From: Melioribacteraceae bacterium
GTDB lineage: Bacteria > Bacteroidota > Ignavibacteria > Ignavibacteriales > Melioribacteraceae
DNA: 34,877 nucleotides
Assembly: GCA_021739765.1 (NCBI GenBank)
Contig: JAIPBD010000032.1
Span: 1-34,877 of the forward strand
Reading direction: 5' to 3'
Part shown: positions 1-34,877 of the stretch, piece by piece
Numbering within the stretch: position 1 is the stretch's first letter
Layout of the letters: each line of letters begins with the position of its first letter
The notes under the pieces: model-generated
The model's database searches: none
Told to the model about the DNA's origin: nothing
The model's input: only the letters and a program-made list of their open reading frames with translations
Program-made: the position numbers and the translations under genes

Positions 1-2
1 AG

Positions 3-344
3 TATGAGTTAAAACAAGGATTGCGGGATGATGAGCTGGTTGATAAAGCTTATGCTTTGTATGATGAGGCGTTAAAACTAAAAGAAGATTTAGCGGGTTA
101 CGCAATTACAGAAGCTGATATTGAATCGGTGAAAACGAATGCGGATGAATTCGCGGTTGCAATCGGTAAAGCGGGTGCGGCACGGGCAGAGGGGAAGCAG
201 AAGACCCGGAGTCTTAAACTTCTTTTTGATGAAGCCGATACTATTCTCTACAACCAAATTGATCGTATAGCGGATATTCTTAAACGCAACAATCCCGAGT
301 TTTTTAATGGTTATGATAATGCCAGGATGATTGTTGATAATTGA
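3..344 (+). CDS. C-terminal part of an unrecognised helical protein, cut by the window start
   Basis: The reading frame is open to the first base of the window, so this is the 3' end of a longer gene; the TTG at 21 need not be its start. About 113 residues are visible. They are charged and appear helical, with no signal peptide or membrane segment, and end in ARMIVDN. I recall similar C-terminal segments in conserved hypothetical proteins of Bacteroidota and Ignavibacteria but cannot name a family or function. The stop codon (TGA, 342-344) lies inside a TTGATAA tandem repeat, so the last residues may come from repeat expansion. Confidence applies to this being real coding sequence, not to any function. 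Confidence 0.6.
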   Translation, partial: YELKQGLRDDELVDKAYALYDEALKLKEDLAGYAITEADIESVKTNADEFAVAIGKAGAARAEGKQKTRSLKLLFDEADTILYNQIDRIADILKRNNPEFFNGYDNARMIVDN

Positions 345-359
345 TAATTGATAATTGAT
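334..359. repeat. Heptamer tandem repeat TTGATAA, about 3.6 copies
   Basis: TTGATAA is repeated three times and starts a fourth copy. The unit is 7 nt and contains TGA and TAA, so three copies place stop codons in every forward frame. The first copies overlap the stop codon of the upstream gene fragment. Confidence 0.8.
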
Positions 360-430
360 TTTCTCGAAAGGCAAAGACCATTTTGACAATTGAGGATTGG
401 AACAAATTACCCGGAGGGCAAAGTCCATTT

Positions 431-650
431 CCCGGAGGGCAAAGACCATTCTTTGCCCTTGGAATAGTTGAAGTTGTATAGATACTGTAGGAGAATCAGA
501 AAAAGATAGTCTCGCACTGCGGGAGCATTGAGTTCTAAACAGAGAAGTGTGCCGAATTTATGTTGTCAAAGCATGGGCTTCGACAACCGAGGATATTCCA
601 AAACCTTCGAGGTCTTGGTATTAACATTAACACCAAGACCTCGAAGGTTT
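431..650 (+). repeat. Structured intergenic repeat, copy 1 (hairpins I, II and III)
   Basis: This is the first of five related copies in the window. Hairpin I has a perfect 10-bp stem, AGGGCAAAGA at 436-445 pairing with 450-459 across loop CCAT. Hairpin II is GTTGTCAAAGC pairing with GCTTCGACAAC (one G-U type position) at about 562-587. Hairpin III is a perfect 19-bp stem, 601-619 with 632-650, and a 12-nt loop. The about 100 nt between hairpins I and II are also conserved between copies. There is no open reading frame in it. It lies just upstream of the Hsp70 operon. Confidence 0.85.
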
Positions 651-831
651 ATTATTTTTCTCATATGGTATTAAATCCGAACAGCTACCATATTGACTAA
701 AAATTTATCGTAGTTATACGTAGTCCTTTCTACTTGCATTTTCTTATTTTTCTTATACGCAAGCAACAAAGCTTTATATACAGATCAATTAATTGCTATC
801 AAATTGGTTTTTTAACTTTGGTGTGAAGCTT

Positions 832-860
832 TTTGCTAAAATCAACTTACAATACATTTG
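832..860 (+). promoter_or_regulatory. Bacteroidota-type promoter candidate for the Hsp70 operon
   Basis: TTTG (832-835) is followed after 17 nt by TACATTTG (853-860). This fits the TTTG-N17-23-TAnnTTTG arrangement known for Bacteroidota vegetative promoters. The ATG at 869 begins only 8 nt further on, so a transcript from here would be leaderless or nearly so. The site argues against the TTG at 833 as translation start, because that would place the promoter inside the gene. The DNA is AT-rich and a chance match is possible. Confidence 0.45.
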
Positions 861-868
861 GTTTAATT

Positions 869-2638
869 ATGCATCCTATAACTCAAAATCCATTTAGAAC
901 ATTAGGTCTTTGGGCTTCCGATACTAACCGAGAAATATCTAAACGACGATCACAAATCAAAGCCCTTTTAAAAGTTGGGAAACCAATTTCCTCAAAAAAA
1001 GATTTCGACTTACAATCAATACCAAAGCGTGATGAAAGTTCAATCGAGGAGGCTTTTAAAAAGATTGAGAATGAGAAAGATCGGATTATATATGGTTTAT
1101 TCTGGTTCGTTAAAGTAAACCATATCGACGAAATGGCTCTGGAAGGACTTCATAAAGAAAATCTAGATCGAGCTATTTCAATTTGGGAGAAAGTGGTTGA
1201 TGGTAAGCCGGTGAATTCTTCTAATTTTTCAGTTTATACAAACCTCGGAACGGCATATCTGCTCAAATCTAGCACCAATGGTGAATTGAATATCCAAGAA
1301 GGCATCATTGGTATAAAACATAAGCTCAATCTAATTAATTCATCAAATTTTGATAATTACTTATCTATATTCACTGATAATACTAAGTCAGTCAATAAAT
1401 CTGAATTAATCGAACACTTCTTAAACGAGCTAGTTTCCGCAAATGGTGAACTATTGGAGAATCTTCTTGAATATGAAAATAAGTTGGATTCAAATGTAAA
1501 GAGGTTGCTAATAGAGCGCTTATCGACTCAGCCACTTGATAGAATCCAGAAGAAAATAACTTTGACTAAAAATGCTCGGAAGAACAAACCTACAAACGGA
1601 TTAATGATTGCCGATAAATTATACGCCGATACCAAGAGTGATTGGGAAAAGTTAGATGAAATATTTACAGATGATGATATTCAATTTGTGAGTATCTCCG
1701 ACAATCTGGCAAAAGAATTACTTCAATGTGGTATAGATTTTTTTGGAGAATTTAGCGAAAATGAAAAAGTGTCAACTAATCATATTAGGGAAGTCGCCAT
1801 CGCTTCTTCAATAGGCATCAAGCTCAATGACAAACTTGGGGACGCCGTTCTTAAGGTATTCGAAGTTGCTGAGCGTTTTGCAATTGGAAATCTCGCCACT
1901 GATAGAGTTCAAGATAATATTGTTGGTGTTAAGGAATGGATTAAAAACGCCGATTTGAGGATGAATATAGAACCAGCTAAGCAATATTTGGAAGAACTGG
2001 ACAATCTGATTGAGGATTTTAACCGTACGCATCGAAACATAACTGAATCTTTGTTTCTATTGATAAATGCAGAGACTCCTCTTAAAAAAATTGGCAATGC
2101 AATTGGTGCGGAAAATCAAGTATATAAAATATATTCAAATAAAATTGCTGTATTGGCTCAAAATTCTACAGTTGCCTTTATGCGTTTCGCAGATAATCAA
2201 ATTGCTAATAACCAACTATCAATTTTCCGTTTTGAGGAGTATTTAAAAAAAGCTCTAAACGTTTTTAGAAAACTGAAATCTTTTTATAAAACACCGGAGA
2301 ATGTTGATATATTTAATTTAAATCACCAAGGTTATCTGAGAATGAGTCGTGAACTCACAAGAATACAAGCCAAGATTCCCTTAACCAATAACAACTCTCA
2401 GAGTTCCGGTTGCTACATCGCAACAATGGTTTATGGTGATTATAATCATTTCAAAGTCGTTCAACTAAGAGAGTTTCGGGATAACAACCTTTCCAATTAT
2501 AGAATAGGAAAAGCATTTATTCGGAATTACTACCGATACTCACCCAAATTAGTAGAAAATTTAAAAACTAAGCTATTTATAAATTCGATTATCAAAAAAG
2601 TACTGGATGGTTTCATATGGTTAATATCAAGAAAATAA
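869..2638 (+). CDS. Hsp70-operon protein with J-like N-terminus and CFI-box C-terminal domain
   Basis: A 589-residue protein if started at ATG 869; the frame can extend to TTG 833, but the ATG fits the promoter candidate and puts the conserved NPFRTLGL motif at residues 7-14. That motif, followed by a helix leading to KALLKVGK-like residues, recalls N-terminal segments in Bacteroidota proteins encoded beside Hsp70 genes, and resembles the first helix of a J-domain. No HPD tripeptide is visible, so a true J-protein is not shown. The middle (about 100-500) is helical, possibly with degenerate repeats. Residues 513-589 match the CFI-box type C-terminal domain: GCYIATMVYG, then LREFRDNNL, FIRNYYRYSP and a hydrophobic end. 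First gene of the operon; its end overlaps the next gene by 22 nt. Likely a co-chaperone or adaptor, by context. Confidence 0.7.
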   Translation: MHPITQNPFRTLGLWASDTNREISKRRSQIKALLKVGKPISSKKDFDLQSIPKRDESSIEEAFKKIENEKDRIIYGLFWFVKVNHIDEMALEGLHKENLDRAISIWEKVVDGKPVNSSNFSVYTNLGTAYLLKSSTNGELNIQEGIIGIKHKLNLINSSNFDNYLSIFTDNTKSVNKSELIEHFLNELVSANGELLENLLEYENKLDSNVKRLLIERLSTQPLDRIQKKITLTKNARKNKPTNGLMIADKLYADTKSDWEKLDEIFTDDDIQFVSISDNLAKELLQCGIDFFGEFSENEKVSTNHIREVAIASSIGIKLNDKLGDAVLKVFEVAERFAIGNLATDRVQDNIVGVKEWIKNADLRMNIEPAKQYLEELDNLIEDFNRTHRNITESLFLLINAETPLKKIGNAIGAENQVYKIYSNKIAVLAQNSTVAFMRFADNQIANNQLSIFRFEEYLKKALNVFRKLKSFYKTPENVDIFNLNHQGYLRMSRELTRIQAKIPLTNNNSQSSGCYIATMVYGDYNHFKVVQLREFRDNNLSNYRIGKAFIRNYYRYSPKLVENLKTKLFINSIIKKVLDGFIWLISRK

Positions 2639-3579
2639 TATTTCTCTTACTTCTTCTATTCGTATCGAGTTTAGAAGCCCAAAGTGACTCTACTGAAACG
2701 ATAGAAAAACTGATTCAGCTTCAGAGAGATTATGAAAATGTCACAAACAAACTGGATTCTCTTTCTGGAGAAATAACTGAACAAGGGAATTCGCTTTTTA
2801 AGTTAAAAAACTTACAAAAAACTAATTCTTCACATTTAAACCGATTAAATAATCTTTTGTCAGCACTCACTGATTCAACCAATCTAAATAAAAACCTCAT
2901 CCAATCTTTGGGAGATTCAGTTGAAAACAAGTCTCAGAATTTATCGAAAGAGATAATAAAAACTAAAGACGAATCCATTTCGAATTTCAACTCACTCGAA
3001 GAATCATTAAGCCGCAACACACTTTACTGGATAATCGGAATCTTGTTGGTTGCAGTTCTTTCACTAATTGGAATTTTGCTGCTTAGAAATAAAATGAATC
3101 AGAGTAATACTAGTATTGAGAAAAATTTGAGCAATACTAGGAAAGAGCTCGAGACAGAAGCAATCAAACTTGATCAGAAATTAATGCAAATTCTTGAAAC
3201 TCAACTTAAGGTTATGGATTCTGAGAGGAACGAGACTGCAAGTCCGGCAAAAGTAGATCACTCTCTTGCGCTCAAAGTTGCTGATGAAATTGTTAGAATG
3301 GAAAAGAATCTAAAACTGATGGATCCGGAAACCAGAGGGCTCAAACAACTTTCAAAAGCGGTTGAACGCATTAAGAATAATTTTGAGGCAAATGGTTATG
3401 AAATGGTTGAAATGTTAGGGAAAGAGTATAGTGACGGTATGAAAGCAACCGTAAACATAATTATTGATGAAACACTCAATGAGAGCAATAGAATTATTAC
3501 AAGAATTATAAAACCACAAGTGAATTTTCAAGGTGAGATGATCCAATCTGCACAAATAGAAGTTTCACAAGCAATCTAG
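2617..3579 (+). CDS. Membrane-anchored protein with GrpE-like C-terminal domain
   Basis: A 320-residue protein. It has an N-terminal signal-like hydrophobic stretch (residues 5-22, ending SSLEAQ), an extracytoplasmic coiled-coil region (about 27-133), one strong membrane segment (about 136-157), a second coiled coil (about 158-200) and a C-terminal domain. Residues about 214-318 read like GrpE: two helices, then F-x-x-NGYE-M-V-E-M-LGKEYSDGM, an I-I-I-DE strand and a closing IIKPQV-x-F-x-GEMIQSAQIEVS. These correspond to the G-E-x-I...G-x-x-(FD/YD)...LRPA-x-V-x-V features of the GrpE beta domain. The next gene, 8 nt downstream after an AGGAG ribosome binding site, is an Hsp70, which supports a nucleotide-exchange role at the membrane. 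The GrpE assignment is inference from pattern; the membrane topology is direct observation. Confidence 0.65.
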   Translation: MVNIKKIIFLLLLLFVSSLEAQSDSTETIEKLIQLQRDYENVTNKLDSLSGEITEQGNSLFKLKNLQKTNSSHLNRLNNLLSALTDSTNLNKNLIQSLGDSVENKSQNLSKEIIKTKDESISNFNSLEESLSRNTLYWIIGILLVAVLSLIGILLLRNKMNQSNTSIEKNLSNTRKELETEAIKLDQKLMQILETQLKVMDSERNETASPAKVDHSLALKVADEIVRMEKNLKLMDPETRGLKQLSKAVERIKNNFEANGYEMVEMLGKEYSDGMKATVNIIIDETLNESNRIITRIIKPQVNFQGEMIQSAQIEVSQAI

Positions 3580-3587
3580 GAGTAATT

Positions 3588-5873
3588 ATGTACAGAACTA
3601 AAATTGACTACGGTATTGATCTTGGCACTACAAATTCAGCGATCTGCCGCATGGAAAATGGCGAACCAGTAATAAGGAAGACTGACACATTGAAAGATAC
3701 TATGCCTTCATGCATCGGGTTTAATAAAAAGAGATCCTTGGTTTGTGGTGATAAAGCTCTAAACATGCTTAAATCTGATAAATTGCGTGCAAATATAAGT
3801 AGTAATAATTCAACATATAATATTTTTATCGAATTTAAGCGCTCAATGGGTAGTGATAAACAGTACTACAGCTCTTATATGGAAAGCTCTTATGATTCGG
3901 AATTTTTATCCGCCGAAGTATTAAAAAAATTAAAGTCATTTTTCACCGATGAAAATACAAGATCAGCTGTTGTGACTGTACCTGCGAATTTTGATATCAG
4001 ACAGAAGGATGCAACTCAAAGGGCGGCTAAGTTAGCCGGTTTATCTAATTGTGAATTACTCCAAGAACCTGTAGCAGCTTCAATAGCATATGGTCTAAAT
4101 ACTAAACAAAAAAGTGGATATTGGCTAGTTTTTGATTTTGGAGGAGGTACCTTTGATGCGGCGCTCGTTAAAATTGAGGAAGGAATTTTAAAAGTTGTTG
4201 ATACTGATGGCGATAATTACCTAGGAGGCAAAGATTTAGATTATGCTATTGTCGACAAGATAATCTTACCATACTTTGAAAATAATTATACAATGGATAG
4301 CATTTTGGGAGATGATGGAAAAAGACAAATTTTTAGAGATGCCATGAAGTATTATGCTGAAGAAGCTAAAATTCAATTGTCGTTTTCTGAAACACACAAC
4401 ATTCTCTCTGATCTGGGTGATATTCCCGGTGAAGATGATGATGGTAATGAGTTTGAGCTTGATATTTTGGTTACTCAAGAAGATTTAAAGAGAGCACTCT
4501 CACCTATCTTTCAAAAGGCAATTGATATCACTCTTGACTTAGTAAAAAGAAATAAAATCGAGCATGATTCACTTGATACAGTATTACTTGTTGGTGGGCC
4601 CACGTACTCGCCGATAGTAAGAAATATGATTGAGCAACAAATTAAAAAACCAGACTTTTCTGTAGATCCAATGACTGTTGTTGCTCAAGGAGCAGCCTTA
4701 TATGCTTCAACAGTAGACCTTTCTCAAGAAGTAATCGATCACAATTCAGATCCCACAAAAATTAGTTTAGACATTGGTTATGAGTCAACTACGGTAGAGA
4801 AAGAAGCTTGGGTTACTATTAAATGTAAAGACGAATCAAAATCATTATTAAAAGAAGGAAATATTTATGTAGAATTTCATCGCAATGATAAAGGATGGAG
4901 TTCTGCAAAATCACAAATAAGTGATCAAGGTGAGATTATCGAAGTGAATCTAGTTGAGAACAAACCCAATTCATTCGATATTCATGTTTTTTCTGAAGAA
5001 GGTAATAGACTTGAATGTCAGCCAAATAGCTTCACTATTATACAAGGTATTGGAGGAACGGATCAAACAGCAGTATTAGCGCATTTTATTGGATTAGAGA
5101 TCAAAGATTCTAAGAAAGAGAAGTTGGTCTATAGCACCATAAAAGGATTGGAGAAAGGAGCAACCACTCCTGCAAAAGGAGTTAGTAACGATCTTAAAAC
5201 CCAGCAGCAAGTTAGACCTGGAAATATTAATGATAGAATAAAAATTAATTTGTATCAAGGTTCACATGGTGCTGAGGGAACGAGAGCAATCAATAATGAA
5301 TTAATTTACAGTGTAATTGTGACGGGAGATGAATTGCCTTCACTTTTGCCTGAGAATTCCGATGTTGAGCTTACACTAACAACTGACAATTCTGGACGAC
5401 CTAAAATATTGGAGTTATACTTCCCCTATTTAGAATTCTCACTAGAAAAGAGTATTCCAGAAGTAAGAAATTCAGAAGTTCAATTAGACTATTTAAAGAA
5501 GGAGATAGAGAAAGGAGAAGGTGAATTAACCGAGTTAGAAAATAACGGATTAACAGAATCCGACAAAATTTATGAGATTCGGGAAAGTTTCACTCATCTA
5601 AAGGAAAAGTTAAAACAAAATGAGAATGATTTTGACATAAAAGCCGAAGTATTCAGCAAGCTCAAAAAGGCGATGAAAAAGATCGATACACAGATCAACG
5701 AAACAGAGTGGCCTAAAATTGAAGCTGAATTGAGAATTGAATTCTCTCGCTTGCAGAAAGCTAATAATGATCTCGGCAATGAGAAAACATCCTCGATAGT
5801 CGAAAGTTTCAGAAATCAAATTGACGATGTAGTAAGGAGAAAAGACCCCACGTTAGGCAAAGAGTTGTTATAG
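3588..5873 (+). CDS. Hsp70 (DnaK-like) chaperone with an extra domain between NBD and SBD
   Basis: A 761-residue protein; DnaK is about 640. The ATPase domain is complete by motif: GIDLGTTNS (9-17), the phosphate-binding lysine region EFKRSMGS (82-89), VTVPANFDIRQ (about 129-139), VFDFGGGTFD (181-190) and DTVLLVGGPTYSP (330-342). Residues about 385-490 are beta-rich and not a normal part of Hsp70. After them comes a substrate-binding-beta-like region (about 500-610) with INLYQGSHG, AINNELIYS and TTDNSGRPKI. A long charged coiled coil (about 625-750) takes the place of the lid. The start is ATG 3588 with AGGAG 5 nt upstream. It follows the GrpE-like gene and precedes a small protein and a kinase-AAA fusion. 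Housekeeping DnaK is unlikely given the length and context. Confidence 0.93.
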   Translation: MYRTKIDYGIDLGTTNSAICRMENGEPVIRKTDTLKDTMPSCIGFNKKRSLVCGDKALNMLKSDKLRANISSNNSTYNIFIEFKRSMGSDKQYYSSYMESSYDSEFLSAEVLKKLKSFFTDENTRSAVVTVPANFDIRQKDATQRAAKLAGLSNCELLQEPVAASIAYGLNTKQKSGYWLVFDFGGGTFDAALVKIEEGILKVVDTDGDNYLGGKDLDYAIVDKIILPYFENNYTMDSILGDDGKRQIFRDAMKYYAEEAKIQLSFSETHNILSDLGDIPGEDDDGNEFELDILVTQEDLKRALSPIFQKAIDITLDLVKRNKIEHDSLDTVLLVGGPTYSPIVRNMIEQQIKKPDFSVDPMTVVAQGAALYASTVDLSQEVIDHNSDPTKISLDIGYESTTVEKEAWVTIKCKDESKSLLKEGNIYVEFHRNDKGWSSAKSQISDQGEIIEVNLVENKPNSFDIHVFSEEGNRLECQPNSFTIIQGIGGTDQTAVLAHFIGLEIKDSKKEKLVYSTIKGLEKGATTPAKGVSNDLKTQQQVRPGNINDRIKINLYQGSHGAEGTRAINNELIYSVIVTGDELPSLLPENSDVELTLTTDNSGRPKILELYFPYLEFSLEKSIPEVRNSEVQLDYLKKEIEKGEGELTELENNGLTESDKIYEIRESFTHLKEKLKQNENDFDIKAEVFSKLKKAMKKIDTQINETEWPKIEAELRIEFSRLQKANNDLGNEKTSSIVESFRNQIDDVVRRKDPTLGKELL

Positions 5874-5891
5874 CAAATATTCGATGTATTT

Positions 5892-6125
5892 ATGCAACTA
5901 ACGTTTATTTATCAATTAATTGGTTTTCTTCAAGGAGTTGATAGAGACTTTAACTCAATTAATTGGAGGGATTCGAATAGAGCAAGACAATTATTGAATA
6001 ATGGGAAAAGAATAATTGCTGAAAACCCAACAAAAGATAATTTGTATCCAATCTTCAAAGAATTGTTCGATCTCATGCCACCAGAGCAAAGACCAACTGA
6101 CGATATGGAAGTACTTGAGAGATAA
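5892..6125 (+). CDS. Small Hsp70-operon protein, unrecognised
   Basis: A 77-residue, soluble-looking protein with no signal peptide or cysteine motif. It reads as two or three helices (QLIGFLQGVDRDF; RARQLLNNGKRIIAENP; LYPIFKELFDLMP). The gene starts 18 nt after the Hsp70 stop and ends 2 nt before the kinase-AAA start, so translational coupling with its neighbours is likely. I recall similar helical proteins of about this size in Hsp70-containing operons of Bacteroidota but cannot give a family. No strong ribosome binding site precedes the ATG. Its position between Hsp70 and the ATPase suggests an adaptor, which is inference only. Confidence 0.7.
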   Translation: MQLTFIYQLIGFLQGVDRDFNSINWRDSNRARQLLNNGKRIIAENPTKDNLYPIFKELFDLMPPEQRPTDDMEVLER

Positions 6126-6127
6126 AA

Positions 6128-7921
6128 ATGAAAAGTGAACTTCCAAAAAAGACGTTTATTGATAGTAAATATTACATCCAATTTTTCATCAGTAAAGGTA
6201 AAAATTCAGATTCTTATAGAGTTAAAGACAAAGACGGTCATCCATATTTCCTAAAGTTATTTGATTTATCAAAATTGCACCGTACCCAATTTGATAGTGA
6301 GGGCAATGTTAAAGAGATTGAATTCTTAAAGAAAATCGCCCACGAAAATATAGTATCATTCATTGATTCTGGAGAGTGGTTTTACCAAAATGAAAGATTT
6401 TCCTACTTAGTCTTGGAATATATTAGTGGTGAGAATTTAACTCAGATCAGCAGAAGAAATCGGCTATTTTCGGCATACGAGGTAAAGATAATTTTGAAAG
6501 CCCTGCTTTCTGGCCTACACCACCTTCATACTCAAGAAATGGCAATCTTACACAACAATGTTAGACCCGAAAATATAATCATCGACTACTCAAATGAAAA
6601 AAAGATAACCAAACTTGTGGATTTCGGTTATGCCCGATTATTTCGCAATTCTACTAAGGTGTTTTACAGAGAAGGGCTAAATCCCTTCTATCTGGCACCT
6701 GAATGTTTTAATAATATTTTTTCAATAAAGAGTGATATATTCTCAGTCGGAGCAACAGCATACTATCTAATGTTTGGTTTACCACCTTGGTATCTAGATT
6801 TGAGTGATTACCAATTACAAAATGAAAATGTTGAAGACTTAATAGAGGAAAGACGTAAACGGCCGATTGAATATTTAGAATTCGAGGGTGTCCATTTTGA
6901 TGATGAAGAGGAACATTCTCAGATGTTAGGAATTGTGAAAAAAGCACTCAACACTGATCCCGACGAAAGATTTACTGATTGTCTTGAAATGATTTTAGCA
7001 CTTGACGGAAAAATCAAACTTTCAGTCAGTTCCATAATTAAAGCTAAATCTACAAAGCAAGAAGAAATTGCCATAAAGAAATTGGGTGGAGGCTTTAAAG
7101 ACATCGCGGGTATGCAAGCTTTAAAAGAAACTCTATACAACGATGTTATAAGGGCAATTAATGAAAAAGAATTGTATCAAAAATATGGTTTAACCATTCC
7201 TAATGGAATTCTGCTTTACGGACCGCCTGGATGTGGAAAATCTTTTTTCGCACAGAAATTGGCTGAAGAAATAGGCTGCAATTTTAAGATTATCAAACCA
7301 TCAGATTTAGCAAGCATCTATGTTCATGGATCACAAGAAAAAATAGGGAAACTCTTTGATGAGGCTATGGCTAATGCTCCATTCTTTTTGAATTTTGAAG
7401 AATTTGATGCCTTTGTCCCCAAAAGGGATGGTGCTCAGAGCTCACATTATTCCGCTGAAGTAAATGAATTTTTAACTCAACTTAACAATTGCGGTGAAAG
7501 AGGGGTATTTGTAATTGCCACGACCAATCAACCCTTATTGATTGATACTGCGGTGTTACGTTCTGGAAGAATTGACAAGAGCTTTTATATACCGCCACCT
7601 GACCTGATTGCAAGACAAGAATTATTTAAAATTCATCTAAAAAACAGACCAATAGACTTTGGAATTGACTACGAGAAACTTTCAAAAATGACCGAAAATT
7701 ACGTATCGAGCGATATCAATCTGATAGTAAATGAGGCAGCGAGGCAAGCATTAATGTCAAACGAAATAATAACACAAAAAATACTGGATAATACATTAGA
7801 AAACAGCAAACCATCAATAGGGTTAGAGGATTTATCTAAATACAACGACGTGAGAAATCTTTTTGAAGGTAATAGAAATCAAAAAAACAAGCGTTTTGAG
7901 TTTGGATTCACTAGCGAATAG
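6128..7921 (+). CDS. Protein-kinase-like domain fused to an AAA+ ATPase
   Basis: A 597-residue, two-domain protein. Residues about 12-290 have a Ser/Thr kinase fold by motif: a lysine in FLKLFD (K43), a catalytic loop region LHNNVRPEN (141-149), DFG (165-167), APE (190-192) and SDIFSVGATAYYLMFG (202-217). The glycine-rich loop is poor (SKGKNSDSY), and the position of the catalytic Asp in HRD is Asn144, so it may be a pseudokinase. Residues about 320-560 are a classic AAA domain of the proteasomal-ATPase/FtsH/Cdc48 type: Walker A GPPGCGKS (365-372), a Walker B variant NFEEFD with Glu424 in place of the usual Asp, sensor-1 ATTN (464-467), and the second region RSGRID with candidate arginine fingers R478/R481. 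The AAA half looks catalytically competent. It probably remodels clients of the adjacent Hsp70; that is inferred from context. Confidence 0.9.
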   Translation: MKSELPKKTFIDSKYYIQFFISKGKNSDSYRVKDKDGHPYFLKLFDLSKLHRTQFDSEGNVKEIEFLKKIAHENIVSFIDSGEWFYQNERFSYLVLEYISGENLTQISRRNRLFSAYEVKIILKALLSGLHHLHTQEMAILHNNVRPENIIIDYSNEKKITKLVDFGYARLFRNSTKVFYREGLNPFYLAPECFNNIFSIKSDIFSVGATAYYLMFGLPPWYLDLSDYQLQNENVEDLIEERRKRPIEYLEFEGVHFDDEEEHSQMLGIVKKALNTDPDERFTDCLEMILALDGKIKLSVSSIIKAKSTKQEEIAIKKLGGGFKDIAGMQALKETLYNDVIRAINEKELYQKYGLTIPNGILLYGPPGCGKSFFAQKLAEEIGCNFKIIKPSDLASIYVHGSQEKIGKLFDEAMANAPFFLNFEEFDAFVPKRDGAQSSHYSAEVNEFLTQLNNCGERGVFVIATTNQPLLIDTAVLRSGRIDKSFYIPPPDLIARQELFKIHLKNRPIDFGIDYEKLSKMTENYVSSDINLIVNEAARQALMSNEIITQKILDNTLENSKPSIGLEDLSKYNDVRNLFEGNRNQKNKRFEFGFTSE

Positions 7922-7929
7922 GAGAAGAA

Positions 7930-8439
7930 ATGGAAAAAATAGCATTTAATGAATTACTGCTTAACACCGCATTTGCATGCATGTCGTGTGATGGTGATAT
8001 TGATGAACGTGAGGTTAAATTATTAATTAAACTTGAGAGTGATGAGCACATTTTTGGAGTGAGTAATATTGAAGGAAAACTGAACGAACTAATCAAATCG
8101 ATTAATGAGAAAGGTGATAAATTTTTCAAACATTACTTTCGGAATCTGTCAAATTCTAATCTAAGTAAAGAACAAGAATTGTTGCTAATCGACACGGCAA
8201 TAAGGACTATTGAAGCAGATGAAGTTGTTGAGTACAGTGAAATGAAATTCTTTAAAATCATTCGCTCAAAGTTAAAATCTACAAACAAAGAAATTTTGGA
8301 TAAAATCCCAGAAATTGAGGAGTATCTGGAACGTGATATCATATCCCAAAGTTATATTGAAAAGTTAACAAGCGATTATTTCGAGAGTTGCACTTTACCA
8401 AAATTTAATTCTATCGAGTCCATAAAAACGGGAGTGTAA
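7930..8439 (+). CDS. TerB-like protein, last gene of the Hsp70 operon
   Basis: A 169-residue helical protein. It carries the paired acidic signature of TerB-like (TerB/DjlA N-terminal type) domains: ACMSCDGDIDEREV near residue 16-29 and IEADEVVEYSEMKFF near 94-108. These acidic helices bind metal or act as interaction modules in the tellurite/stress-response families. The start ATG has AGGAG about 7 nt upstream and lies 8 nt after the kinase-AAA stop. TerB-like domains are known to occur in predicted membrane-associated stress complexes, matching this operon. The stop is 3 nt before a possible IS end (8443), so the last few residues may have been altered by an insertion. Confidence 0.8.
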   Translation: MEKIAFNELLLNTAFACMSCDGDIDEREVKLLIKLESDEHIFGVSNIEGKLNELIKSINEKGDKFFKHYFRNLSNSNLSKEQELLLIDTAIRTIEADEVVEYSEMKFFKIIRSKLKSTNKEILDKIPEIEEYLERDIISQSYIEKLTSDYFESCTLPKFNSIESIKTGV

Positions 8440-8442
8440 AAT

Positions 8443-8455
8443 AGACTGTGTAAAT
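8443..8455 (-). mobile_element. Possible end of an IS256-type element
   Basis: AGACTGTGTAAAT (minus-strand reading ATTTACACAGTCT) looks like the terminal inverted repeat ends of IS256-family elements. It starts 3 nt after the TerB-like stop codon. Only one end is seen and no transposase is left, so this is a hint only. Confidence 0.2.
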
Positions 8456-8636
8456 GGTTTCATCCCTATCATGGTAGTGAAGCGCTCAAGGACAAAACGC
8501 TTTTGTAGATCGAACTTTTTCTTTGTTATGTAAAACCAGGCGGGAATGGATATCCTTCGTTGAGCCGAAATAATATCTGTTGTGGGAAACACTATGAAGT
8601 ATATATGTATAAAACATTTCAAATTCTTTAAAACTA

Positions 8637-8660
8637 AAAACCCGACAATTGCCGGGTTTT
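8637..8660 (+). terminator. Bidirectional-looking intrinsic terminator
   Basis: AAAACCCG (8637-8644) pairs perfectly with CGGGTTTT (8653-8660). The T-run and ATTT follow on the plus strand, and a T-run follows the stem on the minus strand too. It lies about 200 nt after the TerB-like stop and could end the Hsp70 operon transcript. Confidence 0.55.
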
Positions 8661-8772
8661 ATTTCTGCGGAGAGTCAGGGATTCCGCACAGCGTCCTTTG
8701 GAGAACCACGGGATAGCTCACACCATCAACGGTTTTCTAAATGGAATTGATTGTTAATACGGCTTCGTGAAA

Positions 8773-8880
8773 TTATATAATTCCTTGTTGCTTTAGCCAA
8801 TTCCTTCCTTCAAGTGATTTGAAAAACATCGCTCTTCGATAGGCTTCACTATCATGACGGCTGAGAAAATTGACGAATTG
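8773..8880 (-). pseudogene. 3' remnant of an unidentified gene
   Basis: Read on the minus strand, the segment gives 35 protein-like residues ending in a stop: it contains FLSRHDSEAYRRAMFF and EGRNWLKQQGII. The composition looks like real coding sequence, but the frame has no start and runs directly into repeat copy 2 at about 8883, as if the rest had been replaced or deleted. The family is not recognised. Confidence 0.3.
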
Positions 8881-8882
8881 AC

Positions 8883-8955
8883 GGACAACCGAGGATATTG
8901 CAAAACCTTCGAGGTCTGAGTATTAACATTATCACCAAGACCTCGAAGGTTTATC
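8883..8955 (+). repeat. Structured intergenic repeat, copy 2 (hairpin III only)
   Basis: Contains GACAACCGAGGATATTG followed by a 15-bp perfect stem AAACCTTCGAGGTCT (8903-8917) with 8938-8952 and a 20-nt loop. It is the right-hand end of copies 1 and 3 without hairpins I and II. Confidence 0.75.
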
Positions 8956-8980
8956 ATTCGAATTTATAAGGAATTTACTC

Positions 8981-9223
8981 GGCGGGCAAAGACCATTCTT
9001 TGCCCTTGGAATAGTTGGAGTGGTATAGATACTGTGGGAGATTCAGAAAAAGATAGCCCCCTACTGCGGGGCATCGAGTTTAAATATTATTTGTAAGGTC
9101 GTGACACCCGGGGCAGGTGTGCCGAATTTATGTTGTCAAAGCATGGGCATTGACAACCGAGGATATTGCAAAACCTTCGAGGTCTGAGTATTAACATTAA
9201 CACCAAGACCTCGAAGGTTTATC
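8981..9223 (+). repeat. Structured intergenic repeat, copy 3 (hairpins I, II and III)
   Basis: Hairpin I is GGGCAAAGA (8984-8992) with 8997-9005. Hairpin II is a mismatched version at about 9132-9157. Hairpin III has a 15-bp stem (9171-9185 with 9206-9220). The middle carries a different segment of roughly 35 nt (about 9078-9115, containing GTGACACCCGGGGCAGG) than copies 4 and 5. It has the same orientation as copy 1. Confidence 0.8.
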
Positions 9224-9290
9224 ATTACTTTGTTGTCAAGGCATCAAGTTCAAATTTTATTTTTAAGACCGTGTCAGCCGAGGATAAGAA

Positions 9291-9458
9291 CTTTTTCTCG
9301 GAGGGCAAAGACCATTCTTTGCCCTTGGAATAGTTGGGGTGGAATAGATACTGTGGGAGATTCAGAAAAAGATAGTTCCGTACGGCGGGAGCATTGAGTT
9401 CTAAACATAGAAGTGTGCCGAGTTTATGTTGTCAAAGCATGGGCTTTGACAACCGAGG
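9291..9458 (+). repeat. Structured intergenic repeat, copy 4; left bracket of the toxin-antitoxin pair
   Basis: A 168-nt unit beginning CTTTTTCT and ending ACAACCGAGG, with perfect hairpin I and perfect hairpin II (GTTGTCAAAGC, loop ATGG, GCTTTGACAAC). It differs from copy 5 (10232-10399) at three positions that I can find. Hairpin III is absent. Confidence 0.85.
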
Positions 9459-9562
9459 AAAAGAGATGCGGGACAGGTTGGGGCGCCGCTTTTCGGCAAC
9501 GCCTACTTGCTACAAGTCAAGTTATTGAATTTTATTGTATATCTTCATAATATACGGTTGCT

Positions 9563-9880
9563 ATGGAAAAAATAATTGATAAATGTGTAGGTTTTCAGTG
9601 GGATAAAGGAAATTCAGAGAAAAACTGGGAAGCACATAAAGTATTAAAATCCGAATGTGAACAAACATTTTTTAATAAACCATTATTAATAATAGACTCA
9701 AAAAAGCAGACAGTCAAAGAGAAAAGATGGTATTTACTTGGCAGATCGGATTTAGATAGAAAACTATTCATCGTCTTTACAATAAGAAAAAATTTAATCA
9801 GAATTATATCGGCAAGAGATATGAGCAAAAAAGAAAGAGGAAAATATAATGAAGAAATTGAAAAAGATACCGAAATTTAA
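9563..9880 (+). CDS. brnT: BrnT-family (DUF497) toxin of a type II toxin-antitoxin pair
   Basis: A 105-residue protein with BrnT family features in order: FQWDKGNSEKNWEAHKV (F-x-WD...N...H), an acidic/aromatic middle, EKRWYLLGRSD, a beta strand KLFIVFTIR, and the family's closing RIISARDMSKKERGKY. BrnT proteins are RelE-fold ribonucleases that inhibit translation until bound by their antitoxin. The usual KH of the family's N-terminal motif is AH here. The antitoxin gene starts 32 nt before this one's stop, the normal toxin-first order. The module stands between two nearly identical 168-nt repeats. The start is ATG 9563; I see no TAnnTTTG promoter in front. Confidence 0.88.
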   Translation: MEKIIDKCVGFQWDKGNSEKNWEAHKVLKSECEQTFFNKPLLIIDSKKQTVKEKRWYLLGRSDLDRKLFIVFTIRKNLIRIISARDMSKKERGKYNEEIEKDTEI

Positions 9881-10127
9881 GACAGAAGATGAAGAAAGAA
9901 ACTTTTGGTCCAAGTCTGATTCAACTGACTATTTAGATTGGGAGAATTCAAAAAAAGAAACTTTCCCAAAATTAAAGCCATCAACAAAAACTATTTCACT
10001 CCGTCTCCCAGAATCAATGTTAGATGAGTTGAAATCCTTAGCAAATAAACGAGATGTCCCATATCAGTCGTTGATAAAAATAATGTTGAAAGAGAGAATT
10101 GATCGAGAATTTAGGATTACTCAATAA
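9849..10127 (+). CDS. brnA: BrnA/CopG-type antitoxin
   Basis: A 92-residue protein. The N-terminal half, with IPKFKTEDEERNFWSKSD-type residues, is the toxin-binding segment common in antitoxins paired with DUF497 toxins. The C-terminal half is a ribbon-helix-helix DNA-binding domain (TISLRLPESMLDELKSLA, then KRDVPYQSLIKIMLKE). Such antitoxins bind the toxin and repress their own promoter. It overlaps the toxin gene by 32 nt. It is placed in the CopG/BrnA group by motif; the exact subfamily is not certain. Confidence 0.87.
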   Translation: MKKLKKIPKFKTEDEERNFWSKSDSTDYLDWENSKKETFPKLKPSTKTISLRLPESMLDELKSLANKRDVPYQSLIKIMLKERIDREFRITQ

Positions 10128-10409
10128 TAAAGGTCGCATATAACCTCTATTAAAGGTAGACTGTCAAGCAAAAAATAGATATCCCCGCCGATTTTTTTGT
10201 AAAAAATCAGAAAAATATTATTTTATCTGGTCTTTTTCTTGGAGGGCAAAGACCATTCTTTGCCCTTGGAATAGTTGGGGTGGAATAGATACTGTGGGAG
10301 ATTCAGAAAAAGATAGTTCCGCACGGCGGGAGCATTGAGTTCTAAACATAGAAGTGTGCCGAGTTTATGTTGTCAAAGCGTGGGCTTTGACAACCGAGGC
10401 CGTATAATC
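10128..10409. other. Interval between antitoxin and mazG
   Basis: It holds an AT-only 8-bp hairpin GATTTTTT/AAAAAATC (10190-10197, 10201-10208) that could weakly end the toxin-antitoxin transcript, and repeat copy 5. No gene is visible. mazG arrives from the other strand with its stop at 10410, only 10 nt from the repeat. Confidence 0.6.
10232..10399 (+). repeat. Structured intergenic repeat, copy 5; right bracket of the toxin-antitoxin pair
   Basis: The same 168-nt unit as copy 4 in direct orientation with three visible differences (C/T at about the tenth base, T/C in the middle, A/G in the loop of hairpin II). Hairpins I and II are both perfect. It may also act as a terminator between the converging antitoxin and mazG genes. 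Confidence 0.85.
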
Positions 10410-11171
10410 TCACACTTTGGATTTACTTTCTTCCCAATATTTATCCATTTCTTCAAGGTTCGAATCAGTAATAGCTTTTCCTTTTTCTCTTAATCTATCT
10501 TCGATATATGTGAACCGTTTAATAAATTTTTCATTTGTTAATCGCAGAGCGGATTCGGGAGAGACTTTTACAAAACGGCAATAATTAGCGATCGAAAAAA
10601 GCAAATCACCAATTTCGGCTTCAAGATTTGGATTATTTTCGTCATGAGATAATTCTTCAATTTCGTCAAGTTCTTCTTTTACTTTTTTCCAAACATCTTC
10701 CTTATTTTCCCAGTCAAAACCAACCTTCGCGGCTTTTTGCTGCAGCCGGAACGCTCTATTTAATCCCGGCAAGTTTTTAGGTACACCTTCAACAACCGAT
10801 GTTCTTCCTTCCTGGAGTTTTATTTTTTCCCAATTCATTTCGATATCTTTATTTCCATTTACGACAGTATCACCGAAAACATGGGGATGCCGACGAATCA
10901 ATTTTTCGGTAATACCGCTTATTACATCCTCAATGGAAAAATGTCCTTCATCCTCGGCAATTTTAGAATGAAAAACTACATGGAGCAGCAGATCGCCTAA
11001 TTCCTTTTTTAATTCATCAAAATCTTTATCATCAATTGCTTCGATTACTTCATAAGCTTCCTCTAATGTAGCGTCTTTAATGGAATCGTTAGTTTGTTCG
11101 CGGTCCCAAGGACATTCGACCCGCAGTCTATTCATTATTTCAATAAGTTCTGCAAATTTTTCTTTCGGCAT
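10410..11171 (-). CDS. mazG: Nucleoside triphosphate pyrophosphohydrolase MazG
   Basis: A 253-residue protein with two MazG domains, close to the E. coli length (263). The first has ECPWDREQT, EEAYEVIEAID and ELGDLLLHVVFHSKI; the second has VGFDWEN, KEELDEIEEL and EIGDLLFSIANYCRF. The E-x-x-E and E-x-x-D helices bind Mg2+. The enzyme hydrolyses non-canonical and regular NTPs to NMP and pyrophosphate, clearing damaged nucleotides, and in E. coli lowers ppGpp. The ATG at 11171 has AGGGAAATT in front. It stands alone, divergent from the ridA-like gene. Confidence 0.96.
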   Translation of the reverse strand: MPKEKFAELIEIMNRLRVECPWDREQTNDSIKDATLEEAYEVIEAIDDKDFDELKKELGDLLLHVVFHSKIAEDEGHFSIEDVISGITEKLIRRHPHVFGDTVVNGNKDIEMNWEKIKLQEGRTSVVEGVPKNLPGLNRAFRLQQKAAKVGFDWENKEDVWKKVKEELDEIEELSHDENNPNLEAEIGDLLFSIANYCRFVKVSPESALRLTNEKFIKRFTYIEDRLREKGKAITDSNLEEMDKYWEESKSKV

Positions 11172-11184
11172 AATTTCCCTAATT

Positions 11185-11192
11185 CAAAAGTA
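11185..11192 (-). promoter_or_regulatory. TAnnTTTG box upstream of mazG
   Basis: TACTTTTG on the minus strand lies 13 nt before the mazG ATG. No TTTG is seen at the expected upstream distance and the leader would be very short, so this is a weak candidate. Confidence 0.25.
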
Positions 11193-11319
11193 AAGTCGAA
11201 ACATAATATTTAATGAATTGTAATACCATAACGGGGAAAATGAAGTCAGAACTAAACTGAACCATCTTGAATCGAGGATGAGCAAAGGATATGTTATTTT
11301 ATTATTCTCATTAAACAAG

Positions 11320-11327
11320 TATATTTG
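11320..11327 (+). promoter_or_regulatory. TAnnTTTG box upstream of the ridA-like gene
   Basis: TATATTTG lies 22 nt before the ATG at 11350 in the divergent mazG/ridA interval (11172-11349). No clear -33 TTTG is visible. Confidence 0.4.
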
Positions 11328-11349
11328 TGCTTAATTAAAGAAGATAGCT

Positions 11350-11811
11350 ATGCAAATTGAAGAAAAATTAAAAGAATTGGGACATCAATTACCGGAAATT
11401 GCCAAACCGCTGGCATCCTACATACCCGCAACGGTGGTTGATGGATTTGTGTATACCTCGGGGCAAGTTCCTATTTTGAAGGGAGAGTTAATATACAAAG
11501 GTAAAGTTGGTTCGGATTTAACTCTGAACGAGGGTCAGATGGCCGCGCAAATGTGTATATTAAATTGTTTGGCCGCGATTAAGGGTGAAATCGGTGATCT
11601 TGATAAAATCGAACGAATCGTGAAACTTACCGTTTTTGTACAAAGCGCCGAAGGATTTACTGATCAACCAAAAGTTGCCAACGGAGCTTCGGATTTACTA
11701 CAGCAAGTTTTTGGCGACGCGGGTAAACATGCCAGAAGCGCGGTTGGTGTAATTCATTTACCGATTGGTTCTGCTGTTGAAATTGAAATGATTGCAAAAA
11801 TTAGGGCTTAG
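11350..11811 (+). CDS. RidA (YjgF/YER057c/UK114) family protein
   Basis: A 153-residue protein of the long RidA subgroup (about 150 residues against about 128 for canonical RidA). It shows GFVYTSGQVPI near residue 31-41, the central NCLAAIKGEIGDLDKIERIVKLTVFV, and the C-terminal ARSAVGVIHLPIGSAVEIEMIAKI. Canonical RidA deaminates reactive enamine/imine intermediates using an arginine in the R-S-A-V-G segment, which is present (HARSAVGV). The subgroup's substrate is unsettled, so no symbol is given. It is followed 8 nt later by panD and probably co-transcribed with it. Confidence 0.92.
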   Translation: MQIEEKLKELGHQLPEIAKPLASYIPATVVDGFVYTSGQVPILKGELIYKGKVGSDLTLNEGQMAAQMCILNCLAAIKGEIGDLDKIERIVKLTVFVQSAEGFTDQPKVANGASDLLQQVFGDAGKHARSAVGVIHLPIGSAVEIEMIAKIRA

Positions 11812-11819
11812 ATTGAAAT

Positions 11820-12176
11820 ATGATACGCGAGATGTTTAAATCAAAAATTCACAGAGCGAAAATTACCGAAGCAAACCTGTTTTATGAGGGTAGTTTGACT
11901 GTTGATGAAGAATTATTGGAAAAATCCAATATTTTGGTTCATGAGAAGGTTCAAGTAGTAAATATTAATAACGGTGCACGTTTCGAAACTTATACTATAT
12001 TGGGAGAACGTGGGAGTGGGGTTATCGGATTAAACGGAGCCGCCGCAAGATTAGGTGCCGTGGGCGATGAAGTAATTATTATCACTTATACACAATTGAA
12101 TGAAGATGAAGCGAAACTCCACAAACCAATTGTTGTGCATGTCGATGATAAAAACAAGATTAAAAATATTACTTAA
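11820..12176 (+). CDS. panD: Aspartate 1-decarboxylase
   Basis: A 118-residue protein matching PanD over its full length. It makes beta-alanine from L-aspartate for pantothenate and coenzyme A. The proenzyme self-cleaves between Gly24 and Ser25, turning the serine into the pyruvoyl cofactor; YEGSLTVD here places S25 exactly. Also seen are [12 protein letters not shown] at the start, [16 protein letters not shown] (about 62-77, holding the catalytic pocket), and GDEVIIITY. The start ATG 11820 gives the canonical N-terminus. The other pantothenate genes are not in the window. Confidence 0.97.
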
Positions 12177-12218
12177 AATTAACCAAGTCATAATCAAATT
12201 CACGAAAGGTGGATTAGA

Positions 12219-12713
12219 ATGAAAAAGATATTTGTGATTCTATTACTTTCAACTGTAACCGTTTTGGGTCAGTTTAAAGACAGTAAAGATAATGAGTTAG
12301 ATATCGCCGGCAGTATTTTGCGTCCAGCATCACCTTCATTTTTGTTCGGATTAATCGATCCGGGTAAATTAAGCGTGAATCATTCCGTTTCACTTTCTTA
12401 TGGCGCATCAGGAAATAACGGAATGGCATTGAGTGTCTATACCAACACAATCAACTATGATTTTTCAAATAAATTGAATTTAGAAGTTGAAACCAGTATG
12501 GTTAATAGCCCGTATAATTCTTTCGGAGATGATTTTACAAGCCAGATTAACGGGATATATTTATCGAAGGCGCGTTTAAATTATAGTCCGAGTGAGAATA
12601 CCAGAATCACAATTCAATATAATAATAGTCCTTTTGGATACGGCAGATATGGTTATAACGGATATCGTGGATACAACCGGGGATACAGAAATGGATTTTT
12701 CGATTGGGATTGA
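12219..12713 (+). CDS. Small secreted, outer-membrane-like protein with Tyr/Gly/Arg-rich tail
   Basis: A 164-residue protein. It has a signal peptide (residues 1-17, ending VLG before QFKD), then alternating hydrophobic/polar strands typical of outer-membrane or periplasmic beta proteins (VSLSYGAS, MALSVYTNTINYDF, LNLEVETSMV). The last about 28 residues are a low-complexity GYGRYGYNGYRGYNRGYRN tail. It has a good ribosome binding site (AAAGGTGG) 6 nt before the ATG. The family is not recognised. It precedes the LytR_C protein with a 28-nt gap and may share a transcript with panD upstream. Confidence 0.8.
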   Translation: MKKIFVILLLSTVTVLGQFKDSKDNELDIAGSILRPASPSFLFGLIDPGKLSVNHSVSLSYGASGNNGMALSVYTNTINYDFSNKLNLEVETSMVNSPYNSFGDDFTSQINGIYLSKARLNYSPSENTRITIQYNNSPFGYGRYGYNGYRGYNRGYRNGFFDWD

Positions 12714-12741
12714 TTTAATTAAAGTGATAATAAAAGACTGA

Positions 12742-13212
12742 TTGGCTTCTAAAACTACAAATACTTCGAAGAATAGCACGATTCGTAACCTTTTTCTGAA
12801 TGTTATTATTTTCTTGCTTGCCTCTTTAATAATTTATTTATCTTTCTCAATTTATATCAAATTAAGCGGTAAGGAATCGGTAAATCTTCCTCCGAAAGAA
12901 TATAAAACTCCATCCGAAATTATCCAGGCAGAAGTGTTAAACGGTTGTGGAGTTACCGGAATTGCGGATCGTTTTACCGATTATCTTAGAAACAAAGGCG
13001 TTGATATTGTAAATACCGATAATTATTACAGGTTCGATATTTCAAAATCGATGGTGATTGATCGAACCGGCAGAATGGCAAATGCTTATGAAGTCGCGAA
13101 AGTATTAGGCATAAGCGAAAAAAATGTAGTTCAACTTATAAATGAAGATTATTTTCTGGATGTTTCTGTTGTTATCGGAAAAGATTATCATAACTTAAAA
13201 CCAATAAAATAG
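12742..13212 (+). CDS. LytR C-terminal domain protein with one membrane anchor
   Basis: A 156-residue protein. It has a cytoplasmic N-terminus rich in Thr/Ser/Asn, one membrane segment (about 19-42, LFLNVIIFLLASLIIYLSFSI-type residues), then a periplasmic LytR_C-like domain with the diagnostic AEVLNGCGVTGIADRFTDYL and the closing DVSVVIGKDY. The function of stand-alone LytR_C proteins is not settled; the domain is associated with the cell envelope. The TTG start at 12742 directly follows an in-frame stop (12739-12741), so no longer form is possible. It is followed 8 nt later by rsfS; this linkage (LytR_C domain gene next to rsfS) also occurs elsewhere in bacteria. Confidence 0.82.
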   Translation: MASKTTNTSKNSTIRNLFLNVIIFLLASLIIYLSFSIYIKLSGKESVNLPPKEYKTPSEIIQAEVLNGCGVTGIADRFTDYLRNKGVDIVNTDNYYRFDISKSMVIDRTGRMANAYEVAKVLGISEKNVVQLINEDYFLDVSVVIGKDYHNLKPIK

Positions 13213-13220
13213 AGGTCGAT

Positions 13221-13601
13221 TTGGATTCAAAGGAATTCGTAGATATGATCACTGAGATCATACTTAGCAAAAAAGGTTCTGATATTAAAATTTTGGATAT
13301 GAAGGATGTATCGAGTATTGCTGATTATTTTATTATCTGTTCAGCGGATTCAGATACGCAGGTAAAAGCTATCGCCGATGAAGTTGATAGAAAACTTGCG
13401 AAACAAGGTATTAAATGTTATCACAAAGAAGGCCTTGTCGGTTTAAATTGGGCGCTGCTCGATTATGTGGATGTGGTGGTTCATATTTTTAGAACACCTT
13501 CGCGAGCTTATTACAATTTGGAAAAATTGTGGGGAGACGCGCCTGTAATTGAGGTTATCGATCAACTGGAACAAAAAAGTTTAGACGGAGAAAATGATTA
13601 A
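13221..13601 (+). CDS. rsfS: Ribosomal silencing factor RsfS
   Basis: A 126-residue protein matching the RsfS/Iojap/DUF143 family. Motifs are DIKILDMKDVSSIADYFIICSADSD, GLNWALLDYVDVVVHIF and RAYYNLEKLWGDAP (given here as separate short blocks of the family). RsfS binds uL14 on the large subunit and prevents subunit joining in starvation. The start is TTG 13221 with GAGG 5 nt upstream; it begins the protein at the normal family position. The stop TAA is immediately followed, in the same frame, by the GTG start of argS. Confidence 0.95.
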   Translation: MDSKEFVDMITEIILSKKGSDIKILDMKDVSSIADYFIICSADSDTQVKAIADEVDRKLAKQGIKCYHKEGLVGLNWALLDYVDVVVHIFRTPSRAYYNLEKLWGDAPVIEVIDQLEQKSLDGEND

Positions 13602-15230
13602 GTGAAAGATTACCTTCAAGAAAAGTTCGAAGAAGCCGCAGCCAAGTTAGATTATTTGGATTATTCCAGAGTGGTTTTTAATATCCCGGCAAATCCCGAG
13701 CATGGAGATTATTCTACCAATATTGCTATGATCTCCGCGAAATCGGCAAAGAAAAACCCGAGGCAAATTGCGCAAGAAATAATCGATTCTCTTCAGCTCG
13801 ACGAAAAAATAATTACGAAGGTTGAAATTGCGGGACCCGGATTTATCAACTTCTATTTTAATCCGGCATCTATTACATCGGTTATCGAAAGAGTTTTTGA
13901 ACAAAAAGAGAGTTTCGGAAAGAGTAAAAAGTATTCCGGAAAAAAAGCGATTCTCGAATTTGTATCCGCTAATCCAACCGGTCCTTTAACAGTTGGGCAT
14001 GGGAGAAACGCTGTTATTGGCGACACTCTATCAAACATGTTGGAGTGGAGCGGTTATGAAGTTGACAGGGAGTATTACTTTAACAATGCCGGCAGACAGA
14101 TGCGTGTATTGGGCGATTCCTTACGACTTAGGTATTTACAACTTTTTGATGAAAATATTGTTTTTCCGGAGGATTATTATCAAGGCGAATATTTAATCGA
14201 TATCGCAAAGTCTGTTCAAAAAAAATATGGTGACGGCTTAAAAGCAGAAAGCGCTGAAGGGAAATTTAAGGAGATTGCTGAAAAAGAGATATTTAGCGAC
14301 ATTGAACGCACCCTTGATCGAATCCAAATAAAATTTAAAAATTTCTATAATGAACAAACACTTTACGAAGATGGAAAAATCCAGGCCGTTTTAGATGAAT
14401 TTAAATCACGAAATTTATCTTACCAACAGGATAATGCAACGTGGTTGAAACTTACGGAAATGGGGCAAGAAGTCGATAAAGTGATTATTAAATCAACGGG
14501 TGAACCAACCTATAGATTACCGGATATCGCTTACCATAGAACAAAATTTGATCGGGGTTATGATTTAATTATTGATTTATTCGGTTCAGATCACGCGGCG
14601 ACTTACCCTGATGTTTTGGCTTCGATAAAAGCTTTGGGATACGATTTAGATAAGATAAAAGTATTAATTCACCAGTTTGTTACAATACTTGAGAAAGGTG
14701 AAGTTGTAAAAATGTCGACGAGGAAAGCTAACTTTATCACGCTCGATGAATTAATTGATGAAGTTGGGGCAGATGTTGTTCGCTATTTTTTCATTATGCG
14801 AAATATTTCGAGTCATTTGAATTTTGACATCGATATAGCAAAAAAACAGTCTGATGAAAATCCGGTTTTTTATTTACAATATGCACACGCGAGAATTTGT
14901 TCAATTTTAAGAATGGTTGTTGAGCAGGATTTGAAAATATCAACGGAAAATTTGGAGTTACTCGTTCATCCGGCTGAACAGAACCTACTAAAAATGTTAC
15001 ACCAATTCGAAGAAGAGGTATTATCAAGCGCGGAAAGTTTTGAACCACAGCGGATATCAAATTATCTGGAAGAATTGGCGGCAAAATTTCACAAATTTTA
15101 CACAGATTGCAGAATAATGGGGACGGAAAAACTATTGGCCGAAGCCCGAATCGCGTTAGCTGAAGCGACAAAAATTGTATTAAAGAACGGACTTACTATT
15201 TTAGGGCTTTCCGCGCCTGAAAAAATGTAG
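13602..15230 (+). CDS. argS: Arginyl-tRNA synthetase
   Basis: A 542-residue class I aminoacyl-tRNA synthetase, normal length for ArgS. The N-terminal additional domain (about 1-90) carries NPEHGDYSTNIAM. The HIGH signature is ANPTGPLTVGHGRNAVIGD (about 123-141), the KMSKS equivalent is VVKMSTRKAN (near 371), and the C-terminal DALR-type anticodon-binding domain begins near FYLQYAHARICSI and ends at GLTILGLSAPEKM. It charges tRNA-Arg with arginine. The GTG start directly abuts the rsfS stop; no ATG exists before the conserved N-terminal domain, so this start is needed. Confidence 0.97.
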   Translation: MKDYLQEKFEEAAAKLDYLDYSRVVFNIPANPEHGDYSTNIAMISAKSAKKNPRQIAQEIIDSLQLDEKIITKVEIAGPGFINFYFNPASITSVIERVFEQKESFGKSKKYSGKKAILEFVSANPTGPLTVGHGRNAVIGDTLSNMLEWSGYEVDREYYFNNAGRQMRVLGDSLRLRYLQLFDENIVFPEDYYQGEYLIDIAKSVQKKYGDGLKAESAEGKFKEIAEKEIFSDIERTLDRIQIKFKNFYNEQTLYEDGKIQAVLDEFKSRNLSYQQDNATWLKLTEMGQEVDKVIIKSTGEPTYRLPDIAYHRTKFDRGYDLIIDLFGSDHAATYPDVLASIKALGYDLDKIKVLIHQFVTILEKGEVVKMSTRKANFITLDELIDEVGADVVRYFFIMRNISSHLNFDIDIAKKQSDENPVFYLQYAHARICSILRMVVEQDLKISTENLELLVHPAEQNLLKMLHQFEEEVLSSAESFEPQRISNYLEELAAKFHKFYTDCRIMGTEKLLAEARIALAEATKIVLKNGLTILGLSAPEKM

Positions 15231-15249
15231 GTTTGAAATAGATTGAAAA

Positions 15250-15957
15250 TTACGCGAGACCAACGGAAACTGCGTAAATTTTATTAGCACCAAATTTTTT
15301 AAGTACTCTGGCGCATTCAGAAATAGTTGCGCCTGTTGTCATAACATCATCTACCAACAAAATATTCTTCTGTTTTATTGACTTCTTATTTTTAACGATA
15401 AACGCGCCTTCCATATTTTTTCTGCGATCTACGAGATCTAATTTAGTCTGAGACTGAGTGAATCTAGTTCTTTTAACGGAATTGGTTCGCAGATCAATTC
15501 CACTTTTTCTCCGAATACCTTTTGCTATAAACTCAGCTTGATTATAGCCTCTTTCGGCTTTTTTAAGTCTGTGTAAGGGAACAGGAATAATCAGATCGAT
15601 TTTCCATTTGCTGATCACTTCAATTCCATTTAGGAAAATTAATTCACCAAGGAAGATGCCTGATTGAAATTTGGAATTATACTTTAAATCATGAATTAAA
15701 TTTTGAATTGTTCCTTCTTTAATAAAATTAAATGGGACGAATATTTCTTCGATTAATTTTTCCGAGGCAAATTTTTTGATGTATTCGGAGTTTAAAAGTT
15801 CGTTGTTAACGTGAGCCAAATTAGATAAGCAATCGTCACACAACACTTTTTGATCGATTTCTAATTTTTTTTCACAGCTTGAACAGAATCGGGGAGAGAT
15901 AAAATCGAAAAATTGAAGAGGAAAACCACGAATTGAGTTCCTCTTAACTGACTCCAT
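15250..15957 (-). CDS. comF: ComF-family phosphoribosyltransferase-like protein
   Basis: A 235-residue protein. The N-terminal zinc-ribbon-like cysteines are CSSC and CDDC (near residues 22-25 and 38-41). The C-terminal type I PRTase fold has PVPLHRLKKAERGYNQAE and the PRPP-binding loop ILLVDDVMTTGATI. ComF proteins are linked to DNA uptake in competent bacteria; in other lineages the role is unclear. The start overlaps the end of the hemerythrin gene by 14 nt, so they are translationally coupled. It converges with argS across only 19 nt, with no terminator visible between them. Confidence 0.92.
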   Translation of the reverse strand: MESVKRNSIRGFPLQFFDFISPRFCSSCEKKLEIDQKVLCDDCLSNLAHVNNELLNSEYIKKFASEKLIEEIFVPFNFIKEGTIQNLIHDLKYNSKFQSGIFLGELIFLNGIEVISKWKIDLIIPVPLHRLKKAERGYNQAEFIAKGIRRKSGIDLRTNSVKRTRFTQSQTKLDLVDRRKNMEGAFIVKNKKSIKQKNILLVDDVMTTGATISECARVLKKFGANKIYAVSVGLA

Positions 15958-16342
15958 GCTCGGTCAGAAATTTGCCGGTTTTTTTGTCGTTTAATTCAAG
16001 ATGATTAAAAAGCCAGTTTCGAAATGATTTGATAAAATCTAATCCAACCGTTTTTTCGCCGGATTGAATTAAATCATTTAATTCCGACACTTTTTTAAAC
16101 ATGCGGTCATGTTCAAGTTTGTGCGAGATATAATGCACATCCTTGAATTTTTTCATAAGTGTTTCTTCGGTTTCAAAGTGTGTTTGAACCTGTTCGGTTA
16201 AATCGGCGAAGAGTAATTTGCATTTGTCGTTATCGCCAAGTGAGTTGTAAATTTCATTGGCGAGTTTTGCTATCTTGTCGTGTTCATCATCAATAATTGA
16301 TACGTTTGTTTTGTGTTCTTCATTCCACTCGATGTATGCCAT
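15944..16342 (-). CDS. Bacteriohemerythrin
   Basis: A 132-residue protein, a full-length single hemerythrin domain. All seven di-iron ligands are in place by spacing: H21, H55, E59, H74, H78, H114 and D119, within IDDEHDKIAKL, HFETEE, HKLEHDR and HLELNDKK. Such proteins bind O2 reversibly and may store, deliver or sense oxygen. The ribosome binding site GGAGG (minus strand, about 16349-16353) precedes the ATG. It sits in a minus-strand group with surE, a VWA protein and comF. Confidence 0.95.
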   Translation of the reverse strand: MAYIEWNEEHKTNVSIIDDEHDKIAKLANEIYNSLGDNDKCKLLFADLTEQVQTHFETEETLMKKFKDVHYISHKLEHDRMFKKVSELNDLIQSGEKTVGLDFIKSFRNWLFNHLELNDKKTGKFLTEHGVS

Positions 16343-16361
16343 CGATGCCTCCGGAATTTAT

Positions 16362-18485
16362 TTATAATAAGCCTGTACGCTTTCTGATAAACCATTCGAT
16401 AGCAAATAAGATTATGACAAATATAAGAAGAATTTCAGAAGACCATAGCCTAAATTCGGACTTTTCTCTCTTTATTATACTTTTCGGTTTTATTTTTTCT
16501 TTGATCGTTTGGATGATATTATCAATATCGGATATGTAAACGTATTCGCCGCCACTTATGTTCGATAACAATTGCATTGCAGCCACATCCGCTTTTGTGT
16601 CAAGCGCTTCGATCTCAACAGATTCGACAGAAAAATTACCGGTCTGTTTACCAATTTCATCACCCGAAAATTCGGACTTGGCGGTGAACGAATAATCCCC
16701 GGGAGGCAATTGGTTTAATTCACCTTCATAAATACCCGGTTGCGTAGAAGAATTTAGATTCAATTGAGTTTTATAATTTTGACTTTCAATTTCAACCGAT
16801 ACTTTCGCCCCTTCGGTCGGATTAAGATTTTCATCGTATACGTTAGAGGAAAACAAAACTTCTTCACCGAGATTGAAAATCTTTTTATTTGTTTTGAACG
16901 AAAAACGTCCAATTTCATTGCTCAGGTTCAACCACTTAATTGAGTTGCTTAAAAAATTCTCGAACAGATTATCATTCGATACATTGCGCAATTTCCATCT
17001 GTAAACATTCTCGGCGATTATTGCTATCGAACGATTTTTTCCCTTTGCGATACTCACCAGAAGTGGCGCCTGGGTTGTGATATTGCGAATTTTAGACACA
17101 GCTATAACGCCGGCACCCGGTTTTGGAGTAAAAATCGACTCACTCTGTACGACAGGGGGAAGTGAATTCCACAGACTCAAATCATAAAGATCGCCTGAAA
17201 TTAATGAAGAATATGGATCTGTAATTTCTACTTGAGCTTCACGACTTCCGGATTTCAACTCTTTGAGATTAAATGGTAATAAATTAGAAATAGACGCTGT
17301 TTTACTAAAATCCAGATATTGGGTCGCGAATATTAAAAATGGTTTGTTATTCGATATCGCGGATTTCACTTTTGCCCAAAAATTAGGCTCTGTTTCTTTA
17401 GTCGGGAAATTATGCAGAATCAGAACATCGGCGGAATCGATTAACGAAAAATCAGATTGGGTGTTCGCGAATCTATTATTTCCAATTTCAACCAATGATT
17501 GAACATCAAAATTTTCTTCAACCATCATCCCTTTTTTTAGGAAGCCAACATCGGGTGAAAGTTTTCCGGAAACGATCAGAACGCGAAGTTTACTTTTGAG
17601 AATATCCAAATAGAAAGTGGAAGAATTATTGTCAAGCAATTTTTCGTTTTCCACGGGATTGATGCGGATTGTTAACTTTTTTTCACCGGGTTCATTCGCA
17701 GTGTAATTAAATTTCACCTTAGTTATTCCCGAAGATCCGAGTTCAATACTTTTTTGTTCAATAAGTTTGTCGCTCTCAAATAATGACGCAAAAGTTTGTT
17801 TGTTTGAGACACCGGTATGCAAAATTACAGCCTCAATTTCGGTTTCTTTTCCCGAGTAGATATAATCATTGTACAAAACTTTTCGTAAATCCACGTCGGC
17901 CTCAACCGTGGTATCACCAAGCGCAACAGTATAAATCGGAATTCCCAACTTTTCGGCTCTGTAATGCGGATTAAGCCCTTCATTAATATTGCCGTCACTT
18001 AAAATTAGGATTGCTGAAACATTATCCGGACCGGCTTCGACTTCATCGAAGATGTTTTCAAAATTTGTTGCGTTCCCATTTAGAACAATGCCGGATTCCG
18101 ATTCCTGAACTTTGAGCACCTCTTTGCTGAAAGTATAAAACTGAGATTTTTGCTCAAATTCATCTCTCAAGTTATTGTATTCCACGGAAGTTGAGAGTGA
18201 ATCATGATTTCCCATTGATGTTGAATTATCCAGAAATATGTAAGTCTTGGGCTCGATAATGAATTTTTTGTTCACAAAAACAACAGGTTCAAATATCGCG
18301 AATACGATTAGCAATAAGATAATTGATCTTAAAGTAGTTAGAACGATTTTTCGACTCTTTGAAATTATCGGGACTGTAAATTTATAATAATAAATCGCGA
18401 GAGCTAAAGAGATCAGCAATGCTATTATCACATAAAAACCGTCAAACGAAGTTGAAAGGCTGATGTCTTCTATATTATTAAACAC
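16362..18485 (-). CDS. Membrane protein with VWA-like and glutamine-amidotransferase-like regions
   Basis: A 707-residue protein. There are two membrane segments at the N-terminus (about 18-38 and 48-70) and one at the C-terminus (about 682-700), followed by a short basic tail. After the second segment a von Willebrand A-like domain starts with FLDNSTSMG (D86-S90, the DxSxS metal-site motif) and continues with AILILSDGNINEG and IYTVALGD. A region near 300-480 (LRVLIVSGK..., DVLILHNFP...) resembles the class I glutamine-amidotransferase-like domain of Bacteroidota VWA membrane proteins; a beta-sandwich region follows. Related proteins belong to BatA-type or 'VWA domain-containing' families of envelope assembly or stress, but the role is unknown. 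The GTG start lacks a clear ribosome binding site. Confidence 0.8.
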   Translation of the reverse strand: MFNNIEDISLSTSFDGFYVIIALLISLALAIYYYKFTVPIISKSRKIVLTTLRSIILLLIVFAIFEPVVFVNKKFIIEPKTYIFLDNSTSMGNHDSLSTSVEYNNLRDEFEQKSQFYTFSKEVLKVQESESGIVLNGNATNFENIFDEVEAGPDNVSAILILSDGNINEGLNPHYRAEKLGIPIYTVALGDTTVEADVDLRKVLYNDYIYSGKETEIEAVILHTGVSNKQTFASLFESDKLIEQKSIELGSSGITKVKFNYTANEPGEKKLTIRINPVENEKLLDNNSSTFYLDILKSKLRVLIVSGKLSPDVGFLKKGMMVEENFDVQSLVEIGNNRFANTQSDFSLIDSADVLILHNFPTKETEPNFWAKVKSAISNNKPFLIFATQYLDFSKTASISNLLPFNLKELKSGSREAQVEITDPYSSLISGDLYDLSLWNSLPPVVQSESIFTPKPGAGVIAVSKIRNITTQAPLLVSIAKGKNRSIAIIAENVYRWKLRNVSNDNLFENFLSNSIKWLNLSNEIGRFSFKTNKKIFNLGEEVLFSSNVYDENLNPTEGAKVSVEIESQNYKTQLNLNSSTQPGIYEGELNQLPPGDYSFTAKSEFSGDEIGKQTGNFSVESVEIEALDTKADVAAMQLLSNISGGEYVYISDIDNIIQTIKEKIKPKSIIKREKSEFRLWSSEILLIFVIILFAIEWFIRKRTGLL

Positions 18486-18521
18486 AGGGGATCGAGATTA
18501 TTGAAAAAATAGTTATAGGCA

Positions 18522-19292
18522 TTAGATATCAGAAAGTTTCCAGTTTTTCATCGCATTGTAAGTTTCAAAATCTGTTAAATCGAAATGAATTGGTGTAATA
18601 GATACAAAATCATTTTGAATAGCAAATTGATCGAATTCATCATCGTTGTCAAGTTTCATTAAATCGCCGGTTAACCAATAATATTTAGCTCCGTAAGGAT
18701 CGGTTCTTTCTTCATAAATATCATCCCATTTCGATCTACCCTGACGCGTTAATTTTATTCCTTTAATTTTTTCTTCAGGCAGATCCGGAACATTTACATT
18801 TAGGAGAGTACCGAGCGGAAGGTCATTATCTGCAACCAATTTCACCAATTTTTGAGCGACTTTGCCGGCGTACGTGAAATTTTGCGCGGCATGGTTTGTA
18901 ACAGAAATCGCGATTGATGGAACATCCATAATGGAGGCCTCGCGCGCCGCTGAAACCGTTCCGGAATAAACAATATTCACGGCTGTATTAGAGCCGTTAT
19001 TGATTCCAGAAATAACAATATCCGGCCGTTCTTTTAGGATATTGCGGATTCCTATTTTTATACAATCGGCGGGAGTTCCGTCGATGGCATAACCAAAGAA
19101 TTCCTCTCCTTTATAAAATTTTGAAATTCGTAACGGAATTTTCATCGTAATTTTATGGCCAACGGCACTTTGTTCAGTTGCCGGAGCAATCACAGTTACA
19201 TCGCCGATTTCCTTCATCGCGTTCGAAAGTTCATGAATTCCGGGGGAAGTTATACCATCATCATTGCTTATCAATATTTTTAGTTTTTTCAT
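18522..19292 (-). CDS. surE: 5'/3'-nucleotidase SurE
   Basis: A 256-residue protein from the ATG at 19292; a longer in-frame start at 19424 would add 44 residues that are not family-like and overlap the divergent gene, so I reject it. Motifs are ILISNDDGITSPGI (N10, D11, D12 of the metal site), VIAPATEQSAVGHKIT, YAIDGTPADCIKIG, DIVISGINNGSN and YSGTVSAAREA. SurE dephosphorylates nucleoside 5'- and 3'-monophosphates and contributes to stationary-phase survival. A TAnnTTTG box lies 29 nt before the ATG. It is first of the minus-strand group; the VWA gene begins 36 nt downstream. Confidence 0.96.
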   Translation of the reverse strand: MKKLKILISNDDGITSPGIHELSNAMKEIGDVTVIAPATEQSAVGHKITMKIPLRISKFYKGEEFFGYAIDGTPADCIKIGIRNILKERPDIVISGINNGSNTAVNIVYSGTVSAAREASIMDVPSIAISVTNHAAQNFTYAGKVAQKLVKLVADNDLPLGTLLNVNVPDLPEEKIKGIKLTRQGRSKWDDIYEERTDPYGAKYYWLTGDLMKLDNDDEFDQFAIQNDFVSITPIHFDLTDFETYNAMKNWKLSDI

Positions 19293-19321
19293 TTTCTCGG
19301 TAAATAGTGTAAAAAGATATT

Positions 19322-19329
19322 CAAATATA
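19322..19329 (-). promoter_or_regulatory. TAnnTTTG box for surE
   Basis: TATATTTG on the minus strand, 29 nt before the surE ATG. A TTG is 25 nt further upstream, a little too far for the consensus. It is adjacent to the oppositely directed box at 19332-19339. Confidence 0.45.
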
Positions 19330-19331
19330 CT

Positions 19332-19339
19332 TAATTTTG
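19332..19339 (+). promoter_or_regulatory. TAnnTTTG box for the secreted protein at 19372
   Basis: TAATTTTG on the plus strand, 32 nt before the TTG start at 19372. It is two base pairs from the surE box on the other strand. No -33 TTTG is seen. Confidence 0.35.
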
Positions 19340-19371
19340 ATTTCCTGTAAGAAACAATGTGAGGATTGATT

Positions 19372-20202
19372 TTGAAACGTATTTTAATGATTTTTTTAAG
19401 TCTTGCTTCGATGACAAATCTCACGGCTCAAGATCAAGACTATTCTGATTCACTCGAAGTTTTTTTAATTGATTCGTATGTCTCGATTGAAAAACCGTAT
19501 AAGATTAACATTTCGTTTTTTACGAGTGATTCTGCAAAATCATCAATAATACTTCCCGGTCTTGGTGAAATTAAAGTATCGAGTGAGAGCTCCGATTATC
19601 ACGAGCTAAAAATGGATATTTCGGAATATCGAGCTGATTCAAGTTTAATTAAGTATAAAATCAAAGTTGTTGACCGGAATAACATAGAATTTGTTTACGA
19701 TGATTTTGAAGCGGAGCTTCCCCAAACATTACTAAAAGATCAAGCCGGTTATGATATAGTAAGTTCTTTATGCATTGGAAGTCTGATTTTTGCGTTACCT
19801 TCGGTCGGGATTGTTTTTGATGGAGAAGAATATGTCAGTTTTTCGAAAGAAATCCCGATTCTTTCGAAATACGATGTCGGTTATAATTATCCTCAATATT
19901 ATTTCGCTCTCGAATACACCCATATATTGAAATATAACATCAAAAATCTAATGACAACCAAATTCAACTATGTTTTCACGGTCGGCGGAATTGAATATAT
20001 ATCGCCTGGTTTAGGATATGTCACAAACTTTAGCGGTCAAAATGGACTTAGCACAGAACTTTCCGTCGGATTGTTCAAAGTTTTTGATTCTTTTACATTT
20101 TTTACAAAATTTAAGAATAGTTACTTCTTCTCCTCAGGAAACCAAAATTACACCGAAATCTCGATCGGATTATACTCAAACGTCTTTTCCTTTAGTTTGT
20201 AA
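19372..20202 (+). CDS. Secreted or outer-membrane protein, unrecognised
   Basis: A 276-residue protein. I choose the TTG at 19372 because GAGG (19361-19364) sits 7 nt before it; the in-frame TTG at 19366 would be too close. A signal peptide covers residues 1-20 (MKRILMIFLSLASM..., TAQ before DQD). The middle is beta-rich; residues about 125-150 include a hydrophobic stretch (YDIVSSLCIGSLIFALPSVGIV) that may be a strand pair rather than a membrane helix. The C-terminal half has repeated amphipathic strands ending in YSNVFSFSL, with an aromatic/hydrophobic end like outer-membrane barrels. It lies 75 nt before the TonB-dependent receptor and may belong with it. No family recognised. Confidence 0.78.
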   Translation: MKRILMIFLSLASMTNLTAQDQDYSDSLEVFLIDSYVSIEKPYKINISFFTSDSAKSSIILPGLGEIKVSSESSDYHELKMDISEYRADSSLIKYKIKVVDRNNIEFVYDDFEAELPQTLLKDQAGYDIVSSLCIGSLIFALPSVGIVFDGEEYVSFSKEIPILSKYDVGYNYPQYYFALEYTHILKYNIKNLMTTKFNYVFTVGGIEYISPGLGYVTNFSGQNGLSTELSVGLFKVFDSFTFFTKFKNSYFFSSGNQNYTEISIGLYSNVFSFSL

Positions 20203-20277
20203 AAATATCACCGGAAAATTTGAACATTCCGCCGATATTTTTCGTTACCAAAGTAATTAAGATACTAGAGGTTATTT

Positions 20278-22815
20278 GTGAAAATCAAAACTGTGTTATT
20301 CTTTCTATTAATTCCTGTAATTCTTTCGGCACAATTTGGTGGTGTTCAGGGAGTTGTACAGGAGGAAGGAAAAGCACTTAGCGGTGTAAATGTATTCATT
20401 CCCGAGTTGGCAATAGGTGCCGCCACCGATGATGAGGGATTCTACCAAATGCGAGATATTCCGGTCGGTAATTATTTCTTACGTTTCAGCGCTGTCGGAT
20501 TCGAGACGAAAAATATTAACATAAATATCGAAGCTAACCGGATTCTTGAATTGAATATTTCGCTTGAGTTTAAAGCTATAGAAGTAGAACAAGTAGAAGT
20601 ATTAGATAAAGGTGTGCAAGATCAGAAAGATACTCGGGTTAGTTTAATTCAAGTAAAGCCGGAAGAGGCAAAAATACTGCCCGGTGCGGTTACGGATGTT
20701 TTCAGAACCTTGCAAGCTTTACCCGGAGTGCTCGCGCCAAACGATTTTTCATCGCAATTAATTATTCGCGGCAGTAGTCCCGATCAAAATTTGATAATTA
20801 TGGACGATGTGGAAATCTTCAATCCATACAGATTATACGGTGTAATCAGCATGTTTAATCCGGAAGCGGTATCTGATATTAATTTGGTAACGGGTGGGTT
20901 TTCATCAAAATATGGCGATAGACTTTCGGCAGTGCTCGATGTTACCAATCGTCAAGGCGATCGTTCACGGCAGCTTTCCGGAAATGTTAACGCAAGCATT
21001 GTCAGTGCCAATGTTGTGTTGGAAGGACGTAATCCATTTGATATTCCGGGCAGTTGGCTGCTGAATTCGCGAAGAACTTATTATGATCTGATTGTTGAAC
21101 CTTTCGTTAAAAATGCAGGACTTGTTGAAGAAAACACTTCATTCCCAAATTTCTATGATATTCAAGCTAAGTTAACTTTCGGACCGTTCGATGGGCATAA
21201 ATTTTTCTTGAACGGAATTTTATCTACGGATGGTGTTGAGATAATCAGCGGCAAACAAAGAACCACCGCTGATAGTATTGGCGCTTTTAACGTAACGGAT
21301 AATGATCTCGCTGCTTTCGCGTGGCATTACGCTCCGAGTAAGAATTTATTAAATAAAGTAATTTTGTCGTGGTATAAGAATGAAGGAGACGCGGATTTTG
21401 ATTCTCGATTTTTAGATCCTTCACTTAATAGGGAAGATTTTGAGGAAGTTTCTACGGATACACTCGCACCTTATTTATTTGGTTTCGGATTTGATTCAAA
21501 ATTCATATTTCAAAAATATAGTCTTGAGGATAAATTTTTGTTTTTCTGGGGAACCGGGAATGAATTCGAAGCCGGTGTTGGTATGGACTTTATAAGAACC
21601 GATATGAAATTTCAGTTTACATTCGATCCTGCTCTTCAAAATTTTATTAATTCTAACCCAAATACACGGTCTGCTTTCGAGGATATAATAAGTACGAAAA
21701 AATACAACAGATATCGTGCTTACATAAATAACAAGTTTTTGATCGGTGATAGAATTGCTCTGGAACCGGGAATACGTTTTGATCATTTTAACATTATCAA
21801 CAAAGGATACTTTTCCCCCAGAGTTTCATTATCGTACGGACTGGATAATTTGACCACTCTACGAGCGCAGTGGGGAATTTATTATCAATCACCCGGTTAT
21901 GAAAAATTGCGTGATCGAAATATACTTTTTGATTTTTCGCCTAAAAATATGGTAAATGTTGAGGCGGAATTTGCAACGCACTACGTTCTTGGAATCGAAC
22001 GATGGGTGAACAGCGAATGGAAAGTGAAACTCGAAGGATACTTCAAAGATTTTGATGATCTGATCTTGCCAAGAATGGAGACCGGAACCGGTTATTTTAC
22101 CGAGGCGGTTCCCGGAGTTGATCCTAAAAAACCGGAGGGATGGACTCGTCCGGTTCCAATTCAAGCCGATTCACTTACACAATTTCCTGTAAATCAATCG
22201 CAAGGGGAAGCTTACGGAATCGAGTTTTTGCTCGAAAAGAGAAATATATCGGGTGACAATAAAATTAACGGATGGCTTTCATACGCTTATTCGGTTGCCG
22301 AAAGAGTAGAATATGGCAGGACCGTTCCTTTTCGTTTCGATCAGCGACATACTTTAAATCTGGTATTTAATTATAAAATCAATGATTGGTTAGATTTTGG
22401 TGCTCGTTTTCAATATGGCTCCGGATTTCCATACACCGAGCCGGTTGGTGTAAAACCAAGAATTTTGGAAATTGATACAAACGGTGATTTTATTCCCGAT
22501 AGCCCTGAAATTGCGACAAGAAAAGTTTCATTCGACTCAGATATACGCAATGTTATTTATGATGTTGATTATGGCGGAGAGGAAAATCGTTACAGATCGA
22601 GGCGCCCGATTTATCATCGTTTGGATTTAAGATTAACGGCTGCTGCAGATTATTGGGATTTAGATTGGGATTTTTATCTAGATATCATTAATATCTATAA
22701 TCGTCAAAATATAATTAATTACGATTATTATGTTACGGACGAAAACACATTAGGTCGTGAAGGAACGACGATGTTTCCAATTTTACCAACAATCGGGTTT
22801 AACGTAAGATTTTAA
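20278..22815 (+). CDS. TonB-dependent receptor with carboxypeptidase-regulatory-like domain
   Basis: An 845-residue outer-membrane receptor. It has a signal peptide (residues 1-18), a carboxypeptidase-regulatory-like beta-sandwich (about 22-108, GVVQEEGKALSGVNVFIP and DEGFYQMRDIPVGNY), a plug (about 125-230, with LPGVLAPNDFSSQLIIRGSSPDQNLIIMDDV-region motifs) and a 22-strand-type barrel to a terminal phenylalanine (GFNVRF). Such receptors import large ligands using TonB energy; the substrate here cannot be told and no SusD-like partner follows. The GTG start has TAGAGG about 6 nt upstream. The stop TAA abuts the TTG start of the methyltransferase in the same frame. Confidence 0.93.
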   Translation: MKIKTVLFFLLIPVILSAQFGGVQGVVQEEGKALSGVNVFIPELAIGAATDDEGFYQMRDIPVGNYFLRFSAVGFETKNININIEANRILELNISLEFKAIEVEQVEVLDKGVQDQKDTRVSLIQVKPEEAKILPGAVTDVFRTLQALPGVLAPNDFSSQLIIRGSSPDQNLIIMDDVEIFNPYRLYGVISMFNPEAVSDINLVTGGFSSKYGDRLSAVLDVTNRQGDRSRQLSGNVNASIVSANVVLEGRNPFDIPGSWLLNSRRTYYDLIVEPFVKNAGLVEENTSFPNFYDIQAKLTFGPFDGHKFFLNGILSTDGVEIISGKQRTTADSIGAFNVTDNDLAAFAWHYAPSKNLLNKVILSWYKNEGDADFDSRFLDPSLNREDFEEVSTDTLAPYLFGFGFDSKFIFQKYSLEDKFLFFWGTGNEFEAGVGMDFIRTDMKFQFTFDPALQNFINSNPNTRSAFEDIISTKKYNRYRAYINNKFLIGDRIALEPGIRFDHFNIINKGYFSPRVSLSYGLDNLTTLRAQWGIYYQSPGYEKLRDRNILFDFSPKNMVNVEAEFATHYVLGIERWVNSEWKVKLEGYFKDFDDLILPRMETGTGYFTEAVPGVDPKKPEGWTRPVPIQADSLTQFPVNQSQGEAYGIEFLLEKRNISGDNKINGWLSYAYSVAERVEYGRTVPFRFDQRHTLNLVFNYKINDWLDFGARFQYGSGFPYTEPVGVKPRILEIDTNGDFIPDSPEIATRKVSFDSDIRNVIYDVDYGGEENRYRSRRPIYHRLDLRLTAAADYWDLDWDFYLDIINIYNRQNIINYDYYVTDENTLGREGTTMFPILPTIGFNVRF

Positions 22816-23676
22816 TTGAAGAATGATTCAAACTATATTGATTTTGGTGAAAGGGGTCGTCTTAGCACTAAAAACAAACTAAATGATTTAACCGGAAAAG
22901 AGTGGCTGAAATTTACAAAGTCGTGGTTTGTTTTGCGCCCACCGCGAAGAAAAGAAAATGAAATCTTACATCCGGCAAAATACCCGGAAACTCTCGTTGA
23001 AGAGTTTATAAAATTTTTCACTAAAAAGAATGCCTGGGTAATTGATCCTTTTCTCGGAACGGGAAGTACTCTAATTGCCGCAGCCAACTGCGATAGGAAT
23101 GGAGTCGGTGTTGAGTTAAATCCATCATATTTTCAGACTTCATCACAAAGAATATTAGAGAAAGGATTATCAAAAAAACAGATTCCCCTGCTGGGAAACT
23201 CAATTGAGCTGGAAAGTCTCTTTGAGCAAAACTCAATTAAGCGGAAGTTCGATTTTTGTATTACTTCTCCTCCTTACTGGAATCAGCTGGAGCGGAAATC
23301 CATCCGTCAGAAAAGTAGGGAAGAAAATGGTTTAGATACCAAATATTCGGAATCCGCAAACGATATCGGTAACATCAATTCTTATGAAGAATTTCTTGAG
23401 CAGCAAGGCAAAATATTCGACAAAATTTTTGATGTCTTAAAACCTAACGCTTATCTTACAATTATTACAAATAATGTTTATTGTGATGGTAAACTGTTTC
23501 CACTCGCTTTTGATACAGCATCGTCATTAACCAGACGGAAGGAAAAGAGCTGGACTTTGAAGGACGAAAAGATTTGGCTTCAGGACGATAAAAAGCTTAT
23601 CGCTTTAGGAGTGAATAACGCATGGGTTGGAAATCGTCATCATCAATACTGTTTAATTTTTAGAAAAGAAGTCTAA
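22816..23676 (+). CDS. Orphan site-specific DNA methyltransferase (amino-MTase, N4-C or N6-A)
   Basis: A 286-residue protein. Motif X region HPAKYPETLVEEFIKFF (52-68) precedes motif I DPFLGTGSTLIAAA (77-90), acidic motif II GVGVELN (96-102) and motif IV TSPPYW (150-155). The X-I-IV order is the gamma-type layout; SPPY is common in N4-cytosine enzymes but also occurs in N6-adenine ones. The TTG start directly follows the receptor stop; the N-terminal block RLSTKNKLNDLTGKEWLKF looks conserved, so the start must lie at or near here. No restriction endonuclease is adjacent: the next gene is xseA, overlapping by one base. It is probably a regulatory or housekeeping methylase. Confidence 0.9.
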   Translation: MKNDSNYIDFGERGRLSTKNKLNDLTGKEWLKFTKSWFVLRPPRRKENEILHPAKYPETLVEEFIKFFTKKNAWVIDPFLGTGSTLIAAANCDRNGVGVELNPSYFQTSSQRILEKGLSKKQIPLLGNSIELESLFEQNSIKRKFDFCITSPPYWNQLERKSIRQKSREENGLDTKYSESANDIGNINSYEEFLEQQGKIFDKIFDVLKPNAYLTIITNNVYCDGKLFPLAFDTASSLTRRKEKSWTLKDEKIWLQDDKKLIALGVNNAWVGNRHHQYCLIFRKEV

Positions 23677-24872
23677 TGCAAGAAATTCTTACTGTTTCCG
23701 AAATAACCGGACAAATAAAAAAATCCCTCGAGACTGATTTTGAGCGAGTAAGTGTAATTGGTGAAATCTCAAATTTCAAATCGCATTTTTCCGGTCATTG
23801 GTATTTCACACTAAAAGATGCCGGGTCACAAATCAGTTGCACCATGTGGAAGGGATTTAACAGCACAGTTTATTTCTCACCGCAAGATGGAATGAAAATT
23901 TATGTAAACGGAAAAATTTCTGTTTATCCCCCCAGAGGAACTTACCAGATTGATGTCCGTTCGATGAAACCCGCGGGAGAAGGCGAACTTCAGGCCGCTT
24001 TTGAAAAGCTAAAGAGGAAATTATCAGACGAAGGATTGTTCGATGTTCAATTCAAAAAAGAAATTCCCAGATTCCCACAAAAAATTGGAATTGTAACAGC
24101 CGGTGATAGTGCGGCATTCCGTGATTTAATGAGCGTTGCTTCGAGAAGGTACCCATTGGTAAAAATTATTTTGGGTTCTTCGAAAGTTCAGGGCGAGGGT
24201 GCAGCAAAAGAGATTGCCCGGAGAATAAATGAACTAAATCGGGTAAAAGGAATTGATCTGATAATAATCTCGAGGGGAGGAGGTTCTCTCGAAGATCTTT
24301 GGGCGTTTAATGAGGAAATAGTCGCAAGGTCAATTTTTAATTCGAAGGTTCCGATTATTAGTGGTGTCGGACATGAAGTCGATTATACAATTGCTGATTT
24401 TGTTTCCGATCTGAGAGCCCCGACTCCAACTGCCGCAATGGAACTCGCGACTCCGAATAAGGAAGATATTTTACAATTTATAAGTGAAAAAATTAATAGC
24501 TGTGGTGATTCAATTGCGGATAAATTTCAAAATTATAGAGAGGAAATCGAGTCCTTTGCCAAATCATACGGTTATAGGATTCCGGAAAATATCGTTCGTG
24601 AAAAGTCTCAACAGCTCGATAATCTGATGTACAAAGTAACGAATTCGATAACAGCTATCCTAAACGCTAAATCCAACAAATTAAAAATAGCTGAGGCCGT
24701 TGTTAAAGGTCATGATCATAAAAAGATTTTAGGCAAAGGTTTTACTATGATAAGTCAGAATGGTAAATTTATTAGTCGCAGTTCTGAATTTAGCAGGAAG
24801 ATTGATTTCACAATTAGATTTAAAGACAAGGACGTAAAAGTAGGGAAAGATGACAAAAAAGAGAGTAAATAG
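23676..24872 (+). CDS. xseA: Exodeoxyribonuclease VII large subunit
   Basis: A 398-residue protein. The N-terminal OB-fold (about 1-100) has VIGEISNFKSHFSGHWYFTLKD and MKIYVNGKISVYPPRGTYQ. The catalytic domain shows KIGIVTAGDSAAFRDLM, IIISRGGGSLEDLWAFN and ISGVGHEVDYTIADFVSDLRAPTPTAAMEL (each typical of XseA). With XseB it degrades single-stranded DNA to oligonucleotides. It is slightly shorter than E. coli XseA (456) because the coiled-coil C-terminus is reduced. The start ATG overlaps the preceding stop (TAATG); its end overlaps xseB by 23 nt. Confidence 0.97.
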   Translation: MQEILTVSEITGQIKKSLETDFERVSVIGEISNFKSHFSGHWYFTLKDAGSQISCTMWKGFNSTVYFSPQDGMKIYVNGKISVYPPRGTYQIDVRSMKPAGEGELQAAFEKLKRKLSDEGLFDVQFKKEIPRFPQKIGIVTAGDSAAFRDLMSVASRRYPLVKIILGSSKVQGEGAAKEIARRINELNRVKGIDLIIISRGGGSLEDLWAFNEEIVARSIFNSKVPIISGVGHEVDYTIADFVSDLRAPTPTAAMELATPNKEDILQFISEKINSCGDSIADKFQNYREEIESFAKSYGYRIPENIVREKSQQLDNLMYKVTNSITAILNAKSNKLKIAEAVVKGHDHKKILGKGFTMISQNGKFISRSSEFSRKIDFTIRFKDKDVKVGKDDKKESK

Positions 24873-25092
24873 CCAAAATTCATTCGAAGATGATTTAAAG
24901 AGGCTTCAAAATATCTCCGAAGCTTTGGAAGGTGATGATATATCACTCGAAGAATCTGTTAAACTTTTTGAGGAAGGAATTAATCTTTCAAAAAATTGTT
25001 ATACTAAATTGAATGAAGCAGAATTAAAGATCGAAGAATTGAAAAAACAGATACAATCCGACATCAATTATGATGAGGATATTGAGGATTAA
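24850..25092 (+). CDS. xseB: Exodeoxyribonuclease VII small subunit
   Basis: An 80-residue helical protein with the XseB signature FEDDLKRLQNISEALEGDDISLEESVKLFEEG (two helices that wrap on the XseA coiled coil) followed by an acidic tail. It overlaps xseA by 23 nt, giving coupled synthesis of the two subunits. Its stop TAA is immediately followed by the ATG of dxs in the same frame. Confidence 0.96.
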   Translation: MTKKRVNSQNSFEDDLKRLQNISEALEGDDISLEESVKLFEEGINLSKNCYTKLNEAELKIEELKKQIQSDINYDEDIED

Positions 25093-27024
25093 ATGGAAGA
25101 ACATAATTTAGATAAATCAAAGTACAAACTGTTGTTTGATGTCGATTCCCCAAAAGACATAAAAAACTATTCTGTTGTTCAGCTTAAACAACTTTGCAAA
25201 GAAATTCGTGAGTATCTCGTTGATGTAATTTCACAAACCGGCGGGCATTTCGGCGGTGGTATGGGTACAGTTGAACTCAGCGTCGCGTTGCACAAGGTGT
25301 TTAACACTCCCGAGGACAGAATCGTTTGGGATACCGGGCATCAAGCTTATCCGCACAAAATTCTGACGGGCAGAAGAGATATGTTGTGGACAATTAGAAA
25401 GTTTAAAGGGCTTAGCGGTTTCCTAAAAAGAGCGGAAAGTGAATACGATGCTTTTGGTGCGGGTCATGCTTCTACCTCAATTTCAGCCGCGATGGGGATG
25501 GCAACCGCGAACAGAGTTCAAAATGGCAATCGAAAAGTTGTTGCAATAATTGGCGATGGCGCGATGACCGGCGGAATGGCATACGAAGCTTTGAATAATG
25601 CCGGTATCCAAAAAGCGAATTTAATTGTAGTGCTTAATGACAATAATATGTCTATTGCTCCGAATGTTTGGCAAATCTCTAATTATTTCACTGAGATGAT
25701 TTCTCACCCGGAATACAACAAATTCAAAGGCGCTATTTGGGATTTAACGGGTAAATTGGATCATTTTGGAGACAGATTAAGAAAAGTCGCTTCCAGACTT
25801 GAATCCGGAATTAAGGCTGTAATTACTCCCGGTATGTTATTCGAAGCACTTGGTTTTAGGTATTTTGGTCCGGTGAACGGACATAATGTAGGCAAGATGG
25901 TTGGTCTTTTTGAACATGTTAAAGATATGTCCGGTCCGATCCTAATCCATGCGATAACGGAAAAAGGGAAGGGATACAAACCGGCCGAAGGACACGTTCA
26001 ACGGTTACACGCTTCAACGCCGTTTGATAAAGTTACGGGCAAGGCATTCAAAAAACCGGGTGGAGCACCCTCTTACACTGATATTTTCGGCAACGGACTT
26101 AAGGAAATAATGACTACCAACGAGGATGTCGTTGGGATAACCGCAGCAATGCCTGACGGAACAGGAATGAATATCATTCAAAAAGCCTTTCCGAAAAGAT
26201 ACTTTGATGTAGGAATCGCGGAAGAGCATGGAGTTACCATGGCTGCCGGGATGGCTACCGAAGGTGTAATTCCGGTTGTGGCTATTTATTCATCATTCTT
26301 ACAACGGGGAATAGATCAAATTATTCACGATGTTGCCCTTCAAAAACTTCATGTAGTTTTTGCTTTAGATCGGTCAGGACTTGTTGGAGCAGACGGGCCA
26401 ACTCATCACGGAACATTTGATCTTTCATATTTGAGGTATATTCCCGGAATGGTTATAATGACCCCGAAAGACGAAGCAGAGCTAAGAAATATGCTTTATA
26501 CGGCAATTCAATATAAAGGCGGTCCTGTTGCATTGCGGTACCCACGAGGGAATGCAATGGGCGTTGAAATAAAGGATGGTTTTACTGAAATCCCGATCGG
26601 CAAAGGAGAAATAATTCGTAAAGGTGAAGATGTTGCCCTTCTTGCGTTGGGAACGATGGTTGACTATTCTGTAAATGCGGCTGAAATTCTAAAAGATGAA
26701 GGCATCAATGCTCAAGTTGTTAATATGAGATACGCAAAACCTCTCGATACGGAAATGCTGGATACAATCGCTTCCAACTTTGATAAGATTATTACTCTGG
26801 AAGAAAATTCAATAGTCGGTGGTTTCGGAGGAGGAGTTTTAGAATATTTTTCTGAGAAAAATTATAAAAATGATATATTACGAATAGGAATAAAAGACGA
26901 ATTTATTGATCACGGTACTCAAGCCGAACTACACAGATTACTTGAGATTGACGCTGAAGGTATCGCCAAAAAAACTAAATTCTTTCTGGAAGGGAAAAAA
27001 ATTGAAGAAGAGGTAATCACCTAA
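25093..27024 (+). CDS. dxs: 1-deoxy-D-xylulose-5-phosphate synthase
   Basis: A 643-residue thiamine-diphosphate enzyme, full length. Seen in order: the N-terminal GGHFGGGMGTVELSVALH and WDTGHQAYPHKILTGR, the ThDP/Mg2+ motif GDGAMTGGMAYEALNNAG, then the pyrimidine domain FDVGIAEEHGVTMAAGMA with its catalytic Glu, LDRSGLVGADGPTHHGTFD, and the C-terminal transketolase domain. It condenses pyruvate with glyceraldehyde 3-phosphate, the first step of the MEP isoprenoid pathway. The xseA-xseB-dxs order is a common bacterial arrangement. Confidence 0.98.
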   Translation: MEEHNLDKSKYKLLFDVDSPKDIKNYSVVQLKQLCKEIREYLVDVISQTGGHFGGGMGTVELSVALHKVFNTPEDRIVWDTGHQAYPHKILTGRRDMLWTIRKFKGLSGFLKRAESEYDAFGAGHASTSISAAMGMATANRVQNGNRKVVAIIGDGAMTGGMAYEALNNAGIQKANLIVVLNDNNMSIAPNVWQISNYFTEMISHPEYNKFKGAIWDLTGKLDHFGDRLRKVASRLESGIKAVITPGMLFEALGFRYFGPVNGHNVGKMVGLFEHVKDMSGPILIHAITEKGKGYKPAEGHVQRLHASTPFDKVTGKAFKKPGGAPSYTDIFGNGLKEIMTTNEDVVGITAAMPDGTGMNIIQKAFPKRYFDVGIAEEHGVTMAAGMATEGVIPVVAIYSSFLQRGIDQIIHDVALQKLHVVFALDRSGLVGADGPTHHGTFDLSYLRYIPGMVIMTPKDEAELRNMLYTAIQYKGGPVALRYPRGNAMGVEIKDGFTEIPIGKGEIIRKGEDVALLALGTMVDYSVNAAEILKDEGINAQVVNMRYAKPLDTEMLDTIASNFDKIITLEENSIVGGFGGGVLEYFSEKNYKNDILRIGIKDEFIDHGTQAELHRLLEIDAEGIAKKTKFFLEGKKIEEEVIT

Positions 27025-28034
27025 TGGATAAAATTCGGATTGGAGTAATTGGTCTTGGTGGAATCGCTCAAGTTGTTCATCTTCCTATTCTTTCAAAACT
27101 CGCTAATGTTGAAATAACCGCTGTTTCGGAGCTCAATAAAAATCGGTTAAATACTCTCTCATCCAAATTTGATATTAAAAATAGTTTTACGGATTACCGC
27201 AAAATGCTCGATTCAACCGATCTTGGTTTAGACGCGGTTGTAATTTCCACTCCAACAAACACCCACCACGATATTGCTATTGATGTAATTGATAGCGGTA
27301 AACATTTATTGATCGAAAAACCCGTTACAAGAACTTACGAAGAAGCTAATTCAATTTGCCAAAAAGCCGAGGCAAAAGGTGTAAAAGCTATGGTGGCAAT
27401 GAATATGAGATTCAGACCGGATGCAATGCTTCTTAAAAGTTTAATTAATAGTAAAGAACTGGGTGAAGTTTTTTATATCAAATGCAGCTGGCTACGAAAA
27501 GCAAGCAGCGAAGAATCTTGGTTTTCAAAAAGGAGTAAGTCCGGCGGTGGTGTAATAATTGATCTTGGAATTTCGTTAATTGATCTTTCAATTTGGCTTT
27601 TAGGTTATCCCGAATTCGAATCTGTTTCTGTCCAAAAATTTAATCACAAAACAAAAAGTGTTGAAGATTCCGCTGTTGGAATGATGAGGTTTAAAGGTGA
27701 TGCCGTTGTTAGTTTTGAAACAAGCTGGACTTTACATTCCGAGGAGGACACTTTTAGATTAACTGCATACGGCACAAAAGGTACAGCGCATCTAAATCCG
27801 CTCCGGGCATATCATCGATCGGAATCCGGTAAGATTGATTATACAAACGCAAGGACAAGTAACCTCAAAAACTTATTTATGAAATCGTATGAGAACGAAC
27901 TTAAACATTTTATCGGTTCCGTAGTAAATAATACAACTCCGATTTCATCTTGTAAAGACGCATTATCAAGAATGCAGATGTTGGAGAACATTTATCAATC
28001 AGCTGAAGAAAAGAGAGAGATCCACTTCAAATGA
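27024..28034 (+). CDS. Gfo/Idh/MocA-family oxidoreductase
   Basis: A 336-residue NAD(P)-dependent dehydrogenase-like protein. The Rossmann N-terminus has IGVIGLGGIAQVVHLP (6-21) and the family's EKP at LLIEKPVTRTYEEA (Lys catalytic). The C-terminal alpha/beta substrate domain includes GGGVIIDLGISLIDLSIWLLG, where the usual H of the 'D-x-G-x-H' motif is replaced by S (DLGISLIDL). That histidine is often catalytic, so activity on a standard sugar substrate is doubtful. It starts at the last base of dxs (overlap of 1 nt) and overlaps the response regulator by 4 nt. The substrate is unknown. Confidence 0.93.
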   Translation: MDKIRIGVIGLGGIAQVVHLPILSKLANVEITAVSELNKNRLNTLSSKFDIKNSFTDYRKMLDSTDLGLDAVVISTPTNTHHDIAIDVIDSGKHLLIEKPVTRTYEEANSICQKAEAKGVKAMVAMNMRFRPDAMLLKSLINSKELGEVFYIKCSWLRKASSEESWFSKRSKSGGGVIIDLGISLIDLSIWLLGYPEFESVSVQKFNHKTKSVEDSAVGMMRFKGDAVVSFETSWTLHSEEDTFRLTAYGTKGTAHLNPLRAYHRSESGKIDYTNARTSNLKNLFMKSYENELKHFIGSVVNNTTPISSCKDALSRMQMLENIYQSAEEKREIHFK

Positions 28035-28732
28035 ACATGAAAACTAAAATCCTTTTAGTCGATGATGAAAAAGATATAGTCGAATTTCTATCCTACAATT
28101 TAGAAAAGGAAGGATTTAAAGTAATATCCGCCTACAACGGACAGGAAGCCTTGGATAAATTAGTACAGAATCCCGACTTAATCGTTCTTGATATTATGAT
28201 GCCCAAAATGGATGGTTACGAAGTCCTCAAAAAAATTCGAAACTCCAAAGAATATTCCCATTTGCCGGTTATATTTCTAACGGCAAAGTCATCTGAGATG
28301 GACGAAATCCACGGACTCGAAATCGGTGCCGATGATTTTATTCAAAAACCAATTTCGCCTTCTAAATTGATTGCGAGAGTAAAATCTAATTTGCGTAAAG
28401 TGGATGGAATAAACTCGATCGGTTCAAAAGATTTACCGGTTATCGAAATCGGTCCGATCAAAATCGATAAAAATAAATATACAGTCCACATCGACGGTGA
28501 AAGTGTCGTTTTCCCGAAGAAAGAATTCGAAATTCTTTACTACTTAATCAATAATCCCGGCAAAGTTCTTTCTCGAGATAAAATATTGAACGATGTTTGG
28601 GGTACTGAAATATTTGTTGTTGAACGAACCGTTGATGTTCACGTCCGTAAAATCCGTGAGAAATTAGATGGTAACGCGTTTTTAATTGAAACCGTAAAAG
28701 GTGTCGGTTATAGATTCAAAAATGTTGAATAG
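28031..28732 (+). CDS. OmpR/PhoB-family response regulator
   Basis: A 233-residue protein. The receiver domain has acidic pocket DDE (11-13), phosphoacceptor D54 (LIVLDIMMPKMDGYE), T84 and K106 (FIQKP). The C-terminal winged helix (about 135-232) has FPKKEFEILYYLINNPGKVLSRDKIL, VERTVDVHVRKIREKL and ETVKGVGYRF, in separate short blocks. It is probably the partner of the histidine kinase that overlaps its end. The ATGA-type overlap with the oxidoreductase suggests coupling. PhoB/PhoR-like by similarity; the signal is not shown. Confidence 0.96.
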   Translation: MNMKTKILLVDDEKDIVEFLSYNLEKEGFKVISAYNGQEALDKLVQNPDLIVLDIMMPKMDGYEVLKKIRNSKEYSHLPVIFLTAKSSEMDEIHGLEIGADDFIQKPISPSKLIARVKSNLRKVDGINSIGSKDLPVIEIGPIKIDKNKYTVHIDGESVVFPKKEFEILYYLINNPGKVLSRDKILNDVWGTEIFVVERTVDVHVRKIREKLDGNAFLIETVKGVGYRFKNVE

Positions 28733-29753
28733 ATTAAGAGAAAATTTCTCATTTGCAAAAATTTACGCGAAAGAAATTATCCTATCCAATACAATCTTTT
28801 TCCTAATATTTTCCATTGCTTTGCAACTTTCCCTTGTTCAAATTTTTATTACTCTGGGTCTTTTATTTGTTGTAAATCTCTACTTTATTGATGTAGTAGG
28901 CAAGAAGCAGAAGGAACAGTTTGATACTATCCGAAATATCATCCACAAAATTCGAAATAATGAATTCCTTTCGCCGGATGAAATAAAATTGGAGAAACAC
29001 CTCGTTGAATTGGAAGGTGATATTAAAGGAATGTTCCTCAGAACTCAAAATGATATATCAAATCTTAAGAAGTTGGAGCAATCGAGGAAAGAATTTCTCG
29101 GCAATGTTTCTCATGAATTACGAACTCCAATATTTGCAATTCAAGGTTTTATCGAAACTTTATTAGACGGTGCTATTGATGATGAAAAAGTAAATCGAAA
29201 TTTCCTTAGAAAAGCATTTCAGCATACTGACAATCTTAATAATTTATTAAATGATCTTATCGATATATCAATGATAGAAACCGGACAAATGCGGATGAGC
29301 TTCCGTTATTTTAATATCAAGGATTATCTCGAAACTATCGTAAATGAGTTAGCTCCCCATGCGGAAGCTAAAAATCTTCAACTCGTTTTGCGCCCTATAA
29401 AATCTAAACTACAATTATTTGGTGATAAAGACCGCTTGAAACAGGTTATGGTAAATCTGATTTCAAATGCGATCAAGTACTCTGAAGAAGGGCAGGTGGA
29501 AATAATTGTTGAAGAACAAGAGAGGACGGGTAGAATAATTGTTAAAGATAGCGGAATTGGTATAACGGAAGAGGACAAGGAGAGAATTTTTGAACGTTTT
29601 TACAGAGTCGATAAACAGCGGTCACGAGCTGTTGGCGGAACCGGTCTCGGGCTGGCAATAGTAAAACATATAATCGATGCTCACGGATCAAAAATTGAAG
29701 TAAAAAGCGAATACGGAAAAGGATCGGAGTTCTCGTTCGCGTTAAAGAAGTAG
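28722..29753 (+). CDS. PhoR-like sensor histidine kinase without a periplasmic sensor domain
   Basis: A 343-residue protein from the ATG at 28722; a GTG at 28701 would add seven residues and overlap the regulator more. Two close membrane segments lie at about 18-58 with almost no loop between them, so there is no periplasmic sensor. The dimerisation domain has EFLGNVSHELRTPIFAIQGF (phospho-His about 131); the ATPase domain has NLISNAIKYS (N box), DSGIGI (G1), RFYRVDKQRS (F) and GGTGLGLAIVKHI (G2). It signals to the overlapping response regulator. A short-hairpin PhoR would sense a membrane or partner-protein signal. Confidence 0.95.
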   Translation: MLNRLRENFSFAKIYAKEIILSNTIFFLIFSIALQLSLVQIFITLGLLFVVNLYFIDVVGKKQKEQFDTIRNIIHKIRNNEFLSPDEIKLEKHLVELEGDIKGMFLRTQNDISNLKKLEQSRKEFLGNVSHELRTPIFAIQGFIETLLDGAIDDEKVNRNFLRKAFQHTDNLNNLLNDLIDISMIETGQMRMSFRYFNIKDYLETIVNELAPHAEAKNLQLVLRPIKSKLQLFGDKDRLKQVMVNLISNAIKYSEEGQVEIIVEEQERTGRIIVKDSGIGITEEDKERIFERFYRVDKQRSRAVGGTGLGLAIVKHIIDAHGSKIEVKSEYGKGSEFSFALKK

Positions 29754-29905
29754 ATAATAGAGTGATCAACAAAAACTATTCGAGCAGAATCCATAAAGAT
29801 CTTTCTTGAAACATCCCCTTTTTTTGGCATTTATTTTTTCGATCAATCCTCTAACTTACAGTTCAAACAATCTCACTATCAAACAGAAAATTAACTGACG
29901 ATTAA

Positions 29906-29913
29906 TATCTTTG
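29906..29913 (+). promoter_or_regulatory. TAnnTTTG box upstream of the secreted protein at 29973
   Basis: TATCTTTG lies 59 nt before the ATG in the only sizeable gap (29754-29972) of this stretch. No -33 TTTG is seen. The same gap has a T-run near 29818-29840 that could end the histidine-kinase transcript, though no good stem precedes it. Confidence 0.35.
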
Positions 29914-29972
29914 TAGATTAGACTTTAGCTAATGTGTATATTATCAGATAATAAAATCCAATTATATAAGTT

Positions 29973-32513
29973 ATGAAGCATAATTACACGAACTCGTTTC
30001 AGACCAGAAGGCTCATCCTCGTTTTAATGCTTGTCATCCCTATAAGTTTAATTTACTCACAAAAAAGAAAAGTGAACGATAATCTCCGTAAAGAGGCTGG
30101 CTCACCCTCCTACACACAATTAAATATTAACAATATTTCGACTTGGGTTAGGAATAATGGGGAACAAGATTCAAATCCAAACGGAAATTCCGGATTTGAA
30201 TATCCAAAGGGAACGCGTAAAAAAGCGATATTTAAAAGTGGATTAGTCTGGGGTGGTATCCAGAACAGTAAAATTAAAGTGGGCGGTTCAACCTTTTGGT
30301 CAGGTTTATTGCCCGGGAGAGTATTGGAAAATGGTGAAAGAGAGGATGAAACTCTCGATCATGTGAGAATTTATCGCGTGAGACGTGATTGGGAAAAAGG
30401 TGATCTAACCTCGGAAATAAATGATGAAGGTAAAACCGACTCAGAAATTAGAAATAATTATGAAAAGGATTGGAATGAATGGCCTGCTGAATTGGGAGCG
30501 CCCTATGAAGATGTTGATAGAAATGGGACGTATAACCCTGAAATTGATATTCCGGGTATCGAAGATGCGGATCAAACGATTTGGTATGTCGCAAATGATT
30601 TAGATACTGCGCAGACAAATTATCTTTATGGATCCGACCCGATTGGGTTGGAAATACAAGTTACGCAATGGGGTTATAAAAATATTGAAAGATTTAAAAA
30701 TGTGATTTTCCGAAGATATAGAGTTATTAACAAATCGAGCAGCGACATCGATTCGATGTATTTTGGTTATTGGGTTGACGCGGATCTTGGAGGGGCAACG
30801 GATGATTTAACCGGATGTGATACAACTCTTGACCTGGCATTCACTTATAATGGTGGCGTAAATGATGCACAGTATGGCAACGCACCGCCTGCAGTAGGTT
30901 ACCAAATATTGCAAGGACCAATTGTCGATGGGGAACTCTCAGATTCAGCAGTGTTCAATCGTAAATTTCTTTATGGCAAAAAAAATCTTGAAATGACAGC
31001 ACACCACAATTTTTACAAAGGAAATAGTTTTTGGTCGGACCCAGGTCGGGATTATCGATACGGCACCCTATTTATGTATAACTATATGAAAGGACTTGGT
31101 GAATTTGGGAAACCTTATTCGGAGCACTTTGAAATTGCAACTTCCAAATTTATGCACGCCGGTGATCCTTTAACAGGAGAAGGGTGGGTAGATGGAATAT
31201 TATTTTCGCCTAGCGACAGAAGAAACATGTGCTCAAGCGGTCCGTTTCAATTAGCGAAAAAAGATACGCAGGAAGTAATTATAGCTGTTTTTGCGGCCGG
31301 GCATGGTGAAAAGTCTTCCAATATTCAGGCAGTAGCTGAATTAAAAATAATTGCCAGAATAATTCAATTGGAAAAACCATTCGTCATCGGGAACAAAGTG
31401 ATTCCGGATAAAAAATTGAATTTCCGGTTAATTCCTTTAGACAGAGCTATGCTAATTAATTTCGAAGAAGCAAAAGAAGTAGAAAAAGTCGAGCGGTCAA
31501 TCATTTATAAATTTCAAGGATTCAATATTTATCAATTGCCGGCAGCTGACGCAAAAATTTCTGAAGCAAAAAAAATCACGACATACGATGTAGTTGATGG
31601 AATTAAAGAAGTTTATTCCATTCAGTATGAAAATGGATATGTATTGAATTCCTTATTTAGCCGTGGAAACGACACAGGAATTAAAAGGCACATTTATTTG
31701 GATTATGATTTTATCCGGAATTCAAGAATCACCAACGGAACGGAACTTTACTATTCCGTAACTGCATATTTCACAGCGGATTTGGAAGGAATTTCTGAAG
31801 AATCAGACCTTAATGTTAAGCGTGCAATCCCGCAACCTCCCAAACCGGGCATCCGCTATAATGCCGAATATGGTGAAAAGATTTTAGCGGGAAGAACCTC
31901 AGGTACAAGTTCGGCTAATTTATCAGTTTTTGTAGTAGATCCTACTGACTTAAAGGGTGATACTTATTCTTTAGTTGTAAATGATACTTTACATGGTGAA
32001 CCAGTATGGACACTAAAAAATGAATCAACAAATACGGTTCTGCACACAAACTTTCTCAATCCCGATCCTAAAAACGATAATCCGATTACGGATGGATTTC
32101 TGCTTGAATTTCAAGATTCAAAACCACTTCCGGGTGATAGATTCACTTTTACTACCCCTGGAGTAACTTATAGCATTGAAGCCGAGAAAATGGATGTAGA
32201 TGAAATAAACATCTTCCCGAATCCATATTACGGAACACACACTAACGAAACCGGAATGTATGACAGATTTATTACATTCAGTCATTTACCGCAGAGAGTC
32301 GTTATTCGGATATTTAATCTTGCCGGTCAGCACGTTAAAAAGATAGAGAAGAATTCAACTTTCCAATTTTTGCAGTGGGATTTGCGAGTTGATAGTGGCT
32401 TACAGATCGGCCCCGGTGTTTATATCGCTCACATAGAAATGCCAGATTTGGGAAAAACGAAAATTCTTAAATTTTCTGTAATTCATGAACAATTTATACC
32501 AGAGAGATATTAA
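29973..32513 (+). CDS. Large secreted protein with PNP-type C-terminal module (paralog A)
   Basis: An 846-residue protein. A signal peptide covers residues 1-29 (LILVLMLVIPISLIYS before QKRK), followed by long beta-rich regions. Visible features include DVDRNGTYNPEIDIPG, a Ca2+-loop-like Asp-rich stretch (about 185-200), and FRRYRVINKSSSDIDSMYFG. The C-terminal about 95 residues begin INIFPNPYYG and continue ITFSHLPQRVVIRIFNLAGQ, WDLRVDSGLQIGPGVYIAHI and KILKFSVI. This resembles the sorting-type or FlgD-Ig-like end of secreted Bacteroidota/Ignavibacteria proteins. Related proteins are annotated only as hypothetical as far as I recall. It is immediately followed by a close paralog. Type 9 secretion is plausible but not shown. 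Confidence 0.85.
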   Translation: MKHNYTNSFQTRRLILVLMLVIPISLIYSQKRKVNDNLRKEAGSPSYTQLNINNISTWVRNNGEQDSNPNGNSGFEYPKGTRKKAIFKSGLVWGGIQNSKIKVGGSTFWSGLLPGRVLENGEREDETLDHVRIYRVRRDWEKGDLTSEINDEGKTDSEIRNNYEKDWNEWPAELGAPYEDVDRNGTYNPEIDIPGIEDADQTIWYVANDLDTAQTNYLYGSDPIGLEIQVTQWGYKNIERFKNVIFRRYRVINKSSSDIDSMYFGYWVDADLGGATDDLTGCDTTLDLAFTYNGGVNDAQYGNAPPAVGYQILQGPIVDGELSDSAVFNRKFLYGKKNLEMTAHHNFYKGNSFWSDPGRDYRYGTLFMYNYMKGLGEFGKPYSEHFEIATSKFMHAGDPLTGEGWVDGILFSPSDRRNMCSSGPFQLAKKDTQEVIIAVFAAGHGEKSSNIQAVAELKIIARIIQLEKPFVIGNKVIPDKKLNFRLIPLDRAMLINFEEAKEVEKVERSIIYKFQGFNIYQLPAADAKISEAKKITTYDVVDGIKEVYSIQYENGYVLNSLFSRGNDTGIKRHIYLDYDFIRNSRITNGTELYYSVTAYFTADLEGISEESDLNVKRAIPQPPKPGIRYNAEYGEKILAGRTSGTSSANLSVFVVDPTDLKGDTYSLVVNDTLHGEPVWTLKNESTNTVLHTNFLNPDPKNDNPITDGFLLEFQDSKPLPGDRFTFTTPGVTYSIEAEKMDVDEINIFPNPYYGTHTNETGMYDRFITFSHLPQRVVIRIFNLAGQHVKKIEKNSTFQFLQWDLRVDSGLQIGPGVYIAHIEMPDLGKTKILKFSVIHEQFIPERY
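32172..32240 (+). repeat. 69-nt block identical to 34711-34779
   Basis: This block spans the junction into the PNP module of paralog A (encodes SIEAEKMDVDEINIFPNPYYG and neighbours). It matches paralog B base for base, including synonymous positions, while surrounding coding sequence differs clearly. Confidence 0.85.
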
Positions 32514-32517
32514 CCAT

Positions 32518-34877
32518 TTGACTCCACAAAACGTAAATATCAGATTCTTGATTATCGTCCTTATTTTAGTATTAATTAGTTCCAGTATACTTGAAGCTCA
32601 AGAATATCAAAAACCGGATAATCTCCGTAAGGAAGACATCTCACCCTTTTACACACAATTAAATATTAACAATATTTCTACTTGGGTCATGAATAATGGG
32701 GAACAAGATATAAATCCAAACGGAAATTCCGGTTATGAATATCCAAAGGGTTCGAATAAACAAGTAATATTTCAAAGCGGATTGGTTTGGGGTGGAATCC
32801 AGAACAGTGTAATTAAAGTAGGAGGTTCAACGTATCGTTCAGGTTTATTACCGGGCAGAGTATTGGAAAATGGGGAAAGAGAGGATGAAACTAGTGATAA
32901 TGTTAGAATTTTTAGAGTAAGACGAGATTGGGAAAAGGGTGATTTAACTTCGGAAATGAATGATGAAGGTAAATCCGATTTAGAAATTCGAAATAATTAT
33001 GAAAAGGATTGGTATAAATGGCCTGCTGAATTTGGGGCACCATTTGAAGATGTCGATAGAAATGGGAGTTATGATCCGGATATTGATATTCCCGGAATCC
33101 AAAATGCCGATCAAACAATCTGGTATGTTGCTAACGATTTAGATACTGCTCAAACACATTATTTTTATGGCGCAGATCCCCTCGGATTGGAAATACAAGT
33201 AACACAATGGGGTTATAAAAATATTGAAAGATTTAAGAATGTAATTTTTAGAAGATATAGAGTTATTAATAAATCAAGCAGCGATATCGATTCGATGTAT
33301 TTGGGTTATTGGGTTGATGCAGATGTTGGAGGAGCAGGGGATGATCTTACCGGTTGTGATACAACTCTTAATTTGGCATTTACTTATAATGGTGAAAATG
33401 ATCCTCAATATGGCAACGCCCCTCCAGCTGTGGGCTCCCAAATATTGCAAGGACCGATTGTTGATGGAGAAATTACAGATTCAGCATTTTTCAGTAACAA
33501 AATATTTTATGGCAAGAAAAACCTCCAAATGACAGCACACCATAATTTCTATAAAGGCAATAGTTTTTGGTATGATCCGAGTTTTGGGGACTATGAACAC
33601 GGCACATTATTTATGTATAATTTTATGAAGGGGTTAGGTGAATTTGGCAAACCTTATTCAGCACACTTTCAAATTGCGAATTCAAAGTTTATGCATTCCG
33701 GTGATCCAGTTACCGGAGAAGGTTGGGTGGATGGAATCTTATTTCCACGAGGCGACAGGAGAAATATGATTTCAAGCGGTCCGTTTGAATTAGCGAAAAA
33801 AGATACTCAGGAAATAATTATTGCAGTTTTTGCCGCCGGGTATGTTGAAAATTCATCAAATATTGGAGCGGTTATCAAGTTAAAACATATCGCAAAATTG
33901 CTTCGGCTAGAAAAATCGTTTGTTATCGGGAACAAAGAAAGTCCTAATAAAGAACTTAATTTCCAGTTGATTCCTTTAGACAAAGCAATGCTAATTAATT
34001 TCGAAGAAGCGAAGGAAGCCGAAAAATTGGGGCATTCAAACATGTATAAATTTCAAGGATTCAATATTTATCAATTTCCTTCAATAGATGCGGAATTTAC
34101 AGAAGCGAAAAAAATCGCTACCTACGATTTAGATGACGGGATAAAGGAAATTTATTCGTTTCAGTTCGAGAATGGTTATGTCTTGAATTCTTTATTTTGT
34201 CGCGGAAACGACACAGGAATTAAAAGACACATTTATTTGGATTATGATTTTATCCAAAATACCCGAATCGCCAACGGAACTGAGCTTTATTATTCGGTAT
34301 CGGCATATTTTAAGACAGATTTTGAGGGAATTGCTACAGAATCATATCACAATATAAAACGCGCAATCCCGCAATCTCCAAAACCTGGAATCCGTTATAA
34401 TACTAAATATGGAGATGAAATCTGGGCGAACAGAATATCCGGTTCGAGTTCAGCCGCCGTATACGCTTTTATTGTTGATCCATCCATATTGACAGGAAAT
34501 GAATATTCCCTAACTGTTACAGATACACTCAAAGGCGAACCGGTTTGGGACCTAAAAAACGAAAGCACAAATACAAATCTTCTTTCCGAATACAACAATC
34601 CGGATCCAAATAATGATAACCCGATACAAGAAGGATTTCTAATAGAATTTCAAGAGTCTAAACCATTTCCCGGTGATAAATTCACATTTACAACTCCGGC
34701 AGTAACTTACAGCATTGAAGCCGAGAAAATGGATGTAGATGAAATAAACATCTTCCCGAATCCATATTACGGAACACACTCAAACGAAACCGGAATGTAT
34801 GACAGATTTATTACTATAAGTCATTTACCACAAAGAGCCGTTATTCGTATATTTAATCTCGCAGGACAGTTGGTTAA
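32518..34877 (+). CDS. Large secreted protein, paralog B, cut by the window end
   Basis: The frame is open from the TTG at 32518 to the window edge (786 codons). The start sits 4 nt after the stop of paralog A. The TTG start gives a signal peptide MTPQNVNIRFLIIVLILV... ending LEAQ before EYQKP. The sequence aligns with paralog A over its whole visible length (NLRKE, QLNINNISTWV, VDRNG, WGYKNIERFKNVIFRRYRVINKSSSD, RGNDTGIKRHIYLDYDFI and the PNP module), with moderate divergence. The last visible residues are FNLAGQLV, so about 40-50 residues are missing. Tandem duplication is the simplest origin. Confidence 0.88.
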   Translation, partial: MTPQNVNIRFLIIVLILVLISSSILEAQEYQKPDNLRKEDISPFYTQLNINNISTWVMNNGEQDINPNGNSGYEYPKGSNKQVIFQSGLVWGGIQNSVIKVGGSTYRSGLLPGRVLENGEREDETSDNVRIFRVRRDWEKGDLTSEMNDEGKSDLEIRNNYEKDWYKWPAEFGAPFEDVDRNGSYDPDIDIPGIQNADQTIWYVANDLDTAQTHYFYGADPLGLEIQVTQWGYKNIERFKNVIFRRYRVINKSSSDIDSMYLGYWVDADVGGAGDDLTGCDTTLNLAFTYNGENDPQYGNAPPAVGSQILQGPIVDGEITDSAFFSNKIFYGKKNLQMTAHHNFYKGNSFWYDPSFGDYEHGTLFMYNFMKGLGEFGKPYSAHFQIANSKFMHSGDPVTGEGWVDGILFPRGDRRNMISSGPFELAKKDTQEIIIAVFAAGYVENSSNIGAVIKLKHIAKLLRLEKSFVIGNKESPNKELNFQLIPLDKAMLINFEEAKEAEKLGHSNMYKFQGFNIYQFPSIDAEFTEAKKIATYDLDDGIKEIYSFQFENGYVLNSLFCRGNDTGIKRHIYLDYDFIQNTRIANGTELYYSVSAYFKTDFEGIATESYHNIKRAIPQSPKPGIRYNTKYGDEIWANRISGSSSAAVYAFIVDPSILTGNEYSLTVTDTLKGEPVWDLKNESTNTNLLSEYNNPDPNNDNPIQEGFLIEFQESKPFPGDKFTFTTPAVTYSIEAEKMDVDEINIFPNPYYGTHSNETGMYDRFITISHLPQRAVIRIFNLAGQLV
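34711..34779 (+). repeat. 69-nt block identical to 32172-32240
   Basis: Second copy of the perfectly conserved block, in paralog B, at the same place relative to the C-terminal module. Confidence 0.85.

Follow-up and report, generated by a model that had tools for sequence, protein, structure and literature searches.

Does a run of six tightly packed genes in a Melioribacteraceae genome encode a chaperone system of its own, apart from the housekeeping DnaK machinery, and if so, what might such a system be for? The window analysed here is an entire contig of 34,877 b (the sequence starts at base 1), and an earlier note on it had described six co-directional genes near its beginning as a complete, dedicated chaperone set. 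The ORF list of the window confirmed six + strand ORFs at the positions given there, with junctions of -22, +8, +18, +2 and +8 nt between consecutive frames, from a 22-nt overlap to 18-nt gaps as described. Judged from the sequence, however, the operon consists of five genes rather than six, because the short ORF at 5892-6125 belongs to the Hsp70 as its C-terminal tail. That the operon is real and conserved was confirmed: the same genes are found together again in other genomes, in most cases with their order preserved, and thus the grouping is beyond chance.

The borders of the operon are also much as had been reported, with repeats on both sides. A ~165-bp interspersed repeat, recognised through nucleotide matches in the genome itself, has one copy upstream (428..592, + strand) and three downstream (8974-9162 and 9291-9458, both on the + strand, and 10230-10400); four of its 19 matches in the genome at E<=0.001 lie in this contig. 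The toxin-antitoxin pair said to be nearby is a BrnT/CopG pair at 9563-10127, downstream of the operon.

Domain composition of the encoded proteins

The first gene (869..2638, + strand) encodes a 589-aa helical protein for which a J-like region and a CFI box had been proposed, and both were found, with reservations. The CFI box (residues 515-581) matches CFI_box_CTERM NF041770 at E 8.3e-20, but it is optional in the family: a hydrophobic C-terminal segment replaces it in 7 of 10 relatives, and hydropathy located such a segment in 7/11 of these proteins. The J-like nature of the N-terminal ~80 aa has moderate support from sequence and model. In hhalign comparisons with J-domains of the same order, none of 60 column shuffles was as good, and none of 40 in a second comparison, which aligned helix I-II only; the AF2 model (mean pLDDT 77.7, pTM 0.53) has helices at 8-11, 20-35, 56-67 and 69-76, and a whole-model fold comparison barely reached the J-like part (residues 1-82). 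The HPD motif is absent from the 11 and 16 family rows read by eye, with DPD near its place in the protein of locus L160.

The product of the second gene (2617..3579, + strand) had been called a membrane GrpE-like protein, and GrpE homology and a predicted membrane segment were indeed both found. It is a predicted single-pass membrane protein of 320 aa, with a hydrophobic N-terminus, a long coiled coil, a TM segment at ~138-156 and a C-terminal GrpE-like domain at ~205-320; hydropathy gave an internal hydrophobic segment in 10/10 family members. The GrpE homology of the C-terminus is well supported by profile comparison: an HMM of this region and short relatives recovers the genome's own canonical grpE (E 1.3e-6), and hhalign against GrpE reached 95.7% and a score of 57.9 (maximum 18.9 in 60 shuffles) across the helical bundle and the beta-wing. 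Pfam PF01025, taken at its gathering score, matched neither this protein nor three short relatives, and in the AF2 model (mean pLDDT 67) the GrpE beta part is weak (pLDDT 40-52).

The Hsp70 (3588..5873, + strand; 761 aa) ends at an in-frame TAG and is composed of an NBD (1-384), an extra domain (~385-494), an SBD-beta (~495-615) and a helical lid. PF00012 matches residues 9-384 at E 2.2e-61, and the ATPase motifs of the actin-like NBD (phosphate, Lys, Glu, adenosine) are intact in 11/11 family members; the SBD-beta assignment is likewise well supported by alignment (hhalign 95.6%, score 63.5 against a maximum of 24.9, none of 50 shuffles as good). With the DnaK equivalog TIGR02350 the protein scores 213.4 bits, below the curated cut-off of 822.55. 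Read by eye, the system Hsp70 alignments contain no VLLLDV-type motif, which we take to be the interdomain linker of DnaK, and have a ~105-aa insert there instead, while the genome's own DnaK has the motif. In a tree, a 100/100 branch sets 22 system Hsp70s apart from 7 DnaKs.

The ORF that follows (5892..6125, + strand; 77 aa) had been listed as a small adaptor, a candidate that was rejected as a separate component. It lies in the Hsp70 frame, parted from it by one TAG (5871-5873) and 18 nt, and phmmer and alignment place the homologous stretch at the C-terminus of a fused Hsp70 in 4/4 aligned relatives (L018-L021); a tail profile finds the fused tail in five more (L026-L029 and L040). Elsewhere in the contig TAG serves as a normal stop codon, closing 6 of 21 other ORFs checked, and the detached tail retains its own ATG.

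The next gene (6128..7921, + strand) encodes the expected pseudokinase-AAA protein, in which a kinase-like region (~1-300; Pkinase, 2.3e-38) precedes a CDC48/FtsH-type AAA ATPase (~313-560; AAA, 1.1e-27) that was assigned with CDC48 and FtsH models and motifs, the FtsH model matching the AAA part alone. The catalytic Asp of HRD, by which an active Ser/Thr kinase is recognised, is kept in 2/11 family members and is missing from the window's copy, which reads HNN. Walker A is intact in 11/11, Walker B reads DE in 10/11 and EE in the window (an Asp-to-Glu change), and the protein has the Walker A/B, sensor 1 and Arg-finger region of the classic AAA clade. The last gene (7930..8439, + strand; 169 aa) is TerB-like, as had been suggested, at the level of its family: PF05099 matches 9/10 members at E<=0.5 (best 1.1e-6), the window's own copy being without a match.

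Distribution and housekeeping chaperones

Neither of two objections raised in advance, that the genes might not co-occur elsewhere and that this Hsp70 might be the sole DnaK, holds. Ordinary DnaK, GrpE and DnaJ are encoded elsewhere in the genome, and a separate DnaK is present in 7/7 system-bearing genomes searched, in keeping with an accessory set apart from housekeeping DnaK. The five genes are complete in the window and in L018, L019, L026, L027, L028, L029, L040, L106 and L159, and four each were found in L020 and L021, both at contig limits, the order in L021 being Hsp70, AAA, TerB and J-like. As for the completeness of the set, the Hsp70, GrpE-like and pseudokinase-AAA members stand, the TerB-like one at the level of its family; the small adaptor falls away and the J-like part lacks HPD.

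The gene set recurs in Bacteroidota, including on a Haliscomenobacter plasmid typed as non-mobilizable, and variants occur on IMG/VR viral contigs; among phage records, 0/9 with an Hsp70 match cover 80% of the query. In 2 of 21 genome pairs the system Hsp70s are 75% identical where the DnaKs are 66-67% identical. This excess identity, together with the presence on plasmids and on viral contigs, supports horizontal transfer of the gene set. Among the neighbours of other loci are peptidoglycan-binding domains (L127 and L128), an OmpA domain (L022) and a sub-threshold SH3 match (L018), and in two genomes a short GrpE-like/Hsp70 pair sits beside genes that are presumably gldK-gldN-like.

Candidate functions

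The explanation that we prefer, and consider fairly probable, is that the operon encodes an accessory machine for Hsp70-driven remodelling, mobile between bacteria and linked to the inner membrane. The J-like protein, tethered at its C-terminus by a TM segment or CFI box, would deliver a client to the Hsp70, and nucleotide exchange would be driven by the GrpE-like end of its membrane-bound partner, so that the periplasmic coiled coil of that partner could control the Hsp70 cycle or fix where it takes place; the client would be unfolded or extracted by the AAA ring, and the pseudokinase and TerB parts may be recruiting or ligand-sensing modules. The purpose is the least certain element: it may be the rescue or dismantling of protein assemblies located at the membrane during mobile-element attack or stress, with neighbouring TIR/STAND immune proteins possibly as further clients. 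Weighing against this explanation are the missing HPD motif, the weak GrpE beta part of the AF2 model, the TAG and the Walker B change in this copy, the non-mobilizable type of the Haliscomenobacter plasmid and the short coverage of the Hsp70 matches in phage records.

An anti-phage role is plausible, and the stricter proposal, of an anti-phage system proper that would detect infection (through the periplasmic coiled coil or a TerB ligand) and then either work on assemblies of the phage or the host or switch on an effector linked to it, falls somewhat short of an even chance. It draws on defence-type neighbours (TIR, SIR2, nSTAND1, NACHT, Gabija, BREX, R-M) at some loci: a ThsB-type TIR and a PDC-M50A protein, which we take to be SLATT-like, directly 5′ of the GrpE-like/Hsp70/AAA/J-like genes in L160; SIR2, nSTAND1, WD40 and BREX pglZ/brxL genes on the Haliscomenobacter plasmid; a NACHT-FGE protein 5′ of L020 (PDC-S60 model, 1.5e-30); HsdM and a TIR protein beside L019; and Gabija near L029 and Gabija-like genes near L127. 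An integrase or relaxase, moreover, adjoins L018, L026 and L029. However, no defence enrichment of the flanks over control flanks could be demonstrated, because the control flanks held defence genes as well (CRISPR III-A, PDC-S01, GajB-like and other matches); in L106 neither the SIR2 nor the nSTAND1 protein is hit by a PADLOC model at 1e-5, no defence gene besides the toxin-antitoxin pair was recognised in the window, and the operon has no constant killing effector. PADLOC 2.0.0 gave no system-level component match to a known anti-phage system in the operon: the J-like protein, the detached tail and the TerB-like protein had no match, the GrpE-like protein and the Hsp70 had weak ones (best E 0.047 and 0.021), and those of the pseudokinase-AAA were limited to its kinase and AAA domains.

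A mobile island for protein quality control or envelope stress (heat, aggregation, envelope damage) seems rather unlikely. Its purpose would be comparable to that of transferable stress-tolerance loci, which likewise carry chaperones as mobile cargo but differ in gene content. Every part of the operon is of proteostasis type and the set is mobile, and the peptidoglycan-binding, OmpA and sub-threshold SH3 neighbours and the gldK-gldN-like context of the short pair would suit such an island, but the patchy distribution, and the TIR/STAND/R-M genes near some loci, suit conflict better, and domain models found no sHsp, ClpB/ClpG or protease family among the operon genes.

It is also doubtful that the operon in this genome is a decaying remnant. 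The in-frame TAG, the Walker B change and the occurrence of this Hsp70 in one genome, the window's own, out of 21 sampled from its family and order would fit decay, yet the remaining ORFs are full length relative to relatives, the tail ORF keeps an ATG of its own, the Hsp70 gene may be split yet working, and G356, a same-family genome outside the 21-genome sample, has the operon intact. Quite improbable, finally, is a client-specific chaperone, rather than an effector, for neighbouring immune NTPases: STAND or TIR genes lie within ~5 kb in L019, L020, L106 and L160, and one bacterial NLR-like protein, bNACHT25, requires host DnaJ in E. coli for phage sensing, according to the accessible part of that report (PMC12169576), but no STAND/TIR neighbour came to light in the window or in those of the remaining five-gene loci that were inspected.

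Relation to known systems and significance

The remodelling machine that we prefer shares several parts with the DnaK-DnaJ-GrpE cycle (with ClpB): an Hsp70 whose ATPase motifs are intact and which has an SBD-beta, as well as a GrpE homologue, a J-like protein and an AAA partner. It differs in the extra domain between NBD and SBD-beta and the C-terminal tail of its Hsp70, in the fusion of its GrpE domain to a TM receptor-like protein, in a J-like part without HPD and, compared with ClpB, in an AAA of CDC48/FtsH type with a pseudokinase. An accessory Hsp70 plus GrpE is shared with the GAP1-N2 GTPase conflict systems, where Hsp70 and GrpE, sometimes with DnaJ fusions, occur in a proposed conflict operon in the accessible part of the source (Kaur et al. 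2020, PMC7159879); here, in contrast, the GrpE-like protein is membrane-bound, pseudokinase-AAA and TerB take the place of GTPase/FNIII, and a domain search found no GTPase or FNIII match among the operon proteins. CoCoNuT type III likewise has Hsp70-like NBD/SBD in defence-associated operons, but with degenerate Walker A-like motifs and a tie to McrB GTPase/McrC, as far as the available portion of that paper goes (PMC11090510), whereas the ATPase motifs of the system Hsp70 are intact and domain and PADLOC models found no McrB-type GTPase/McrC among the operon proteins. The pseudokinase-AAA resembles IetA in its AAA (4.3e-29) and the MAD6 / PD-T4-6 kinases in its kinase part (mad6, 2.4e-44) among PADLOC models, but at the level of domains, and none of the operon genes matched a partner of those systems.

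Hsp70 systems are usually viewed as soluble and housekeeping. A mobile Hsp70 with its own J-like, AAA and membrane-spanning GrpE-like partners would represent the whole cycle rebuilt for a special task, adding an Hsp70 with a domain located in the allosteric linker, suggesting an Hsp70-cochaperone context for the functionally unassigned CFI-box and DUF6804 proteins, and connecting proteostasis with bacterial immunity in a way that can be tested. More speculatively, and at present doubtfully, the GrpE-like protein could be a transmembrane nucleotide-exchange receptor, with a periplasmic coiled coil that would sense events in the envelope, phage entry for example, and a cytosolic GrpE domain that would gate a dedicated membrane Hsp70-AAA machine, the whole being an immune module spread by plasmids and prophage-like elements. 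If that were true, it would amount to a signalling principle that uses nucleotide exchange on a chaperone as the signal passed on.

Operon layout and an interrupted Hsp70 gene

The six open reading frames described in an earlier note, all on the forward strand with tight junctions, were confirmed when their positions and junctions were re-measured, but the operon they form is one of five genes rather than six. It encodes a J-like protein with a CFI box (869-2638), a membrane GrpE-like protein (2617-3579), an Hsp70 (3588-5873), a pseudokinase-AAA protein (6128-7921) and a TerB-like protein (7930-8439). The remaining 77-aa ORF (5892-6125) is the C-terminal tail of the Hsp70: as a phmmer query it matches the Hsp70s of four loci fetched from elsewhere (L018, L019, L020 and L021), in an alignment that held the two products as separate rows it falls at the C-termini of the relatives' Hsp70s, and a tail profile also matches the Hsp70s of L026, L027, L028, L029 and L040. 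Since this ORF corresponds to the relatives' C-terminus and lies in the Hsp70 frame, downstream by one TAG and 18 nt, the Hsp70 of the window is interrupted, which may mean that the gene is split, that it was damaged recently or that the assembly is in error.

Across seven measured loci, gaps between core genes range from -22 to +24 nt, with the single exception of 972 nt in L026, where additional genes separate Hsp70 from the kinase-AAA gene; the same is seen in L027 and L028, and gene order differs in L021. A second, shorter Hsp70 (506 aa; L027:7466-8986) lies between the operon's Hsp70 and the kinase-AAA gene. DUF6804, a small multi-TM protein, accompanies the operon in several loci, confirmed by Pfam at L018:4979-5281 and L019:14226-14525 and recognized by eye at L026:8705-8992 and L161:5305-5655.

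The window is one entire contig of a 4.54 Mb genome in 37 contigs. Copies of a repeat of about 165 bp lie on both sides of the operon (428-592, 8974-9162, 9291-9458 and 10230-10400), with near-full copies on three contigs of the same genome (C8, C30 and C4), and no Rfam family was found in the window, this repeat included, at gathering thresholds. A BrnT/CopG pair lies downstream. The GC content of the operon is 34.2%, against 36.9% in 10410-34877.

Domains of the encoded proteins

The GrpE-like protein was correctly read as a predicted membrane protein, combining GrpE homology with an internal hydrophobic segment that is present in 10 of 10 family members (an N-terminal segment is above threshold in 7 of 10). 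By sequence comparison its C-terminal domain is a GrpE homologue: an HMM of this domain matches true grpE genes, and hhalign against GrpE gives 95.7%, with none of 60 shuffles as good. An AF2 model (mean pLDDT 67, pTM 0.35) has a long helix (residues 25-131) followed by helices at 136-206, 216-234 and 242-258; the beta end is poorly modelled.

The J-like/CFI-box reading of the first protein held in part. Its N-terminal 'NPFRxLGL' stretch aligns with J-domain helices I-II in each of two sets that were aligned on their own (14 and 3 rows; scores of 27.3 and 21.8 against shuffle maxima of 17.7 and 13.5, no shuffle of 40 as good in either), whereas with control GrpE and SBD profiles 3, 10, 23 and 5 of 40 shuffles were as good. 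In the AF2 model the helices follow one another as in a J-domain, the loop at 36-55 being enlarged, and the HPD motif is absent from this J-like start; the N-terminus is likely, though not proved, to be J-like. The CFI box is found at the C-terminus in the window (profile match), L106 (annotation) and L018 (alignment). A hydrophobic segment occupies the C-terminus in 7 of 11 proteins, and L029 has neither; the CFI box may act as a tether just as this segment would.

The Hsp70 has intact nucleotide-binding motifs in 11/11 and a beta substrate-binding domain, separated by an insert of about 105 aa, unlike DnaK, with a helical end and tail after the latter. The pseudokinase-AAA assignment is borne out, with the kinase Asp kept in only 2 of 11 (Lys in 10, DFG in 9) and Walker A in all 11; among those compared, only the window has EE instead of DE in Walker B. 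The TerB assignment fits 9 of 10 family members. In Ter systems, a ligand-sensing role has been proposed for TerB (PMC7824862).

Recurrence, relatives and mobility

The accessory set is separate from the housekeeping chaperones, as the earlier note had suggested: the genome has DnaK (C29) and GrpE and DnaJ side by side (C6), and DnaK is additionally present in 7/7 system-bearing genomes searched. A branch with 100/100 support parts 22 system Hsp70s from 7 DnaKs, all of one order; the system Hsp70s form three well-supported subgroups roughly matching operon type, with L022 and the second Hsp70 of L027 in no group. Among 21 genomes (this one and 20 of its family or order) the accessory Hsp70 occurs only here, and a broader draw added one genome of the family (G356).

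The gene set does recur elsewhere, in other genomes and on a plasmid. The first protein matches 14 of 296 phylum genomes: over at least 300 residues in 5, this genome included, all with adjoining Hsp70 and AAA genes, in the CFI box only in 6, and weakly in 3, one of which (G177/L022) also adjoins Hsp70. A contig scan with the kinase-AAA protein kept 80 loci of 487 relatives, and among the first 22, which were profiled (L026-L047), all five genes occur in 5, from Empedobacter, a Bacteroidia MAG, Salinivirgaceae, Daejeonella and Paludibacteraceae; L036, matched in the scan, gave no profile match, probably through ORF thinning. The operon is also carried by L159, from the window's family, and by Haliscomenobacter hydrossis plasmid pHALHY02, typed non-mobilizable and annotated CFI-box / septum formation initiator / Hsp70 / AAA / TerB. 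Kinase-AAA relatives in twelve Bacteroidales loci (L030-L035, L037-L039, L041, L043 and L047) lack the Hsp70 set within the sequence retrieved; there the fusion is used separately.

The GrpE-like model matches 34 of 395 phylum genomes, and in the 17 whose neighbourhoods were examined it directly adjoins a system-type Hsp70 in 12, is cut at a contig end in G215, adjoins a dnaJ-like gene in G123 and hits canonical grpE genes in G188, G304 and G047, as does a second match in this genome. In many relatives a short GrpE-like protein (95-130 aa) precedes Hsp70, alone or with AAA and J-like genes: in L160-L166, on Pseudomonas (typed conjugative), Aminobacter and Vibrio plasmids, and on three IMG/VR contigs (L213, L214 and L215; 3 examined of 80 kept), where no TerB was found and where L214 and L215 match the kinase-AAA protein over its AAA half only. 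L215 appears to continue into phage baseplate-like genes. In two genomes the pair (L165:4697-7487 and L166:5090-7884) lies immediately 3' of genes resembling gldK, gldL, gldM and gldN, presumably the cluster for the gliding motor and type IX secretion.

In two genome pairs the system Hsp70s are more alike than the DnaKs, Empedobacter/G011 (identity 75 v 67) and G142/G011 (75 v 66), and in G142/Empedobacter the two values are the same (73 v 73); in the remaining 18 of 21 genome pairs they are 26-61 v 63-80. Integrase or relaxase genes adjoin L018, L026 and L029.

Defence context and proposed action

Of 11 system loci, at least 5 have a flanking protein that matches PADLOC, yet the link to defence genes stays suggestive because control flanks held defence matches too. 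In L160:6766-14058, genes for a ThsB-type TIR and a PDC-M50A protein run on one strand directly into those for the GrpE-like protein, Hsp70, AAA and the J-like protein, which makes this locus a candidate for a composite defence operon. The nearest published ideas are GAP1-N2 Hsp70/GrpE systems (PMC7159879) and CoCoNuTs (PMC11090510); no defining gene of either was matched among the operon proteins, and literature searches recognised no published description of the five-gene operon.

On parts, homology, co-occurrence and transfer that are established, a mode of action can be proposed: the GrpE domain would gate Hsp70 at the membrane, the AAA protein would extract the client, the pseudokinase and TerB would serve in sensing, and the system as a whole may have a role in defence.
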